Shown here piece after piece: positions 1-64,000 of a stretch of 64,000 nucleotides of DNA (within the stretch, counting starts at the first letter, position 1; each line of letters starts with the position of its first letter). The translations under genes were made by a program, and so were the position numbers. The notes under the pieces were generated by a model. It did not search any database. It was not told where the DNA came from and saw nothing but the letters and a program-made list of their open reading frames with translations. The stretch comes from Fibrobacter sp. UWB10 (GTDB lineage: Bacteria > Fibrobacterota > Fibrobacteria > Fibrobacterales > Fibrobacteraceae): contig NZ_FXUE01000003.1 in the NCBI RefSeq assembly GCF_900182935.1, positions 62,001 through 126,000 on the forward strand, given 5' to 3'.

Positions 1-2
1 TG

Positions 3-176
3 CCTGAACCTTTGAATTCGGCGTATGGCGTTGCCTATAAGCATGAATTCTTGAAAAACGGGTTTAGCATTGTTGAAGAAAACCGTATTGAGGCCGAAAA
101 AGTCTATCATTTGGCCGATGAACGCATGTATGCCATGAAAGCTTCGATGAAGTCGAAATTGGCACGGAAAGAATAG
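3..176 (+). CDS. C-terminal end of a GGDEF-domain protein (partial)
   Basis: The reading frame enters from the left edge and stops at 174-176. The visible 57 residues contain SAYGVAYKHEF followed by ADERMYAMKASMKSK, which matches the last strand and final helix of GGDEF diguanylate cyclase domains (typically ...GVA...ADERMYEMK). The GGDEF motif itself lies outside the window, so catalytic competence cannot be judged. The start and any sensor domain are also missing. No clear terminator follows; a T-rich stretch lies after the stop. Confidence 0.7.
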   Translation, partial: PEPLNSAYGVAYKHEFLKNGFSIVEENRIEAEKVYHLADERMYAMKASMKSKLARKE

Positions 177-218
177 TTTTTTTTGATATTTTCTATCCTC
201 TTTCGATTCCCGTCTTTC

Positions 219-240
219 GTCTTTAATATATATTAAAGAC
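219..240. promoter_or_regulatory. Perfect 22-bp palindrome abutting a start codon
   Basis: The 11-base half GTCTTTAATAT is followed at once by its exact reverse complement ATATTAAAGAC, and the next base begins the ATG of the MgtC/DUF4010 gene. It overlaps a CGTCTTT heptamer that occurs twice at 211-224. An operator or a very short leader is plausible; the function is inferred only from the position. Confidence 0.5.
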
Positions 241-1548
241 ATGCTAGACTTTAACGTTTTTTATCGTTTGGCGGCTGCGATTGGCATTGGCCTGATTATT
301 GGCCTGCAGCGCGAGCACACTTATTATGACCAGTCGGATAGACATCCGGCCGGTGTTCGTACTTTTACCCTTGTTGGGCTTGCGGGTGCCATGGCGGCAC
401 TCCTTTCGGACCAAATGGGTGGTGTAGCGCCTTTTATTACCGGATTTGTTGTTGTGGGCATGCTTTTGATGGCCATGCATGTGTCTTTTGCGATTGGTCA
501 TCGTAAGCAAGATGATTCTACTGCGGGTCATTTGCCCGGTGGCGATGGCATTACCACAAGCGTTGCGGTTGTGATTGTGTATTTGCTCGGCGGTATTTGC
601 TGGTACGGACGCTTGCTAGAATCTTGCGTGATTGTGGTAGTGATTCTCTGGGTGCTTTCGGCAAAGGAGCAGTTGCATACTTTCGCGCAAAAGCTTTCCA
701 AAGAAGATATTTTGGCGACGGTCAAGTTTGCGGTGATTTCGGCTTTGATTTTGCCGTTCTTGCCGAACCAAGCTTACGGCCCTGCTGGGCTTGAAGTATT
801 GAACCCGCATACGATTTGGCTGTTTGTGGTGTTCATTAGCGGTATCGGTTTTGTTGGCTATGTGCTCATTAAACTGGTGGGCCCGGGCAAAGGCATTTGG
901 CTTACGGGTTTGCTGGGTGGCCTTGCCAGCAGTACAGCGTTGACCTTGAATTTGGCCGGGCGCAGTCGTGAAAACGAGGATTACGCGTCTGACTTTACGC
1001 TTGGTATTGTGCTGAGTTGGGCGGTGATGTATGTGCGCCTATACCTGATTTGCATTTTCTTGAGTGGCGCACTTGCGGCACCGCTTGCTTTGCCGCTGTT
1101 GTTGCCCGTGGTTCCTGCGCTTGGGTATGCGCTGTTCCTCAAGATTCGCGAGTTCCGTGACCACAAGCAAAAGTCTTCGGATTTTTCGAACCCGTTCAAG
1201 CTTTTGCCGGCGATTAAGTTTGGCGTGATTTTTACCTGCGTGATGTTTATCGCCAATGCGGCTCGCGTGTATTTGGGCGCCGGCGCGCTGTTGGCCTGTA
1301 GTTTTTTGGGAGGCGCCGCCGAAATGGATGCGGTGGCATTCTCGGTAATCGATATGAACTTGAAGGCCGGACTCCCGGTGCGTGAATTGGTGCTGGCGCT
1401 GTTGTTTGCAAGCCTCGCCAATACAATCACGAAGGGCGGCATGGTGATTTTCTTGGGTGCAAAGGCGATGCGTCGTCCGATTTTGCCTGCTGTAATCTTG
1501 ATTTGCTTGGTGACGGCAGGTTTGATTGGATATTATGCGGTCTTATAA
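241..1548 (+). CDS. MgtC/DUF4010 family integral membrane protein
   Basis: This 435-residue protein is strongly hydrophobic with about a dozen predicted membrane segments. The N-terminus (GIGLIIGLQREHTYYD, then RHPAGVRTFTLVGLAG) matches the MgtC/SapB family signature, in which an Arg/Glu motif follows the first helix and GxRTxxLV opens the next. The remaining two thirds resembles DUF4010 (LLGGLASSTALTLNLAGRS). MgtC proteins are linked to growth in low magnesium and to modulation of F-type ATPase in other bacteria; the role of the long DUF4010 form is not established. The thiD-like gene starts 13 bases after its stop, so they are probably cotranscribed. A perfect palindrome touches the start codon. 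Confidence 0.8.
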   Translation: MLDFNVFYRLAAAIGIGLIIGLQREHTYYDQSDRHPAGVRTFTLVGLAGAMAALLSDQMGGVAPFITGFVVVGMLLMAMHVSFAIGHRKQDDSTAGHLPGGDGITTSVAVVIVYLLGGICWYGRLLESCVIVVVILWVLSAKEQLHTFAQKLSKEDILATVKFAVISALILPFLPNQAYGPAGLEVLNPHTIWLFVVFISGIGFVGYVLIKLVGPGKGIWLTGLLGGLASSTALTLNLAGRSRENEDYASDFTLGIVLSWAVMYVRLYLICIFLSGALAAPLALPLLLPVVPALGYALFLKIREFRDHKQKSSDFSNPFKLLPAIKFGVIFTCVMFIANAARVYLGAGALLACSFLGGAAEMDAVAFSVIDMNLKAGLPVRELVLALLFASLANTITKGGMVIFLGAKAMRRPILPAVILICLVTAGLIGYYAVL

Positions 1549-1561
1549 AAAAGGATAGGGT

Positions 1562-2305
1562 ATGGGTGAAAAACTGATTCACGCTTTGACAGTGGCAGGC
1601 TTTGACGGCTCGGCGGGTGCAGGCTTTGTGTCTGACATTAAGACAATGGCTCATTTTGGCGTGTATGGCCAAGCGGTCTGCACGGCGCTCACGCAGCAAA
1701 ACGAAGAAGAATTCGTTGCGCCTGGCTGGGTGATTTGGGACCGTATCGAAGCTCAGCTTGAAACTCTCTTTAAAAAGCATACTTTCAAGTTCGTGAAAAT
1801 CGGGCTTGTCGAAAAGGCCCGCACCTTAAATCGCATTGTAGACTTCGTGCGAGCAAAGTCTCCGGATGCATTCATTGTGTGGGATCCGATTGCAAGTGCA
1901 AGCGCTGGGTTCCACTTTATGCGCGATGCCGAAAAGTTCTTGCCAATCATGAAGTCGATTGACTTGGTCACGCCGAACCAAGATGAATTTGCCTACTTGG
2001 GCCTGGGGCTTGCGGAATCCCGCGGACAAATCAAGATGGGCCGCGACTTTGCCGTACTCCTGAAGGGTGGCCATGCCCGCGGCAAGGAATCGATCGATAC
2101 CTTGTGGTATAACGAAGAACAGTTCAAGTTTATTAGCCCGCGTCTCCCCGGCAAAGGCAAGCACGGCACCGGCTGCGTGCTCAGCTCTGCAATCCTTGCA
2201 AACGTGGCCCTTGGCAAAGACGTTCCCACCGCCTGCGAAATTGCCAAGCAGTACATGAACGAATACCTGCAAACCGGCGAAGGCCGCTTAGGGTTTTTAG
2301 TTTAA
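1562..2305 (+). CDS. ThiD-like hydroxymethylpyrimidine/phosphomethylpyrimidine kinase
   Basis: This 247-residue protein has the ribokinase-like fold signatures of ThiD: the N-terminal ALTVAGFDGSAGAGFVSDIK (canonical A.TIAGSDPSGGAG...DLK), a central VWDPIASASAG (usually VxDPVMxxxxG), and the C-terminal anion-hole motif GKHGTGCVLSSAI. ThiD phosphorylates 4-amino-5-hydroxymethyl-2-methylpyrimidine twice for thiamine synthesis. The Gly-Phe-Asp-Gly variant at the first motif and the Cys of GTGC differ slightly from the usual Ser/Asp forms, so a vitamin-B6-type or other pyrimidine kinase is possible. No TPP riboswitch is visible upstream and no other thi gene is nearby. The start is preceded by an AAGGATAGGG ribosome binding site. 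Confidence 0.75.
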   Translation: MGEKLIHALTVAGFDGSAGAGFVSDIKTMAHFGVYGQAVCTALTQQNEEEFVAPGWVIWDRIEAQLETLFKKHTFKFVKIGLVEKARTLNRIVDFVRAKSPDAFIVWDPIASASAGFHFMRDAEKFLPIMKSIDLVTPNQDEFAYLGLGLAESRGQIKMGRDFAVLLKGGHARGKESIDTLWYNEEQFKFISPRLPGKGKHGTGCVLSSAILANVALGKDVPTACEIAKQYMNEYLQTGEGRLGFLV

Positions 2306-2378
2306 GCAAGATTCTTTTAAGGTGCCACACGGATTCGATTTTACTAACGTAAAATCTGTTTTATATGGGTTAGTATTT

Positions 2379-3263
2379 ATGGATAAAATTTCGATAGCGT
2401 TGGCGATATTCGCGTTAGGTTTGGTTGCCTGTGATGGTTCTGGTACGAGTTCTACGGAACAGAATTCTGAATCTGAGTTGGAGTCTTCTGGCAGTAACTC
2501 TGCTGGTGTAGACTGTTTGGCTCTTATGGAAGGGTATACGGACTGGAATAGGGATGTTCCAAAAGAATGCCGTCTGAATCCTGAAATTAATTACGGTAAC
2601 ATGACTGATGCACGCGATGGCAAAATCTATAAGACAGTAAAGATTGGTGAGCAAACCTGGATGGCAGAGAACTTGAACTACGCTGACAGTGCAAAGACTG
2701 CGAGTTTGAAGGGCAAAAGCTGGTGCTACAATAATGCGGATAAAAATTGCGATGTTACTGGGCGCCTGTACACTTGGGCTGCGGCAATCGACTCTGTCAA
2801 ACTCGCTACTGATGTAGACCATCCGCAGAAATGCGGCCGCCTCGAGGAATGCGGCCTCGCTTTCGATTCGGATGGCTCAGCGACCTTAATCCAGGGTATT
2901 TGCCCGAGTGGTTGGCATTTGCCGAGCCCGAACGAATGGAAAGCCTTTTTCATGGCTGTGGGCGGTGAATCTACGGCAGGCAAGTTTCTCAAGTCGCAGA
3001 CGGGGTGGATGTGGGAGTATAGCAACGGCAATTATAGTGACGGCAATGGCACGGACGCCTTCGGCTTTTCTGCGTTGCCCGCTGGAGAAAGGAACGAAGA
3101 TGGCTATTTTGAAAACGAAGGCTACTACGCGAAATTCTGGAGTTCTTTTGAAGACTTAAGCCTCGATGCGTACTTTGTGAAATTGTACTATAATCGCGAA
3201 TCTGTGAACCTGAACTGCACTGATAAGTACAGCGCACTCTCTGTTCGTTGTGTAAAGGACTAA
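2379..3263 (+). CDS. FISUMP-domain lipoprotein
   Basis: This 294-residue lipoprotein has the signal MDKISIALAIFALGLVAC with lipobox LVAC, then a Ser/Glu-rich linker. From about residue 70 it carries the Fibrobacter succinogenes major paralogous (FISUMP) domain: MTDARDGKIYKTVKIG, QTWMAENLNY, WCYNN, GRLYTWAAA, GICPSGWHLPS and a terminal SVRCVKD. The domain is abundant in Fibrobacter surface proteins; its biochemical role is not established. A start at 2322 (GTG) would extend the frame upstream, but the ATG at 2379 begins exactly at the signal peptide. A bidirectional terminator follows and separates it from convergent typA. Confidence 0.85.
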   Translation: MDKISIALAIFALGLVACDGSGTSSTEQNSESELESSGSNSAGVDCLALMEGYTDWNRDVPKECRLNPEINYGNMTDARDGKIYKTVKIGEQTWMAENLNYADSAKTASLKGKSWCYNNADKNCDVTGRLYTWAAAIDSVKLATDVDHPQKCGRLEECGLAFDSDGSATLIQGICPSGWHLPSPNEWKAFFMAVGGESTAGKFLKSQTGWMWEYSNGNYSDGNGTDAFGFSALPAGERNEDGYFENEGYYAKFWSSFEDLSLDAYFVKLYYNRESVNLNCTDKYSALSVRCVKD

Positions 3264-3302
3264 AATGGTGAAATGCCGTTAGGCATTTCCCATCCGTGTG
3301 AC

Positions 3303-3338
3303 AAAAAAAGGCACCCCGCAGGGTGCCTTAAATTTTTT
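3303..3338. terminator. Bidirectional rho-independent terminator
   Basis: The stem AAGGCACC/GGTGCCTT encloses a short CCGCAG loop, with an A-run on the left and a T-run on the right. It lies between the convergent FISUMP gene and typA and can serve both. Confidence 0.85.
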
Positions 3339-3350
3339 ATGAAGTAAGAA

Positions 3351-5183
3351 TTAATCTTCTTCAGCCGGGCGCTTGGAGAGCTGCTTACGCTTGATCGGGT
3401 CGAGCTCGGTCTTGCGCAGGCGCAGCACTTCCGGCGTGACTTCGATGCATTCGTCTTCGTTGATGAAGGTGACGCATTCTTCCAAAGTCAGGCGGCGGTA
3501 CGGAGTCAGCTGAATCATGTCGTCGGCAGACTTAGAACGCATGTTGGTAAGGTGCTTACCCTTGGTCACGTTCACGATAATGTCGACGTCGCGGTTGTGT
3601 TCACCCACGATCATGCCCGGATAAACTTCGGCACCCGGTCCGATGATGAGGTAACCGCGGTCTTCCAGGTTGGAAAGAGCATAGCTTGCAGCTTCGCCCG
3701 GTTCCTTCGCGATGAGCACGCCGTTCACGCGGGCCGGAATTTCGCCCTTGTACGGTTCGTAGTCCTTGAAGATGGACTGGCTGATGGCGTAACCCTTGGA
3801 AAGGGACAACAGCTTCGGGCGGATACCGATAAGGCCACGGCTCGGAACGAGGTATTCGAGAGTGACGCGGTCGTTTTCGTCGGTGGTCATGTTGACCATT
3901 TCGCCCTTACGGGTGTTGATTTCCTGAATGCAGGCGCCGCTGAATTCGCTCGGCACTTCGACCTTGAATTCTTCGATCGGTTCGAGGAGCTTGCCGTTTT
4001 CGTCGTTCTTGAAAATCACCTGCGGGCTTCCGATGGTGAATTCGTAGAGTTCACGACGCATGTTTTCGACGAGGATGGTGAGGTGCAAAATACCACGGCC
4101 AGACACCTTGAAGGTAGAAGCGCCGTCGACCTTTTCGACCAAGAGGGCGGGGTCAGCCATGTGGGCGCGTTCCAGACGTTCCTGGAGCTGGTTACCCGTC
4201 ATGAACTTTCCACCGTACTTACCGGCCAGGGGCGAGGTGTTCACGGTGAAGAGCATAGAAATGGTCGGCGGGTCAATATGGATGCGGGGGAGGTGCACCG
4301 GATTGCTCGTAGAAGAGAGCGTATCACCGATGTCGAAGTTGTCGAGACCGGCAATCAAAATGATGTCGCCCGGACCGGCTTCTTCGATCGGCTGCGGAGT
4401 CAGACCTTCGTAGCGCAGAATCTTCTGAATACGGATGTTCTTGACCTTCCCGTCGGTCATAGCCTGGGCAACGGTCATGTTCGGCTTGAAGGTACCCTGC
4501 TGCACGCGGCCCACGGCCAAGCGGCCAAGGAAGCCCGAGTATTCGAGGGAGGCAATCTGCAGAAGCGGTTCTGCATTCGGATCGCCCTTCGGAGCCGGGA
4601 TGCGTTCGATAATCTTGTCCATCAAAATGTGGAAGTCGCCATCCGGGTCTTCCATTTCGGCCTTGCAGATGCCCTTACGGCCAGAACCGAACACCTTGTC
4701 GAAGTCGAGCTGCTGTTCGTTGGCGTCGAGTTCGCAGAACAGATCGAACACCTTGTCGAGGGCGCCGTGCGGGTTACAACCGTCACGGTCGATCTTGTTC
4801 ACGACCACGATAGGAATAAGTCCCATTTCAAGGGCCTTCTGGGTCACGAAGCGGGTCTGAGCCATGGGGCCTTCGAAGGCGTCCACCACCAGAATCACGC
4901 CGTCCACCGTGCCGAGCACGCGTTCCACCTGGCCACCGAAGTCGGCGTGCCCCGGGGTATCGACGATGTTCACGCGATAGCCCTTGTACATGACGCTCGT
5001 GTTCTTGGAGAGGATGGTGATGCCGCGTTCGCGTTCCAGGTTGTCGCTATCCATCACGCGTTCGTTCACTTCTTCGTTTTCGTGGAAGGTTCCGCACTGC
5101 TTGAGGAGCTGGTCCACCAGGGTAGTTTTACCGTGGTCAACGTGGGCGATAATGGCGACGTTTCTGATTTTAGATGTATCCAT
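3351..5183 (-). CDS. typA: Ribosome-associated translational GTPase TypA/BipA
   Basis: This 610-residue protein is full length for TypA/BipA. The G motifs are intact: [14 protein letters not shown] (P loop), [11 protein letters not shown] (switch I), [10 protein letters not shown] (switch II) and VVNKIDR. EF-G-like domains and the TypA-specific C-terminal domain follow ([13 protein letters not shown], then [13 protein letters not shown]). The protein binds the 70S ribosome and acts in stress or cold-growth translation and 50S assembly in other bacteria. The ATG at 5183 starts at the conserved N-terminus ([19 protein letters not shown]). A TAAATTTG box at 5218-5225 on this strand fits its promoter. 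A 549-residue open frame runs on the opposite strand and is an antisense shadow. Confidence 0.97.
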
Positions 5184-5217
5184 AATGGCTCTTTTGATTG
5201 ACGTTTATTTTTGCGCG

Positions 5218-5225
5218 CAAATTTA
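5218..5225 (-). promoter_or_regulatory. TAnnTTTG-type -7 promoter box of typA
   Basis: On the minus strand this reads TAAATTTG, the -7 consensus described for Bacteroidetes primary sigma factors. It lies 34 bases before the typA ATG. Confidence 0.45.
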
Positions 5226-5268
5226 GAAATTATAGCCGATTATGGCAATGTTTTGGGGGCAAGTTTAC

Positions 5269-5276
5269 TATATTTG
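5269..5276 (+). promoter_or_regulatory. TATATTTG promoter box, seven bases before an ATG
   Basis: TATATTTG ends seven bases before the ATG at 5284. The identical box and spacing occur before bioA, which suggests a near-leaderless transcript. Confidence 0.45.
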
Positions 5277-5283
5277 GGCTACT

Positions 5284-5739
5284 ATGGCAAAAGAACTCGA
5301 CAATTTTGACGATGAAGAAATGGACGAAGCCGCCCTCGAGAAGTTCGATTCCGAGGACTCCCTTGCCCAGACTCCTGTGGTCCGTGATTATAGCGACCGC
5401 CGTATCCTGATTTGGGAAGAAGATGATTCCCATCGCGAAGCTTGCCTGACCGTGTTGACAGACCTTCTGGTGGGTGCTACCATCAAGGCTGTAAAAACCG
5501 AGGCCGAAGCCCAGGAACAGCTGGAAAACGACGACTGGGACACTTTCGTTGTCGATTTCTACACCGAAGGCGTTTCCGCAAGCGATTTCATCAAGAGCGC
5601 AAACAACTATCCGGGTTCCATTCTGGTTGCCCTGAACATGGGTCCGCTGACTCTTGCCGAAGAACGCGATCCAGCCCGCACAGAATTACTGCGCAGGCTG
5701 TTTGATGTTGAACGCGCTAATACGCAGATTCACGCATAG
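5284..5739 (+). CDS. Degenerate receiver-like (CheY-fold) small protein
   Basis: This 151-residue protein opens with an acidic segment (about residues 1-35), followed by a receiver-like pattern: RRILIWEEDDSHREACLTVL (strand 1 with acidic residues), DDWDTFVVDFYTEGVSASDF (strand 3 with a candidate phospho-acceptor Asp in VVDFY) and YPGSILVALNMGPLT. The switch Thr/Ser expected after strand 4 is replaced by Asn, and no strand-5 Lys is obvious, so phosphorylation is doubtful. A further upstream in-frame ATG at 5242 is possible, but it would put the TATATTTG box inside the gene. There is no output domain and no adjacent kinase, so the function is unknown. Confidence 0.65.
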   Translation: MAKELDNFDDEEMDEAALEKFDSEDSLAQTPVVRDYSDRRILIWEEDDSHREACLTVLTDLLVGATIKAVKTEAEAQEQLENDDWDTFVVDFYTEGVSASDFIKSANNYPGSILVALNMGPLTLAEERDPARTELLRRLFDVERANTQIHA

Positions 5740-5745
5740 TAGATT

Positions 5746-5775
5746 ATAGAACTTAGATTATCTTCTAAGTTCTAT
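5746..5775. repeat. 12-bp perfect inverted repeat between convergent genes
   Basis: Arms ATAGAACTTAGA and TCTAAGTTCTAT flank a six-base loop, followed by two further partial CTAAGTTC repeats. It may act as a bidirectional transcription barrier, but it has no T-run. Confidence 0.5.
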
Positions 5776-5792
5776 CAACTAAGTTCAACCAA

Positions 5793-7019
5793 CTAAATTT
5801 TTCCCGGAGTGGGTGCGTCAAGGCTCCACGCCGAGGAATCCGAACGCATATTCCAGTGGTCAATGTTCAATTGGCCACTTTGATTGTATTTACCCGAACC
5901 GACTGCGGGCACCACGTTGGTGTGCAGTGAATCGGGGGAGCTAGCGTAGTACAGGGAATCGAGCGTTTCTCCGTCGCATTGCAGTACGACAGTACCCTTG
6001 CTGTTGGACATGGCACTCCAGCCATCGGTGTTGATATGGATAGCGGGCGTGTTTTCGGAGGCGGCATCGCCTAACACAAGCACCTGACCCGGAAGGATTT
6101 CGCTTACGGTCAGTGCGAATTGCTTGATGCTGGTGGCGCTTCCGAGCCCGAGGGTGCAATCGTCCAGAAGTAGCGTGTCGAGGCTGCCGTTGTAGATTTC
6201 GACGAACTCGTACAGCGAACTGTCTTTGGTGCCAGGAGCGGAGAAGTATTCCGTTATCAGCAAGTCGTCGGTCTTGGGTTTTCGGAGTCCGGCCTTGAGC
6301 GGGAGTGTGATTGCCACACGGCGCTCGTCGGCGGGCTTTACGGAAATCGCAATCTTGCTGCGGAGCGAATTCAGCGAGAGGTTTGGCACCGGGCTGTCTT
6401 CGGTGAGCAAGAACTTGTCGCTCAAGTCGTAGATGGCATTGCCGTCGGCATCGTACAGCGTGATTTGAACATCGTATTCGACGCCGAGCTTGAGCATGCC
6501 GCTGTTGAAAATGAGCTTGCCTGTGGATTCTTCCATGGGAATTTCAATGCGCTCGTCTTCGGAGACTAGCGTCATGATTCCGCTTGCGATGCCGCTTTCG
6601 TTCTTGAGCCCGATTGGCACTTCGACAAGTACAAAGCCCACAATCGGGTGCATCTGGATGGGGATGTCTACGACGGCGCCTGCTTCAAGCTTGGTCGAAA
6701 GTTCGCCCATTTGCATGAGTGCTCCATTCGCATAAATCTTGGCCTTGAACGTCCAGTTGTCGCTCGGGAAAAGATCCATGTTAAAGAGGGCGCTGTCGGC
6801 GGAATGCACGTAGTGGAGCGTGTCTGCGCCGTAGCAGTCTAGCACCAGGCTATCGAGCAGGGGTGGCGTGTTGTACTGCAGGCTGAGTGCGACTGAAGCC
6901 GTGCCTGCCTTGCTGATGGTTGCGCTTGTTTCGTGGGAATCGCTTCCGCAGTTCCAGAGGGCGAGTGCGCACAGGAATGCGGTGGCGGTGTTTGCGTGTT
7001 TTGTTTTAATAGGACTCAT
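5793..7019 (-). CDS. Lamin-tail-domain (LTD) lipoprotein
   Basis: This 408-residue protein starts MSPIKTKHANTATAF and has a hydrophobic segment ending LALWNC, a lipobox-like cleavage site with an unusual Asn before Cys. The middle shows beta-rich repeats typical of extracellular domains. From about residue 250 comes a lamin tail domain: LLITEYFSAPGTKDSSLYEFVEIYNGS, read as two parts ending in the conserved YEFVEIYN, then DDCTLGL and PGQVLVLGD. LTDs occur in secreted nucleases and cell-surface proteins; here no catalytic domain is visible. The start at 7019 is chosen over the longer frame because GGAGGT lies five bases upstream. The substrate or partner is unknown. Confidence 0.7.
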   Translation of the reverse strand: MSPIKTKHANTATAFLCALALWNCGSDSHETSATISKAGTASVALSLQYNTPPLLDSLVLDCYGADTLHYVHSADSALFNMDLFPSDNWTFKAKIYANGALMQMGELSTKLEAGAVVDIPIQMHPIVGFVLVEVPIGLKNESGIASGIMTLVSEDERIEIPMEESTGKLIFNSGMLKLGVEYDVQITLYDADGNAIYDLSDKFLLTEDSPVPNLSLNSLRSKIAISVKPADERRVAITLPLKAGLRKPKTDDLLITEYFSAPGTKDSSLYEFVEIYNGSLDTLLLDDCTLGLGSATSIKQFALTVSEILPGQVLVLGDAASENTPAIHINTDGWSAMSNSKGTVVLQCDGETLDSLYYASSPDSLHTNVVPAVGSGKYNQSGQLNIDHWNMRSDSSAWSLDAPTPGKI

Positions 7020-7164
7020 GATACCTCCATTTGGTTGAGTGGTCCTATTCACTAACACGCCATTTTTGGCCAAAGTGTTTGATTTTACCCCTTGTTTTGA
7101 GGAATTTTCGTGAAAAATTTTTGATACAAATGAAAATTGGCGAATTTAGGCCAAAATCGGCAGT

Positions 7165-7632
7165 TTAAAGCTTGAGAGCCTTCTGTCCATTCTGCTTGCG
7201 GTTGCCTTGCAACTTGGTGGCGCAGGCCTTGTCTTGGCGCAAAATTTTCACCAGAGCGCTCGGAGTCAAGTTGAATGCGGCTGCTGCGGCCTTGGTATCG
7301 CCGTTCTTGGTAGCCATGATGTCGAAAACGTGGGCTACAAACAGCGGAAACAGCGCATTACTCGGTTGCAGGTGTCCGTTGCTCCCCGGGAAGGGCATTT
7401 CGGGGTTTGCTGGGGGTTCGCGGACTTGCAGGGCGAGTGCCATTTGCATTCTGTGTAATGCATGCACCTTGTTTTCGTGCGCGGATCTCCCTTCGCACGA
7501 TTTGATTTCTAAATTGAACTCACGTAAACTGAGGAGAACTCCCGTATTGGTCTTGTTGCGGTGCTGACCGCCGGGGCCCGAACCCTGGAAACCCTTGAGG
7601 CTACAGGCGCGGAGCAGTTCGTCGAGTGTCAT
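7165..7632 (-). CDS. Peptide chain release factor-like GGQ-domain protein
   Basis: This 155-residue protein carries the class I release factor catalytic motif in GFQGSGPGGQHRNKTNTGV at about residues 15-33, with GGQ that triggers peptidyl-tRNA hydrolysis. It lacks the codon-recognition domains of RF1/RF2, like ArfB or ICT1-type rescue factors. After the RF-1 domain comes an unusual helical segment (NGDTKAAAAAFNLTPSALVKILRQ) that looks helix-turn-helix-like, and a basic tail (KLQGNRKQNGQKALKL) as in ribosome-rescue factors. A role in stalled-ribosome rescue is inferred. The ATG at 7632 is preferred over longer frames because the divergent lipoprotein gene starts at 7651. Confidence 0.75.
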   Translation of the reverse strand: MTLDELLRACSLKGFQGSGPGGQHRNKTNTGVLLSLREFNLEIKSCEGRSAHENKVHALHRMQMALALQVREPPANPEMPFPGSNGHLQPSNALFPLFVAHVFDIMATKNGDTKAAAAAFNLTPSALVKILRQDKACATKLQGNRKQNGQKALKL

Positions 7633-7650
7633 TTTTAAATAGGTATCGCG

Positions 7651-8370
7651 ATGCATACTCTTAAAAATACAATTGTTATGGCCCTTGCAGTAGGGATGAG
7701 TGTTTTCTTTGGGGCTTGTGCAGGTTCGTCTGCAAAAGACGATGCCGGCCTCGATGCCCCGGCCAATGTGAAAAATGAAAAGGTGGTGCTTCAGGAAAGC
7801 GACAAACAGGCTATGCTTGAATCCATGTTCAAGAACCTCTTGAACGCCATTCATGAAGATACGCCCGCCGATGAACTTTATGCAATGCTGACAGATTCTT
7901 CGGAATACTGGCTTGATACGCTGGAACATCATGCCAGGACTTTTGGTCCTGAGCAGTTGGAAACTTGCCCGTTCTATGAAATTTACTCGATTCTGCTTTA
8001 TCGCCTTTATGAACGCGAACACTTGTGGACTGTTCCCGAAGACCGCATGCTTTGGCTCTATATGTCGAAGGCTGGAATTATGCACAACTTTACCAAGTTG
8101 AAATTGGGTCCCATGAAGGTCAAGAACGACCGTGGAAGCATTGGCCTTGAACAGAGCCCCGAAGTGCCTATCATGATTTTTGAATGGGACGACAAATCCT
8201 GGAAATTGGACTTGGGCGAAACGGTTCCCTTGATTACCAAGGGTCTCGAAGCGACTGCGGTCAAGAAGAGCTGGAGCAACAAGAAACTTGCGCTTTATTG
8301 GCTTGACCGCGAATACCACATGACGTATTCAAGACTTGACGATTCCCTTTGCGAACCGATTGGCTTCTAG
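7651..8370 (+). CDS. Uncharacterised lipoprotein
   Basis: This 239-residue protein has a signal sequence MHTLKNTIVMALAVGMSVFF ending in the lipobox GAC. The mature part is soluble, mixed alpha/beta and rich in Trp and Glu; no known domain was recognised. Only 18 bases separate its start codon from that of the divergent GGQ protein. A TAAATAGG box lies seven bases before the ATG, similar to the promoter spacing seen elsewhere in the window. The following exported gene begins eight bases after its stop and is probably cotranscribed. Confidence 0.65.
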   Translation: MHTLKNTIVMALAVGMSVFFGACAGSSAKDDAGLDAPANVKNEKVVLQESDKQAMLESMFKNLLNAIHEDTPADELYAMLTDSSEYWLDTLEHHARTFGPEQLETCPFYEIYSILLYRLYEREHLWTVPEDRMLWLYMSKAGIMHNFTKLKLGPMKVKNDRGSIGLEQSPEVPIMIFEWDDKSWKLDLGETVPLITKGLEATAVKKSWSNKKLALYWLDREYHMTYSRLDDSLCEPIGF

Positions 8371-8378
8371 TGCTTTCC

Positions 8379-9260
8379 ATGAAAATTTTTAAAACCGTTC
8401 TTGTACTGTTAGTTTGTACGTTGTCTGCGGTGTGGGCCGCTCCTAAAGCGAATGGAGCCCCTTACACGGCCGGTTCTGCCAAGGTTATTGGTGCGGTAGA
8501 GTCTAAAACGCCCTATAGCGGAGATAGACTTTTTGCTACGCTTGATTCCGTGGGTGGTACGGGCACCTGGATGGAATGGGATGTGAACGGAGTCAAGGAT
8601 CCGTCCTTGATGCAAATTCTTGACCCTATGCTCAAAAGCTCGAATAAACCTGAAATGGTATGGGTGATAACGGAACGAGCAAAACCGCTAGTTGCGGTGT
8701 TGTTGCCCAAGGGAAAAGGGGAGGCTATTCTGTTTTATGAATTGCAGTCTCTCGATGCAAAGCCGGTACCCCTGTCAATCAATCCGGTTCTTAGCCCCGA
8801 AGTCGTTTTCCGTGATTACAAGCAGGTTTCTGAAAAGGAATACGTGCACCGCGACAAGGATAATCTGAAGGTAAAATTGCTCCCGTCGGGAATGATTTTC
8901 TCTTACGAAAAGAAGGGGGAGGATCCCCTGTACATGGTGTCCGATTATGCGACAAGGGATTTTGCCGAAAAGAATTCCATTTTGACCGATTACGAAGACT
9001 ACTTTAAGTATGAATATTCGCTGATGCTTCGCGCTTTTGTGCAGTCGGTTCGCGGTGTGTTCAATTGGCAGCCTTGGCACTGGTACATGGCTAGCTGGAA
9101 TTCTAAATTCATGATTACACGTTCTGAATTGGAAGCAATTCTGGTTCGCGGTGTCGCTCCCTCGTTTTTTAGGCTATTCAAGGCTAAAACACCCGCCGGA
9201 GAAACGGTTGAATTTCGAACGAATGGAAATGGCTATTCGGAACTAGAAATTCGTAAGTAA
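8379..9260 (+). CDS. Uncharacterised exported protein upstream of porU
   Basis: This 293-residue protein has a Sec signal peptide (MKIFKTVLVLLVCTLSAVWA, cut near AAPKA). The mature part is globular with a Trp-rich patch (FNWQPWHWYMASWNS) around residue 235. No family was recognised. It lies eight bases after the preceding lipoprotein gene and 40 bases before porU on the same strand, which suggests joint transcription, but a role in type IX secretion is only a guess. The upstream in-frame ATG at 8349 would place non-signal sequence before the signal peptide and is not preferred. Confidence 0.6.
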   Translation: MKIFKTVLVLLVCTLSAVWAAPKANGAPYTAGSAKVIGAVESKTPYSGDRLFATLDSVGGTGTWMEWDVNGVKDPSLMQILDPMLKSSNKPEMVWVITERAKPLVAVLLPKGKGEAILFYELQSLDAKPVPLSINPVLSPEVVFRDYKQVSEKEYVHRDKDNLKVKLLPSGMIFSYEKKGEDPLYMVSDYATRDFAEKNSILTDYEDYFKYEYSLMLRAFVQSVRGVFNWQPWHWYMASWNSKFMITRSELEAILVRGVAPSFFRLFKAKTPAGETVEFRTNGNGYSELEIRK

Positions 9261-9300
9261 ACTATAAATCTGGGCGAGCGTTATTTGCTATTTTAGGAAC

Positions 9301-12300
9301 GTGAAGCCCAAAGTTCTTATTTCTCTTTTTGTGGCCCTAGGGGCGATGTGTTCATTCGCCGGAGTGGTCGAAGATTCCAAGAGCCGTTTTGTCTTGGATG
9401 ATGTTGTCGTTGAATCGAGCGTTTATCCGTGCGATTCTGTTGGTTTGTCCGGTGCAAAGTTCTTGCCCGAAAAAGCGACTTATCTTGACGGCCATGACAT
9501 GCCGTACAGGTATTACTGGGTGGCGTTACCGTCTAACCAGAAGCCTTCTGTTTCTGTCACCGATTCTAAGACCGTTCCGTTAGGAAAATCCCTGTGTGCA
9601 GAACGCCATGATATCAGAACGGATTCTGCCTGGGTTTATTCAGTCGGTGTTTCTGACCCTATTTTGCGCGATGGGCTCTGGATGACCCAAATCCGTGTGC
9701 CTCTGTATGTCAAGAACGGTTCGTCGGTTTCGCTACGCAAGAATTTCCGCCTGAAGGTTCAGTTTAGCGGTTCAAAGAATGGTGTCAATCCTGGAAAGCG
9801 AGCTCTTTCGAGGGTTGAAAACCCGATTGCGGCTTCGCGTTTTGGAACGTCAAAGGCTAAGGCTATTAGGGCTTTGCGCTCTGAAGCCGCCGGTAGCGAA
9901 TTGCCGACGTTTATTGCCAAGTTCCGCGTGGGTGACCAGAATGTTGCAAGCAATAGCGAAGACGGCTTGTATGCTGTCAGTTATTCTGCGATCCGTAATG
10001 CTTTGCCGAATTCCAAAGATTTAGACGGTATTCCGGTTGATTGGATTCGCCTTTATGGAGCATCGCCTGATACCTTGGCTGACATGGCTCCTGGCTCGAG
10101 CGAACGTATTCCGAACCAGATTTTTGAAATTCCGATTGAAATCCGTGACCATACTCCGGCAGGTCATGGCTCTTCGGCCAGCAGCAATCCGGATAAACTC
10201 TTTAATGAAGGCGACTCCATTATATTTGTAGGGTACGGAAACAGCTTCTGGAAACGCTGCGACAGTGAAAACAGCATGTTCTTGAATGGAAAAATGGATT
10301 ATTTCCATTCGTATTCTCCCTATTCGTTCTACCAGAAGTTCTTGCTGGGTTATTCGGAATCAGGAAAGGGACTTCGATTCGACCAAAAAGTGAGCGCCCC
10401 TTCGGGAGAAGGAAAAGATGTGGCTTGGATGCGCTACGTGCGTGCCGAACAAGACCTTATTTTGCGTGACACCTATTTCGGAAAAGAGCTGGATTGGGAA
10501 AAGGCCACAGGTAAGGAATGGTTCTGGCATTGGCATTCTCGCAAGGATACAACCTCTATTTCGTTTGGTGATAACGAGACGGTTCGATTGCCTGGATTAA
10601 TTGAAGGTGGCAAACAGTATGTTGCCGTGTCGTATTTCCCGCACCGCTCCATTTGGGCTGCTGTTGCGACTGGATTAGAAGACCAATCTGCAGATCAGGA
10701 ACTTTCGGGATATAGCTACAAGACCCGTATGGATGCTATCAATTTCGCAATGGAAGTGAATGGCAATCGCGTTGATAGGTCGCAAATGGAACTCATGCCG
10801 GCAGGAAACTTCCGTATGGACAATCCGGGGTTAGTCGCGGATGGTAACCAGTATCGCCTTGAAATGCTTCCGAATATTAGACAATATGACCGATTCGACG
10901 GATATACGGTTGCATACCAGTGGAATCCGGTGGTTGATTCTGCGGAATGGCTTTTGCCCGGTGCTTCTATTTCGGGGGTAATCAATGTTCCGATTCCTTC
11001 GAATACGATGGTTATGAAGTTCTCGAATATGCGACCGGTCGGATTCTTGGCTGCATCGGGAAATTTTGCCAAGGACAATATTTCTGCCGGTGAAGATGTC
11101 CGGTATCTTGCCGTACGAGAAAATGTATTCCATTCGAATCTGGTTGTTGAAGGTATCCCGAATTATGGTGATGGCGTGCTCAAGGATTTGTCTCGCCCCA
11201 ATTCGAAATTGGAATACTTGATTATTACTCCGGCTGAATTTGTGGCACAGGCTAAGGCTTTGGCTGAGTTCCGTAATGACGGATCTTCTGTTGGAAATTT
11301 TGCAACCTCGGTTGTAGTTGCTGAAGATATTTATGACCGCTATACGGCTGGCCGTATGTCGCCGGTTGCAATCCGTAACTACATTGCCTACGTTTATTCT
11401 GTATGCCCCAATTTCCGCTATGTGTTGCTTGCGGGTGGGGGACATTTCGATTATCGCGATATCAACAAGAAATATGGCGTACCGTACATTCCGCCATTTG
11501 AAAAAGAAGATGCCGTGATCGAAGATTTCTTCGGTGTGCTAGATTCTGGGGAAACAGTGCCCTATGGTACATTTGATGTGGATGTTTCTGTTGGTCGCCT
11601 TCCGGTTGTAACTACGACTGAATTTGAAAACTATATCACGAAGGCTAAGGATTATGAAAAGAAGGGCTCCATGGATTATTCAGAATGGCGCTCGACGTTG
11701 TTGCATGCTGCCGACGATGCCAAGAATAGCGGAGTAGAAGATAAAACGGCTCATACGACGTACCAGGAAAAACTGGTGAGAAAGATTGACAGCTTGGGCG
11801 TTTATAAGGGTGAACGCTGGAATTTCAAGAAGGTTTATCTGCTTGATTATCCGGAAGACGCGGCTGGCCAAAAGAAAGCTGCCGCCGATGACCTTATTAA
11901 TCTGTTGAACCAAGGAGCCCTTTTCACGACTTATTTTGGACATGGTTCCAAGACCGATTGGGCTTCTGAAGGTCTGTTGAAACCGAGTTATCTGGCAAAA
12001 CTTTCGAATAAATCCCGCTACACGATTCTGGGGTCGTTCTCTTGCACGGTGGGACGTTTTGATGAAGGCAATTCACGTTCTTTGTCCGAGGAATTTTTGG
12101 TGGCTCCTAATGTAGGCTCGATTGCCTCGGTTGGTGCGACTCGCGAAACGTTTGCTCAGGATAATTTCAATTTTGGAAGTAGTCTCTTGATAAATGCCTT
12201 GTCGGGAAATGGGGAAACCATTGGTTCGGCAATGCTCAAGTCGAAGAGAGCTGTCGGTATGATTCAAAGCTCGTCACGCTACAATAATGAACGTTATGTG

Positions 12301-13395
12301 CTCTTGGGTGAACCTGTGATCCGCATGCCGAGTAGCGATTTGAAGGTTACTTTGGATAAATCGCTGGATTCGATTAAGGCTCTTGACCGCATGACTTTGT
12401 CGGGTACGGTTGAAGGTTTGGATAACGGCTATGTGAACCTGGAACTTCGCGAAGGTCGCACAATGAAGCGTATGGCATTGAATGTTTCCAGCGATTCTGT
12501 CGACGTGTTCTACGATGGCGGTTTGATTTATTCCGAAAAAATTCCTGTCAAAGGTGGAAGATTCACTACGGATTTTGTGACTCCCCGCAAGATTTCGATT
12601 GGCGACACAACAGCTGAATTCAGCGCTTGGGCTTATTCTTCGAATGAAAACGCTGTTGGTCGTTCCTGGATTAGGAAGCTAGTTGTCAGCGGAGTTTCGG
12701 ATTATGCCGATTCTCTGAACGATACGGTACCGCCGACTATTCAGATTCAGTCCTGCTACGGTAGCGGAACGGCGACGGACTTTGCCGATGGCGAAACGGT
12801 CAAGTTGCAATCTCCGGCATGCTTGCAGGTGGTTGTCGAAGATGCGACTGCGCTTGACTTTAGGGAACAGGCTGACGAAGGTATTTCGTTTGAAGTTCCG
12901 GGCATGCAGGAACCGTTCCACCCGTGGCCTTATTTGGAACAGACTTCAAAGCGTGCAAAACTGCGCATGAATTTTAGCACGGTGCAGTATCCGGCTGGCA
13001 ATTACATATTCAGAGTGTATGCAAACGATGTCTTGGGTAATATGAGCACCAAGATGATCAATGTTGAAATTACTGACGATATGGAAGCTGGCCTTGCCGA
13101 CGTATTCAATGTTCCGAATCCGGTGGGCAAAAAAGGCACTACGTTCTACTTCAAGAATTTGGCTGTGGATCGCGACAGCAAGGTCGATATCTTTATCTAC
13201 AACCAAAATGGCAAACTGGTTCGCGTGATTAAGGATGCGGTTTCGGGCGTTACGCATTGGAACGGCCACGACAATCACGGCCGCCTGCTTGCAAACGGTC
13301 TGTACCACTACGTGGTTCGTAGCACCGTGTCTGCTACCGAGAATTTCGGAAAGAAAACTTGGACTAAAAAACAGAAATTATTGATTTCGAGGTAA
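9301..13395 (+). CDS. porU: PorU-like C25 peptidase (type IX secretion sortase)
   Basis: This 1364-residue exported protein starts with GTG and has signal MKPKVLISLFVALGAMCSFA. The C25 (gingipain) peptidase domain spans about residues 630-1020. The catalytic His is in TTYFGHGSKTDW (near residue 881) and the catalytic Cys in LGSFSCTVGRFDEG (near 915). The N-terminal 600 residues resemble the beta-rich PorU N-terminal region. The C-terminus (DVFNVPNPVGKKGTTFYF, then HWNGHDNHGRLLANGLY) is an FlgD/CTD-like immunoglobulin fold common in T9SS cargo. PorU removes C-terminal sorting domains and attaches cargo to the cell surface in Bacteroidetes. A promoter-like TATTTTAGG precedes the start. The symbol is assigned by domain architecture. 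Confidence 0.8.
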   Translation: MKPKVLISLFVALGAMCSFAGVVEDSKSRFVLDDVVVESSVYPCDSVGLSGAKFLPEKATYLDGHDMPYRYYWVALPSNQKPSVSVTDSKTVPLGKSLCAERHDIRTDSAWVYSVGVSDPILRDGLWMTQIRVPLYVKNGSSVSLRKNFRLKVQFSGSKNGVNPGKRALSRVENPIAASRFGTSKAKAIRALRSEAAGSELPTFIAKFRVGDQNVASNSEDGLYAVSYSAIRNALPNSKDLDGIPVDWIRLYGASPDTLADMAPGSSERIPNQIFEIPIEIRDHTPAGHGSSASSNPDKLFNEGDSIIFVGYGNSFWKRCDSENSMFLNGKMDYFHSYSPYSFYQKFLLGYSESGKGLRFDQKVSAPSGEGKDVAWMRYVRAEQDLILRDTYFGKELDWEKATGKEWFWHWHSRKDTTSISFGDNETVRLPGLIEGGKQYVAVSYFPHRSIWAAVATGLEDQSADQELSGYSYKTRMDAINFAMEVNGNRVDRSQMELMPAGNFRMDNPGLVADGNQYRLEMLPNIRQYDRFDGYTVAYQWNPVVDSAEWLLPGASISGVINVPIPSNTMVMKFSNMRPVGFLAASGNFAKDNISAGEDVRYLAVRENVFHSNLVVEGIPNYGDGVLKDLSRPNSKLEYLIITPAEFVAQAKALAEFRNDGSSVGNFATSVVVAEDIYDRYTAGRMSPVAIRNYIAYVYSVCPNFRYVLLAGGGHFDYRDINKKYGVPYIPPFEKEDAVIEDFFGVLDSGETVPYGTFDVDVSVGRLPVVTTTEFENYITKAKDYEKKGSMDYSEWRSTLLHAADDAKNSGVEDKTAHTTYQEKLVRKIDSLGVYKGERWNFKKVYLLDYPEDAAGQKKAAADDLINLLNQGALFTTYFGHGSKTDWASEGLLKPSYLAKLSNKSRYTILGSFSCTVGRFDEGNSRSLSEEFLVAPNVGSIASVGATRETFAQDNFNFGSSLLINALSGNGETIGSAMLKSKRAVGMIQSSSRYNNERYVLLGEPVIRMPSSDLKVTLDKSLDSIKALDRMTLSGTVEGLDNGYVNLELREGRTMKRMALNVSSDSVDVFYDGGLIYSEKIPVKGGRFTTDFVTPRKISIGDTTAEFSAWAYSSNENAVGRSWIRKLVVSGVSDYADSLNDTVPPTIQIQSCYGSGTATDFADGETVKLQSPACLQVVVEDATALDFREQADEGISFEVPGMQEPFHPWPYLEQTSKRAKLRMNFSTVQYPAGNYIFRVYANDVLGNMSTKMINVEITDDMEAGLADVFNVPNPVGKKGTTFYFKNLAVDRDSKVDIFIYNQNGKLVRVIKDAVSGVTHWNGHDNHGRLLANGLYHYVVRSTVSATENFGKKTWTKKQKLLISR

Positions 13396-13397
13396 TT

Positions 13398-14261
13398 ATG
13401 GATTTGCGTGAAAAGCCTGGTAAAGTTCAGACTTTTTTGGAATTGATGTTGCGTTTTCGTTTGATCGCTTTTGTGGTCATGGTGATAGCGACGGTTTCTT
13501 TTGTGGCGACGGGTTGGCAAGAAATTGTATCGCTCCCGATTGGCGCTTCTGAATCGTTTGGAATGTGGCTTGCCGAAACGGAAGGCGTGAAAGCCTTGTG
13601 GGAATCTGCCCGCTATATTGGTGTGGCGGCGATTGCTTGCTTGGTGATGTTTGTCGTATTTGGCGGAGTGCGTGCGGGCATTGCTTCGGCTGTGTCGGCG
13701 GTGCTTTCGTTTGCGGCGTTGTATGTACTTGGTGGCGCAGAAAGTATGCCGCTCCCGATGTTTGGCATTTTGGCGCTTGTTTCGCTGGTGCTGTTCCTGT
13801 TTGTCAAATGGTCGGTGGCCTGCGCTTTGTTCCCGTTTGTGGTTTCTTGGCTGTTCCTGAGCGGAATACTTGAGATAGTCTCTTCGAAGTTTGGCGCTTC
13901 GGCTGGCCTTATGTGGGGCGTGCATTCTGCATTTGCCTTCGCTTGTGCAATGGCATTTGCTGTGGTTGCTGGCAAGCACTTGGCGGCAGGTGTGCCGCAG
14001 GCGGGGGCCTTGGTGAAGGCTGCCAAGCAGTTGTTGGTGCCGGTAATGGGTGGTGCCTTGTTGCTCGTTGCTGCCATCACCTTTGACATGGGTGAACGCA
14101 ACTGGGCTTATGCCGTAATTCAGTTTGTGGCGTATGCCGTTTGGTTCTACGTGTTCATGTTCTCTATCTCGAGCTTTGCTCCGTGGGAACGCTTGCGCTC
14201 TGGAAGCCGCCGAGTTGAAATGAAGGACAAGAAGAAAACTCCCGCTAAAAAGAAGAAGTAA
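13398..14261 (+). CDS. Polytopic membrane protein co-transcribed with porU
   Basis: This 287-residue protein has about seven or eight predicted membrane helices and a Lys-rich cytoplasmic tail (DKKKTPAKKKK). It begins two bases after the porU stop, so the two are almost certainly one transcript. No family was recognised. Its tight coupling to porU makes an envelope or T9SS-related role possible, but nothing in the sequence proves this. A strong terminator at 14278-14313 ends the transcript. Confidence 0.65.
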   Translation: MDLREKPGKVQTFLELMLRFRLIAFVVMVIATVSFVATGWQEIVSLPIGASESFGMWLAETEGVKALWESARYIGVAAIACLVMFVVFGGVRAGIASAVSAVLSFAALYVLGGAESMPLPMFGILALVSLVLFLFVKWSVACALFPFVVSWLFLSGILEIVSSKFGASAGLMWGVHSAFAFACAMAFAVVAGKHLAAGVPQAGALVKAAKQLLVPVMGGALLLVAAITFDMGERNWAYAVIQFVAYAVWFYVFMFSISSFAPWERLRSGSRRVEMKDKKKTPAKKKK

Positions 14262-14277
14262 TTCGGTTTTGATTAAA

Positions 14278-14313
14278 GAAAAAATCCCCGACATGAAGTC
14301 GGGGATTTTTTTG
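14278..14313. terminator. Bidirectional rho-independent terminator
   Basis: The stem AAATCCCCGAC/GTCGGGGATTT has a four-base ATGA loop and is flanked by A- and T-runs. It ends the porU operon and can also serve convergent metK. Confidence 0.9.
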
Positions 14314-14334
14314 CAATCTTAATGCGAGTGTCGC

Positions 14335-15525
14335 TTAGATTTTTGCGAGCTTCTTCAAAGTGGCGGCCTTGTCGGTCTTTTCCCAAGTGAAGCGTGCGCC
14401 CGTGCGGCCGAAGTGGCCGAGAGCGGCAGTAGACTGGTAGCCCGGCTTCTTCAGGTCGAGCATCTTCACGATGCCGGCCGGAGAGAGGTCGAAGGTCTTG
14501 GCGACAATGGCTTCGATTTCGCGGTCGCTGATCTTACCCGTGCCGAAGGTGTTCACGAGAACGGACACCGGCTTGGAGTAACCGATAGCGTAAGCGAGCT
14601 GGACTTCGCAACGGTAGGCGAGGCCTGCAGCCACAATGTTCTTTGCCACATAGCGAGCGGCGTAAGCGGCGCTGCGGTCAACCTTGGACGGGTCCTTGCC
14701 ACTGAATGCGCCACCACCGTGACGGCCCATGCCGCCGTAGGTGTCGACGATAATCTTACGACCAGTGAGGCCGCAGTCACCGTGCGGGCCACCGACCACG
14801 AACTTGCCGGTCGGGTTCACGAGGTAACGGGTCTTCTTGTCAAGCAACTTGGCCGGAATCACCTTCTTGATGAGCTTTTCGATGATTTCCTTTTCGATCG
14901 TGGCGTGCTTGAGTTCCTTGCCGTTCACGAATTCGTCGTGCTGGGTAGAAATCACGACCGTGTCCACGCGGACCGGCTTGTCGTTTTCGTCATATTCAAC
15001 AGTCACCTGGGACTTGGCGTCCGGGCGGAGCCACTTGATTTTGCCCTTTTCGCGGAGGTTCTGGATTTCTTCCATGAGCTTGTGGGCGAGGCTAATCGGG
15101 AGCGGCATCAATTCCTTAGTTTCGTTGACGGCGTAGCCGAACATCATGCCCTGGTCACCGGCACCCTGCTTGTCATCTTCCTTACCGTCTGCGGCCTTGG
15201 CGTCCACGCCTTGAGCGATGTCCGGAGACTGCTTGTCCATAGCGACGAGCACGGAGCAGCCCTTGTAGTCGAAGGCGAGTTCCGGATTCACGTAGCCGAT
15301 ACCCTTGATGGTCTTGCGTGCAATCTGCTGGTAGTCAATCACGGCCTTGGTGGTGATTTCGCCGGAAATCACGACGAGGCCCGTGTTCACGAGCGTTTCG
15401 CAAGCGACGCGACTATTCGGGTCTTGCGCAAGGCAAGCGTCGAGGATAGCGTCAGAAATCTGGTCGCAAACTTTGTCCGGGTGTCCCTTGGACACCGATT
15501 CAGAAGTAAAGAGATAATGTGCCAT
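14335..15525 (-). CDS. metK: S-adenosylmethionine synthetase
   Basis: This 396-residue protein is full length for MetK, which makes S-adenosylmethionine from methionine and ATP. Signatures include [20 protein letters not shown] at the N-terminus, the ATP motif [12 protein letters not shown] (about residue 130), [21 protein letters not shown] and the phosphate loop [19 protein letters not shown]. All key Lys, Asp and His residues appear present. It is transcribed alone, convergent to the porU operon. The 136-base upstream region contains two copies of ATGCATAAA-like sequence but no recognisable SAM riboswitch. Confidence 0.98.
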
Positions 15526-15701
15526 GTAGGCTCCTTAATGTTTTCAGCACCAAAAAGAATGTCGCGTTTTTGAGCATTCCCAAGCACTGAAAAAACGGGG
15601 TTTATGTTTTTCTATGCATAAATGTACAAAAATGCATAAACTCTGACAACTCCAAATAGCTTTGATTGCAACCAATTTGTTCTTTTTGCGAATTTTTTTT
15701 G

Positions 15702-15709
15702 TATCTTTG
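15702..15709 (+). promoter_or_regulatory. TATCTTTG promoter box that fixes the secretin start
   Basis: TATCTTTG matches TAnnTTTG and lies 69 bases before the TTG start at 15779. It falls inside the longer open frame starting at 15662, so that longer start is unlikely. Confidence 0.4.
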
Positions 15710-15778
15710 CGTCGATTCGCCAAATTGGGAATCTTTTTTATATCCCGCGGCAGGGTTATTGCCATTCCCGAGGGAATT

Positions 15779-17515
15779 TTGCCCTTTACATTGTTGTTTT
15801 TGCTCGCAATTTTAATGCCGTTGCGGGCTGCTGAACCTGCGAAGGTGGTTTCGCTTGATTTTGTGGATACCCCGATTGCAGAGGTGGTGCGTTCGGTTTC
15901 GTTGGCCTACGATACGCCCGTTCTGGTCGACGATAATCTCGATTTCAAGGTGACCTTCCATTTGGATGGAGTCGGAGTGCTCGAGGCGCTTACGGAGCTC
16001 TGTTCGGCAAATGGGCTGGAACTTGTGCAACAGGAATCGGTCTTTCACGTGCGGCGTGCAAGTGTGCGTGGCGAGCATGAATTTGTGCGTCAAGATTCCT
16101 TGGTTTCGATTTCGGTCAAGGACAAAGATGTGAACGAGTTCGTGCGCGAGTTTGCTTTGAATTCGGGCCTGAATATTTTGGCGGGACCCGGGCTCGAAGG
16201 CCGCATTTCGGGCGAGCTTCGCTCGTTGCCGGCGGAGACTGCATTTCGGTCAATCATGAGCTCCCATGGTTTTCGGGTTTGGCGTGAAAACGGAATTCTA
16301 AGAGTGAATTCTGTTAATGCGGGAAAGCCTGCGCGTGAGGGTGAGGGTGCTGCGACTAACGACAAAATCCGGCTCTGGAAAGACGGCGATTTGTTTACCG
16401 CCGAAATCGATGACGGAGAGCTTTCGCAAGTGCTTGATTTGCTGGCTGAGACTGCGGGCTTGAATCTCGCTTTGTACGGCGACATTCGAGAAACCGTGCG
16501 GTTGAAGTTGCATGAGGTTTCGCTTGAAAGCTTGTTTGAATCGCTATTCAAGGGGCGCCGCTACAGCTTTGTGCTGGAGAACAAGACGCTTTATGTGTCC
16601 GAAGGCGGGGCCCGCAATGCACTTTCGACAAACAGGCTTTACCCGCTGCGGCATATCCACTGCGAGAAGGCGCTTGCGTATTTGGGCAAGTTCTCGCCGA
16701 GCCCGAACTTTGTCGCGACCGAAGTCAAGGAACAGAATGCGCTGCTGCTTGTTGGTTCGCATTTTGAAATTCAGATGGCGGTCGACATGCTCAAACTGAT
16801 TGATGTGCCGGCGTTGCAAGTAACGCTTTCGTGCATCGTGGTGGAATTCAAACGTGGCCGCGGTTTTGAAATTGGGCTCCACAGCGGGGCCGCGCGAAAG
16901 ACGGCGGAATATGACATTGGCGCCCGCGGCTACTTTGATTTTATGAACAAGGATTTTTCAGTGGCGGGCGCCTTCGGAAAAATCGGGCTCTTGCCAGATC
17001 GCTTTGAATTGGAGCTTGCCTCGCTCGAAGAAAACAACCGGGCCGAGGTGCTCGCGCGCCCGCGCTTGACCACGCTCAATGGCAACAAGGCGGAACTCAA
17101 CGTGACGAACACCGTCTACTACTTGGTGAGCCAAGTGTCTGCCGACGGTTACCCGATTACAGATTATCGTTCTTTTAACGATGGCATTTCGCTAGAGCTT
17201 ACGCCGTCTGTGACGCAAGAAGGCCGGATTACGTTGGAGGTTTCGCCTGAAATCAAGACGGCGGGGCGCAGCTCCGGCGATGGCCCGCGAGACATCAGCA
17301 CGCGGAACCTGAAAACGGTCGTGGTTCTCGATGACGGCGAAACGCTTTGTTTGGGCGGCTTGATTCGAAAAAGCAAATCCGAGGTGCGCTCGGCGGTGCC
17401 TTTCCTCGGGAGCATTCCTGTTATCGGACGCTTGTTCAGCTATACCTCTGAAGAGGAAGAAGAAAATGAATTGGCCATCTTCATCACGCCCCATGTGGTA
17501 AAGGCGGGCTTATGA
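15779..17515 (+). CDS. Secretin (GspD/PilQ family outer-membrane channel)
   Basis: This 578-residue protein has a hydrophobic leader (PFTLLFLLAILMPLRAAEP). Two N-terminal STN/N0-N1-like modules follow (VSLDFVDTPIAEVVRSVSLAY and a second NEFVREFALNSGLN), then further N domains, and a C-terminal secretin domain from about residue 340 (VTLSCIVVEFKRGRGFEIGL, ARPRLTTLNGNKAEL, TVVVLDDGETLCLGGLI, VPFLGSIPVIGRLFSY). Secretins form the outer-membrane ring of type II secretion or type IV pili. The start is uncertain; TTG at 15779 follows GAGGGA and lies downstream of a promoter box. It overlaps the next gene by four bases (ATGA), so the cluster is translationally coupled. Confidence 0.85.
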   Translation: MPFTLLFLLAILMPLRAAEPAKVVSLDFVDTPIAEVVRSVSLAYDTPVLVDDNLDFKVTFHLDGVGVLEALTELCSANGLELVQQESVFHVRRASVRGEHEFVRQDSLVSISVKDKDVNEFVREFALNSGLNILAGPGLEGRISGELRSLPAETAFRSIMSSHGFRVWRENGILRVNSVNAGKPAREGEGAATNDKIRLWKDGDLFTAEIDDGELSQVLDLLAETAGLNLALYGDIRETVRLKLHEVSLESLFESLFKGRRYSFVLENKTLYVSEGGARNALSTNRLYPLRHIHCEKALAYLGKFSPSPNFVATEVKEQNALLLVGSHFEIQMAVDMLKLIDVPALQVTLSCIVVEFKRGRGFEIGLHSGAARKTAEYDIGARGYFDFMNKDFSVAGAFGKIGLLPDRFELELASLEENNRAEVLARPRLTTLNGNKAELNVTNTVYYLVSQVSADGYPITDYRSFNDGISLELTPSVTQEGRITLEVSPEIKTAGRSSGDGPRDISTRNLKTVVVLDDGETLCLGGLIRKSKSEVRSAVPFLGSIPVIGRLFSYTSEEEEENELAIFITPHVVKAGL

Positions 17516-18621
17516 TGGTGTGGCTTGGTATGCACCGCGTGATTCCGGTCGAGGCGAAGCTCTTGACTTGGGAATGCACGACTACATTCGATGAAATTCC
17601 GGCGCTTGAAACGCTGGAGTCGCTGTTTGAAAGCGAGTTTCCGCGCACGTGCCGCCGCCTGCAGGAAAGCGGTGGCTTTTACCGGATTTGGCATTTGGTC
17701 TCATTCAATTCGTCGGAGGGCAGGCGTTCGCGATTTTTGGTAGCGCTTGTCGAAAAGCGTTTTGGGAATGTTCGTTGGCGAGCCTTGCCCGAGCAGATTT
17801 GGCTTTCGGCGGCGGCAGATCAAATGATTCGCTCGTTGCCCGAGAGCGATAATGCCGGAAATTATTTGTGCTATGGCTATGCCGGAAATACGCTTTGCGT
17901 TCTTGTTTTCTTTGAAGGTCGGCTGTGCCATTGGTCCGAGGAATCGTTTGCGAAAAATTGCTCCCGCGCAACGCTTGATGCGCGAATGGAACAGGCGGTT
18001 TCTCGCTTTAGGCGGTTCTTGGAAAGCGATGCTCTGTTTTCGCGAGCGAAGCATTTTGAAGAAATCTGCCAGCAAGGAAATTTTGAGCCGGAATTTTCAT
18101 TGTCGCATTTTAAGGTTGCTGCACGCGATGCTTTCTGGCGCGGTCGCGACTTGCGAAAACCCGAAGAAAATAGCGGGCTGGCGTTTGCGAATGTGATGAA
18201 CGCCTTACAGCAGAAATGGGTTTGGTTGGTATTGCTTGCAGTTATTGCTTTGCTTATGCCCAAGTTTTATAAGCTTTTGAATTCCGACTGGAGCAAGGTT
18301 TTGAATATTCCGAATCCGGAACCGATTGAACTTTCGCTACCGCCGGAGTGGGAAGAATCGCTGGAAGTTCGGGATTCGGGCCGAGGTTCTGATGCGGTGG
18401 CTACTCGCACTCCTGTGCTGCCCAAGCGAAATTGCGCTCTGCCAGATTTCTCGCTGAGGGGTGTGGTGGCCGAAAAGCTGGTGATGATTTCTGTTGGCGG
18501 TCAATTGCGAACGCTTGCAGTGGGGGATTCGCTAGAATCGTTTGCGGTGCACGCCGTCGGGCGTGAGCATGTAGAATTGGGCTGTGGTGATTTCTTGCTG
18601 GTAAGGAGGGTCGGCCAATGA
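17512..18621 (+). CDS. GspL/GspC-like hybrid assembly protein
   Basis: This 369-residue protein has one membrane helix (WVWLVLLAVIALLMPKFY, about residues 233-250). The N-terminal cytoplasmic part contains GNYLCYGYAGNTLCVLVFFEGRLCHW, resembling the actin-like fold of GspL/PilM. After the helix comes a linker and, from about residue 310, FSLRGVVAEKLVMISVGGQL then LAVGDSLESFAVHAVGREHVEL, which resembles the homology region of GspC that contacts the secretin. A single protein would thus combine both platform and secretin-contact roles. Assignment is by pattern only. Start is ATG at 17512 or 17515. Confidence 0.6.
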   Translation: MMVWLGMHRVIPVEAKLLTWECTTTFDEIPALETLESLFESEFPRTCRRLQESGGFYRIWHLVSFNSSEGRRSRFLVALVEKRFGNVRWRALPEQIWLSAAADQMIRSLPESDNAGNYLCYGYAGNTLCVLVFFEGRLCHWSEESFAKNCSRATLDARMEQAVSRFRRFLESDALFSRAKHFEEICQQGNFEPEFSLSHFKVAARDAFWRGRDLRKPEENSGLAFANVMNALQQKWVWLVLLAVIALLMPKFYKLLNSDWSKVLNIPNPEPIELSLPPEWEESLEVRDSGRGSDAVATRTPVLPKRNCALPDFSLRGVVAEKLVMISVGGQLRTLAVGDSLESFAVHAVGREHVELGCGDFLLVRRVGQ

Positions 18622-18631
18622 GGAGTTGTAA

Positions 18632-19534
18632 ATGAGGATGAGCGTGAAATCGGGGGCTGTCCTTCCGCTAGTTCTTGGAATCTTGTTGGCGGTTACGTTC
18701 CTGCTGACATCGCTATTGCAAATGCCGGGCGGCGTGCGTCGGATTGCCATGCGAAGCGTCCAAAAGCAGCAGCGAATCTACGATGCCGAATCGGCTCTAA
18801 TCGCGTACCTGGAAGGCTTTCCGGAGGGCTATTTCAAGTTCCCGAAGGTCGAACGCGGAAGGCTTGGCCCGTGGGCGGAATTGTCTGCATCGGTAGATTC
18901 TAGCCGGAGTATTCATGTGCTCGCGGGAATTGCCTGCGACAGCGCCTGCAATATGCTCAAATCACCTAAACTCCGGCGTGAAATTTATGAGGGCTTCAAG
19001 CAACAGCTGAATCAAGAAATCATGCTGGTCAAGCCCCCGCTTAAGCTCGAAATCAAGTCGGGTAACCGGCGCATTTCCTATCAAAATGCCGGGCGTATTC
19101 CTTCGAAGGCTTTGCAAGTTCTCGATGGCGATTTAACGCTCGATTTGGAAGGCAAAATTCCTTCAGGCCGATTCATCGCCGATGGCTCCGTCGAGATTCG
19201 CGGAAATGCTGAGTATGATACGCTTCGCGTGTACGCCCGCGGTCCTATTTATATACGCGGTTCTCTTCTGCGAGGCTCTGTCAAAATCAGGTTCCTCGAA
19301 GCCTTTAGCGAAGACCGCATCGAGATTTCTTCGGGCGTGGAATTCTCGGGCGTCGCCATCGCGCGGCACGAAGTCGCTTTCCCGAATGGGGCGGACAAGG
19401 TGATGATGCTTTACCCCTCGTTTGTGATGGCGGCGGAATCGGCGAACTTGCCGCTAGACTTAAAACTGGATTCCGTCTTGATTCCTGACTTTATTGCCGG
19501 CGACTTGCAACTTTTCCAATGGAGCCTGCAATGA
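18632..19534 (+). CDS. GspK/PilX-like minor pseudopilin
   Basis: This 300-residue protein starts with a short basic segment and a long hydrophobic helix (GAVLPLVLGILLAVTFLLTSLLQMP), as in PilX/GspK-type proteins of pseudopilus tips. The rest is soluble with a Cys pair (ACDSACN) and beta-helix-like repeats (IPSGRFIADGSVEIRGNAEY, IYIRGSLLRGSVKIRF) similar to bactofilin-like or parallel-beta folds. It ends in an ATGA overlap with the next pseudopilin. A GspK role at the pilus tip is inferred from position and the leader; the C-terminal half is not typical. Confidence 0.55.
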   Translation: MRMSVKSGAVLPLVLGILLAVTFLLTSLLQMPGGVRRIAMRSVQKQQRIYDAESALIAYLEGFPEGYFKFPKVERGRLGPWAELSASVDSSRSIHVLAGIACDSACNMLKSPKLRREIYEGFKQQLNQEIMLVKPPLKLEIKSGNRRISYQNAGRIPSKALQVLDGDLTLDLEGKIPSGRFIADGSVEIRGNAEYDTLRVYARGPIYIRGSLLRGSVKIRFLEAFSEDRIEISSGVEFSGVAIARHEVAFPNGADKVMMLYPSFVMAAESANLPLDLKLDSVLIPDFIAGDLQLFQWSLQ

Positions 19535-19902
19535 TTGCTGAGAATGCGAAAGCGGGTTTCACCTTGATGGAGGTTTGCGTGGCGCTAGCGGTGCTTTCTG
19601 CGGGCGTTCTTGTGTTCGGGCGGTACTTGGACGGCTTTAATCGCGTTCGGATGCTGGAACGCCAGCATGCGAATGCGGCCATTGTCGCGGCCCAAGCGGT
19701 GGAGCATTTCGTGCAATATCCGCCGGAATGTCGCGATGCGACCTTTGCTTTCGGGGCGCTTGCAGACTCGATTCAGGTTACCCTTCAAACAATCCCAGGC
19801 CCGAGGCAAATCGTCTGGCTGAATGCGTTCGTTGTCACGCCTAGTGTGCGGACCACCCCTAAAGCACCTGTTTTTCGGAGGATTGTTCGATGCGCTCGGT
19901 GA
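19531..19902 (+). CDS. GspI-like pseudopilin
   Basis: This 123-residue protein has a class III signal peptide, AKAGFTLMEVCVALAVLSAGVLVF, cleaved by prepilin peptidase after Gly, with the conserved Glu at +5. Length and MEVxVALAVLS fit GspI-type minor pseudopilins. It overlaps both neighbours (ATGA with the GspK-like gene, 13 bases with the next pseudopilin). The prepilin peptidase, the GspE ATPase and the GspF platform are not in the window. Confidence 0.7.
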   Translation: MIAENAKAGFTLMEVCVALAVLSAGVLVFGRYLDGFNRVRMLERQHANAAIVAAQAVEHFVQYPPECRDATFAFGALADSIQVTLQTIPGPRQIVWLNAFVVTPSVRTTPKAPVFRRIVRCAR

Positions 19903-20099
19903 ATGGTTTTACCCTGATAGAGCTCTTGGTTGCGGTGGTGGCGGCCTCAATCGTGTCGCTTGTAGCGCTCCAGGTGTATGGGAGCTACCACAGGCTTTAC
20001 CTGCACTTGTACGGCGAATACCAAAAAGAAACCGCCGCAATCCTTGAAGATTTGCGGCGGATAAATCCGTATGATTTAGGGCCTTGTCTTAGGCGGTAG
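19890..20099 (+). CDS. Very short GspJ-like pseudopilin
   Basis: This 69-residue protein opens with NGFTLIELLVAVVAASIVSLVAL, the classic class III prepilin leader and helix with Glu at +5. Typical GspJ proteins are about 200 residues, so the globular domain is absent; it is a headless pseudopilin or a truncated gene. Its last 11 bases overlap the 3' end of the convergent glycosyltransferase gene. The frame has no visible disruption before the stop. Confidence 0.6.
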   Translation: MRSVNGFTLIELLVAVVAASIVSLVALQVYGSYHRLYLHLYGEYQKETAAILEDLRRINPYDLGPCLRR

Positions 20100-21654
20100 C
20101 CTTTTCTGCCTTGGCGGCAGCCTTTTCAGCGGCGCGAGCCTTGTGCATTTCGAAGAGGTTGCCGATGTAGTGCATGAAGGAAAGCACGCTCACCGAGAGG
20201 AAACCGACGGAATAGAGGGCGAGGAACGGTCCGATAATGAACTTCTGCGCACCGATGTATTCCAAAAGACCGAAGATGCAGTAGACGCCAACACCGAGTT
20301 CAACAACAGCCTGCCACGGGAACTTCTGGGCATAGTGGCTCTTGGCCTTTTTCTTGGAACCGCCGCTCTTCGGGGTGCGGACAAAGCTGCCCTTGGCGCC
20401 GATTACGGCAGAGAACACGGCGCGGGAGTTGCTGACTGCAATGCCGACACCCAGAGCCATGAGGATGGGGAGGCTGAGCAAGCGAATCTTCCAACCGGTG
20501 TAGCCGGAGCAGCGCTGTGCGACAAAGTAAAGAACAGAAGGGGCAATAGCAGCGAGGAAGATAAAGCTGAAACCGACGGTGTAGGCCCAGGTCGGCAGGT
20601 GTGCGACCGGTTCAAAGAAGGCGAGCAACGGCCAAGCACAGAGGGCGGTAAAGAGCATGCAGGGGTGAATGGAGTAGTGCGTCGTGTGGAGGATGGCGCC
20701 AATCTTTACGCGGAGAGGAACCTTGGCCTTGAGCACGCGCGGCAAAATCTTGATTGCGGTCTGGATAGAACCCTTTGCCCAGCGGAACTGCTGTGCCTTG
20801 AAGGCGTTGATGTCGTTGGGGAGTTCGGCCGGAACGATCACGTCAAACACGAACTTCATCTTCCAACCAGCGAGCTGAGAACGGTAAGAAAGGTCCATGT
20901 CTTCGGTCAGGGTGTCGCCTTCCCAGCCGCCACCGCCGTAGATGGCCTGCTTGCGCCATACGCCTGCGGTACCGTTGAAGTTCATGAAGAGCTTGCCCCA
21001 GCTACGTGCGGACTGTTCCACCACGAAGTGGCCGTCGATACCGATAGACTGAGCGAGCGTAAGACCGGATTCGGTGCGGTTCAAGTGGCCCCAGCGACCC
21101 TGGACCAGGCCAATCTGATCGTCCATAACCAGGTAGGGGATGGTCTTGAGGAGGAAGTCCTTCTCGGGGACGAAGTCGGCGTCGAAAATAGCGAGGAATT
21201 CACCCTTGGCAACCTGCATGGCTTCTTTAAGAGCGCCAGCCTTGAATTCGGAACGGTTGGTACGGTGAATCAGCTTAATGTCATAGCCCTTGGCGGCGAG
21301 TTCTGCAACTTTCTTCTTGGCAACTTCGTAGCATTCGTCGGTAGAGTCGTCAAGAACCTGAATTTCGTGCTTGTCCTTGGGATAGTCGATGGCGCAGACG
21401 GCTTCGAGCAGGCGTTCTACGCAGTTTGCTTCGTTAAAAACGGGAAGCTGGGTGGTGACCTGCGGGAGTTCATCCATGGAGTGTTCGCGGTAGAACTGCA
21501 GGATCTTTTTGCGGTCAGAAAGACGTGTCGTGCGGCTATTCTTGAGGAATAGATAGATGCTATAGTAACAGCTAAAACCATAAATGACAAGCCCGATGCC
21601 TGCGATCACATAGACAACGAACATGATGTCGAGTAGGATTGTACTGATTGCCAT
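20089..21654 (-). CDS. Processive GT2 family glycosyltransferase (cellulose-synthase/CslA-like)
   Basis: This 521-residue membrane glycosyltransferase has an N-terminal helix, a GT2 core with VQVLDDST-type (QVLDDSTDE), DADF, TEDMDLSYRSQ and QQFRWAKGS (QxxRW) motifs, and four to five C-terminal helices. These are the D, DxD, TED and QxxRW signatures of processive beta-glycan synthases such as glucomannan or cellulose synthases. The Ala/Lys-rich tail is unusual. The product is not determined; a capsule or storage beta-glucan is plausible. The ATG at 21654 is chosen because the longer frame upstream has no membrane or catalytic features and overlaps the divergent gene. Confidence 0.85.
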   Translation of the reverse strand: MAISTILLDIMFVVYVIAGIGLVIYGFSCYYSIYLFLKNSRTTRLSDRKKILQFYREHSMDELPQVTTQLPVFNEANCVERLLEAVCAIDYPKDKHEIQVLDDSTDECYEVAKKKVAELAAKGYDIKLIHRTNRSEFKAGALKEAMQVAKGEFLAIFDADFVPEKDFLLKTIPYLVMDDQIGLVQGRWGHLNRTESGLTLAQSIGIDGHFVVEQSARSWGKLFMNFNGTAGVWRKQAIYGGGGWEGDTLTEDMDLSYRSQLAGWKMKFVFDVIVPAELPNDINAFKAQQFRWAKGSIQTAIKILPRVLKAKVPLRVKIGAILHTTHYSIHPCMLFTALCAWPLLAFFEPVAHLPTWAYTVGFSFIFLAAIAPSVLYFVAQRCSGYTGWKIRLLSLPILMALGVGIAVSNSRAVFSAVIGAKGSFVRTPKSGGSKKKAKSHYAQKFPWQAVVELGVGVYCIFGLLEYIGAQKFIIGPFLALYSVGFLSVSVLSFMHYIGNLFEMHKARAAEKAAAKAEKATA

Positions 21655-21706
21655 AAAACCGTATAACCTATATGTAAAACCTTTTGCTCCATTCGGAACT
21701 TGGGGC

Positions 21707-21714
21707 CAAATATA
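21707..21714 (-). promoter_or_regulatory. TATATTTG promoter box of the glycosyltransferase
   Basis: On the minus strand TATATTTG lies about 52 bases before the glycosyltransferase ATG. A second TATATTTG on the same strand is at 21770-21777. Confidence 0.4.
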
Positions 21715-21784
21715 GAAACCCAACGCGAAGTTTGCTACATTAAGCCACAGATTTAATGAAAAATTTATCAAATATAGGCGCCCA

Positions 21785-22315
21785 ATGTCTGTAAAAAACG
21801 AAAAACATGCACTTGAAAAGTGGATGGATGCCCAAAAGGGGACTCCTGGCTTCGAAGTAGCCCTCCGGAGGCTAATTTCGTTCGCCTGTTCGGAGTGGTT
21901 TAGACGAGATAATGCTGTGCCTGTAGCCCCGGACGAGGCCCTTGCGCGCGTGCTTGCGACCGATTTGCCGGAATACCCTCTTGGAAAATGGTTGGACTCG
22001 CCTGCGAGGTTCGCCCCCGAAATTGCCGATTTTTGCGAAAAAACGAAGGTTGACCCCTTGCCGGCGGCTCTAAAGGGAACGTTTCCGGAACGACTGGACC
22101 TGCGTGGGGTAGTTTGTCCGAACAACGCGATGCGGAGTCGACTCGTGATGTCGGGGCTGCCTGAAGGGGCGGAACTTGAAATCTACCTGGACGACGGTTC
22201 GCCTATAGAGAATGTACCGGGAGCATTGGTTGCCGACGGTCATATTGTCAAAAATAGGCAAAAAAAAGACGGTTTTTGGTCGATTTCTGTGGTCAAAAGG
22301 CCTTCAAGAGTGTAG
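21785..22315 (+). CDS. TusA-like sulfurtransferase-domain protein with N-terminal extension
   Basis: This 176-residue protein has a C-terminal TusA/SirA-like domain beginning about residue 100: RLDLRGVVCPNNAMRSRLVM, then GAELEIYLDDGSPIENVPGAL. The conserved Cys of CPxx is present, although the usual Pro after it is replaced (CPNN). The first 100 residues are a soluble domain (EKWMDAQKGTPGFEVALRR, then SEWFRR) that I do not recognise. TusA proteins relay sulfur as a persulfide in tRNA thiolation or molybdenum cofactor assembly; the partner here is unknown. The gene is divergent from the glycosyltransferase and 12 bases upstream of the next gene. Confidence 0.7.
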   Translation: MSVKNEKHALEKWMDAQKGTPGFEVALRRLISFACSEWFRRDNAVPVAPDEALARVLATDLPEYPLGKWLDSPARFAPEIADFCEKTKVDPLPAALKGTFPERLDLRGVVCPNNAMRSRLVMSGLPEGAELEIYLDDGSPIENVPGALVADGHIVKNRQKKDGFWSISVVKRPSRV

Positions 22316-22327
22316 ATTATATATGTA

Positions 22328-22912
22328 ATGGAAAACAGGATACTGATTATAGGCGACGAACTTTTCGGAGAACAGGGCGAGGCTGCCAACCGCTTTGCTG
22401 AAATACTCCTCTGTCGTGAAGCCAACAGACCTGTCCAGTTTTCCATAAACGCGCCTGCCCCCCAGACACTGCAGCAACTTTATGACCGAGCCTCGGCCGA
22501 CATTATCGGCAAGAAGGCCGGGCGAATTATAGTTGGTCTTGGGCTCAAGGAACTCAAGCGCGGCGGAAAGGACTACATGGGTGTCTTTACCGCCTACGAA
22601 ACGCTTGCGAACGAAATCTTGAACAAGACGCTTGTTCCCGTGCATTTTTTGACCATTCCCGAAGACATGTTCCCGGTGGCGCCTTCGCAGTTGACGGCGT
22701 TGAACGAACTGATTCGTGGTTTGCAGGCCAAAGATGAAAAGCGCGTGAAAATTTTCGATTTTGCTGCCTATGTGGCGGATTTCAAGGAAAAGCAACTCGA
22801 ACGCGGCAAGTTCGGCCGTAGCCTGTATAACGAAGACGGTGGCCCGACCTCTATATGCAACACGTTCATGGCGCTTTACCTGTATGATTGTGTAATTAAA
22901 GAAATGAAATAA
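22328..22912 (+). CDS. SGNH/GDSL-hydrolase-like conserved protein
   Basis: This 194-residue cytoplasmic protein begins MENRILIIGDELFGEQG, reminiscent of block I of SGNH hydrolases, but the nucleophilic Ser is replaced by Glu (GDE instead of GDS). Later AGRIIVGLGLKEL resembles block III, and the C-terminus has GGPTSICNTFMALYLYDCVI. Catalytic activity as a hydrolase is doubtful without Ser. It sits between the TusA-domain gene and a zinc-ribbon gene, probably in one operon. The function is unknown. Confidence 0.5.
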   Translation: MENRILIIGDELFGEQGEAANRFAEILLCREANRPVQFSINAPAPQTLQQLYDRASADIIGKKAGRIIVGLGLKELKRGGKDYMGVFTAYETLANEILNKTLVPVHFLTIPEDMFPVAPSQLTALNELIRGLQAKDEKRVKIFDFAAYVADFKEKQLERGKFGRSLYNEDGGPTSICNTFMALYLYDCVIKEMK

Positions 22913-22924
22913 AGGAAGGATACC

Positions 22925-23260
22925 ATGAGCTTGACAGACGATCATTTCGCACGCAAGATTGCAGCCCAGAGCAAGGCCTGGGAAGACACCGGTGACGCTC
23001 CCAAGAAGGAACGCAAGCGCGAACCCGCAGAACCCAAGATGGGTGTTTGCGACAAGTGCAAGAAAGAGGCTCTGCTTCGCCCGTACCGCTTTAAGGAAAC
23101 GAGCGTCAGCAATGGTGCTGCAAGCTTTGGAACCGTGACCAAGCACCTTTGCGAAGACTGCGCTCCCAAATCTCGCGCCCAGAAGGATGCCGAGGTTCCG
23201 CAGCTCGACAAGAAGCAGCTGAAGAACTTGATGCGCTCTGCAAGAAAGGCATTAAGATAA
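22925..23260 (+). CDS. Small zinc-ribbon protein
   Basis: This 111-residue protein has a charged N-terminal half and two CxxC knuckles (CDKCKKEA near residue 42 and CEDCAPKS near 76), a spacing that fits a zinc ribbon. The C-terminus is a basic helix (KKQLKNLMRSARKALR), suggesting nucleic-acid or ribosome contact. It starts after a clear AAGGAAGG ribosome binding site and is followed by a terminator. The specific role is not known. Confidence 0.65.
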   Translation: MSLTDDHFARKIAAQSKAWEDTGDAPKKERKREPAEPKMGVCDKCKKEALLRPYRFKETSVSNGAASFGTVTKHLCEDCAPKSRAQKDAEVPQLDKKQLKNLMRSARKALR

Positions 23261-23315
23261 CCGCTCGGCTCTATCGCATAAACAAGAATGTGATATCGCC
23301 TCGCTCTCGCGAACA

Positions 23316-23341
23316 CGCCCGGTTAATACCGGGCGTTTTTC
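23316..23341 (+). terminator. Rho-independent terminator
   Basis: CGCCCGG and CCGGGCG pair around TTAATA, followed by TTTTT. It ends the TusA/zinc-ribbon transcript. Confidence 0.85.
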
Positions 23342-23373
23342 GCTCACAAAGACCGCTCGATTCTATCGCTTTT

Positions 23374-23410
23374 ATAAAAAAACGGCCCTGGCAAACGCCA
23401 GGGTCGTTTG
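23374..23410 (-). terminator. Rho-independent terminator of amtB
   Basis: On the minus strand CCCTGGCG and its complement (CGCCAGGG on +) pair around a short loop, followed by a run of seven T. It lies 29 bases after the amtB stop. Confidence 0.85.
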
Positions 23411-23438
23411 ATGTATCCGTTTTGCTAGAGTGTATGGA

Positions 23439-24713
23439 TTACATGTTGCTGAAGATTTGGAATCCGCTGTAAGATTCTTGGCCGTGTTCGCTTTGGTCGA
23501 GGCCGCGGAGTTCTTGACGTTCGGTAACGCGGAGGCCCATGGTCTTCTTAATGGCGTAGAAGATGAGGCTAGCTGCACCGAAGCAGGGAACCGCGTAAGC
23601 GATCACGCCGATGGCCTGAGTGCCGAGGGTGTAGTCGCCAGTGATATCGAAGATACCGACAGCGAGCGTACCCCACACACCGTTTACCAGGTGAACCGAG
23701 AGAGCACCGACCGGGTCATCCAAGTGCAGGCGGTCGAACATGAAGACTGCACCGACTACGAGCACACCAGCGATGGCACCGATAATCCAAGAAGAAAGCG
23801 GGGAAACCACGTCTGCACCGGCAGTGATAGCGACGAGGCCTGCAAGGCAGCCGTTGAGGGCCATGGTGGCGTCCGGCTTCTTCGAAACAATCCAGCTCGT
23901 GAGCGTTGCGGTAATGATACCTGCGACAGCGGCGAGGTTCGTGGTCACGAGAATCCAGCTAGTAGCCTTCGGGTCGCCGGAGAGAGCAGAACCGGCGTTG
24001 AATCCCCACCAACCGAACCACAGCATGAACACACCGATGGTTGCGAGCGGAATGTTGTGGGCCGGAATAGCGTGCACCTTACCGCCGACATACTTACCGA
24101 TACGCGGTCCAAGGATCATGACGCCAGCGAGAGCTGCCCAACCACCCACGGAGTGAACCAGGGTAGAACCGGCGAGGTCATGGAAACCGGCCTTGCCGAT
24201 GGAAGAAAGCCAGCCACCGCCCCATGTCCAGCTACCCACGATGGGGTAGACGAAGGCCACGTAGATGATGGTGAAGACGAGGAAGGAGTTCAGCTTCACA
24301 CGTTCGGCGACAGCGCCAGAGACAATGGTAGCCGCGGTTGCTGCAAACATCGCCTGGAACAACCAGTCGGTGAAGAGGGTGAAGTGACCGTTGTAGGCGG
24401 CGGTGAACTTAGAGGGGTCAGCCCAGTCACCGATGCCGAATCCGGCAAATCCAAGTACACCGGAGATCGCGTTGAACGTTCCGGGGTACATGAGGGCAAA
24501 GCCGATGGCGGCGTACATCGTGATACCTATGGCGGGAACCGCGATGTTTTTGAAAGCGACGTTGGCCGCGCACTTGGCACGAACAAGACCCGCTTCGACA
24601 CAGGCAAAGCCCAGGCCCATGATGAACACCAGCATGGCGCTAATCATGATCCAAATGTTTTCTGTCATAAAGATGGCGTCGCTGACAGGTACGACAGTTG
24701 CTGCTTCGTTCAT
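23439..24713 (-). CDS. amtB: Ammonium transporter AmtB
   Basis: This 424-residue protein has eleven or so membrane helices and the Amt family signature: DLAGSTLVHSVGGWAAL with the first pore His (near 186), and GALSVHLVNGVWGTLAVG with the second (near 340). AmtB conducts ammonium as NH3 plus a proton through the inner membrane and is blocked by unmodified PII. It lies 31 bases downstream of glnK on the same strand, a conserved pairing, and is probably transcribed from the sigma-54 promoter upstream of glnK. A strong terminator follows. Confidence 0.97.
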   Translation of the reverse strand: MNEAATVVPVSDAIFMTENIWIMISAMLVFIMGLGFACVEAGLVRAKCAANVAFKNIAVPAIGITMYAAIGFALMYPGTFNAISGVLGFAGFGIGDWADPSKFTAAYNGHFTLFTDWLFQAMFAATAATIVSGAVAERVKLNSFLVFTIIYVAFVYPIVGSWTWGGGWLSSIGKAGFHDLAGSTLVHSVGGWAALAGVMILGPRIGKYVGGKVHAIPAHNIPLATIGVFMLWFGWWGFNAGSALSGDPKATSWILVTTNLAAVAGIITATLTSWIVSKKPDATMALNGCLAGLVAITAGADVVSPLSSWIIGAIAGVLVVGAVFMFDRLHLDDPVGALSVHLVNGVWGTLAVGIFDITGDYTLGTQAIGVIAYAVPCFGAASLIFYAIKKTMGLRVTERQELRGLDQSEHGQESYSGFQIFSNM

Positions 24714-24744
24714 TGTTTAAATTCCTTGTGTTGATTTGTTTGAA

Positions 24745-25086
24745 TTATCCGATTGCCTCGGGGCCAGTTTCGCCGGTGCGGATACGGATGCACTGTTCGA
24801 GTTCCGTGACGAAAATCTTGCCGTCGCCGATGGCGCCTGTACGTGCGCCCTTGATGATGGCGTCAATACAGGGCTTGACAAATTCGTCGTTCACTGCAAT
24901 CTTCAAACAGATCTTTTTGAGCAGATTAACCTCGGTCACCACGCCACGGAAACGTTGGTTGTAACCGCGCTGCTGACCGCAGCCAAGCACGTTCGTGACA
25001 GACATCTTGTAGATCTTGTTTTCGTAAAGTTCTTGCTTTACGATGTTTAATCGTTCGGGTTGGATGTAAGCTGTGATTAGCTTCAT
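24745..25086 (-). CDS. glnK: PII signal protein GlnK, lacking the uridylylation Tyr
   Basis: This 113-residue PII protein senses ATP/ADP, 2-oxoglutarate and nitrogen status and gates AmtB. The B-loop [14 protein letters not shown] and C-terminal IRTGETG are standard. The T-loop reads [20 protein letters not shown]: position 46 is Phe and position 51 is Thr, where canonical GlnB/GlnK has Tyr46 and the uridylylated Tyr51. Direct uridylylation by GlnD at residue 51 is therefore not possible. The gene heads the glnK-amtB operon; its ATG at 25086 lies about 35 bases from the predicted sigma-54 start site. Confidence 0.95.
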
Positions 25087-25442
25087 GTTCCTATCCTTTG
25101 TTAGGGTTTGTTTCTTGTTTTGCCCAACCTATTGCAAATGTCGTGCCAAAATTTGGAGAAAGGCGAAAAATGCCCGATTTTGATGAAAAATCACTAAAAA
25201 AGCCCCTGAAAATGAAAATGGAATGATGGGCTGGACTGCTAATCGGGGGCCGGTTACAGATTTTGCTTTTACAAATTTGGGAGAGAATTCAAATAATGTA
25301 AAGCCTGTTTTGTAAAAAACATTTTAAAGAACTTTTCTTTTGCTGTTGAATTTTGTATGCAAAAAAAGTTACATTTAGTTTGCACGTTGATTTCATAAGA
25401 AATTAACATAGAAGAACAATAACACTATTTATGGAGTTCCCT
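25087..25442. other. Intergenic region between divergent glnK and barrel gene
   Basis: No gene is seen in these 356 bases. The left part holds the glnK sigma-54 promoter; the right part holds a TACATTTAG promoter-like box at 25370-25378. The middle is AT-rich with no hairpin I could support. Confidence 0.6.
25132..25148 (-). promoter_or_regulatory. Sigma-54 promoter of glnK-amtB
   Basis: On the minus strand the sequence is TGGCACGACATTTGCAA, matching the -24/-12 consensus TGGCACG-N4-TTGCA exactly. The ATG of glnK follows 45 bases downstream of the box. No enhancer-binding site could be assigned. Confidence 0.85.
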
Positions 25443-26363
25443 ATGAAGAACATCTTTTTCGCCTCGTTAGTCGCCGTTCTTGGCCTGGGGGTACAGTCTT
25501 TTGCCCAGGATGACGATTATGCTCAGGATCAGGATGATCAGGTCGAATACGCCACCAAGACCGCATCCTATGATACTGAAGAAGACGATGGTTACGGCAA
25601 TCCTGTACAGCCGCAGGAAGAACCTGCTGCAGTGCGTACTGAAACTCAGACGCAGTCCAGCAATTCTTCTTCTGGCAATCCCTTCTTTGACAAGGCTTTC
25701 AACCTCGCTTGGCGCTTGGGTATCGGCTTTAACGGCTTGCACGATACGCCGGAGGCTAGTGAATACACTAAGCTTGGCGCGGAAGACCCCAACGATGGTT
25801 GGGCAGGCGCTAATGTTGAACTCGGTCTTTTCTCCCAGATTCACATTAACTCCATGTTCAGCATTGTTCCGGAACTCCAGTTCACCTTCCGTTTCCTTTC
25901 TCAGACTCAGGATGAATTCTACACCTGGTACTATGGTTATGTGAAGGAAGAATTGAACCTTTACATCTTCGACCTCGATATTCCGGTGACCTTCCGTTTC
26001 AACCCGGTTCACTTCTTCTATGTTGAAGCTGGTGCTCAGCTCGCCTTCAACTTGGGTAGCGGCAGCGATCGCACTTGGAGCGATGCCGATGGTAAGGAAA
26101 TCACTTCTGATGACACGGACTTCAACTGGTCTTCTGAATCGATGTTCGTTTCCTTGGTGTTCGGCCTCGGTGCAACCTTCGAAATGCACAACAAGAACTA
26201 CGATGTCGGTCTCCGCGTTGTCTATGACTTGACCAACCTCCATAAGGACAACAAGGATCTGGTTTATCCGCCCAATTCTACCGCTACTACCCAGCCCGCT
26301 GTTATCGAAAACAACTCTAAGGTTTGGGCCGTTCAGCTCGTGATTGGCTACTGGTTCCTGTAA
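25443..26363 (+). CDS. Outer-membrane beta-barrel protein
   Basis: This 306-residue protein has signal MKNIFFASLVAVLGLGVQSFAQ followed by an acidic, low-complexity stretch (residues about 23-75). The remainder shows alternating hydrophobic strands ending with aromatic Phe/Leu (VWAVQLVIGYWFL), typical of an OmpA/OmpW-like eight-stranded barrel. The acidic N-terminal segment might face the cell exterior or bind peptidoglycan; this is inferred. The start at 25443 has GGAG upstream and directly begins the signal peptide. A strong terminator follows. Confidence 0.75.
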   Translation: MKNIFFASLVAVLGLGVQSFAQDDDYAQDQDDQVEYATKTASYDTEEDDGYGNPVQPQEEPAAVRTETQTQSSNSSSGNPFFDKAFNLAWRLGIGFNGLHDTPEASEYTKLGAEDPNDGWAGANVELGLFSQIHINSMFSIVPELQFTFRFLSQTQDEFYTWYYGYVKEELNLYIFDLDIPVTFRFNPVHFFYVEAGAQLAFNLGSGSDRTWSDADGKEITSDDTDFNWSSESMFVSLVFGLGATFEMHNKNYDVGLRVVYDLTNLHKDNKDLVYPPNSTATTQPAVIENNSKVWAVQLVIGYWFL

Positions 26364-26381
26364 TAAGGTCTTGTATCTGAC

Positions 26382-26418
26382 AAAAAAGAAGCCTCCGCAA
26401 AGGAGGCTTCTTTTTTTT
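26382..26418. terminator. Bidirectional rho-independent terminator
   Basis: AAGAAGCCTCC/GGAGGCTTCTT with a GCAAA loop, A-run left and T-run right. It separates the barrel gene from the convergent VWA lipoprotein. Confidence 0.9.
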
Positions 26419-26439
26419 GGTTGTTGCGTAAATTTTGAA

Positions 26440-27879
26440 CTATTCTACGTATTTCTTGATCAGTCGTAACATCAGGTCGGCGAGTTTTTCTACGTCGGAA
26501 TCGCCCACGGAAGCTTCGATATGGGAATAGCCGATACCGCTGTCGTCGGTGAGGAATACGTAGGTGCCGCCCGTGACAATGTCGAAGAATCGTAACATGG
26601 ATTCAGTGTCCTTGTCGACGCCGCTTGCGGCTACGGGGATAATCTTGATGCCGTTCTTGGCGTAGAAGGTAATGGACTTTTGGAGACTTTCGATGATGCT
26701 GTCCTGATGGTGTGCAGGGGCGTCAAGAATCAAGAAGGCGATGCGTGCGCGGGCCGATTCGTTCCAGGAGAAGTTCTGCAACGTGGCTTCGAGTGCGGAG
26801 TGCACGGCTTCGGGGTAGTCTCCGCCACCGTTAGCGCTCTGTTCACCGATGAATGCCTGCGTGTTTGCTACATCGGTGGAAAAGTCCTTGCCGCGGGTAA
26901 GGTATTGATCGCCTTCGTCACGGTAGAATACGACAGCCGTACGTAATGCAACATTGGTTTCCGAAGAGGCGTGGTCTATAATGTAGCTCACGTCCGATTG
27001 GAGGAATCGGATTTCGTCGCCCATGGAGCCGGTGGCGTCAACAATAAAGGCTACATCTGCTTTGGCGTCGGCTTGCTTGGCGTCGCTGGTAATCGTGTTA
27101 ATCTTGAATTCGCCGCTTAAGAGGGAAAATTCGACGGGGGCTTCGGAAACCTTGCCGTTGACTTTCAACGAGAAGTCTTCGGCATTTACGGTTTCTTGGG
27201 TAGCGTCTTCAAATAATTTTACCCAGCAGTAGGCGAGGCCTGAGTTGTCGGTCTTGGTGGCAAATTCTACGTCATCGCCGTTAAGAAGTTCTACGGAAAC
27301 GTTGGCCAAACCGGTGCCGTTTTCGTCAACCACCTTTACTGCAGCGAGTGTGTGCGGGTAGAATTTCCAGTAGCCAGTTTTGGTGGAAAATTCGCCTGTC
27401 AAGATTTCACCCCAGGCACTCCAATTGTCCAAATCGTTCCATTCAGAAGCCGTGAGCAGGCCGTAGGTTTTTCCGTTAAATTCGCCGCCGTATTCTCCGC
27501 CGATGTCTCCGCCATATTCGCCGGGGGCGTAGTCTGAGGGAATGTATTCATCTGCGATACTTCCGGGAGCGACGGAAGGCGCGTCTGTCGTATAGACGTC
27601 GACTGTGCGGACCATCTTGGCATCACCATCGTATGAGTCGTAAGCGACTGTAGCCTCTTCGAAGGTGCCATAGTCGTTGTAAGCTCTTTTACCTTTGGTT
27701 TCAAAGGTGGCGCCGTCTGCCGTTTCAATGTTTGGATTGGGGATGACTGTTTTGTCGGCGACTTTGTCGTCGTCTTTGCCCGAGTCGCTAGCGTTTAGGC
27801 TGTTGCTGTCGTCGCTGCAGGATATGCACAAGGCGGCAATTCCTGCCATTAAAAAGAATTTGGATTTGCGGGTAAGCAT
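26440..27879 (-). CDS. VWA-domain lipoprotein
   Basis: This 479-residue lipoprotein has signal MLTRKSKFFLMAGIAALCISC with lipobox CISC. A Gly/Tyr-rich segment (PGEYGGDIGGEYGGEFNG) follows around residue 120. A beta-sandwich region (VKVVDENGTGLANVSVELL) comes next, and from about residue 275 a von Willebrand type A domain: ADVAFIVDATGSMGDEIRF (MIDAS DxTGS, with metal-binding Asp/Ser), VVFYRDEGD, and GGGDYPEAVHSAL. VWA domains bind ligands via a metal ion; the ligand here is unknown. It stands alone, with terminators on both sides. Confidence 0.8.
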   Translation of the reverse strand: MLTRKSKFFLMAGIAALCISCSDDSNSLNASDSGKDDDKVADKTVIPNPNIETADGATFETKGKRAYNDYGTFEEATVAYDSYDGDAKMVRTVDVYTTDAPSVAPGSIADEYIPSDYAPGEYGGDIGGEYGGEFNGKTYGLLTASEWNDLDNWSAWGEILTGEFSTKTGYWKFYPHTLAAVKVVDENGTGLANVSVELLNGDDVEFATKTDNSGLAYCWVKLFEDATQETVNAEDFSLKVNGKVSEAPVEFSLLSGEFKINTITSDAKQADAKADVAFIVDATGSMGDEIRFLQSDVSYIIDHASSETNVALRTAVVFYRDEGDQYLTRGKDFSTDVANTQAFIGEQSANGGGDYPEAVHSALEATLQNFSWNESARARIAFLILDAPAHHQDSIIESLQKSITFYAKNGIKIIPVAASGVDKDTESMLRFFDIVTGGTYVFLTDDSGIGYSHIEASVGDSDVEKLADLMLRLIKKYVE

Positions 27880-27909
27880 GGTTTCCCTCCGGTTTTTTCT
27901 TTAAATTAA

Positions 27910-27943
27910 ATAAAAAAGCGGCGAAGTCCAAGATGCTTGCCGC
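27910..27943 (-). terminator. Rho-independent terminator of the diguanylate cyclase gene
   Basis: On the minus strand GCGGC(A)AG pairs with CTT(C)GCCGC and is followed by TTTTTTA. It lies 51 bases after the stop of the 27994-29307 gene. Confidence 0.65.
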
Positions 27944-27993
27944 ATTATGCAAAATGCCGTGACTTTTGACACTGAAATGTGTCTAAAGGCGAC

Positions 27994-29307
27994 TTAACCT
28001 TTTTCTTCAAACGGAACTAGGGAAACACAGTTTCGTTTTTTCTTTGATATGTAGAGCGCCTTGTCGGCAAAAGAGAGCATGTCCGAAACGGTTCCGTCGC
28101 CGAATGTCCCGCCAAAGCTCATCGTTAACTTTACGTTCGGGTAATCTTTCAGTACGATTTTTTCTGCCTTGGCACGCATCTGTTCAAGTCTGACTTTCAG
28201 CACTTCATGACTGATGCCCTTGAACGAGATTAAGAATTCGTCGCCGCCATAACGTACGACGTGGTCCAAATTACGAACCGATGAACTCAGTATCGATGCT
28301 ACGGCGGTAAGGGCTACGTCACCACACTGGTGGCCGTGATTATCATTGACATCTTTGAAAAAGTCAATGTCTGCCATTACGACCGCTTGGCAATTCTGTG
28401 ATGCGAGTTTGTCGTCGAAATACTTACGATTCATCACTTGAGTCAACGAATCCCTGTAGATTTTATCGTTGATTTCTGTGATTTCGTTAGTTTTGTCGGT
28501 AAAACCGAATACGGTTGTTTCTTCGCCAGTTCGCACCACCTTCATTTCAACATACTGACCGTGTTCGTTGTGAAATATTTTTGACAAACTATTGCCGACT
28601 GGCAGGTATTCTTTAATATAGGATTCGTCAGCCACTTTTCTGAGACTGTCCCGATCTTCTTCAAGAACCGTCGTGTTGAGGAGCTTTTCAACAAGTGCTT
28701 TGAAGGTCGGTGGTTCTTTCGTAGAGCCAATAGCGCTTTTGATTCGATCGCTAGTGCGGAAAATTTCCACCTTGTCCGTTACAAAATCGACACTGGCAAC
28801 GGAGGCGTATCCGTTCATGAGCGCGTTGATCATGTTTTGTTGCTTTCGGTTCTGTTCCAAGAGTTCTTTCTCTTGTTCCAGCTTTGTCATTTGTGCGTTC
28901 ACGTTTTCGACAAGGTATAGGACTCGACGTAGTGGCTTATCGTCACCAACGCGTACAAATATCGCCTTGCTCCAACCGTGAATCTTTCCATGGAAAATTT
29001 CTGAAATAACATTTGTATCTTTCAGGCGCTCCGGCAATGTTGAAAGGATTGTAAAGTTCTTGATGATTTCAACACTTTCTGGGCAGGCAAGGTTCGTCAT
29101 GATATTGGTAATACTTTCTTGTAGAGTGCTACCGCATTTCATGAACTTGTCGATGAATTCGTTACTCTTGATAGGGAACGCCGTATTGGTCTCAAGATCA
29201 AGTACATGCATCGAAATGTACAGTTCTGTGGCGGCGTGAGTTATAGCTGTGAAAAACTCCGCAGAGTTCACAGGAAGGTCTGCTACAAATTTTTTGTAAT
29301 TGTCCAT
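27994..29307 (-). CDS. Diguanylate cyclase with PAS-like sensor
   Basis: This 437-residue cytoplasmic protein makes the second messenger cyclic di-GMP from GTP. The N-terminal 130 residues are an uncharacterised helical sensor, then a coiled coil (MTKLEQEKELLEQNRKQQ) and a PAS-like segment. The GGDEF domain occupies the last 170 residues, with intact RYGGDEFLIS (near 355) and an allosteric inhibition site RNLD five residues before it. VMADIDFFKDVNDNHGHQCGD binds the metal and guanine. No membrane helix or EAL domain is present. The input signal is not known. Confidence 0.9.
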   Translation of the reverse strand: MDNYKKFVADLPVNSAEFFTAITHAATELYISMHVLDLETNTAFPIKSNEFIDKFMKCGSTLQESITNIMTNLACPESVEIIKNFTILSTLPERLKDTNVISEIFHGKIHGWSKAIFVRVGDDKPLRRVLYLVENVNAQMTKLEQEKELLEQNRKQQNMINALMNGYASVASVDFVTDKVEIFRTSDRIKSAIGSTKEPPTFKALVEKLLNTTVLEEDRDSLRKVADESYIKEYLPVGNSLSKIFHNEHGQYVEMKVVRTGEETTVFGFTDKTNEITEINDKIYRDSLTQVMNRKYFDDKLASQNCQAVVMADIDFFKDVNDNHGHQCGDVALTAVASILSSSVRNLDHVVRYGGDEFLISFKGISHEVLKVRLEQMRAKAEKIVLKDYPNVKLTMSFGGTFGDGTVSDMLSFADKALYISKKKRNCVSLVPFEEKG

Positions 29308-29364
29308 AAAATCATTGCTCCAGATACCTATAAAAATATATTCATTTCAATGGGGAAAATTGGG

Positions 29365-29406
29365 TGCAACCGTTTTAAAGCTCTATATAATGCGGGATAA
29401 TGTCCT
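29365..29406. repeat. 42-bp direct repeat, left copy (remnant of bioD/GNAT junction)
   Basis: 38 of 42 bases match 33458-33499. On + it still reads VQPF-stop, and on minus DIIPHYIEL-stop, the C-termini of BioD and the GNAT protein. Here it lies upstream of bioA in non-coding sequence. Confidence 0.8.
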
Positions 29407-29433
29407 TTTTGGGGGAAAATGTAGGGAAATTTC

Positions 29434-29441
29434 TATATTTG
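29434..29441 (+). promoter_or_regulatory. TATATTTG promoter box of the biotin operon
   Basis: TATATTTG ends seven bases before the bioA ATG, the same spacing as at 5269-5284. No biotin repressor operator could be recognised. Confidence 0.45.
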
Positions 29442-29448
29442 GCCGCAA

Positions 29449-30759
29449 ATGAACAGGCTACTTGATTTTGATAGCGAGCATTTGTGGCACCCGTATGCGG
29501 CGCTGAAGAATACTCCGGCCAGGTTCCTTGCAAAATCCGCTCATGGAACGACGATTGAAACGGCCGACGGTTTGAAACTGATTGATGCGGTATCGAGTTG
29601 GTGGTGCATGGCGCACGGGCATAATGCCCCTGAAATCGTCGAGGCGATTCAGAAGCAGAGCGAAAAGATGTGCCATGTGATGTTCGGCGGTTTTACGCAC
29701 GAGCCCGCGATTGAACTCGGCGAAAAACTGGTGAATTTTTTGCCGGAAGGTCTCAACAAGATTTTCTTTGCGGATTCGGGAAGCATCGCCGTGGAATGTA
29801 GCGCCAAGATGGCGGTGCAGTACCAGCATTCGCTGGGCCGCTCGGAGCGTTGCAAGTTGGTCGCCTTGAAGGGCGGCTACCACGGCGATACTGCTGGCGC
29901 GATGGCGCTTTCTGACCCTGACGGAATGCATACGCTTTTCCGCGGGATCATGCCGCATCATTATTTTGCGGAACGCCCGAACTGCCGCTTTGACGAGGCT
30001 TGGAATCTATCTGATTTCGCTTCGATGGAACGCGTTGTCGAGGAACATAAGGATGAAATCGCTGCCGTGATTTGCGAGCCCGTGTTTCAGGGCGGAAACG
30101 GCATGTGGCTTTATAACGCAGGCTACCTGAAGGCGCTTCGCGAACTTTGCGACCGTTATGGCATCCTGTTGATTCTGGATGAAATTGCTTCGGGATTTTA
30201 CCGCACGGGCCCGCGTTTTGCGATGGAGCATGCTGGCATTAAGCCGGACATTATGTGTATCGGCAAGGCGCTTACGGGTGGAAGCATTACGATGGCTGCC
30301 TGCGTTGCATCCGAGAAGGTTGCTGAAACAATTACGAATAGCAAAATTCCTGCCTTTATGCATGGCCCCACTTATATGGCAAACCCGTTGGCGTGTGCCG
30401 CGGGAATCGCTTCGCTTTCGCTGTTTGAAAGTCGCAATTATGCCACGAGCGTTGCTCGGATCGAAAAGCGCTTGAAGCAGAATCTGGAACCGCTCCGTGC
30501 GCTTGAAAATGCGGCCGATGTACGAGTGCTTGGCGCTATCGGTGTCTTGGAATTGAAGGCGAAACCTTCGGCGAACGATATTCTGCGCGTGATTCGCGAA
30601 ACCGGCGTGTGGCTCAGGCCTTTCTGCAATTACGTTTATACGATGCCTCCGCTTATTACGACCGATTCTGAAGTTGACCGCATTTGCGAAGCCATCAAGA
30701 TGATTGGTGATTGTGAACCCGCGCCTGTCGTAGAAGGTGAAGATGAATTTCACGAATAA
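29449..30759 (+). CDS. bioA: Adenosylmethionine-8-amino-7-oxononanoate aminotransferase
   Basis: This 436-residue class III aminotransferase makes 7,8-diaminopelargonate from 8-amino-7-oxononanoate, with S-adenosylmethionine as amino donor. The BioA signatures are LWHPYAAL near the N-terminus, DAVSSWWCMAHGH, FADSGSIAVE, KGGYHGDTAGAM and the pyridoxal-phosphate Lys in GKALTGG (about residue 275). It is the first gene of a + strand biotin operon and is separated from bioW by a REP-like hairpin. The normal BioA length is retained. Confidence 0.97.
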   Translation: MNRLLDFDSEHLWHPYAALKNTPARFLAKSAHGTTIETADGLKLIDAVSSWWCMAHGHNAPEIVEAIQKQSEKMCHVMFGGFTHEPAIELGEKLVNFLPEGLNKIFFADSGSIAVECSAKMAVQYQHSLGRSERCKLVALKGGYHGDTAGAMALSDPDGMHTLFRGIMPHHYFAERPNCRFDEAWNLSDFASMERVVEEHKDEIAAVICEPVFQGGNGMWLYNAGYLKALRELCDRYGILLILDEIASGFYRTGPRFAMEHAGIKPDIMCIGKALTGGSITMAACVASEKVAETITNSKIPAFMHGPTYMANPLACAAGIASLSLFESRNYATSVARIEKRLKQNLEPLRALENAADVRVLGAIGVLELKAKPSANDILRVIRETGVWLRPFCNYVYTMPPLITTDSEVDRICEAIKMIGDCEPAPVVEGEDEFHE

Positions 30760-30788
30760 GGAGATGCCCGGTCATGCCGGGCATGACA
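30760..30788 (+). repeat. REP-like hairpin element, copy 1
   Basis: The core is the dyad ATGCCCGG-TCATG-CCGGGCAT with flanks GGAG and GACA. Related elements occur at 35390-35418 and 56301-56329. It sits between bioA and bioW. Confidence 0.75.
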
Positions 30789-30794
30789 AAGTGA

Positions 30795-31544
30795 ATGGAA
30801 TACTATAGCTTGAAAATGCGAGCCTCGCAGCAAGTGGGCGAAGGCGAACAGAAACACGAACAGCATATTTCCGGTGCAGAACGCATTGTGGGCCGGGATT
30901 CCGTAGAGGCTGTGTGTACGGCGATGGTGCGACGCGCCATGACGCATTCCAAGGGCGACCCGGATTTTATCAACGTGAAAATCGAAAAGGTTTGCGAAAA
31001 TGATATCCGGATTTTGAAGGCTTTGCCCGTGACGCGTATCGATGTAGATACGTGGCAGGAAGGACTGGACAAGGCTTTTGGACTGATTACCCCGCTGATG
31101 GGTTCTGGTTGCGGGCTTCGCGAAAAGTTGCAGGAACTTTTGCGCGCTACATTCCCGATGCGTGGTGCGATGCTTTACGACATTGCGACGGGCGAGCGTC
31201 TGGAACCTGACCACGAACGCGGTGTGCGTGCGACTTACATGGATGCGTTGCGTTCAAGCGAAGTTGATGGTTGCAAGAATCATTTTAACGAAGCGATTGT
31301 ACTTGCGACCAAGGTGGCGAATGCGCCCGGAATGGTGGCGGAATTTTGTGTGAGTGATGACCCGAATTATGTGACGGGCTATGTCGCGAGCAAGGAACTC
31401 GGCTATGTGCGCATCATGAAGATGAAGGAAATGGGCGACGAAAACGGAGGTCGCATTTTCTTGTTTGATTCGCGTAAGGCTTCTGCCGAAGAATGCATCG
31501 AGTACTTGCAGAAGAAAAAAGTTTTGGTGGATGTCGGAGCATGA
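30795..31544 (+). CDS. bioW: 6-carboxyhexanoate-CoA ligase (pimeloyl-CoA synthetase)
   Basis: This 249-residue protein matches BioW, which activates pimelate to pimeloyl-CoA with ATP. Features shared with Bacillus BioW are YYSLKMRAS, EQHISGAERIV, MTHSKGDPDFINV, PMRGAMLYDIATGERL, RGVRATYMD, VAEFCVSDDPNYVTGYVASK and the terminal FLFDSRKAS. The organism therefore appears to start biotin synthesis from free pimelate rather than through BioC/BioH. It overlaps bioF by four bases (ATGA), giving translational coupling. The start ATG lies directly after the REP-like hairpin. Confidence 0.93.
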   Translation: MEYYSLKMRASQQVGEGEQKHEQHISGAERIVGRDSVEAVCTAMVRRAMTHSKGDPDFINVKIEKVCENDIRILKALPVTRIDVDTWQEGLDKAFGLITPLMGSGCGLREKLQELLRATFPMRGAMLYDIATGERLEPDHERGVRATYMDALRSSEVDGCKNHFNEAIVLATKVANAPGMVAEFCVSDDPNYVTGYVASKELGYVRIMKMKEMGDENGGRIFLFDSRKASAEECIEYLQKKKVLVDVGA

Positions 31545-32752
31545 GTCGCATTCTTGACATTTTTACGAAAGACGCTTTGGAAGCGGCGCGGGCGAATAAC
31601 ACTTATCGCTCGATGCGCTTGATGGAGACGCCTGAATCGTCGCGGGTGAAAATCCGTATGCCCGATGGCGCTTTGCAGGGACAGATTCTTCTGGCGTCCA
31701 ATTCTTATCTGGATCTTGCCAACATCGATGAACTTAAGCAGGCGATGGCCCAGGCTGTCTTGGAGTGGGGAACAGGTAGCGGCGGCGCTCGGCTTACGAC
31801 GGGCAACAAAACTCCGCATCAGGAACTGGAAGAATTTATCGCCAAATTCAAGGGCGAAGAATCTGCCATTACGTTCAATACGGGCTACATGGCGAACGTC
31901 GGCACGATTTCGGCTTTGTGCGGCAAGAACGACTTTATCTTTAGCGATGAACTGAACCACGCCAGCATTATCGACGGTATTCGCCTTTCTCGTGCCAAGT
32001 GCTTTGTCTATAAGCATAATGATATGGCGGATTTGCAGCGGGTGATTCAAGAAGCGGAAAAGTCTAGAACGGGCGAGTCTGCGTTGCCGGCCCCTCGTAA
32101 GCTTATTGTGACCGATGCTGTTTTCAGTATGGACGGCGACCTTGCGAATCTGTCGGAACTCATACGCATTGCGAAAGAAAATGATTGTCTCTTGATGATT
32201 GATGAAGCACACGCCACGGGCGTGCTCGGCAAGACCGGTCGCGGACTTGCCGAACACTACGGCTGTGCTCACGCCGATGTAACCGTAGGAACATTGAGCA
32301 AAGCCGTCGCCGCCGAAGGCGGCTTCGTGGCGGGTCCGAAGCAGTTGACTGAATTTCTAAAAAACAAGTCTCGCAGCTTTATTTTCACGACCGCGATGGC
32401 TCCTGCTGTTGCCGCAGCAGCCTGCAATAACTTGCGCTACATCGACACGCATCCTGAACGCGTTCAAAATTTGCGCGATAACGTGAAATTTTTCTGCGAA
32501 GCATTGCAACGCGAAGGCGTGAACGTAGAACAGTCTCCATCGGCGATTGTGCCGATTGTCATCGGTGACGAAGCGAAGGCGATGCAGATTTCTGCAAAAC
32601 TTCAGGAGCAGGGGATCTTGATTCCTGCGATTCGTTATCCGACAGTCGCCAAGGGGCAAGCCCGCCTGCGTGCAAGCCTGATGGCTACACATACGCGAGA
32701 ACAACTCCAGATCGCAGCAACAACCATCGCTCAAATCATAAAAAAGCTTTGA
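31541..32752 (+). CDS. bioF: 8-amino-7-oxononanoate synthase
   Basis: This 403-residue pyridoxal-phosphate enzyme condenses pimeloyl-CoA with L-alanine to 8-amino-7-oxononanoate. Signatures: SNSYLDLANIDELK, GTGSGGARLTTGN, FNTGYMANVG, LNHASIIDGIRLS, IDEAHATGVLG and the cofactor Lys in GTLSKAVAAEGGFV (about residue 250). The ATG at 31541 overlaps the bioW stop and gives the normal family length; the longer frame upstream reads into bioW. bioD begins eight bases after its stop. Confidence 0.96.
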   Translation: MSRILDIFTKDALEAARANNTYRSMRLMETPESSRVKIRMPDGALQGQILLASNSYLDLANIDELKQAMAQAVLEWGTGSGGARLTTGNKTPHQELEEFIAKFKGEESAITFNTGYMANVGTISALCGKNDFIFSDELNHASIIDGIRLSRAKCFVYKHNDMADLQRVIQEAEKSRTGESALPAPRKLIVTDAVFSMDGDLANLSELIRIAKENDCLLMIDEAHATGVLGKTGRGLAEHYGCAHADVTVGTLSKAVAAEGGFVAGPKQLTEFLKNKSRSFIFTTAMAPAVAAAACNNLRYIDTHPERVQNLRDNVKFFCEALQREGVNVEQSPSAIVPIVIGDEAKAMQISAKLQEQGILIPAIRYPTVAKGQARLRASLMATHTREQLQIAATTIAQIIKKL

Positions 32753-32760
32753 TTAAAAAT

Positions 32761-33471
32761 ATGACCCTCAAAAATCTCTCGTCTCTCGTCTCTCGTCTTT
32801 CGTCTAAATCCAAGGGATATTTCGTTACAGCGACCGGAACCGATGTCGGTAAAACATTTGTGACCGCCCTTCTCGTTAAAAAGTGGCGCGATTCCGGCAT
32901 CGATGCGGGCTACTACAAGGCTGCCCTCAGCGGCGCAGAACTCCGCGACGGCAAATGGGTTGCCGGTGACGCCGATTACGTGAAACGCATTGCAGGTCTC
33001 TCTGATTCGCAAGAACAGCTCGTGAGCTATGTCTATAAAGAAGCTGTCTCTCCGCATCTCGCGGCACGCAAAGAAGGGAATCCCGTGGAGTTGACGAAGG
33101 TCAAAGCCGATTTTGATGCTGCCTGCGCTCGCCACGAATTCATTTTTGCCGAAGGCAGCGGGGGAATCATTTGCCCCATCCGCTATGATGACCAGAAGAT
33201 TTTCCTTGAAGACATTATCAAGACTGTGAACCTCCCGATTCTCGTGGTGACGACGGCGGCGCTCGGCTCCATTAACGCCTGCGTGCTCACGGTAGAATAT
33301 GCCCGTAGCCGCGGCCTAGACATTCGTGGGCTCATCGTAAACCGCTACGGCTCTAGCGGAAACCTGGAAATGGAAGACGATAACATCCGCATGATGCAAG
33401 ACCTGACGGACCTTGAAATCCTTGTGAAAATCAAAGACGGCGACACTGACCTAGGCGTTCAACCGTTTTAA
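32761..33471 (+). CDS. bioD: Dethiobiotin synthetase
   Basis: This 236-residue ATP-dependent carboxylase closes the ureido ring of dethiobiotin. The P loop GTDVGKTFV lies at residues 26-34, followed by YYKAALSGAE, FAEGSGGIICPI and VTTAALGSINACVLTVEYA. The final enzyme BioB is not in the window. Residues 6-15 (LSSLVSRLSS) are encoded by four tandem heptamers at 32776-32803, an atypical N-terminal extension. TTG at 32749 overlapping the bioF stop is an alternative start. There is no other start codon between the repeat and the P loop. Confidence 0.95.
   Translation: MTLKNLSSLVSRLSSKSKGYFVTATGTDVGKTFVTALLVKKWRDSGIDAGYYKAALSGAELRDGKWVAGDADYVKRIAGLSDSQEQLVSYVYKEAVSPHLAARKEGNPVELTKVKADFDAACARHEFIFAEGSGGIICPIRYDDQKIFLEDIIKTVNLPILVVTTAALGSINACVLTVEYARSRGLDIRGLIVNRYGSSGNLEMEDDNIRMMQDLTDLEILVKIKDGDTDLGVQPF
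32776..32803 (+). repeat. Heptanucleotide tandem repeat inside bioD
   Basis: CTCTCGT occurs three times, followed by CTTTCGT. Seven-base units are not a multiple of three, so a change of one copy would shift the bioD frame. Confidence 0.8.
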
Positions 33472-33499
33472 AGTTCGATATAGTGCGGGATAATGTCCT
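33458..33499. repeat. 42-bp direct repeat, right copy (bioD/GNAT 3' junction)
   Basis: This copy covers the last codons of bioD (+) and of the convergent GNAT gene (minus), whose stop codons lie a few bases apart. The four differences from the copy at 29365-29406 are all synonymous in the two frames. Confidence 0.8.
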
Positions 33500-33956
33500 C
33501 GTAGTTCCCGTCCTTGAGCAGGAATCCCTTGGGAATTACGCCGAGCTGGGTAAATCCGAGCTTTTTGTAGAGTTTGAGCGCCGAGGTGTTCGTCGCGACG
33601 ACGGCGTTGAATTGCAAAATCCTGAAGCCGATTTCCTTTGCCTTGGCGAGGCAATCCTTCACGAGAAATTCGCCGATGTGCTGGCCGCGCTTGTTCTTCT
33701 TGACGGCGTAACTCGCATTTGAAATGTGTCCGCAACGTCCCACGTTGTTTGGGTGAAGAATGTACAGTCCGACCACTTCGCCGGAGTCTGTGTCGATGGC
33801 GATACCCGTAAACGACTGCGACTTGAAAAAGGCGTCTCCCGTTTGCGCGTCAAGTGGTTCCTTTTGCGGGAATGCGATGCCGTCTTCGACGATGTCGTTC
33901 CAGATTGCAATGGCTTCGTTGATATACTTTTCGTTGTAGGCTTCGATTTTGAGCAT
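33468..33956 (-). CDS. GNAT-family N-acetyltransferase
   Basis: This 162-residue protein has the acetyl-CoA binding GNAT core: IAIWNDIVEDGIAFPQ at the start as in phosphinothricin/RimI-like acetyltransferases, the A motif KKNKRGQHIGEFLV (RGxGxG-like with GQHIG), ATNTSALKLYKKLGFTQLG and GVIPKGFLLKDGNYEDI. The substrate is unknown. Its start follows the LysR stop by two bases, with GGAGAAA near the end of LysR, so the two are one operon. The 3' end is convergent with bioD (four-base overlap). Confidence 0.85.
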   Translation of the reverse strand: MLKIEAYNEKYINEAIAIWNDIVEDGIAFPQKEPLDAQTGDAFFKSQSFTGIAIDTDSGEVVGLYILHPNNVGRCGHISNASYAVKKNKRGQHIGEFLVKDCLAKAKEIGFRILQFNAVVATNTSALKLYKKLGFTQLGVIPKGFLLKDGNYEDIIPHYIEL

Positions 33957-33958
33957 GA

Positions 33959-34846
33959 TTATTTCTCCAATTCCGCTTTCAAGGACTTGAGGAACTGCGC
34001 GGCGGGCTTGCTGAATACGGGATTCCTTTTCCATATGACCACGAGACCACTAGTGCGCAATGGCGTGAACGGCACGAAAGCGAGTTTGCTCTTGCCGCCC
34101 GTATTCACGAGGCCTTCCAGCGAGAAAGCTGCTCCAAGTCCCTGTTCCACAAAAACAGATGCGTTATAAATCAGATTGTATGTTGCAATGATATTAAGCG
34201 AATTGACATCTCGCCCAAGTTGACCAGAGAACTCCCGCATCGCCATAGTCTGTCGCGAGGCCAGTAGCGGAATATTTTCCAAATCGTGTACCGTCACAAA
34301 GCCTTTTTTCGCAAGCGGATGATCTTTACGGACAAGCAGCCCCCACGTGTCTCTTGCAGGGAGTTCCACGAATTCGTATTTCGACTTGTCAACAGGCTCC
34401 ACCAAAAGTCCGAAGTCCAAGAGCCCCTGGTCCAGCTTCTCGGTCACATCCTGGGCGTTGCCGCTGGTGATGTGCAGGCAAATTTTAGGATGCTCCTTTT
34501 GCATGCGCTTGCAAGCCGCCGCAATGATGCTGAACGCCTTCGTTTCGCCGCCGCCGATATACACATCGCCCGAGATTTCTTCCTTACTCGATTCGGCAAA
34601 TTCCTTCTGGGTATGCTTCACGAGCTCCATGATTTCTTGCGCACGCTTCTTGAAACGCAAGCCCTCTTCGGTCAGCGTCGTCTTCTTGTTACTGCGCACA
34701 AAGAGCTGCGCCCCGATTTCTTCCTCGAGTTCCTGCATCTGGCGCGAAAGCGTCGGCTGCGTCACAAACAGCACATTGTTCGCCGCCTGCGAAAAGCTTT
34801 CCTGCTCGGCCACCGCCAAAAAGTATTTAAGAGTCCGTAGTTCCAT
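33959..34846 (-). CDS. LysR-type transcriptional regulator
   Basis: This 295-residue regulator has an N-terminal winged helix-turn-helix (LKYFLAVAEQESFSQAANNVLFVTQPTLSRQMQELEEEIGAQL, shown in parts) at residues 5-45 and a periplasmic-binding-protein-like effector domain (residues 90-290). It is transcribed divergently from the flavoprotein cluster starting at 35438. T-N11-A dyads in the intergenic region fit LysR binding sites. The effector is unknown; the neighbours point to a redox or electrophile signal. A GNAT gene follows in the same operon. Confidence 0.93.
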   Translation of the reverse strand: MELRTLKYFLAVAEQESFSQAANNVLFVTQPTLSRQMQELEEEIGAQLFVRSNKKTTLTEEGLRFKKRAQEIMELVKHTQKEFAESSKEEISGDVYIGGGETKAFSIIAAACKRMQKEHPKICLHITSGNAQDVTEKLDQGLLDFGLLVEPVDKSKYEFVELPARDTWGLLVRKDHPLAKKGFVTVHDLENIPLLASRQTMAMREFSGQLGRDVNSLNIIATYNLIYNASVFVEQGLGAAFSLEGLVNTGGKSKLAFVPFTPLRTSGLVVIWKRNPVFSKPAAQFLKSLKAELEK

Positions 34847-34861
34847 AGCCTTTTCCTAAAA

Positions 34862-34896
34862 TGTCATTCTAGAGCCTCGAAGAGGCGATAGAATCC
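34862..34896. repeat. REP-like hairpin with internal GA/GA mismatch
   Basis: The stem ATTCTA...TAGAAT continues after an opposed GA pair into GCCTC-GAA-GAGGC. The flanks TGTC and CC resemble those of the other REP-like copies in this window. Confidence 0.55.
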
Positions 34897-34929
34897 ATTA
34901 AGCGTTTCTTTTATACAATATACATTATT

Positions 34930-34944
34930 ATGCCTAAAAGGCAT
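34930..34944. promoter_or_regulatory. LysR-type T-N11-A dyad near lysR
   Basis: ATGCCTAAAAGGCAT is a perfect dyad with T and A eleven bases apart, 84 bases from the lysR start. Autoregulation is a plausible inference. Confidence 0.45.
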
Positions 34945-35309
34945 AGGTTGATTTTTGAGGGGGAAGCATCCCCCTGCTTGCAGCCCCGGCTTTCTTTAAA
35001 CAGTTTGAAATCAGTCAACCCAATCACTCATTTCAGCAACTTGTTCTCTCCGATGGATTCTAATACCGTCATCTGGCTTATCGCAATCTGATTCAGTTTT
35101 TGCAATCGCTCCGGCTGAGGCAAACCTTCCTTGATTAGAACGGATAATGACCGGCACTTGAAATAAGCCCGATTGCATTTGTCCGCTCAATCCATTGCTT
35201 GGCGGAAAGAACATAACCATTGCTACCGGCATTGAATCTAATGTTACTGAATTCCGTAACATTAAAATCGGGGTTGTTTACTATTGGGTCGGTTTCTTTT
35301 TGTTTATAT

Positions 35310-35328
35310 CTATGCCTAGAAAGCATAG
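35310..35328. promoter_or_regulatory. Second LysR-type T-N11-A dyad
   Basis: CTATGC-CTAGAAA-GCATAG has perfect six-base arms and T-N11-A spacing, and resembles the first dyad. It lies 110 bases before the flavoprotein gene. Confidence 0.45.
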
Positions 35329-35346
35329 CAAATGATAGTAAATAAG

Positions 35347-35369
35347 TATTTGCTATTGCATGGCAAATA
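35347..35369. promoter_or_regulatory. TATTTGC-N9-GCAAATA dyad
   Basis: Seven-base perfect arms lie about 70 bases before the first gene of the redox cluster. This is a candidate operator. Confidence 0.4.
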
Positions 35370-35389
35370 AGTTATATTATGAGTGTAAA

Positions 35390-35418
35390 GGAAGATGCCC
35401 GCCTTCGCGGGCATGACA
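35390..35418 (+). repeat. REP-like hairpin element, copy 2
   Basis: ATGCCCGC-CTTC-GCGGGCAT with flanks GGAAG and GACA. It abuts the ribosome binding site region of the flavoprotein gene. Confidence 0.7.
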
Positions 35419-35437
35419 ATCCCGAAGGAAGATTATT

Positions 35438-35977
35438 ATGAAAAACGTTCTAGTGATTTCGAGCAGTTTGCGTACCAAGAGCAATTCCGAGGCCATGGCA
35501 CAGGAATTTGCGAAGGGTGCCGCCGAGGCGGGCAACAAGGTGGAAGTCATTTCGCTGCGGGGCAAGAAGATTGCTTTCTGCACGGGTTGCCTTGCCTGCC
35601 AGAAGAAGGGCAAGTGCGTCATCAATGACGATGCAAACGCTATCGCTACGAAGATGAAGAAGGCCGAAGTCATTGTGTTCGCGACGCCGATTTACTATTA
35701 CGAAATGAGCGGTCAGCTCAAGACGATGCTCGATCGCGCAAATTCCCTTTATGTAAGTGATTACAAGTTCCGCGAGATTTACCTGCTTACATCCGCTGCC
35801 GATACTGACAAGAAGGCGATGAACATCGCGAAGCGCGGCATCAGCGGTTGGATAGCCTGTTTTGACGGCGTGAAGTTCAAGGGCGGTATCTGCGCTACCG
35901 GTGCCGAGAATCCCGGCGATGTCAAGGAACGCACTACACTTTTGAAGAAAGTGTACGCAATGGGAAGTAAAGTTTAG
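35438..35977 (+). CDS. NADPH-dependent FMN reductase / iron-sulfur flavoprotein
   Basis: This 179-residue flavodoxin-fold protein starts NVLVISSSLRTKSNSEAMA, the FMN phosphate loop. The Cys-rich stretch FCTGCLACQKKGKC at about residue 47 matches iron-sulfur flavoproteins, where a compact Cys motif holds a cluster. VFATPIYYYEMSGQLKTMLDR is the usual FMN-binding PIYY motif. It is expected to be a cytoplasmic NAD(P)H oxidoreductase acting on quinones or similar electrophiles. It is first in a + strand cluster facing lysR and is probably its main target. Confidence 0.85.
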   Translation: MKNVLVISSSLRTKSNSEAMAQEFAKGAAEAGNKVEVISLRGKKIAFCTGCLACQKKGKCVINDDANAIATKMKKAEVIVFATPIYYYEMSGQLKTMLDRANSLYVSDYKFREIYLLTSAADTDKKAMNIAKRGISGWIACFDGVKFKGGICATGAENPGDVKERTTLLKKVYAMGSKV

Positions 35978-35993
35978 TCAAACGAGCATTTTT

Positions 35994-36482
35994 ATGAAAT
36001 ACCTGTTGACCATAATTGTCCTTCTGTTTGCGGCCTGTTCCAGCGATGCAGCGTCTAGCCCGACACAAGCCGATTCGAAAACTACATCTGCGCAAGTGGA
36101 AAAAATTCCAGCAACAACGGAAACCTCGATGAAACTCAAAATTCGCGTGAACGACACGACTTTTACCGCGACGCTTACAGAAAATTCTTCGGCGCAGGCG
36201 TTCGCAGAATTCCTTACGCAGGGCGACTTGACGCTTGATATGCATGATTACGGCAACTTTGAGAAGGTGGCGGATTTACCGCAAAGTTTCCCGCGCAACG
36301 ATACGCAAATCGACACCGATGCCGGCGACATTATCTTGTATCAAGGGAAATCCATAACCATATATTACGACAAGAATTTCTGGAACTTTACACGGCTTGG
36401 TAAAATTGACAACGTAAACAAGACTCGCTTAAAGCAGATTCTTGGTGACGGCAATGCAACTGTAACTTTTTCAATAAAATAA
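35994..36482 (+). CDS. Cyclophilin-like fold lipoprotein
   Basis: This 162-residue lipoprotein has signal MKYLLTIIVLLFAAC (lipobox AAC). The mature part reads MKLKIRVNDTTFTATLTENSSAQAFAEFL, then LTLDMHDYGNFEKVADLP and DAGDIILYQGKSITIYYDKN, which are hallmarks of the cyclophilin-like domain family that occurs beside flavoproteins in many anaerobes. No peptidyl-prolyl isomerase activity has been shown for this family. Its membrane anchor suggests it faces the periplasm. It lies 16 bases after the flavoprotein gene. Confidence 0.8.
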   Translation: MKYLLTIIVLLFAACSSDAASSPTQADSKTTSAQVEKIPATTETSMKLKIRVNDTTFTATLTENSSAQAFAEFLTQGDLTLDMHDYGNFEKVADLPQSFPRNDTQIDTDAGDIILYQGKSITIYYDKNFWNFTRLGKIDNVNKTRLKQILGDGNATVTFSIK

Positions 36483-36500
36483 AAACACAAGGAGAAAAAC

Positions 36501-37700
36501 ATGAAATCCAAATTCTTAAAAGCGGCGTTTGCCGTGGTTTCCGCCTGCGCCCTGATGGCGTGCTGCCCCGAAAAAGAAAACAATGCTGCGCAGGGAGCTG
36601 CAACGCCGGCCGCGCAGCCCACAACTGAAACTGCTCAACCTGCACCGGAGAAAGATATGAATAAGCTTAACCTCACCGCCGAATGGGACAAGGTTTTCCC
36701 CAAGAGCGACAAGGTCGAACATTCCAAGGTCACTTTCAAGAACCATTTTGGCATTGAACTCGCCGCCGATATGTTCGTGCCCAAGGACACGAGCCTCAAG
36801 GTGAACGGCAAGTTCCCCGCAATCGCGGTCTCTGGCCCGTTCGGTGCCATCAAGGAACAATCCTCTGGGCTTTACGCGCAGCACATGGCTGAACGCGGAT
36901 TCTTGACCGTCGCTTTCGACCCGTCGTTCACCGGCGAATCGGGCGGCGAGCCGCGCTACATGAACAGCCCGGACATCAATACCGAAGATTTCATGGCATC
37001 CGTAGATTTCCTTTCGACCCGCGACGACGTTGATCCGGAACGCATCGGCATCATCGGCATTTGCGGCTGGGGCGGCATGGCAATCAATGCCGCCGGAATC
37101 GATACTCGCGTCAAGGCGACCGTCGCTTCAACCATGTACGACATGAGCCGCGTCACCGCCAACGGTTACTTTGAATCTGCCAATAACGCTAAGGCTCGTA
37201 ACGAAATGCGCAAGGCTTTGATGGCGCAACGCACCAAGGAATTCAAGGAAGGCAAATACGAACTCGCTGGCGGTGTGGTAGACCCGCTCCCGGCTGACGC
37301 CCCCTTCTTTGTGAAGGATTACTACGACTACTACAAGACACCTCGTGGCTATCACAAGCGTTCGCTTAACAGCAATACTGGTTGGATAAAGTCTGCTGCA
37401 ACTTCTCTGTTGAATACAAAGTTGCTCGCTTATGCCAACGAAATCGAAAGTGCCGTGCTCGTGATTCATGGCGAAAAAGCCCACAGCCGCTACTTCAGCG
37501 AAGGTGCTTTCGAAAAGATGACCGGCAAGAAGGTCAAGGTCCCCGCAAAGCTTGACCCTGCGAAGAACTGGAGCCTGACCGTCGGCAACAAGGAACTCCT
37601 GATCCTCCCGGGCGCAGTCCACACCGACCTCTACGACGATGTGAACGGCAGGATTCCTTACGACAAAATGGAAGAATTCTTCAAGGCAAATTTGAAGTAG
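36501..37700 (+). CDS. Alpha/beta-hydrolase-fold lipoprotein with Cys-type nucleophile elbow
   Basis: This 399-residue lipoprotein has lipobox LMAC after about 20 residues and a Pro/Ala-rich linker to residue 50. The hydrolase core (YcjY/DUF1100-like) includes FPAIAVSGPFGAIKEQ, AFDPSFTGESGGEPR, and the elbow IGICGWGGMAINAAG with Cys at about 188 where Ser is usual, as in dienelactone hydrolase (GxCxGG). A late His is present in PGAVHTDLYDD. The substrate is unknown. It is the third gene of the LysR-linked cluster, with a clear AAGGAGAA ribosome binding site. Confidence 0.8.
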   Translation: MKSKFLKAAFAVVSACALMACCPEKENNAAQGAATPAAQPTTETAQPAPEKDMNKLNLTAEWDKVFPKSDKVEHSKVTFKNHFGIELAADMFVPKDTSLKVNGKFPAIAVSGPFGAIKEQSSGLYAQHMAERGFLTVAFDPSFTGESGGEPRYMNSPDINTEDFMASVDFLSTRDDVDPERIGIIGICGWGGMAINAAGIDTRVKATVASTMYDMSRVTANGYFESANNAKARNEMRKALMAQRTKEFKEGKYELAGGVVDPLPADAPFFVKDYYDYYKTPRGYHKRSLNSNTGWIKSAATSLLNTKLLAYANEIESAVLVIHGEKAHSRYFSEGAFEKMTGKKVKVPAKLDPAKNWSLTVGNKELLILPGAVHTDLYDDVNGRIPYDKMEEFFKANLK

Positions 37701-37708
37701 GATGCGGC

Positions 37709-38944
37709 ATGAAAAAAGGAATAATTATGGGAATTCTTGGATTGGGCGCGATGCTTGCCGCATGCGATTGTTGCAAGGGCGAATCGAAGGCGTTCTCGCA
37801 AGATGCCGAAATGCGTGCCGTTATGGACAACTTCATCGAAAGTGAGGTCCCGGGCAAGACTCCGCTAGTCAAAATGCGTGAAGTGGAACTCATCCGCATC
37901 GTGTCGCTTACGGTGCAGCAGTCGGGAACGCTCCTTGCCGAAGAAGTCGCGACGGCACTTGCCAAGGGGGTTTCGCCCGAGGAAATCCTGGAAGCGGTTT
38001 ACCAGTGTGCTCCGTATTCGGGGTTCCCGCGTGTTGCCGATGCGGTGGAAATTGTCCGTGGCGTATTCAAGGCGAAGAACGTGAAGGTGGACGAATACAG
38101 AGCAACGGTGACGGCGCAGTCCCGCCTGGAGGCGGGTGCAGATGCGCAGGGGACGCTGTTTGGCCAGACTTTCCGCGACATGGCGAAAAACGGAAAGGAC
38201 GGGATGCCGACTATCAATTACTTCTTGGCGAGCAACTGCTTTGGCGATTACTATACCCGCAAGGGGCTTGACCTTGAAACTCGTGAACTCTTGACGATGG
38301 TGATGCTCGTGAACTTGGGAACAGAACCGCAGCTCAAGGCGCATATCGGTGCGAACCTCAAGATTCGCACGGCCGAATACGTGGAACAGGCGATTTATAC
38401 CTGTTTGCCCTATTGCGGATACCCGCGTACTCTGAATGCGCTACGCCTTTTGAAGGAGGCTGCGGCTGAAGGTAGTGTAAAGGTCTTGGCTGTTGAATCT
38501 GCAAAAGACAACATCGTTAGCGATTCGGTGGAATTTGCAAAGCAGAATAAGTTCGGGATTGGTGTACCCAATGTGAATTACGCCAAATACTTTATCGGAA
38601 ATTCATATTTGAATTCTGTTACGGATGCCAAGTCAGGGTTCCCGATGAACAATGTCACGTTTGAACCGGGTTGCCGCAACAACTGGCATATCCATCATGC
38701 AAAAAAGGGTGGTGGTCAGGTGCTGATTGTAACGGCAGGGAGTGGCTGGTATCAAATTGAGGGACAGGCTCCCGTAAGCCTGAATCCGGGTGATGCCGTA
38801 GTGATCCCTGCGAATGTCAAGCACTGGCACGGCGCAAAGAAAAACTCCTGGTTTAGCCATATCGCGTTCGAAGCCCCCGGCGAAGGCACCAGCAATGAAT
38901 GGCTTGAACCTGTAAGCGACGAAGATTATAGTAAACTACAATAG
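37709..38944 (+). CDS. Double carboxymuconolactone-decarboxylase-like plus cupin lipoprotein
   Basis: This 411-residue lipoprotein has signal MKKGIIMGILGLGAMLAAC (lipobox AAC). Two carboxymuconolactone-decarboxylase-like (AhpD-fold) domains follow: EVELIRIVSLTVQQSG with YQCAPYSGFPR, and LETRELLTMVMLVNLG with YTCLPYCGYPR. A C-terminal cupin domain (FEPGCRNNWHIHHAKKGGGQ, SLNPGDAVVIPANVKHWHGA) has the His-rich metal site. The AhpD redox motif CxxC is only partial: the second repeat has CLPYC. The CMD-CMD-cupin order is known in cytoplasmic proteins; the lipid anchor is unusual. Its role is inferred to be thiol or peroxide chemistry. Confidence 0.85.
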   Translation: MKKGIIMGILGLGAMLAACDCCKGESKAFSQDAEMRAVMDNFIESEVPGKTPLVKMREVELIRIVSLTVQQSGTLLAEEVATALAKGVSPEEILEAVYQCAPYSGFPRVADAVEIVRGVFKAKNVKVDEYRATVTAQSRLEAGADAQGTLFGQTFRDMAKNGKDGMPTINYFLASNCFGDYYTRKGLDLETRELLTMVMLVNLGTEPQLKAHIGANLKIRTAEYVEQAIYTCLPYCGYPRTLNALRLLKEAAAEGSVKVLAVESAKDNIVSDSVEFAKQNKFGIGVPNVNYAKYFIGNSYLNSVTDAKSGFPMNNVTFEPGCRNNWHIHHAKKGGGQVLIVTAGSGWYQIEGQAPVSLNPGDAVVIPANVKHWHGAKKNSWFSHIAFEAPGEGTSNEWLEPVSDEDYSKLQ

Positions 38945-38968
38945 TAACCTTCACCGCGAGCAACCATT

Positions 38969-39529
38969 ATGAAACGCACAATCCTCATCCTCTTAACTTT
39001 CCTCATTGGAGTCACTATGGCTACCGAAAAGAAAATCTTGGTCGCGTATTATTCGCGCGCAGACGAAAACTATGGTGTCGGAACAATCACCAAGGGCAAC
39101 ACCGAAATCATTGCCGAGATGATTGCGAAAAAGACGGGCGGCACGCTCTTGCACGTGGAACCCGCAAAGGGATACCCCAAGAAATACGACGACTGTATCA
39201 ATGTCGCGAAGAAGGAACTCACGCAGGATGCTCGCCCGGCGATTAAGCCCGTGAACGTGAATCCCGAGGACTTCGACGAAATCTACATCGGGTATCCGGT
39301 GTGGTGGGGCGAGATGCCGATGCCCATGTTCACCTTCCTCGAAAAGTACAATCTGAAGGGCAAGACGATTCACCCGTTCATGACGCACGAAGGCAGCGGT
39401 CTTTCGGGAGTCGCCAAGCTCAAGAAGGTGACCGGCGCGAACGTGACTGCGGGCCTCGCCATCTACGGGCATGTCGCACAGAATGAACGCGAAAAAGCGC
39501 AGAAGGAAGTGGACAAGTGGGTAAAATAG
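38969..39529 (+). CDS. Flavodoxin with N-terminal hydrophobic export-like segment
   Basis: This 186-residue protein has a flavodoxin domain: KKILVAYYSRADENYG opening the FMN phosphate loop, IYIGYPVWWGEMPMPMFTFLE and PFMTHEGSGLSG. The first 17 residues (MKRTILILLTFLIGVTM) form a hydrophobic signal-like segment absent from ordinary flavodoxins. A start at the second Met (39017) would remove it. It lies directly before and overlaps a DUF4405 membrane gene. It probably carries electrons, with partner unknown. Confidence 0.75.
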   Translation: MKRTILILLTFLIGVTMATEKKILVAYYSRADENYGVGTITKGNTEIIAEMIAKKTGGTLLHVEPAKGYPKKYDDCINVAKKELTQDARPAIKPVNVNPEDFDEIYIGYPVWWGEMPMPMFTFLEKYNLKGKTIHPFMTHEGSGLSGVAKLKKVTGANVTAGLAIYGHVAQNEREKAQKEVDKWVK

Positions 39530-40161
39530 CCCGCCGTACATTAGATATCGCAATGGCCGTGCTCACCCTCGTTTTGATGGGTGGGAACGGTCTTTTTTAT
39601 AATGCTTTCGGCGAAGTGCTGGATAGTGGACTAGTTCACGAAATCTTGGGCGTTGTCTTGTTTATCCTATGGGCGGTTCACATTGTTTGGAATCGCGCGT
39701 GGATTAAGGGAATGCTCAAGGGAAAGTACAACGCTTTGCGAATCGTGCGGACGGTCATTAACGCAGGCGTTATCGTGTGCGTCTTGTTCTTGATGATTAG
39801 CGGCGTGATGCTTTCGAACCATGTATTCTCTTGGCTCGGCATTGAAAGTGGAGCAAGTTTTGCTCGTAACGCCCACATGCTTGCGAGTCACTGGTACCTT
39901 ATTTTTGTATCGCTCCATATCGGGCTGCACTTGTCGCTGTTTATCCGTGGAAAGATCGCAACGGGCATAACATTCGCGCTCGCTGCTTACGGAATATATG
40001 CATTTGCGGCCCGCGGCCTCTGGAAATACCTTACACTCCAGCAACCATTCTTCTTCCTGAATCTGGAACGCGGCTATTTGCTGTTCGCGCTAGACTACAT
40101 CGCCATCATGGCGCTGTTCGCAAGCCTAATGGCTGTTACGACGCGTCTATGTCGGCGTTAA
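39517..40161 (+). CDS. DUF4405 / cytochrome-b-like membrane protein
   Basis: This 214-residue protein has five or so membrane helices. Histidines lie in helix positions (SGLVHEILGVVLFILWAVHIVW and HMLASHWYLIFVSLHIGLHLSLF), a four-His pattern typical of heme-binding DUF4405 or cytochrome b561-like proteins. It could pass electrons across the inner membrane to the preceding flavodoxin. The start is GTG at 39517, overlapping the flavodoxin stop by 13 bases; ATG at 39553 is an alternative. Its 3' end overlaps the convergent CDF gene by 26 bases. Confidence 0.75.
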   Translation: MGKIARRTLDIAMAVLTLVLMGGNGLFYNAFGEVLDSGLVHEILGVVLFILWAVHIVWNRAWIKGMLKGKYNALRIVRTVINAGVIVCVLFLMISGVMLSNHVFSWLGIESGASFARNAHMLASHWYLIFVSLHIGLHLSLFIRGKIATGITFALAAYGIYAFAARGLWKYLTLQQPFFFLNLERGYLLFALDYIAIMALFASLMAVTTRLCRR

Positions 40162-41248
40162 TATGCAGGTCGTAGTCGGGGTAGGCTTCGCCGATTTCCT
40201 TGTAAAGGATGTCGAGGCCTTCTTGCGGCTTGATTTCGAAATTCATGACTACGTCGAAACGGATTGCTTTTTCTTCGAAGTTTACGTAAAATCCGTGGAG
40301 CTGCAAAGCCCATTCATGTGCTTTTACCAGCTTCAAAACGTTACTGCGGATCTTGGCGGATTCATCGTTCTTTGTGTTGTAGGAATAGACGCCCACGCCT
40401 GTCAGAAGTACGCCGGTTTCCTTGTGCACGCGAGCCTGCACCCTGCGGGTGAGTTCGTCGAGTTCTTCGACTGTCATGGTGTCGGGAAGTTCCAGGTGCA
40501 CGGAACCGAGGAACTTGTCTGGGCCGTAATTGTTGAGGATGACATCGTAGGCACCGTGGACTTGCGGTTCTTCGGTGAGCAACGCCTTGATTTTCTTGAC
40601 CAGGTCGCCGTCGGCGCGCTTGCCTAGAATGTCGTCCAGGGTTTCGATCAGCATTCCCATGCCCGACTTGATGATGAATCCTGAAATTACGAGGCCCACG
40701 TAGGCTTCAAGCGAAATTCCCGTGAGAATGAAGACGATGGCCGATGCCAGCACCGAAAGGGAGAGGATGGCGTCGAACAGTGCGTCTGCACCCGACGCCA
40801 CAAGCGCTCCCGAATTCACGCGCTCGCCCTGGCGCTTCACGAATTTCCCGAGCACGAGTTTTACCACCACCGCCGAGGCGATAATCACCAACGAAGCCGT
40901 GGAGTAGTCCGCTGTTTCGGGGTGGATAATCTTCTTGACGGATTCTACTGCCGAGGTGCCGCCGGCGTAAAGCACGATTGCCGCGACCACCATTGCACTC
41001 AGGTATTCGATTCGCCCGTAACCCAGCGGGTGCTTCTTGTCGGGCAACTTGTTCGAAAGCTTGGCTCCCACAATTGTGATGACCGAAGACAGCGCGTCGG
41101 AAAGGTTGTTCACCGCATCAAGAGTCACGGCGATGGAGTTTGTGGCAAAGCCGACGAATGCCTTGAATGCCGACAGCACGATATTTGCAGCGATGCCGAT
41201 GATGCTTGTCCGGACAATGACCTTTTGACGGTTTTCTGCTTCGTTCAT
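40136..41248 (-). CDS. Cation diffusion facilitator (CDF) transporter
   Basis: This 370-residue CDF protein has six membrane helices. The metal site motif is in SIAVTLDAVNNLSDALSS (usually SxALxxDxxHxxxD, here Asn replaces His) and HPLGYGRIEYLSAM follows. A cytoplasmic C-terminal domain with a second regulatory metal-binding fold spans the last 170 residues, longer than usual. CDF proteins export Zn, Mn, Co or Fe in exchange for protons; the Asn at the His position suggests Mn or Fe over Zn. It is convergent to the redox cluster and 10 bases downstream of the FMN-reductase-like gene. Confidence 0.9.
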   Translation of the reverse strand: MNEAENRQKVIVRTSIIGIAANIVLSAFKAFVGFATNSIAVTLDAVNNLSDALSSVITIVGAKLSNKLPDKKHPLGYGRIEYLSAMVVAAIVLYAGGTSAVESVKKIIHPETADYSTASLVIIASAVVVKLVLGKFVKRQGERVNSGALVASGADALFDAILSLSVLASAIVFILTGISLEAYVGLVISGFIIKSGMGMLIETLDDILGKRADGDLVKKIKALLTEEPQVHGAYDVILNNYGPDKFLGSVHLELPDTMTVEELDELTRRVQARVHKETGVLLTGVGVYSYNTKNDESAKIRSNVLKLVKAHEWALQLHGFYVNFEEKAIRFDVVMNFEIKPQEGLDILYKEIGEAYPDYDLHINADIDAS

Positions 41249-41258
41249 GTGAAAACTC

Positions 41259-41840
41259 TTAGCGGATGAAGTTCGTATAAATTTTCTTTTCGGCAACAGG
41301 CTGCGCAATGCCCGCCTGCTTGCCCGCTTCGATGCTCTTGAGGAGCCAAGCCATGTTGCGGCCGAGTTCGCGCATAATCTGTACGCCTTCTTCGTCCTTG
41401 AGTACGTCTTCGGGACTGGAGCCGTGGACCATGTTCCAGTAGCGCGAGGTCACCAAGGGCTGCTGCGCGTAGGTGGGGTACTTGTTCAGTGCGTCGAGGG
41501 TGGCGCTGGTGCCTGCGCGGCGTGCCGATGCGACTGTGGCGGCGGGCTTGAAAAGCAGTTCCGCTTCGGCGAGGCCGTAGAGCCTGTCGAGGAACATCAG
41601 CATTTCGCCACTGGGTGAGGCGTAGTAAACAGGAGAGCCGTAGACCACCGCGTCGGCGGACTTCAGAATTTCTTTGGCTTCGTGGACAACAGCTTCCGTT
41701 TCGCCCTTGAGCACGCGGCCCCCGACAAAGAAGATCTCGGTTTCGATGCCTGCGGCGTTGAGTTCGCTCGCGACAATGTTCAGTGCGGTGTAGGTGCAGC
41801 CCTTTTCGCGACGGCTGCCGTTGAACAAGACGACTTTCAT
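41259..41840 (-). CDS. NAD(P)H-dependent FMN reductase family protein
   Basis: This 193-residue flavodoxin-fold protein starts MKVVLFNGSRREKGCTYTAL (FMN phosphate loop) and has VVYGSPVYYASPSGEMLMFLDRLYGLA, the usual flavin face motif. It lacks the four-Cys cluster motif of the 35438 protein. It is likely a cytoplasmic quinone or chromate-type reductase. It starts the transcript that continues into the CDF gene. It is close in type to the flavoprotein at the other end of the redox cluster. Confidence 0.85.
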   Translation of the reverse strand: MKVVLFNGSRREKGCTYTALNIVASELNAAGIETEIFFVGGRVLKGETEAVVHEAKEILKSADAVVYGSPVYYASPSGEMLMFLDRLYGLAEAELLFKPAATVASARRAGTSATLDALNKYPTYAQQPLVTSRYWNMVHGSSPEDVLKDEEGVQIMRELGRNMAWLLKSIEAGKQAGIAQPVAEKKIYTNFIR

Positions 41841-41987
41841 GATAAACTCCGGTGAGCTTGATTTTTATACCTGTTGAAAGATACAACATTCTATTGTCAT
41901 TTTATCAAAGCTAATTCGATTTTAGCCGTAAATAAAGTGAATTTTTCAACATATTTTATAGTAAGTAAAGTTCAATTGGGAGGTTTT

Positions 41988-43481
41988 ATGACGGTTTCAA
42001 TAAAGGGATTTTCTCTTTTTGCGGGGTCCATCGCATTTTGGGGTACTCTTGCTAGTGCTGCAACGATAAACGTTGACATGGACAAAGAATACCAGCGTAT
42101 CAGTGGCTTTGGAGCCGCTTCGGCATGGGCTGGCTCTATCACCGACAAGAACGCAGCCTTCCTTTGGGACTCTACCAGTGGCGCAGGGCTTACGCTGCAC
42201 CGTATCCGCATCGCCCCGGACGGCACTACCTCCGAAACAAGTATCGCAAAAAAGGCGAGTGAATACGGCGTCAAGGTCTGGGCAGCCCCATGGACATCCA
42301 AATACACCGTAAATTACGACGGTGACAAAAAGCATTTGGATTTCAATCACGCCCAAGACTGGGCCAACACCATCTTGAAGTTTACGCAAGATATGCGAAA
42401 TGCTGGTGTTAACTTATATGCAATTTCGTCGCAGAACGAACCCGACGGCACTGGCGATAACCACTATGAACCCGATGAATTGGCGCGTTGGGTCGGCGAC
42501 TACCTCGGCCCCACCCTTGATACCACGGGCATCAAAATTATTGGTACCGAAGCCATCAACTGGTACGGATTTCCCAATTACAAAAAAGCTTTCTTCAATT
42601 ATCCCGCTGCCCTGAAATACACGGACATTTTTGGAACGCACGAATACGGTGGAGATCCGGCCGCATACCCTGAAATTCACGAAGCCGGTAAAGAATTCTG
42701 GGAAACCGAAGTCTATGATCTTGGAAGTAACAAGGAAGACGTGGGCATGGGAAGTGCTCTCCGCGTTGCAGGTGTAATCCATGACGCCCTGACTATTGCG
42801 AACATGAACGCCTGGCATTTCTGGTGGATTTATTCCTGCAGTGAAGCCAGTTGTGGCAACGGAGCCCTCTGGCCGCAAGGACAAGGCAACCCCGACAACG
42901 TGGAGCCCACCAAGCGACTTTGGGTTATGGGGAACTTCAGCCGTTTCGCCCGCCCCGGCTCCTGGAGAATTGATGCCACAAAGAATCCCGAAAGAGATGT
43001 AAAAGTCACCGCCTACCGCGACTCCCTCAAGACGAAAATTGCAGTCGTCATTCTCAATTCCAAGAATGAGGAATTCAAGGCGGACTTTGACTTCGGAAAC
43101 ACGAAAATTGGAAGTTTCAAGCCCTACGTTACCGACGACAACAATAACCTCAAGGAAGGTGACGAAGTTCAGGTTGACGATACAAAGTGCAGTTACAGCG
43201 TTCCGGCCCGCAGTGCAACGACAGTCGAATTCATTCTGTGGCAGGAACCAAAGGTGGAACCGCCCGCAGATTCTACAGAGGCTATCGCCTTCGGATTTTC
43301 TGCCCCCCAAAGCCTCCAAAGCACATATAAGGTGTTTAGCCCGCTTGGAGCGTTTGTTGGCGAATTCCAGGTCGAATGTTTCGGTGAACTCCGCAACGCC
43401 ATGACAAACGCTGGCTTAAGCTTCGGCGTGTACATGGTCAAACGTGGCAATACCAAAACGCAACATATGGTTTTGAAATAG
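41988..43481 (+). CDS. Secreted GH30 glucuronoxylanase
   Basis: This 497-residue enzyme has a signal peptide (MTVSIKGFSLFAGSIAFW, cut near ASA) and a GH30 subfamily 8-type catalytic domain: QRISGFGAASAWAGSI, LHRIRIAPDG, acid/base Glu151 in SSQNEPDG and nucleophile near Glu241 in WETEVYDLG. Such enzymes cut xylan next to methylglucuronic acid. The C-terminus is a beta-sandwich and then a tail (YKVFSPLGAFVGEF, FGVYMVKRGN) like T9SS-type sorting domains. The ATG at 41988 follows GGGAGG; upstream codons in the longer frame lack a signal. This fits cell-surface hemicellulose degradation. Confidence 0.93.
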   Translation: MTVSIKGFSLFAGSIAFWGTLASAATINVDMDKEYQRISGFGAASAWAGSITDKNAAFLWDSTSGAGLTLHRIRIAPDGTTSETSIAKKASEYGVKVWAAPWTSKYTVNYDGDKKHLDFNHAQDWANTILKFTQDMRNAGVNLYAISSQNEPDGTGDNHYEPDELARWVGDYLGPTLDTTGIKIIGTEAINWYGFPNYKKAFFNYPAALKYTDIFGTHEYGGDPAAYPEIHEAGKEFWETEVYDLGSNKEDVGMGSALRVAGVIHDALTIANMNAWHFWWIYSCSEASCGNGALWPQGQGNPDNVEPTKRLWVMGNFSRFARPGSWRIDATKNPERDVKVTAYRDSLKTKIAVVILNSKNEEFKADFDFGNTKIGSFKPYVTDDNNNLKEGDEVQVDDTKCSYSVPARSATTVEFILWQEPKVEPPADSTEAIAFGFSAPQSLQSTYKVFSPLGAFVGEFQVECFGELRNAMTNAGLSFGVYMVKRGNTKTQHMVLK

Positions 43482-43511
43482 CCCAATTCAAGATATAGGG
43501 TTAGTTAAAGT

Positions 43512-43545
43512 AAAAAACGCAGGCTCGATTGAGTCTGCGCTTTTG
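43512..43545. terminator. Bidirectional rho-independent terminator
   Basis: CGCAGGCTC/GAGTCTGCG around GATT with A- and T-runs on both sides. It ends the GH30 gene and carB. Confidence 0.85.
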
Positions 43546-43562
43546 GTATTAAAGGGCGTGGT

Positions 43563-49644
<6,082 letters not shown>

Positions 49645-49648
<4 letters not shown>

Positions 49649-49812
49649 AATGTACTCGTTGTGTAGTTAAAATCCGGATAAAAATAAAGGCAAAAGCCAG
49701 AAGCTTTTGCCAAACGATAAAGACGATAAAAAACAGAAAAAAGGAAAATTTTGTGAAATCCAGAGAGAGTCGCCTGGTTGCGTTGCGAGATTCCTGCAAC
49801 GGCGGTACTCAT
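49645..49812 (-). CDS. Leader peptide ORF of the carA attenuator
   Basis: This 55-residue frame starts MSTAVAGISQRNQATLSGF at an ATG with GAGG six bases upstream. Its stop overlaps the carA start codon (ATGA). It runs through a U-rich coding tract (KIFLFSVFYRL) and then through the terminator hairpin at 49689-49711, exactly as pyrL does in E. coli pyrBI attenuation. An alternative ATG at 49842 would add ten residues but starts six bases after the promoter box and within a small hairpin. No similarity to a known protein is expected or seen. Confidence 0.6.
49679..49711 (-). terminator. Attenuator terminator inside the carA leader
   Basis: On the minus strand GGCAAAAGC-TTCT-GGCTTTTGCC forms a perfect hairpin, followed by TTTATTTTTA. 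It sits inside the leader ORF, 31 bases before carA. Confidence 0.75.
49781..49801 (-). promoter_or_regulatory. Putative RNA-polymerase pause hairpin in the carA leader
   Basis: CGTTGC-AGGAATCTC-GCAACG on the minus strand has six-base perfect arms. It precedes the U-rich tract at 49726-49752, as the pause hairpin does in pyrBI. Confidence 0.5.
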
Positions 49813-49848
49813 GTGTGCCTCGATGGATTCCGATGTTTTCATCGGGCT

Positions 49849-49857
49849 CAAAATATA
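49849..49857 (-). promoter_or_regulatory. TATATTTTG promoter box of the carA operon
   Basis: On the minus strand TATATTTTG lies 36 bases before the leader ATG at 49812. It resembles the TAnnTTTG box with one extra T. Confidence 0.4.
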
Positions 49858-49939
49858 GTAATTCTTTATTCTGTGTTGAAGGGGAATTTTAGAAGATTTT
49901 TTTAAGAGCACACGCTGTTTCACTTTTTGTAAAATTTGC

Positions 49940-49980
49940 CTTTTTAAAAGCAATCCGCCGGCGCGAGGCCGACGAATTGC
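49940..49980 (-). terminator. Terminator of glnN
   Basis: On the minus strand GCAATTCGTCGGC pairs with GCCGGCGGATTGC (two G-U pairs), followed by TTTTAAAAA. It lies about 40 bases after the glnN stop. Confidence 0.65.
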
Positions 49981-50020
49981 ATTTTTGAGGTTCGGATTAT
50001 TATGAGGTTCTGGAGTACGA

Positions 50021-52141
50021 TTAGTAAATGAACAACATTTCACGATATTTCGGCAGCGGCCACTTTTCGTCGGGCACGATGCTTTCGATCTTGTCCACGA
50101 TAATGCGGAGGTTTGCCATAGCGTCGAGAATGACTTCGTGCTTTTCGCCGAGAGCGGTTTCCATCTGGGCGACTGCGGCATCAAGTTCTTTGAGCTTTTC
50201 GCCGAGTTCGCGAGCGTAACCGTCAACTGCGTAGAAGCCCTGGCCCTTAGCTAACTCGTTGGTCTTCAATGCGTTAGTGTATGCACAGAGTACCTGCGGG
50301 AGCACCACGTTCTTCGCGATATCGAATGCAATCTTGCCTTCGATGTGAATCTTCTTGTGGTAATCTTCCATGTTGACTTCGTAACGGGAGTCGAGTTCGC
50401 GCTTGTTGAATACGCCATACTTTTCGAACAGGGCCACATTTTCCTTCTTGTTGAGAGCCTGGAGGGCTTCCATGGTGGTGCGGATGTTCGGGAGGCCGCG
50501 CTTGGCTGCTTCTTCCACCCATTCGTCGGTATAGCCGTTGCCGTTGAAGATAACGCGCTTGTGTTCCTTGACAATCTTCTGCAACAGATTCTGCAGTTCT
50601 TCGTGGAACTTGTCGGCCGGAACATTGGCGAGCTTGTCGGCGATGAGGTCGAAGGCTTCGGCCACGATCGTGTTGAGGATGACATTCGGTTCAGAGCAAC
50701 TCTGGCTAGAACCCGGAGCACGGAATTCGAACTTGTTGCCGGTGAAGGCGAACGGAGAAGTACGGTTGCGGTCGGTAGCGTCGCGGGGGAGCGGCGGGAG
50801 CGTGTCGGAACCGAGCTTCAGGGCACCGGCCTGCTTGCTGGATTTCGGATCGCCCTTTTCAAGCTGGTCGATAACGTCGGCGAGCTGGTCGCCGAGGTAC
50901 ATGGAGATGATTGCCGGAGGAGCTTCGTTGGCACCGAGACGGTGGTCGTTACCGGCGCTAGCAACAGCCATACGGAGCAAGTCGGCGTGGGTGTCGACAG
51001 CGTAGATCACAGCGCAGAGCGTGGTGAGGAAGATGGCGTTCTGGTGCGGGTCCTTGCCCGGGTTCAAGAGGTTGGTCTTGCCGTAGTTCACAGACCAGTT
51101 GTTGTGCTTACCGGAACCGTTGATGCCGGCAAACGGCTTTTCGTGCAGCAGGCAAACGAGACCGTTGCGGTCAGCAACCTGGCGGAGCACTTCCATAATC
51201 TGCATGTTGTGGTCGCAAGCGAGGTTCACTTCTTCAAACATCGGAGCAAGTTCGAACTGGGCCGGAGCGACTTCGTTGTGGCGGGTCTTTGCCGGAATGC
51301 CGAGCTTCCAGAGTTCCTTTTCCACTTCGTTCATGAAGTTCAAAATGCGTGCCGGAATGCTACCGAAGTAGTGGTCTTCCATCTGCTGGTGCTTTGCCGG
51401 AGCGGCGCCAAACAGAGTACGACCGGCCTGGTACAGGTCCGGGCGCTGCAGGTAGAAGCGCTTGTCAATCAGGAAGTATTCCTGTTCGGCACCCAAGGTA
51501 ACGGTGACCTTCTGCTGGGCAACGCCGAAGAGACCCATGAGGCGGTCGGCGGACTTCTGGAGGGCCTGAATAGAACGGAGAAGCGGAGTCTTCTTGTCCA
51601 AGGCTTCGCCAGTATAGCTACAGAAAGCGGTCGGGATGCAGAGCGTTGCACCGTTGCCGTGACGCTTGATGAAGGCCGGAGAGGTCGGATCCCAAGCGGT
51701 ATAGCCGCGGGCTTCGAAAGTAGAACGGAGGCCGCCGCTCGGGAAAGAAGATGCGTCCGGTTCGCCGACGATCAGGTTCTTGCCGCTGAAGGCGAGGATT
51801 GCCTTGCCATCTTCGGGTTCGAGGAAGGAGTCATGCTTTTCGGCGGTGGAACCGGTAAGAGGCTGGAACCAGTGAGTAAAGTGGGTGGCGCCGCGGTCGA
51901 TAGCCCACTTTTTCATGGCATGAGCAACTTCGCCAGCGATGCTCGGGTCAAGCGGTGCGCCGCCATCGATAGTGGCGAAGAGCTTCTTGCAAATGTCCTT
52001 GGGAAGATATGCGCGCATGGCCTCGGCGTTGAAGACGTCTTCGCCGTAGAAGTCGATGTTTGCGGGTGCTGCGGGAAGGTTGGCACCAGCGTTTTCGCTG
52101 GCGATTTCCTTGATAGCTTTTAATCTGTATTCGTTGCTCAT
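50021..52141 (-). CDS. glnN: Type III glutamine synthetase
   Basis: This 706-residue enzyme is the GSIII type found in Bacteroides, Fibrobacter and cyanobacteria; it makes glutamine from glutamate, ammonia and ATP. Motifs: [50 protein letters not shown] (ammonium and ATP site), [20 protein letters not shown]. There is no adenylylation Tyr loop as in GSI. A sigma-54 promoter lies 41 bases upstream, so expression probably rises on nitrogen limitation together with glnK-amtB. A 592-residue antisense frame is a shadow. Confidence 0.97.
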
Positions 52142-52181
52142 GGCAATCTCCTATTATGTTTTTTGTTTTCGGTGCCATAAA

Positions 52182-52197
52182 AGCAAAACGCGTGCCA
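52182..52197 (-). promoter_or_regulatory. Sigma-54 promoter of glnN
   Basis: On the minus strand TGGCACGCGTTTTGCT matches the TGGCACG-N4-TTGCW -24/-12 consensus. It sits 41 bases before the glnN ATG and just after the terminator of the upstream gene. Confidence 0.85.
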
Positions 52198-52204
52198 AAG
52201 TCAA

Positions 52205-52238
52205 AAAGTGGCGATTTCTTTGCAGAATCGCCATTTTT
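52205..52238 (-). terminator. Terminator between the FISUMP gene and glnN
   Basis: TGGCGATT and AATCGCCA pair around eight bases on the minus strand, followed by CTTTTTG. It insulates the glnN promoter from the upstream gene. Confidence 0.75.
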
Positions 52239-52284
52239 TAGCCTGTTACAAAAATTCGGAGTTTTTCAGAAATTGAAAAATTGT

Positions 52285-53523
52285 TTATTCGTTTACGGAA
52301 TCTGTAAAATCGGAAGGCGTCTTTTCAAAACTGGGAGGGTCGTCTGCCTGGATACAGCGGACAAAATGGTAGTTTTCGGGGCAAAGCATGGCTTCGCAAT
52401 AGTCTGCACCACCAAATCTGTAAAACCTTAAGGGCTTGACCTCGACATTGCCGTTTTCATCGGGCCAAAGGGGGATATCCTTTGCATCTGCGGTCCAGTA
52501 AGAGGCAAAAGCGAACAATTCACCGCTTTCTTCGATACATTGCTGGTCGTAATAGCGGCGTGTCAGTCTAGAAAAGTTCAGGCCGTAGACATTGGTCGGA
52601 TAAAAGAATTCTTCGACGTCGGTCTTGAGGGCAGGATCGGTGCTGGATTTACCTTTTTCGTAAATCGCGTAGAATGGCTTGTGGTTTGCGGCTGAGAAAA
52701 GGTCGTCATAGGTCGCCGATGCAGGGAGCTTGTCCTTGATGCTTGCAAATTCGGCTTCGGTCGGGAGTCTCCAGCCTTCGGGGCAAATTCCGTTATCGAT
52801 GTCAGATTCCGGGTATTCTAGGCCCGCATCGATAGGCAGTCTCAAATTCGGCTTGGTGGGGTCGGCAAAGGGCCTGCTTCCGGGAGTCTTGTAGCGTAAA
52901 TCCTCCGACATCCAGGTTTGGTCGCCGATGCTGACTGTTCCGTAGATGTGTCCGTCGCGCGGGTCGGTCATTTGGCCTGCTTTTAGCTTGCGCGGGAGTC
53001 TCGGGAATCCCCAGAACTTGACTAAGGCGATGCAGAGGTCTTGATAAAGCTTGCCCGGGTAAATGCTCTCGATTTCAATGATAATCTTGTAAACGTTCTT
53101 GAGCGGTTTTTCAAAGACGATGATGTCGGGGCGATGGATCTTGTAGCCGCCCCATCTGGGTTGGGCAAGCGTGTACGACTTTACAAGATTGTCTGTGCTG
53201 TTCTGGTAAATTCGGATGTTCTGGGCGAGGCTGTAGTTCGTGTAAGACGATGAATCGCGCATGTACCCGTTATAAATGGTAATGACGTCGAGTTCCTGAG
53301 CCTCTACGAGAAATTCCAAAGTGATGGGCTTGTTATTGAACTTGGCTGCCCAAACCTGAAAGAACGGGTGTACGTTCTTTTTCATGATCATGTTTTCGGG
53401 GCGGTAGCTCTTTTGGCCAAGGTCAGGTAAAGTGGCAGACGCCTTGATTCCGTTTATGGGGATAGAGGTAATCGCATGAGACAAAGAAACAGCGACTAAA
53501 ACGGTAATCAAAAAACGTAACAT
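52285..53523 (-). CDS. Exported protein with discoidin/NADase-type domain and FISUMP domain
   Basis: This 412-residue protein has signal MLRFLITVLVAVSLSHAITS. Residues about 25-170 resemble the NADase-type glycan-binding (discoidin-like) domain: FQVWAAKFNNKPITLEFL, VITIYNGYMRDSSSYTNYSLAQNIRIYQN. From about residue 185 a FISUMP domain follows (MTDPRDGHIYGTVSIGDQTW, GICPEGWRLPTEAEFA, a C-terminal HFVRCIQA). The combination suggests a secreted carbohydrate-binding surface protein; the ligand is unknown. It is a single gene with its own terminator. Confidence 0.75.
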   Translation of the reverse strand: MLRFLITVLVAVSLSHAITSIPINGIKASATLPDLGQKSYRPENMIMKKNVHPFFQVWAAKFNNKPITLEFLVEAQELDVITIYNGYMRDSSSYTNYSLAQNIRIYQNSTDNLVKSYTLAQPRWGGYKIHRPDIIVFEKPLKNVYKIIIEIESIYPGKLYQDLCIALVKFWGFPRLPRKLKAGQMTDPRDGHIYGTVSIGDQTWMSEDLRYKTPGSRPFADPTKPNLRLPIDAGLEYPESDIDNGICPEGWRLPTEAEFASIKDKLPASATYDDLFSAANHKPFYAIYEKGKSSTDPALKTDVEEFFYPTNVYGLNFSRLTRRYYDQQCIEESGELFAFASYWTADAKDIPLWPDENGNVEVKPLRFYRFGGADYCEAMLCPENYHFVRCIQADDPPSFEKTPSDFTDSVNE

Positions 53524-53656
53524 GTAACCCCAAACTAAAAGACGGGAGGAAAATATAAAAAACGCTAATTCAATATATATAAGGATTTTTTGCGAATAAG
53601 ATTAAAAAAAGGTAAAATTTTGTTTTATATATTTAGATTGAAATTGAGGTTAAATT

Positions 53657-54247
53657 TTGCGAAGGCGTCTAGCTTATTTTTTGCTGTTATTGACTGGCTT
53701 GGCTGTCATGGCCGAGGCGCATCCGCACGTGTTTGCCGATGTGTCTATTAAGGCTGTATTCAGTCAAGATGCCTTTACAGGGGTCCAAAATCATTGGTCC
53801 TTTGACGAGGTGTACAGTGCAGCCATGTTTGCTTCGGCAGATGAAAATGGCGACAGTAAAATTACAGGGAAAGAAATTGACGAGGTAAAAAAACTCGTGC
53901 TCGACCCGTTGCAGCAAAGCGGCTATTTTAACTATGTAACGGTTGATAGTAAGTTCCTGCCAGTCCGAAAAATCGAAGGCTTTTCTGCTGCAATGAAAAA
54001 CGGAAAACTGGTGTTGGACTTTAAGGTTGTATTCTCGATTCCGGCAACTTCGGATTACACGATGCTTGTAATTGTAATCAGTGACCAGACGAATTATATC
54101 CAGATGACAACGGATATGGAAAATGCGGATGTCGATGCGCCTGATGGGTTAGATGTCGAATTCTTTCCTGACGAGGTTCGCGGGCTGACACTGTTCCGTG
54201 CTTTTAGAAGCGATACGGAAGGTCTTTTTTTAAGGTTTAAAAAGTGA
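53657..54247 (+). CDS. DUF1007 family exported protein
   Basis: This 196-residue protein has a signal peptide (MRRRLAYFLLLLTGLAVMAEA) and the DUF1007 signature HPHVFADVSIKAVFS with two histidines at the mature N-terminus. DENGDSKITGKEIDEVKKLVL is an EF-hand-like loop typical of the family. DUF1007 proteins often sit beside nickel or cobalt transporters; a His-rich N-terminus fits metal binding in the periplasm. The start codon is TTG at 53657. The NicO-type gene begins 13 bases later. Confidence 0.8.
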   Translation: MRRRLAYFLLLLTGLAVMAEAHPHVFADVSIKAVFSQDAFTGVQNHWSFDEVYSAAMFASADENGDSKITGKEIDEVKKLVLDPLQQSGYFNYVTVDSKFLPVRKIEGFSAAMKNGKLVLDFKVVFSIPATSDYTMLVIVISDQTNYIQMTTDMENADVDAPDGLDVEFFPDEVRGLTLFRAFRSDTEGLFLRFKK

Positions 54248-54260
54248 TGGTTGGTGCTTT

Positions 54261-55289
54261 ATGAAAAAGTCTATTGTATTTTTGCTCGTCCTTTTGATTG
54301 CGGTGGCGGCTTCGGCGGCTGTCAAGAAAAAGCGCTTTGACGTGGGCGGGGGAGATGCGCCTGCTGCGACGGAAGCGACTGTCGAATCGGTGGCGCCTGC
54401 GGAACCTATTGCTGCGGAATCTGCTGTGGTGCCTGAAAAAAAGACGGAAAAAACGCGGTCTATTTATACGGTGATTGCGGAGGAACAGAAGGTCCTTCGC
54501 GAAAAGTTGACGGCGGCGATTTCGGCGATGAAAAGCGGCGACTGGGATGCCATCTGGAAGTTCCTCGCGATTTGCCTGGTGTACGGCATGCTGCATGCGC
54601 TTGGACCCGGACATGGAAAGTCGATTGTGGTCGGATATTTTATTGCGCGTCGTGGTCGCTGGCGGCAGGGCGTTGCGCTTGGTGCAGGCATTACGGTGAC
54701 GCACACGATGAGTGCGGTTCTCTTGCTGCTGATTCTGTATGCGATTTTTAAAGCGACGGTGTTTTCGGCGTTTGAAACGGGGCGCATCGGAATTGAACGG
54801 GCGAGCTATGTGTTGATTATGCTCACGGGTGTGTTGCTGGTGGTGCTTGCGATTCGTGATGTGTTCAAGTCGCACAAGGGCTGCGGATGTGATGCGCGAA
54901 TTGAGTCTGCGGAGGGCGTTGTTGTGCAGGATGGGAAAAGCGCGGAGTCTAAATTGCCGCCGATTGCCCGCTGGCGTGAAATCCTGGGTGTTGCCGCCGT
55001 TACGGGAATTGTGCCTTGTCCGGCTGTGGCGCTGATTGTGCTTTTCTGCCTGCTGAATTCGATGGTGGCGCTTTCGCTCTTGGGCGCGCTTGTCATTTGC
55101 ATTGGCATGACGATTACGAATGTGGCCTTCGGTATTGCGGCTGTCGCCTTCCGCAAGGGAATTGACAAGGGGAGTGCCCACACCCATATCGCTACAAAAA
55201 TATACACCGTCGCGACTCTCGCAGGCGGTGTCATTATCTTTATTTCGGGGCTGTTGCTGTTTACGAATCAGTTCGCGGGCCGCGTGTAG
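54261..55289 (+). CDS. NicO/RcnA-like nickel-cobalt transporter
   Basis: This 342-residue protein has an N-terminal signal or first helix, an Ala/Glu-rich linker (to about residue 75) and six membrane helices. The NicO signature is LVYGMLHALGPGHGKSIVVGYF with HAxxPGHGK, and later ITVTHTMSAVLLLL and GIVPCPAVALIVL. A CGC pair occurs in the cytoplasmic loop (KGCGCDAR). Members move Ni2+ or Co2+ across the inner membrane; direction is not fixed by sequence. The gene is coupled to DUF1007, a common pairing. Confidence 0.85.
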   Translation: MKKSIVFLLVLLIAVAASAAVKKKRFDVGGGDAPAATEATVESVAPAEPIAAESAVVPEKKTEKTRSIYTVIAEEQKVLREKLTAAISAMKSGDWDAIWKFLAICLVYGMLHALGPGHGKSIVVGYFIARRGRWRQGVALGAGITVTHTMSAVLLLLILYAIFKATVFSAFETGRIGIERASYVLIMLTGVLLVVLAIRDVFKSHKGCGCDARIESAEGVVVQDGKSAESKLPPIARWREILGVAAVTGIVPCPAVALIVLFCLLNSMVALSLLGALVICIGMTITNVAFGIAAVAFRKGIDKGSAHTHIATKIYTVATLAGGVIIFISGLLLFTNQFAGRV

Positions 55290-55317
55290 TAAACTATAAG
55301 TGGCGCCGCAAACGGCT

Positions 55318-55713
55318 CTATTCCGCGCTTTCCATCTCGTTGATCAGCTGGATATTGTACAGCTTTTGCACCTGTAAAATATCGAGGATAACGGCGATGC
55401 GTTCGTAAGTGGTTCCCTTGTCGATCTTGATGGCGACAGGGGATTTCTTATTCTGCACCGCAGCGGCTTTTTCGCGGAGTTCGTCGGGTGTGCCGCGCTG
55501 GCCGTTAAAGGCGAGTTCTGTCTCGGAAAGCTCGATGTACAGGCCCTCGGGCGTGTCGCGCTTGGTTTCGGTCTGCGTTTCGGGCAGAATCAGCTTGAGC
55601 ACCGATTCGTCTTGCTTGAATACCGATGTCACCAAAAAGAACACCAGCAGCAAAAAGACGCAGTCGATGAGCGGCGTCATGTCGGGGCGGATTCGGCGGG
55701 TGCGCTTGGCCAT
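55318..55713 (-). CDS. exbD: ExbD/TolR-type proton-channel subunit
   Basis: This 131-residue protein has one N-terminal membrane helix with the channel Asp in MTPLIDCVFLLLVFFLVTS (Asp17 region) and a periplasmic domain (LILPETQTETKRD...). With ExbB it uses proton motive force to energise TonB. It begins immediately after the exbB stop. A TolR-like alternative is possible, but tonB lies in the same operon. Confidence 0.9.
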   Translation of the reverse strand: MAKRTRRIRPDMTPLIDCVFLLLVFFLVTSVFKQDESVLKLILPETQTETKRDTPEGLYIELSETELAFNGQRGTPDELREKAAAVQNKKSPVAIKIDKGTTYERIAVILDILQVQKLYNIQLINEMESAE

Positions 55714-56295
55714 TTATGCATCCTCGTTTGCGGAATCGGCGCTATGAGAACGAATGTGGTCCTTCTCCTTGAGAATGCGACCGAGCTGCAAGAGCACATC
55801 GTTTTCTACGTTGTCCTGTTCCGATTCCATGCTTGCGTTCAGGTAGTTGAAGGCGATAACGTGCGGAATGGCGACCACAAGGCCAATCACCGTCGTAATG
55901 AGGGCGAGCTTGATGCCCGTAGCGAATGCACCTGCGTCAGAAAGGCCCGAAACGGCGATGACGCTGAAGGCGTTGAAAATGCCGAACACGGTTCCCAAAA
56001 GGCCGAGCAATGGAGAAATGCTGGCGATATTTTCAATCGTGGTCATGCCCTTCTGCAGCGGCGAGAAGGCGAGCGCAATTTCGGTGCGGATACTTTCCAT
56101 AATGATGTGGTGGTCGGTATTGTGACTTACCACGCGGTGCAGGATTTTGGACGGAAGGCGCTTGCGGATGCTCCTGTTAAAGAGAATCAGCGAAATGATT
56201 TTCCATACGATGATGGAATAACCGACGAAATTCATCGCTACGAGTACGTAGGCAATAACGCCGCCCTGCTGGATAAAGTCTAAGATGTAGTTCAT
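55714..56295 (-). CDS. exbB: ExbB/TolQ-type proton-channel subunit (MotA/TolQ/ExbB family)
   Basis: This 193-residue protein has three membrane helices and a long cytoplasmic part. The family motif is ENIASISPLLGLLGTVFGIFNAF (near residue 110) and GIKLALITTVIGLVVAIPHVI. It forms the pentameric core of the TonB motor with ExbD. The REP-like hairpin at 56301-56329 separates it from tonB. Confidence 0.92.
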   Translation of the reverse strand: MNYILDFIQQGGVIAYVLVAMNFVGYSIIVWKIISLILFNRSIRKRLPSKILHRVVSHNTDHHIIMESIRTEIALAFSPLQKGMTTIENIASISPLLGLLGTVFGIFNAFSVIAVSGLSDAGAFATGIKLALITTVIGLVVAIPHVIAFNYLNASMESEQDNVENDVLLQLGRILKEKDHIRSHSADSANEDA

Positions 56296-56300
56296 TGTTT

Positions 56301-56329
56301 TGTCATTCCCGGCTTGACCGGGAATCTCC
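56301..56329 (-). repeat. REP-like hairpin element, copy 3
   Basis: On the minus strand GGAGATTCCCGG-TCAAG-CCGGGAATGACA matches copy 1 with a few changes. It lies between tonB and exbB. Confidence 0.75.
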
Positions 56330-56333
56330 TTTA

Positions 56334-57050
56334 TTAGTGAAGGTTGTATTTAATGGGGATTTCCATTTTCCAGGTGTCTTTGCCAAGTACAGCTGGAATC
56401 GGATCAAATTTGGGCACGGCCTGCACGGCGGCAAGCGCACTTTCGTTCAGTGAAGAATAGGGGCACGGTTTCGAAACGGTTGCTCCGCTGATGCTTCCAT
56501 CCTTTGCGACAGTGAACTGCACGCGCACGGTACCTTCTTGCTTTAAGCGGCGGGCTGTAGCGGGGTAGTCCTTTTGCTTTTCAAAAGCCTTGGAAAGCCC
56601 GATAAGGTAGGCCTTTGTCACCTTCATCAGCGAATCCTTCGAAGGCTTCGGTGGTGGTGGAGGTGGCGGCGGGGGTGGTGCCACAGGCTCTGCGGGTGCT
56701 TCGACAACAGGTTCCGCGTCTGTCACCACGATCGGTTCCGGCTTTGGCTCCGGTTCAGGTTCCGGCACGGTATCTTGCACGATGTTCGGGATAATCTTGG
56801 CGCGAACCACCTTCTTCACGATTTTCTTGACTTCGGGCGGGGGTGGAGGCGGTTGGAGCAGTAATTGCTCCACATGAATCACCTCGGCGTCTTCGCGGGT
56901 GGTAACCACCTGCGTTCGCTTCAGGAATCCCCAGGCGTAAAAGCCCGCATGTAGCAATACGGCGATAACAATGCCAAAGCAGAATACACGCCGCATCGTA
57001 AACGCGGAATAGGGATTTTTTTGACCGCTATTTTTTTTGAAAAAATTCAT
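56334..57050 (-). CDS. tonB: TonB energy-transducing protein
   Basis: This 238-residue protein has one N-terminal membrane helix (VFCFGIVIAVLLHAGFYAWGF), a very Pro/Glu-rich periplasmic linker (EPEPEPKPEPIVVT and ten consecutive Pro) and a C-terminal TonB domain (GSISGATVSKPCPYSSLNESALAAV, then KMEIPIKYNL). It transfers energy from ExbB-ExbD to TonB-dependent outer-membrane receptors. It heads the tonB-exbB-exbD operon. The conserved element CTATTTGGAGTAGAA lies upstream near 57090, shared with two other promoters in this window. Confidence 0.92.
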   Translation of the reverse strand: MNFFKKNSGQKNPYSAFTMRRVFCFGIVIAVLLHAGFYAWGFLKRTQVVTTREDAEVIHVEQLLLQPPPPPPEVKKIVKKVVRAKIIPNIVQDTVPEPEPEPKPEPIVVTDAEPVVEAPAEPVAPPPPPPPPPPKPSKDSLMKVTKAYLIGLSKAFEKQKDYPATARRLKQEGTVRVQFTVAKDGSISGATVSKPCPYSSLNESALAAVQAVPKFDPIPAVLGKDTWKMEIPIKYNLH

Positions 57051-57185
57051 CGCGAGCCAAATTGAGCAAATTCAGCCCGTTTTTTCTACTCCAAATAGAC
57101 TTGCGAAAATCCGAAGGGATCCACATCTAATTGATTGTAGAGAATCTTACAAAAAAATGATGATTTTTTTATAAAAGAAGATTAT

Positions 57186-57890
57186 CTAATTTTGAGGTGG
57201 GGATTTAGTTATATAACCATAAAAGTATTCTTCTAAATCATTTGTTTTTAACTCGCATTTCAAATTTTTTAATATTAGTGGTTTTAATTCTTTAGGTATT
57301 ATGAACTCACACACTCGCTTATTATTAGCTTTTGAAATATCGCAAAAGTGTAATTTTCCGCCTAAAAAAACACATGTTTTAATCATAGCGCCGGATTGTA
57401 TACGCATTCTATCATTGTATATAGGCATATTTTCATTGTTTAATACATTCATTTCAGGATTATCTAGCTTACCATATACACTGGCATATTCGCAATACTC
57501 AATGATAAAAATTTTTCCATTTTTATCCATATTCTCTTTTCCCCCACCACATGCACAAAATAAAGGCATAAAGATGTCGTACGATACATCTAATAATGGC
57601 GTAGAACGGTTGTAATTTTGTTGCAATTGCACCAAAAAACCAAGATGGGGGAAAGCTTTAATTGCACTGTTATCTAAAATAGAAGGGAACGTGGTTTTTA
57701 GAAGGTTTTCATCTGAAGCATTCCAAGTCATGCCAAATAAATCTTGACACGTAACATATTCATCTGGATTGTTTCTAAAAAAAGAACAATTTAGTGGCCA
57801 CTCTTCATTTGACTGTCCTCGACAGAGTCGATTGCAACTTGGTTGAATAATACTTTTTATTTCTAATATATCCGCAGTTTTGATTTGCAT
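57186..57890 (-). CDS. FRG-domain protein
   Basis: This 234-residue protein carries an FRG domain: RLCRGQSNEEWPLNCSFFR at residues about 24-42 (the RGQ...W.L.SLFR motif) and FLVQLQQNYNRSTPLLDVSYDIFMPLFCAC (split in this text as the Q(H/N)YxxxTPLLDxS motif) near 85. The domain is found in toxin-like and defence-associated proteins; its enzymatic role is not established. Base composition is far more AT-rich than in flanking genes, suggesting transfer. Start is ATG at 57890, or TTG at 57902, which would overlap the upstream gene (TTGA). Confidence 0.75.
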   Translation of the reverse strand: MQIKTADILEIKSIIQPSCNRLCRGQSNEEWPLNCSFFRNNPDEYVTCQDLFGMTWNASDENLLKTTFPSILDNSAIKAFPHLGFLVQLQQNYNRSTPLLDVSYDIFMPLFCACGGGKENMDKNGKIFIIEYCEYASVYGKLDNPEMNVLNNENMPIYNDRMRIQSGAMIKTCVFLGGKLHFCDISKANNKRVCEFIIPKELKPLILKNLKCELKTNDLEEYFYGYITKSPPQN

Positions 57891-57898
57891 AAAACAAT

Positions 57899-58711
57899 TC
57901 AATTGTATTCACATCCGGGAATGTCGCTTACACGAATTCGTTGATGGTTCGAACAATCACTTTTACTTCCGTATCGTCTATACCGCCATGGCGATATTTT
58001 TATAGATGCTATAGTATCATAATGTTGCTTAATCCATCGCAATTCGTATTGAGTCCATTTACGTTTTACAGATGTTTTTGCCACAATATTTTTTGTTTGG
58101 AAAGGGTATCTATATGAATCATACTTGAACTTTCCTTCTACACTTACAGGAATTATTAAGTAAGTTTCATCAGCAGCCGTTAGAACAAAATCAACGCTGG
58201 AGCCTAATCTGTAATAATCCGTATATTGCAGAGCTAAATAAACACTGTCTAAAGTAAATTTATAGCCATATGAAATGAATGTTGTGTCAGTTCCCTGATA
58301 AATTACAGTAGGATTTCCTACAGCTTTGTACCCTTTAATTTCTGTGGGCCATAAAGCATTCTCAGAATGTTGATACGGATTTTCTTCCGATAAAGCCCCT
58401 ATCCCTTTATTTGATAAAATGTTGTTTAATTTTTCGATTTCTTTCTTTTGATTAATTATGGTTTCATTTAGATTATTTATAGATTCCGTATAGCTTTGTT
58501 TCTTCCTTTCAAAATCTATTTTGGTTTCTTGACAGTCTTTTGTCAGACTGTCGATAATTTTTTCAGAGATGTCTTTTTCTTTCTTAACAAGATTCAGTTC
58601 ACTATTTTGAAAACCAATAATAACTATTTGCACAATAAATATGCCAAATAAGAAAACCTTTTTTTTATTAAACCTAATCCAAGTAAATATTTTAGTCATA
58701 AAACCCTTCAT
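57899..58711 (-). CDS. Membrane-anchored coiled-coil protein paired with the FRG gene
   Basis: This 270-residue protein has one N-terminal membrane helix (FLFGIFIVQIVIIGFQNS), then a coiled coil (about residues 40-100, many Lys/Glu heptads) and a C-terminal globular domain with aromatic-rich strands (ALQYTDYYRLGSSVDFVL). No known domain was recognised in the C-terminus. It lies directly upstream of the FRG gene; the FRG start overlaps its stop. Both are AT-rich. A start at 58699, preceded by GAAGGG, is possible. Confidence 0.6.
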   Translation of the reverse strand: MKGFMTKIFTWIRFNKKKVFLFGIFIVQIVIIGFQNSELNLVKKEKDISEKIIDSLTKDCQETKIDFERKKQSYTESINNLNETIINQKKEIEKLNNILSNKGIGALSEENPYQHSENALWPTEIKGYKAVGNPTVIYQGTDTTFISYGYKFTLDSVYLALQYTDYYRLGSSVDFVLTAADETYLIIPVSVEGKFKYDSYRYPFQTKNIVAKTSVKRKWTQYELRWIKQHYDTIASIKISPWRYRRYGSKSDCSNHQRIRVSDIPGCEYN

Positions 58712-59028
58712 CGCTTTGATTCTTTGAAGTTTTTCTTATTCAACAACAAACTCTATCCGTTTTGTTTATCGGATATTGAAATTGTCGAAATTTCATCCAA
58801 AGAACAAGAGTTAAACTCTTTTACTCTTTAAATATAACATCTAAACGGGGATGTTGTACAAAAATATTTAATCTGCCTCGTTTTTTGGGGGCGTATTATC
58901 AAGTTATTCCAAATTGGAAAATTCACCCCTGTCAAACAAGCCATTTTTAATTCATTGTAAAATTTTTTCGAAAAAAAGTCTAAAGTAGGCTTAAAAAAGT
59001 GTGTATAGTATATGGACTGAAGAATTGA
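58712..59028. other. AT-rich non-coding stretch of the accessory island
   Basis: No gene is visible in these roughly 320 bases. A TATCCG-N9-CGGATA inverted repeat near 58756-58776 lies upstream of the coiled-coil gene and might be an operator. The right part runs into the RhuM remnant. Confidence 0.5.
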
Positions 59029-59403
59029 ATTTTAACTTCAAAGGACTACTATGAGAAAGATAAAGGCAATATTATTTCTGTGGGATTTCGCGTCAATACA
59101 CATCGAGGAATTCAGTTCCGGCGTTGGGCGAACCAGGTTTTGAAGGATTACATGCTCAAGGGTTACGCCGTGAATCAGCGGAAGATTGCTACAGACCTGC
59201 AAATTGCAGAACATCTGCAGGAACAAAGGCAACTCATTGACAACCAGGAGACACGAATAAGCAATGTGGATGACCGTCTTTCTTCAGTTGAACGGCATAT
59301 GTTTAAGGGTATGGGCGTGGAATTTTCGGCGTACAGAGTGTTGAACTTTGTGACACCGGACGAAATCATTGAAAAAGTGAACGAAAGCACCAAAGGAAAA
59401 TAA
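59029..59403 (+). pseudogene. Truncated RhuM-family virulence protein
   Basis: The frame, preceded by a stop at 59026, reads YYEKDKGNIISVGFRVNTHR then GIQFRRWANQVLKDYMLKGYAVNQRK, matching the central part of RhuM proteins (DVIISVGYRVNSxRGxQFRxWAxxxLKDYxxKGY). The usual N-terminal DNA-binding part is missing and there is no ATG before the match; GTG at 59080 gives only 107 residues. The tail is a coiled coil and a short unrelated end. RhuM genes often accompany mobile or accessory DNA, so this is probably a decayed remnant. Its function, if any, is unknown. Confidence 0.6.
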
Positions 59404-59545
59404 AACGGGGCGTTGCGGGGTGTCCCCGCAGTGGGGGTAGCGTAAGACCCGGCTGGGGCGGGTTTTGATCATGTTCCCGAAGGGGACGACTATGAGGGCG
59501 GGGCCGGGGGCTGGAGTGAGGGGGACTCCCTCCCCCCACAATCAT
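59404..59545. other. GC-rich hairpin-rich spacer
   Basis: About 140 bases with clustered G- and C-runs (GGGGTGTCCCCGCAGTGGGG, TCCCGAAGGGGA, GAGGGGGACTCCCTC). It contrasts sharply with the AT-rich island on its left. No gene is visible; a structured RNA or repeat is possible. Confidence 0.4.
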
Positions 59546-60754
59546 TTAGAAATAATACTTCGCTTTCGCCCAGATTTCGCGGTTCTTGTCGTAGCCTGCG
59601 AGTTGCCCGCGCTTGCCGCCAAAGTGGTCGTAACCGAGCGAAATCATGACTTGGTCGGTAACGGCGTAGTCGCCCGAGGCGCGGCAGTAGTAGCCGAGGT
59701 TGTCGATGTCGAATACGCCATAGAGCGAAAGTTTGAGCGTGTTGTTCAGCAGTTCCTTTGAAATGCGAAAAGTCATTTCAGAAGAATTTTTTTCGGCGGC
59801 CAAGTTGTGCGAATAGTCGGCGATGTACTTGTGCAAATACTGCACCATGAAAGTCCAGTTGTCACCGGCGTACCAATCGATACCACCGAGCGCATTGAAC
59901 GTGTTCTTGCGGGCGTAATCGAGGCTGTTGGCATAACCGAGTGCTTCGCCAAAGTATTCTGCGATTTCGGCACGCAGCACGAATTCGCCGATAGGCATCG
60001 ACATGTCGCCGCCGATCATCGTCATCGATTCATGAATGCCGTGAATGACGACAGAATCCATGCTGACGGGTTCTACGACAGAAACGGGCGACTGGTTGTG
60101 CGTATGGAGCGCCGAGATAGAGAAATCCAAATTCGAGAGGAAGAACGAAACGCGCGTTCCGAAGTCTCCGTTCTTGAATTTGGCATCGGGGCCTTCAGGA
60201 AAATCGAGGCCTGCTTTCTCGGGCAGATTTGGACGCCAGGGATTGTCTTCGCCGAGGGGCATCTGGAAGTATCGCGGTACGGGCACGTAAACGATTTCGG
60301 CATTCGCGCGCTCGCCAGGGTATTTGATGCGGAAACCGTCGACGGCCATGCGCATGTCGTCGTAATCGCTGGACATGAATTCGGTGTAATCAACAGGCGA
60401 AATCAGGTCGGTAACGCGGAGTCCGTCGGCAACGCCCCACACGACAATCTGGCGGCCCGCCTTGAATTCTACGAAGTCATTCTGGTAGTTAAAATACGCT
60501 TCTTGCAGCTGGATTCCGGTGCGGTCTTCGAGAATGCTGTTATGCACGCCATTTAGGCTGGTGAACAAGTAGGCGTTCTCGTAATCCACGCGTAATTCAG
60601 CACGCAGGCGTGTCCGCGACGTCGTAAAGTCGTGCGGATGCTTTGTCTGCACCGCATGATACGTATCCACGAACCCGTTGAATTGAAACGGACTTTCTTG
60701 GGCGAAGGCGGTCGCTGCCGCCATTCCGATCGCTAACCACCAGAATTTAGACAT
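59546..60754 (-). CDS. DUF1302-like outer-membrane barrel protein
   Basis: This 402-residue protein has signal MSKFWWLAIGMAAATAFA. The mature chain consists of amphipathic strands (GFVDTYHAV, SRTRLRAELRVDYENAYLF, FVEFKAGRQIVVWGVADGLRVTDL) and ends in a Phe (IWAKAKYYF), a classical porin C-terminus. The pattern GRQxxxWGxADGLRVTDLISP is typical of DUF1302. This family is found with LolA-like and MMPL transporters, as here. It could form the outer-membrane exit of the system. It is the last gene of a three-gene operon. Confidence 0.8.
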   Translation of the reverse strand: MSKFWWLAIGMAAATAFAQESPFQFNGFVDTYHAVQTKHPHDFTTSRTRLRAELRVDYENAYLFTSLNGVHNSILEDRTGIQLQEAYFNYQNDFVEFKAGRQIVVWGVADGLRVTDLISPVDYTEFMSSDYDDMRMAVDGFRIKYPGERANAEIVYVPVPRYFQMPLGEDNPWRPNLPEKAGLDFPEGPDAKFKNGDFGTRVSFFLSNLDFSISALHTHNQSPVSVVEPVSMDSVVIHGIHESMTMIGGDMSMPIGEFVLRAEIAEYFGEALGYANSLDYARKNTFNALGGIDWYAGDNWTFMVQYLHKYIADYSHNLAAEKNSSEMTFRISKELLNNTLKLSLYGVFDIDNLGYYCRASGDYAVTDQVMISLGYDHFGGKRGQLAGYDKNREIWAKAKYYF

Positions 60755-60756
60755 TG

Positions 60757-61539
60757 CTAGAGTCCTCTTTCCAAGCGCGGAACGGTGAATGTCTTTGCGT
60801 CAACCGGAATGTTGAACTTGATGTCGCCAAATTCGAGGATAGTCTTGTGGTTGGCTTGCACGTTTTCCATGGTCATCTTGCCGATAGCCCAGAAACCATC
60901 CACCTGCACGACGCTTTCGACCTTCAGCAAACGGTGCAGTTTGCCAAGCTTGTCGTAGTATTCCACCTTGGCGGCAATCAAGCAATCCTTGCGAATCCAG
61001 GAAATTTTCTTCGAAAAAATTTCGTCGCCCTTTTTCGGAACGGATTCCACGACCCAGCAGTCTATGCCATCGACTTTTTCTTCGCGCACGAATGTATGCG
61101 TGTCTTCGTCAATGTTGCGCTGGCCCACATCGTCGTAGGTAAAGTCGGAACCCATGAAGTAGTCCGTCTTGGAGCTCTTTCCGCTGATGCGGCGCGTCTT
61201 TTTCATGGCAGGCAGGTAAAGCCACTTGTCGTCATCCTTGTTGATGTCGTCGTAATCGACAGTCAGGAATCCCGTGCCCTTCACGTCGTTGGGGTAGCGG
61301 AAAAACATAATCTGCTTGGTGTCCTTGCCCACGTCCATAGCAAACGAGGTGATCTTGCGTTCGCGCTTGCTGCCGCTCTTGTTTACGAGTGTCATCGAAA
61401 GTTCGGAACTACGCGTGTCGCCATCGGGGCGGTCGTGTACCTTCTGTATAATGTCGCGGCCGGTTAAAGTTTCTGCGCACACCATGGCGCTTAATGCGAC
61501 AACGATTGTCGCGGCTGTTTTTGCAATTTTCATTGTCAT
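60757..61539 (-). CDS. LolA-like outer-membrane lipoprotein-sorting protein
   Basis: This 260-residue periplasmic protein has signal [50 protein letters not shown] and [21 protein letters not shown], then [34 protein letters not shown] are the hallmarks of the LolA-like (DUF4292-type) proteins co-encoded with MMPL transporters. It probably shuttles a lipid or hydrophobic cargo across the periplasm. It starts nine bases after the transporter stop. Confidence 0.85.
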
Positions 61540-61548
61540 GATTTTCTC

Positions 61549-63924
61549 CTATTTTCCAAAAATCTTGAATTTCTTAATCAAAAGCGGTGTTACGAACAGG
61601 TCGGCGAGCAATGCCGAGACAAGGCCGATAAACACCACGAAGCCGAAGTTGAACATCTGCGTTGCGGCCGAGGTGGTAAAGCCCGCAAAGGTCGCCACCA
61701 TGATAATCGACGTCATCACGAGGGCCGGGCCTGCCGTGCGGAATACGTTGAGAATCGATTCGCGGTAATCGTGGGTACGGTCAAATTCTACATGCCCGTG
61801 GTTGATAAAGTGAATCGTATCGTCAACGGAAAGGCCGATAATCATCGGGATGAGCGTCGCGGTCATCATGTCAAGCGGAATGTCCGTGAGTCCGAGGTAG
61901 CCGCCCACGAAAATACCCGGAGCGATGTTCGGAATCATGCCGATAAGGCCCGTGCGAATGCTGCCGAAAACGATCATCAAAAGGACAGCCACGATGACTA
62001 CAGAAATCAGGAACGATGTCATCTGGCCGACTTCCAGGTACTGCTGCATGGCGGTGAACTGCGGCAAGTTGCCCACGGCAGTCACTTTTGCGTCCGGGTA
62101 AAGCTTGCGTGCGAAATTCTGCAAGTCCTCGATTTCCTTCTGGAGTTCGTTGGAGTTGTAGCTCGAAATTTCAATCATCAGGCGGAGCTTCTTGTAATCG
62201 TAATCCATCCAGTAGCTCGCTTCGCTGCCGCCCGCGTTTTCGTAGAGCAAAAGCAACTGAGCGACTTCTTCTTCGGTTTCGGGAATGGCGTATTTTTCCT
62301 GACGGTTTTCGTTCAGCGTGCGGTCCAAATCCTTGACGATGTCAAGAATGGAGGTGGAACGCTTGGTGAGCGGGTACTTGCCGGCATGATCCTGCAACTG
62401 TTCGAGCTTTTTCAGATTCTCGACTTCCTTGGCTTTGTCGTTTGTACCAAAGTCAATCACCAGGTCGTACGAATAGAAACTTCCGATTTCCGATTCTGCC
62501 ACGTAGAGCATCTTGTTCACGTATTCGACCTTGCGGCCCATGGTGCGTTCCACGTCAAAGGCGGGTTCTATCTTGGTGAGCCCGAAAGCAGAAATTGCAG
62601 TTACGATGGCGAATACAATCGCAATCGGCTTGCCGTGACCGAGTACGAACTTGCCGATAGAATCAAGAATGAGTCCCATGCGCGTGTCGCCGCGTTCAAG
62701 CACCTTGGCGTTCGGCTTCTTGTCTTTACCGAAGCTCAAGAGAATCGGCGAAACCGTCAGTGCTACAAGCAGAATGAATGCAATCGCAATCGACGAGAGA
62801 ATGCCCACAGAGCGAATGGGCTTAAGCATCACGGACAGGAACGAGAGCAACGCCACGATGGTGGTAAGGCCAGAGAACAGCACCGACCAGCCCGTTTCAC
62901 GCATGGCGTAAAGCACCGATTCCTTGCGTTTGCCCGTAAGCATCATGTTCTTGCGGAAGAAAGAATTGATGTGAATGTTGTATGCAATCGAAACGGCGAA
63001 CGCCAAAATCACGGGCACCATGATGTTGGTTACGTCCATATAAAGGCCAAGGTAACCCACTAGACCGAAAGTCATAATGACGCCAGCAAATGTCGTAATC
63101 AACGGAGAGACGATTCCGCGCAGCGAACGCGTCACCAAGAACATCACGATGATGGCGCAGAGAATCGTCATGATGAAAATGCGGCCCATTTCCTGACCGA
63201 TGTAGGTCATTTTCTCGAAGCTCAAGTAAGGCATGCCTGTTGCACGCGGGTTCAGCGGTGCATACTTTTCCTTCGCGATGATTTCAGCCGTTTCGCGGCC
63301 CGTCTGCATGTCGGGCGCTTCTGCTTTTTCGCCCTTCGCTTCGCCTTCGGCCTTCCACACGGAATCTTCAGGGAAGGGGCGCAGCTTGATGTTGATGAAG
63401 GCCTGCTTGCGGTCACTTGAAATCAGCTTCTTCGCCAGTTCCGGCTTGTCGGCCAGTCGCTTCTCAATTTCAGCAATGCCAGCCTCGTCTGTCGGGATTT
63501 CTTCGGGCACAATCTGCGTGATTTCCATGCCCTCTTCGGTGCCGAGCATGTATTCCAAATCGACAATTGAAGTCGCCTTGCCGTCGGAATACGAGAGGCT
63601 GTCGCGCAGTTCGTTCGAAAGTTCGCGCAAAAGCTTCAGGTTGTCCGGCGTCAAGATGGAATGGTCGCTTTCGACCAGCACGCCCACGAAATAGTCGTTA
63701 CCGAAAGTTTCCTTGAACTTGTCCGTTTCGACAAGCATCGGGTCGCCCTCAATAAAGTAGCTGTCCCACGAGGCTTCGACGTAGATTTTTTTCATGCCCA
63801 CGATCGAAACCGCAAGCAAAACGACAAACGCCACCAGCAAAATGGCGCGGTGACCGAGCAAAAATTCGCCAAAACGGCCGAATCGCTCGTTGATTTTTTC
63901 AATGTTGATCTTTGGTAGGCTCAT
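61549..63924 (-). CDS. MMPL/RND-superfamily transporter (HAE3-like)
   Basis: This 791-residue inner-membrane transporter has twelve helices in two repeats of 1+5, each preceded by a large periplasmic loop. Conserved parts are ASWDSYFIEGDPMLVE, AIAYNIHINSFFRKNMML and GLSVDDTIHFINHGHVEFDR (proton-relay Asp pair in helices 4 and 10). HAE3/MMPL members export lipids or hopanoids. Together with the LolA-like and DUF1302 proteins it forms an envelope transport system like that described for hopanoid or alkane-associated export. The substrate is unknown. A CATTTGGAGTAGAA element lies upstream near 63980. Confidence 0.9.
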   Translation of the reverse strand: MSLPKINIEKINERFGRFGEFLLGHRAILLVAFVVLLAVSIVGMKKIYVEASWDSYFIEGDPMLVETDKFKETFGNDYFVGVLVESDHSILTPDNLKLLRELSNELRDSLSYSDGKATSIVDLEYMLGTEEGMEITQIVPEEIPTDEAGIAEIEKRLADKPELAKKLISSDRKQAFINIKLRPFPEDSVWKAEGEAKGEKAEAPDMQTGRETAEIIAKEKYAPLNPRATGMPYLSFEKMTYIGQEMGRIFIMTILCAIIVMFLVTRSLRGIVSPLITTFAGVIMTFGLVGYLGLYMDVTNIMVPVILAFAVSIAYNIHINSFFRKNMMLTGKRKESVLYAMRETGWSVLFSGLTTIVALLSFLSVMLKPIRSVGILSSIAIAFILLVALTVSPILLSFGKDKKPNAKVLERGDTRMGLILDSIGKFVLGHGKPIAIVFAIVTAISAFGLTKIEPAFDVERTMGRKVEYVNKMLYVAESEIGSFYSYDLVIDFGTNDKAKEVENLKKLEQLQDHAGKYPLTKRSTSILDIVKDLDRTLNENRQEKYAIPETEEEVAQLLLLYENAGGSEASYWMDYDYKKLRLMIEISSYNSNELQKEIEDLQNFARKLYPDAKVTAVGNLPQFTAMQQYLEVGQMTSFLISVVIVAVLLMIVFGSIRTGLIGMIPNIAPGIFVGGYLGLTDIPLDMMTATLIPMIIGLSVDDTIHFINHGHVEFDRTHDYRESILNVFRTAGPALVMTSIIMVATFAGFTTSAATQMFNFGFVVFIGLVSALLADLFVTPLLIKKFKIFGK

Positions 63925-64000
63925 TGTATCCTCTTTTTTTTGCGGTGCAAAAATAGGGAGATTGGCCTAAAAATTCTACTCCAAATGGTTTTGCTTAAAA

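Follow-up and report, generated by a model that had tools for sequence, protein, structure and literature searches.

The glutamine synthetase type III (GSIII) gene glnN1 of Fibrobacter sp. UWB10 probably belongs, together with gltB, glnK-amtB, urtA, purF, dapF and the gene of the activator itself, to a sigma-54 nitrogen-assimilation regulon under the control of a one-component NifA-like activator. From the sequences, we put the probability of this reading at roughly 0.78. The promoters, the paired upstream boxes, their conservation among relatives, the gene neighbourhoods and the domain make-up of the candidate activator were observed directly. The window referred to below is the whole stretch of 64,000 nucleotides that was analysed; the genome (3.48 Mb in 10 contigs) was covered by pattern searches and targeted stretches.

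The sigma-54 promoter of glnN1

The following features were found at glnN1 in the window.

50021..52141, minus strand: glnN1, glutamine synthetase type III, 706 aa (ORF and Pfam domains)
52166..52176, minus strand: GGCACCGAAAA at the expected transcription start of glnN1, kept among glnN1 orthologues
52182..52197, minus strand: sigma-54 promoter TGGCACGCGTTTTGCT of glnN1 (-24/-12), from sequence and conservation in relatives
52210..52232, no strand assigned: imperfect hairpin GGCGATTTCT...AGAATCGCC, T/A-flanked, between the boxes and the promoter, read from the sequence
52264..52278, minus strand: proximal putative enhancer box TTTCAATTTCTGAAA, 81 bp before the -24 element and 29 bp from the distal box, 16.1 bits
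52293..52307, minus strand: distal putative enhancer box TTACAGATTCCGTAA, 110 bp before the -24 element, 17.6 bits, reached in 0 of 400 shuffles

The initial annotation had placed a sigma-54 promoter before glnN, and this was borne out: the site at 52182-52197 (minus strand; agcaaaacgcgtgcca when read on the plus strand) has the exact GG-N10-GC spacing of a -24/-12 promoter, and the glnN1 ATG lies 40 nt 3' of its end. The ORF at 52141-50021 (minus strand) was identified as GSIII by profile search, with matches to PF12437 GSIII_N (E=3e-76), Gln-synt_C and Gln-synt_C-ter. When TGGCAC-N5-TTGCW was searched with no mismatch, the 64-kb window held two matches, the glnN1 site and 25133-25148 (minus strand) before glnK, so that the same promoter class is present at glnK-amtB, as had been claimed. 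When two mismatches were allowed, no clear enrichment was seen in the window (45 matches compared to 34.8 expected; 6 of 100 shuffles reached 45). Since this count is near chance, the exact form alone is informative.

Around the expected transcription start, about 8-20 nt past the -12 element, a G-rich and then A-rich stretch (about GGGCG-AAAA) was noticed; a similar stretch is present at most of 14 promoter-like sites, in the nitrogen and chaperone sets alike. An RNA hairpin in the 40-nt glnN1 leader was not significant (z -0.77). The hairpin at 52210..52232 is possibly the terminator of the gene upstream of glnN1; a consensus terminator scan made no call there, and a resembling hairpin occurs in the closest relatives (L031-L033). 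The neighbouring protein, encoded at 52285-53523 of the window, joins a Fib_succ_major domain (PF09603) to a NADase_transloc domain (PF25302).

Sigma-54 sites across the genome and in relatives

The genome scan proposed with the initial annotation gave 18 exact TGGCAC-N5-TTGCW sites, compared to 7 for the reversed pattern used as control, and a plausible start codon lies 5-100 bp 3' of the site in 14 of the 18. Sigma-54 sites also exceeded the control in nearly every one of 60 family relatives. A single rpoN gene is present in the genome. The nitrogen-type genes that follow exact sites are glnK-amtB, glnN1, gltB, urtA (TIGR03407 above cut-off), purF and dapF. Other sites precede genes that look like clpB, groES, dnaK, hsp20 and aspS, and further ones precede genes for an outer-membrane protein, a sigma-70-type factor and a small exported protein; the names of gltB, purF, dapF and the chaperones were assigned from N-terminal sequence. 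The sigma-70-family factor (about 270 aa) behind the site at L018:1501-1516 makes a sigma cascade possible.

The chaperone-type sites lie at 1501-1516 of L001, L007, L010 and L016 (clpB, groES, dnaK and hsp20 look-alikes), and that of dnaK is kept in 15/15 genus loci. The palindrome TGTTTC-N5-GAAACA, which is unlike the nitrogen boxes described below, occurs at dnaK and groES, which suggests a separate sigma-54 chaperone regulon. Since the same promoter class stands before chaperone genes, sharing that class is no evidence of coregulation. The earlier argument that GSIII and ammonium uptake are coregulated because both have sigma-54 promoters therefore does not stand; the coregulation itself is supported on other grounds, namely the boxes, the clustering of the activator gene with nitrogen genes and the conservation of the promoters in close relatives.

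Presence of the motif in close relatives had been set beforehand as the test of the initial annotation. The glnN1 site is kept in each of the 17 glnN1-type loci for which upstream DNA is present, the glnK site in 20/20 loci and the gltB site in 18/18 loci, G078 among the last. Among the glnN1 orthologues, which comprise genus-level loci and one member of the next family (G078), the site lies about 50-80 bp ahead of the start. L234 and G072:C46 probably represent one contig, and L234 was not treated as independent. The more distant Fibrobacterota families had no site at glnN, glnK or gltB, except for G092, in which TGGTTCGTCTTTTGCA stands ahead of glnN. Outside the phylum, strong sites were found 5' of several GSIII genes in Lentisphaeria, Kiritimatiellae, Opitutales, Akkermansiaceae and one Desulfobacterales genome.

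Fibrobacter glnN1 was closer to the GSIII of Lentisphaeria (66-68%; L242, L243 and L245) than to that of other Fibrobacterota families (52-54%). The comparison hints at transfer of the glnN1 gene, possibly together with its activator.

Paired boxes upstream of the nitrogen promoters

A 15-bp palindrome, TTACA-N5-TGTAA, was found 5' of the -24 element at the nitrogen promoters, usually in pairs 29-31 bp apart. At glnN1, the distal box overlaps the final codons of the neighbouring ORF. Boxes were present 200-50 bp upstream in 17/17 glnN, 18/18 gltB, 11/20 glnK and 0/15 dnaK loci; shuffled sequences gave means below 0.2. Paired boxes spaced by 28-32 bp occurred in 17/17, 17/18, 8/20 and 0/15 of these loci, respectively, with a modal spacing of 29-30 bp. 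The gap within the box was strictly 5, as 26 exact boxes were counted compared to none with gaps of 2-4 or 6-8.

A box matrix trained on the glnN and gltB boxes of other genomes was then applied to the 18 sites of this genome. The scores were 21.5 bits for dapF, 20.1 for gltB, 17.6 for glnN, 17.1 for purF, 16.3 for urtA and 12.8 for glnK, of which only glnK, dapF, purF and urtA are held-out promoters, the motif having been discovered on glnN and gltB. The remaining 12 sigma-54 sites scored 3.9 bits or less with the same matrix. The boxes thus very probably define, as judged from sequence, a nitrogen regulon of at least six operons, namely glnN1, gltB, glnK (weaker), urtA, purF and dapF. The initial annotation had counted two operons; both are members, and the number was too low.

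A genome-wide scan for boxes with permissive half-sites gave little excess (41 compared to 27 for the reversed pattern), and most of the permissive matches stand away from sigma-54 sites. Among 40 box neighbourhoods that were checked, just one weak neighbour (12.7 bits) was found beyond glnN, gltB, dapF and purF, and no members were added.

The glnK-amtB operon has the following features in the window.

23439..24713, minus strand: amtB, ammonium transporter (PF00909), TIGR00836 above cut-off
24745..25086, minus strand: glnK, P-II protein (PF00543), 113 aa, profile match
25133..25148, minus strand: sigma-54 promoter TGGCACGACATTTGCA of glnK-amtB, 46 bp before glnK, kept in 20/20 genus loci
25287..25301, minus strand: degenerate putative enhancer box TTACATTATTTGAAT of glnK, 153 bp before the -24 element, 12.8 bits, p 0.015-0.03

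In UWB10 and several other genomes, the boxes at glnK are weak. Since the box of UWB10 is degenerate, the link between glnN and glnK is weaker here than that among glnN, gltB and dapF.

A candidate NifA-like activator

The candidate activator is encoded at C2:493154-494677 (508 aa) and consists of a GAF domain, an AAA+ domain with intact GAFTGA and a Fis-type HTH. It has no receiver domain and hence does not qualify as an NtrBC-type activator. Six other strong genes for enhancer-binding proteins (EBPs) are present in the genome, which makes seven in all. The activator gene follows dapF and its sigma-54 promoter, which carries two perfect boxes; this promoter and its box pair are kept in 5/5 relative loci scored. 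Orthologues of the activator adjoin glnK-amtB in G061, G063, G067 and G072 and glnN/gltB in G046 and G078, and in L235 the orthologue stands together with all of these genes. Several relatives have glnN and gltB side by side in divergent orientation, with a common upstream region. In the outgroup G092, a related EBP, a sigma-54 site, glnN, amtB and glnK follow one another, and in the Lentisphaeria locus L245 an EBP 58% identical to the activator precedes glnN with a sigma-54 site.

GAFTGA was present in every activator orthologue read. Among solved structures, the activator is closest to NifA (9qq6, a full-length match) and to the GAF domains of Aquifex Nlh1/Nlh2 (E about 1e-15); against the curated NifA model, it scored 462.5 bits, which is below the cut-off of 528.85. 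It was absent from some incomplete genomes that keep glnN or glnK (e.g., G074, 81% complete). Its identity as the regulator of these promoters is that of a candidate, resting on neighbourhood and on the similarity of its HTH to that of the EBP adjoining the second GSIII gene. A further GAF-type EBP, at L024:913-2439, has GALVGV replacing GAFTGA and is probably not a sigma-54 activator; most relatives have orthologues of it, with about 42% identity to the nitrogen activator.

Proposed mechanism

RNA polymerase with sigma-54 would wait at the -24/-12 site, and dimers of the NifA-like activator would bind the two TTACA-N5-TGTAA boxes, which are about three helical turns apart. Once assembled, the bound dimers would reach the promoter through a DNA loop and use ATP hydrolysis to open it. 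Nitrogen limitation would be what switches the activator on. Since its gene lies behind the dapF promoter with two perfect boxes, the activator probably amplifies its own synthesis by autoregulation.

Residue 51 of GlnK, numbered by eye against the E. coli PII, is taken to be Thr rather than Tyr, and classical GlnK uridylylation is therefore unlikely. No PF08335 match, and thus no GlnD, was found in the genome. Because GlnD was not found and GlnK is without Tyr51, the nitrogen signal would most likely be read by the GAF domain, through binding of 2-oxoglutarate and/or GlnK; we infer this mode of sensing by analogy with NifA and AnfA.

Alternative explanations

Control of glnK/amtB usually falls to NtrC, and the boxes could be read by a different EBP, for example the NtrC-like proteins L021 or L022 with a receiver-type N-terminus, as part of a hidden NtrBC-type system. 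L021 does match a receiver domain weakly, and among curated families it comes closest to NtrC (351 bits). However, its receiver match is below the Response_reg cut-off and L022 has none, and both proteins score far under the ntrC cut-off (558.6). Moreover, the EBP that adjoins the nitrogen genes in many relatives is of the GAF type, two perfect boxes mark the promoter ahead of it, and the GlnD expected of such a system was not found. We therefore regard this explanation as improbable. Considerably less credible is the view that the sigma-54 promoter class is itself the regulon and that every such promoter is coregulated. One sigma factor is common to all the sites, and loss of rpoN would affect them all; nevertheless, chaperone and other genes have equally good sites without nitrogen boxes, dnaK and groES carry their own palindrome, and the genome holds several EBPs.

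It could also be supposed that the NifA-like protein is a regulator of nitrogen fixation, the assimilation boxes being secondary or those of another factor. NifA is indeed the best relative of the activator, but TTACA-N5-TGTAA is unlike the classical NifA site, TGT-N10-ACA, the score falls under the curated NifA cut-off, and the neighbours are glnN, gltB, glnK and dapF. No nif gene was recognised at the sigma-54 sites examined. Although nifHDK is present in F. succinogenes, the distribution of nif across the phylum is patchy and its acquisition recent (both PMC4704652), whereas the activator, boxes and promoters are genus-wide. We give this supposition very little credence, and a one-component activator of nitrogen assimilation is the reading that we prefer.

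A second GSIII gene

Two glutamine synthetase genes were found in the genome, glnN1 and glnN2, both of the GSIII type; glnN2 (L189:3809-5926) is 80% identical to glnN1. No convincing sigma-54 site directed at glnN2 was seen in L189, L047-L053 or L236-L241, and the gene appears to stand apart from the nitrogen regulon described above. A pair of TTACA-N4-TGTAA boxes, 28-29 bp apart, was present at glnN2 in 12/13 loci, and the exact N5 box in none of the 13. The gene adjoins an EBP paralogue whose HTH region shares 28/60 residues with that of the activator, the most among the EBPs of this genome. The glnN2-linked EBP has GAFIGA in this genome and in two F. succinogenes bins, and GAFTGA elsewhere; replacement of the Thr of GAFTGA mostly abolishes sigma-54 activation (PMC3162934).

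A broader reading, to which we would give somewhat less than even odds, may be drawn from these sequences. A single NifA-like activator would replace NtrBC-GlnD, and the two GSIIIs would be split by a one-base difference in box spacing (N5 or N4), paralogous activators discerning identical half-sites by the gap alone. The module of sigma-54, GSIII and GAF-type activator may be common to Lentisphaeria (L245). The contrast between glnN1 and glnN2 makes a natural experiment on site discrimination by paralogous activators.

The analysis offers for Fibrobacter, a rumen cellulose degrader, a predicted nitrogen regulon of at least six target operons, with a candidate activator and a defined predicted binding site. 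The findings suggest that sigma-54 nitrogen control can run without NtrBC and GlnD, and they caution that membership of the sigma-54 class alone is no proof of coregulation. In the open literature, with most subscription papers lying beyond the search, nothing specific on nitrogen regulation or sigma-54 regulons in Fibrobacter and no regulon study for the phylum was found.

Comparison with known systems

It is well established that the enterobacterial NtrC regulon (glnAp2, glnK-amtB) uses sigma-54 promoters, has glutamine synthetase and glnK-amtB as targets, and employs palindromic enhancers in pairs, spaced by about 30 bp and located some 100 bp upstream. The Fibrobacter promoters are alike in all these respects. 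The differences are that the putative activator is of the GAF type without a receiver domain, that no GlnD was found and GlnK is without Tyr51, that the target is GSIII instead of GSI, that the box is TTACA-N5-TGTAA, and that gltB, urtA, purF and dapF are added to the targets.

Compared with NifA and AnfA, the proteobacterial nif activators, the candidate has the same domain order and matches 9qq6 over its full length; however, it scores under the NifA cut-off, is associated, at the sites examined, with assimilation genes instead of nif, and would bind another box sequence. An action of PII on AnfA, possibly via the GAF domain, has been proposed (PMC12093980). Nlh1 and Nlh2 of Aquifex aeolicus are likewise GAF-AAA+-HTH sigma-54 activators, for which the likeness is a GAF-domain comparison with another phylum, and Nlh1 is thought to serve nitrogen assimilation, not fixation (PMC9866876). 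Sigma-54 control of chaperone genes has been described in Bacteroidota and Planctomycetota, Fibrobacter being absent from the main text of that study (PMC12316311). Sigma-54 sites stand at dnaK, groES, hsp20 and clpB here too; their different palindrome points to another circuit than the nitrogen regulon.
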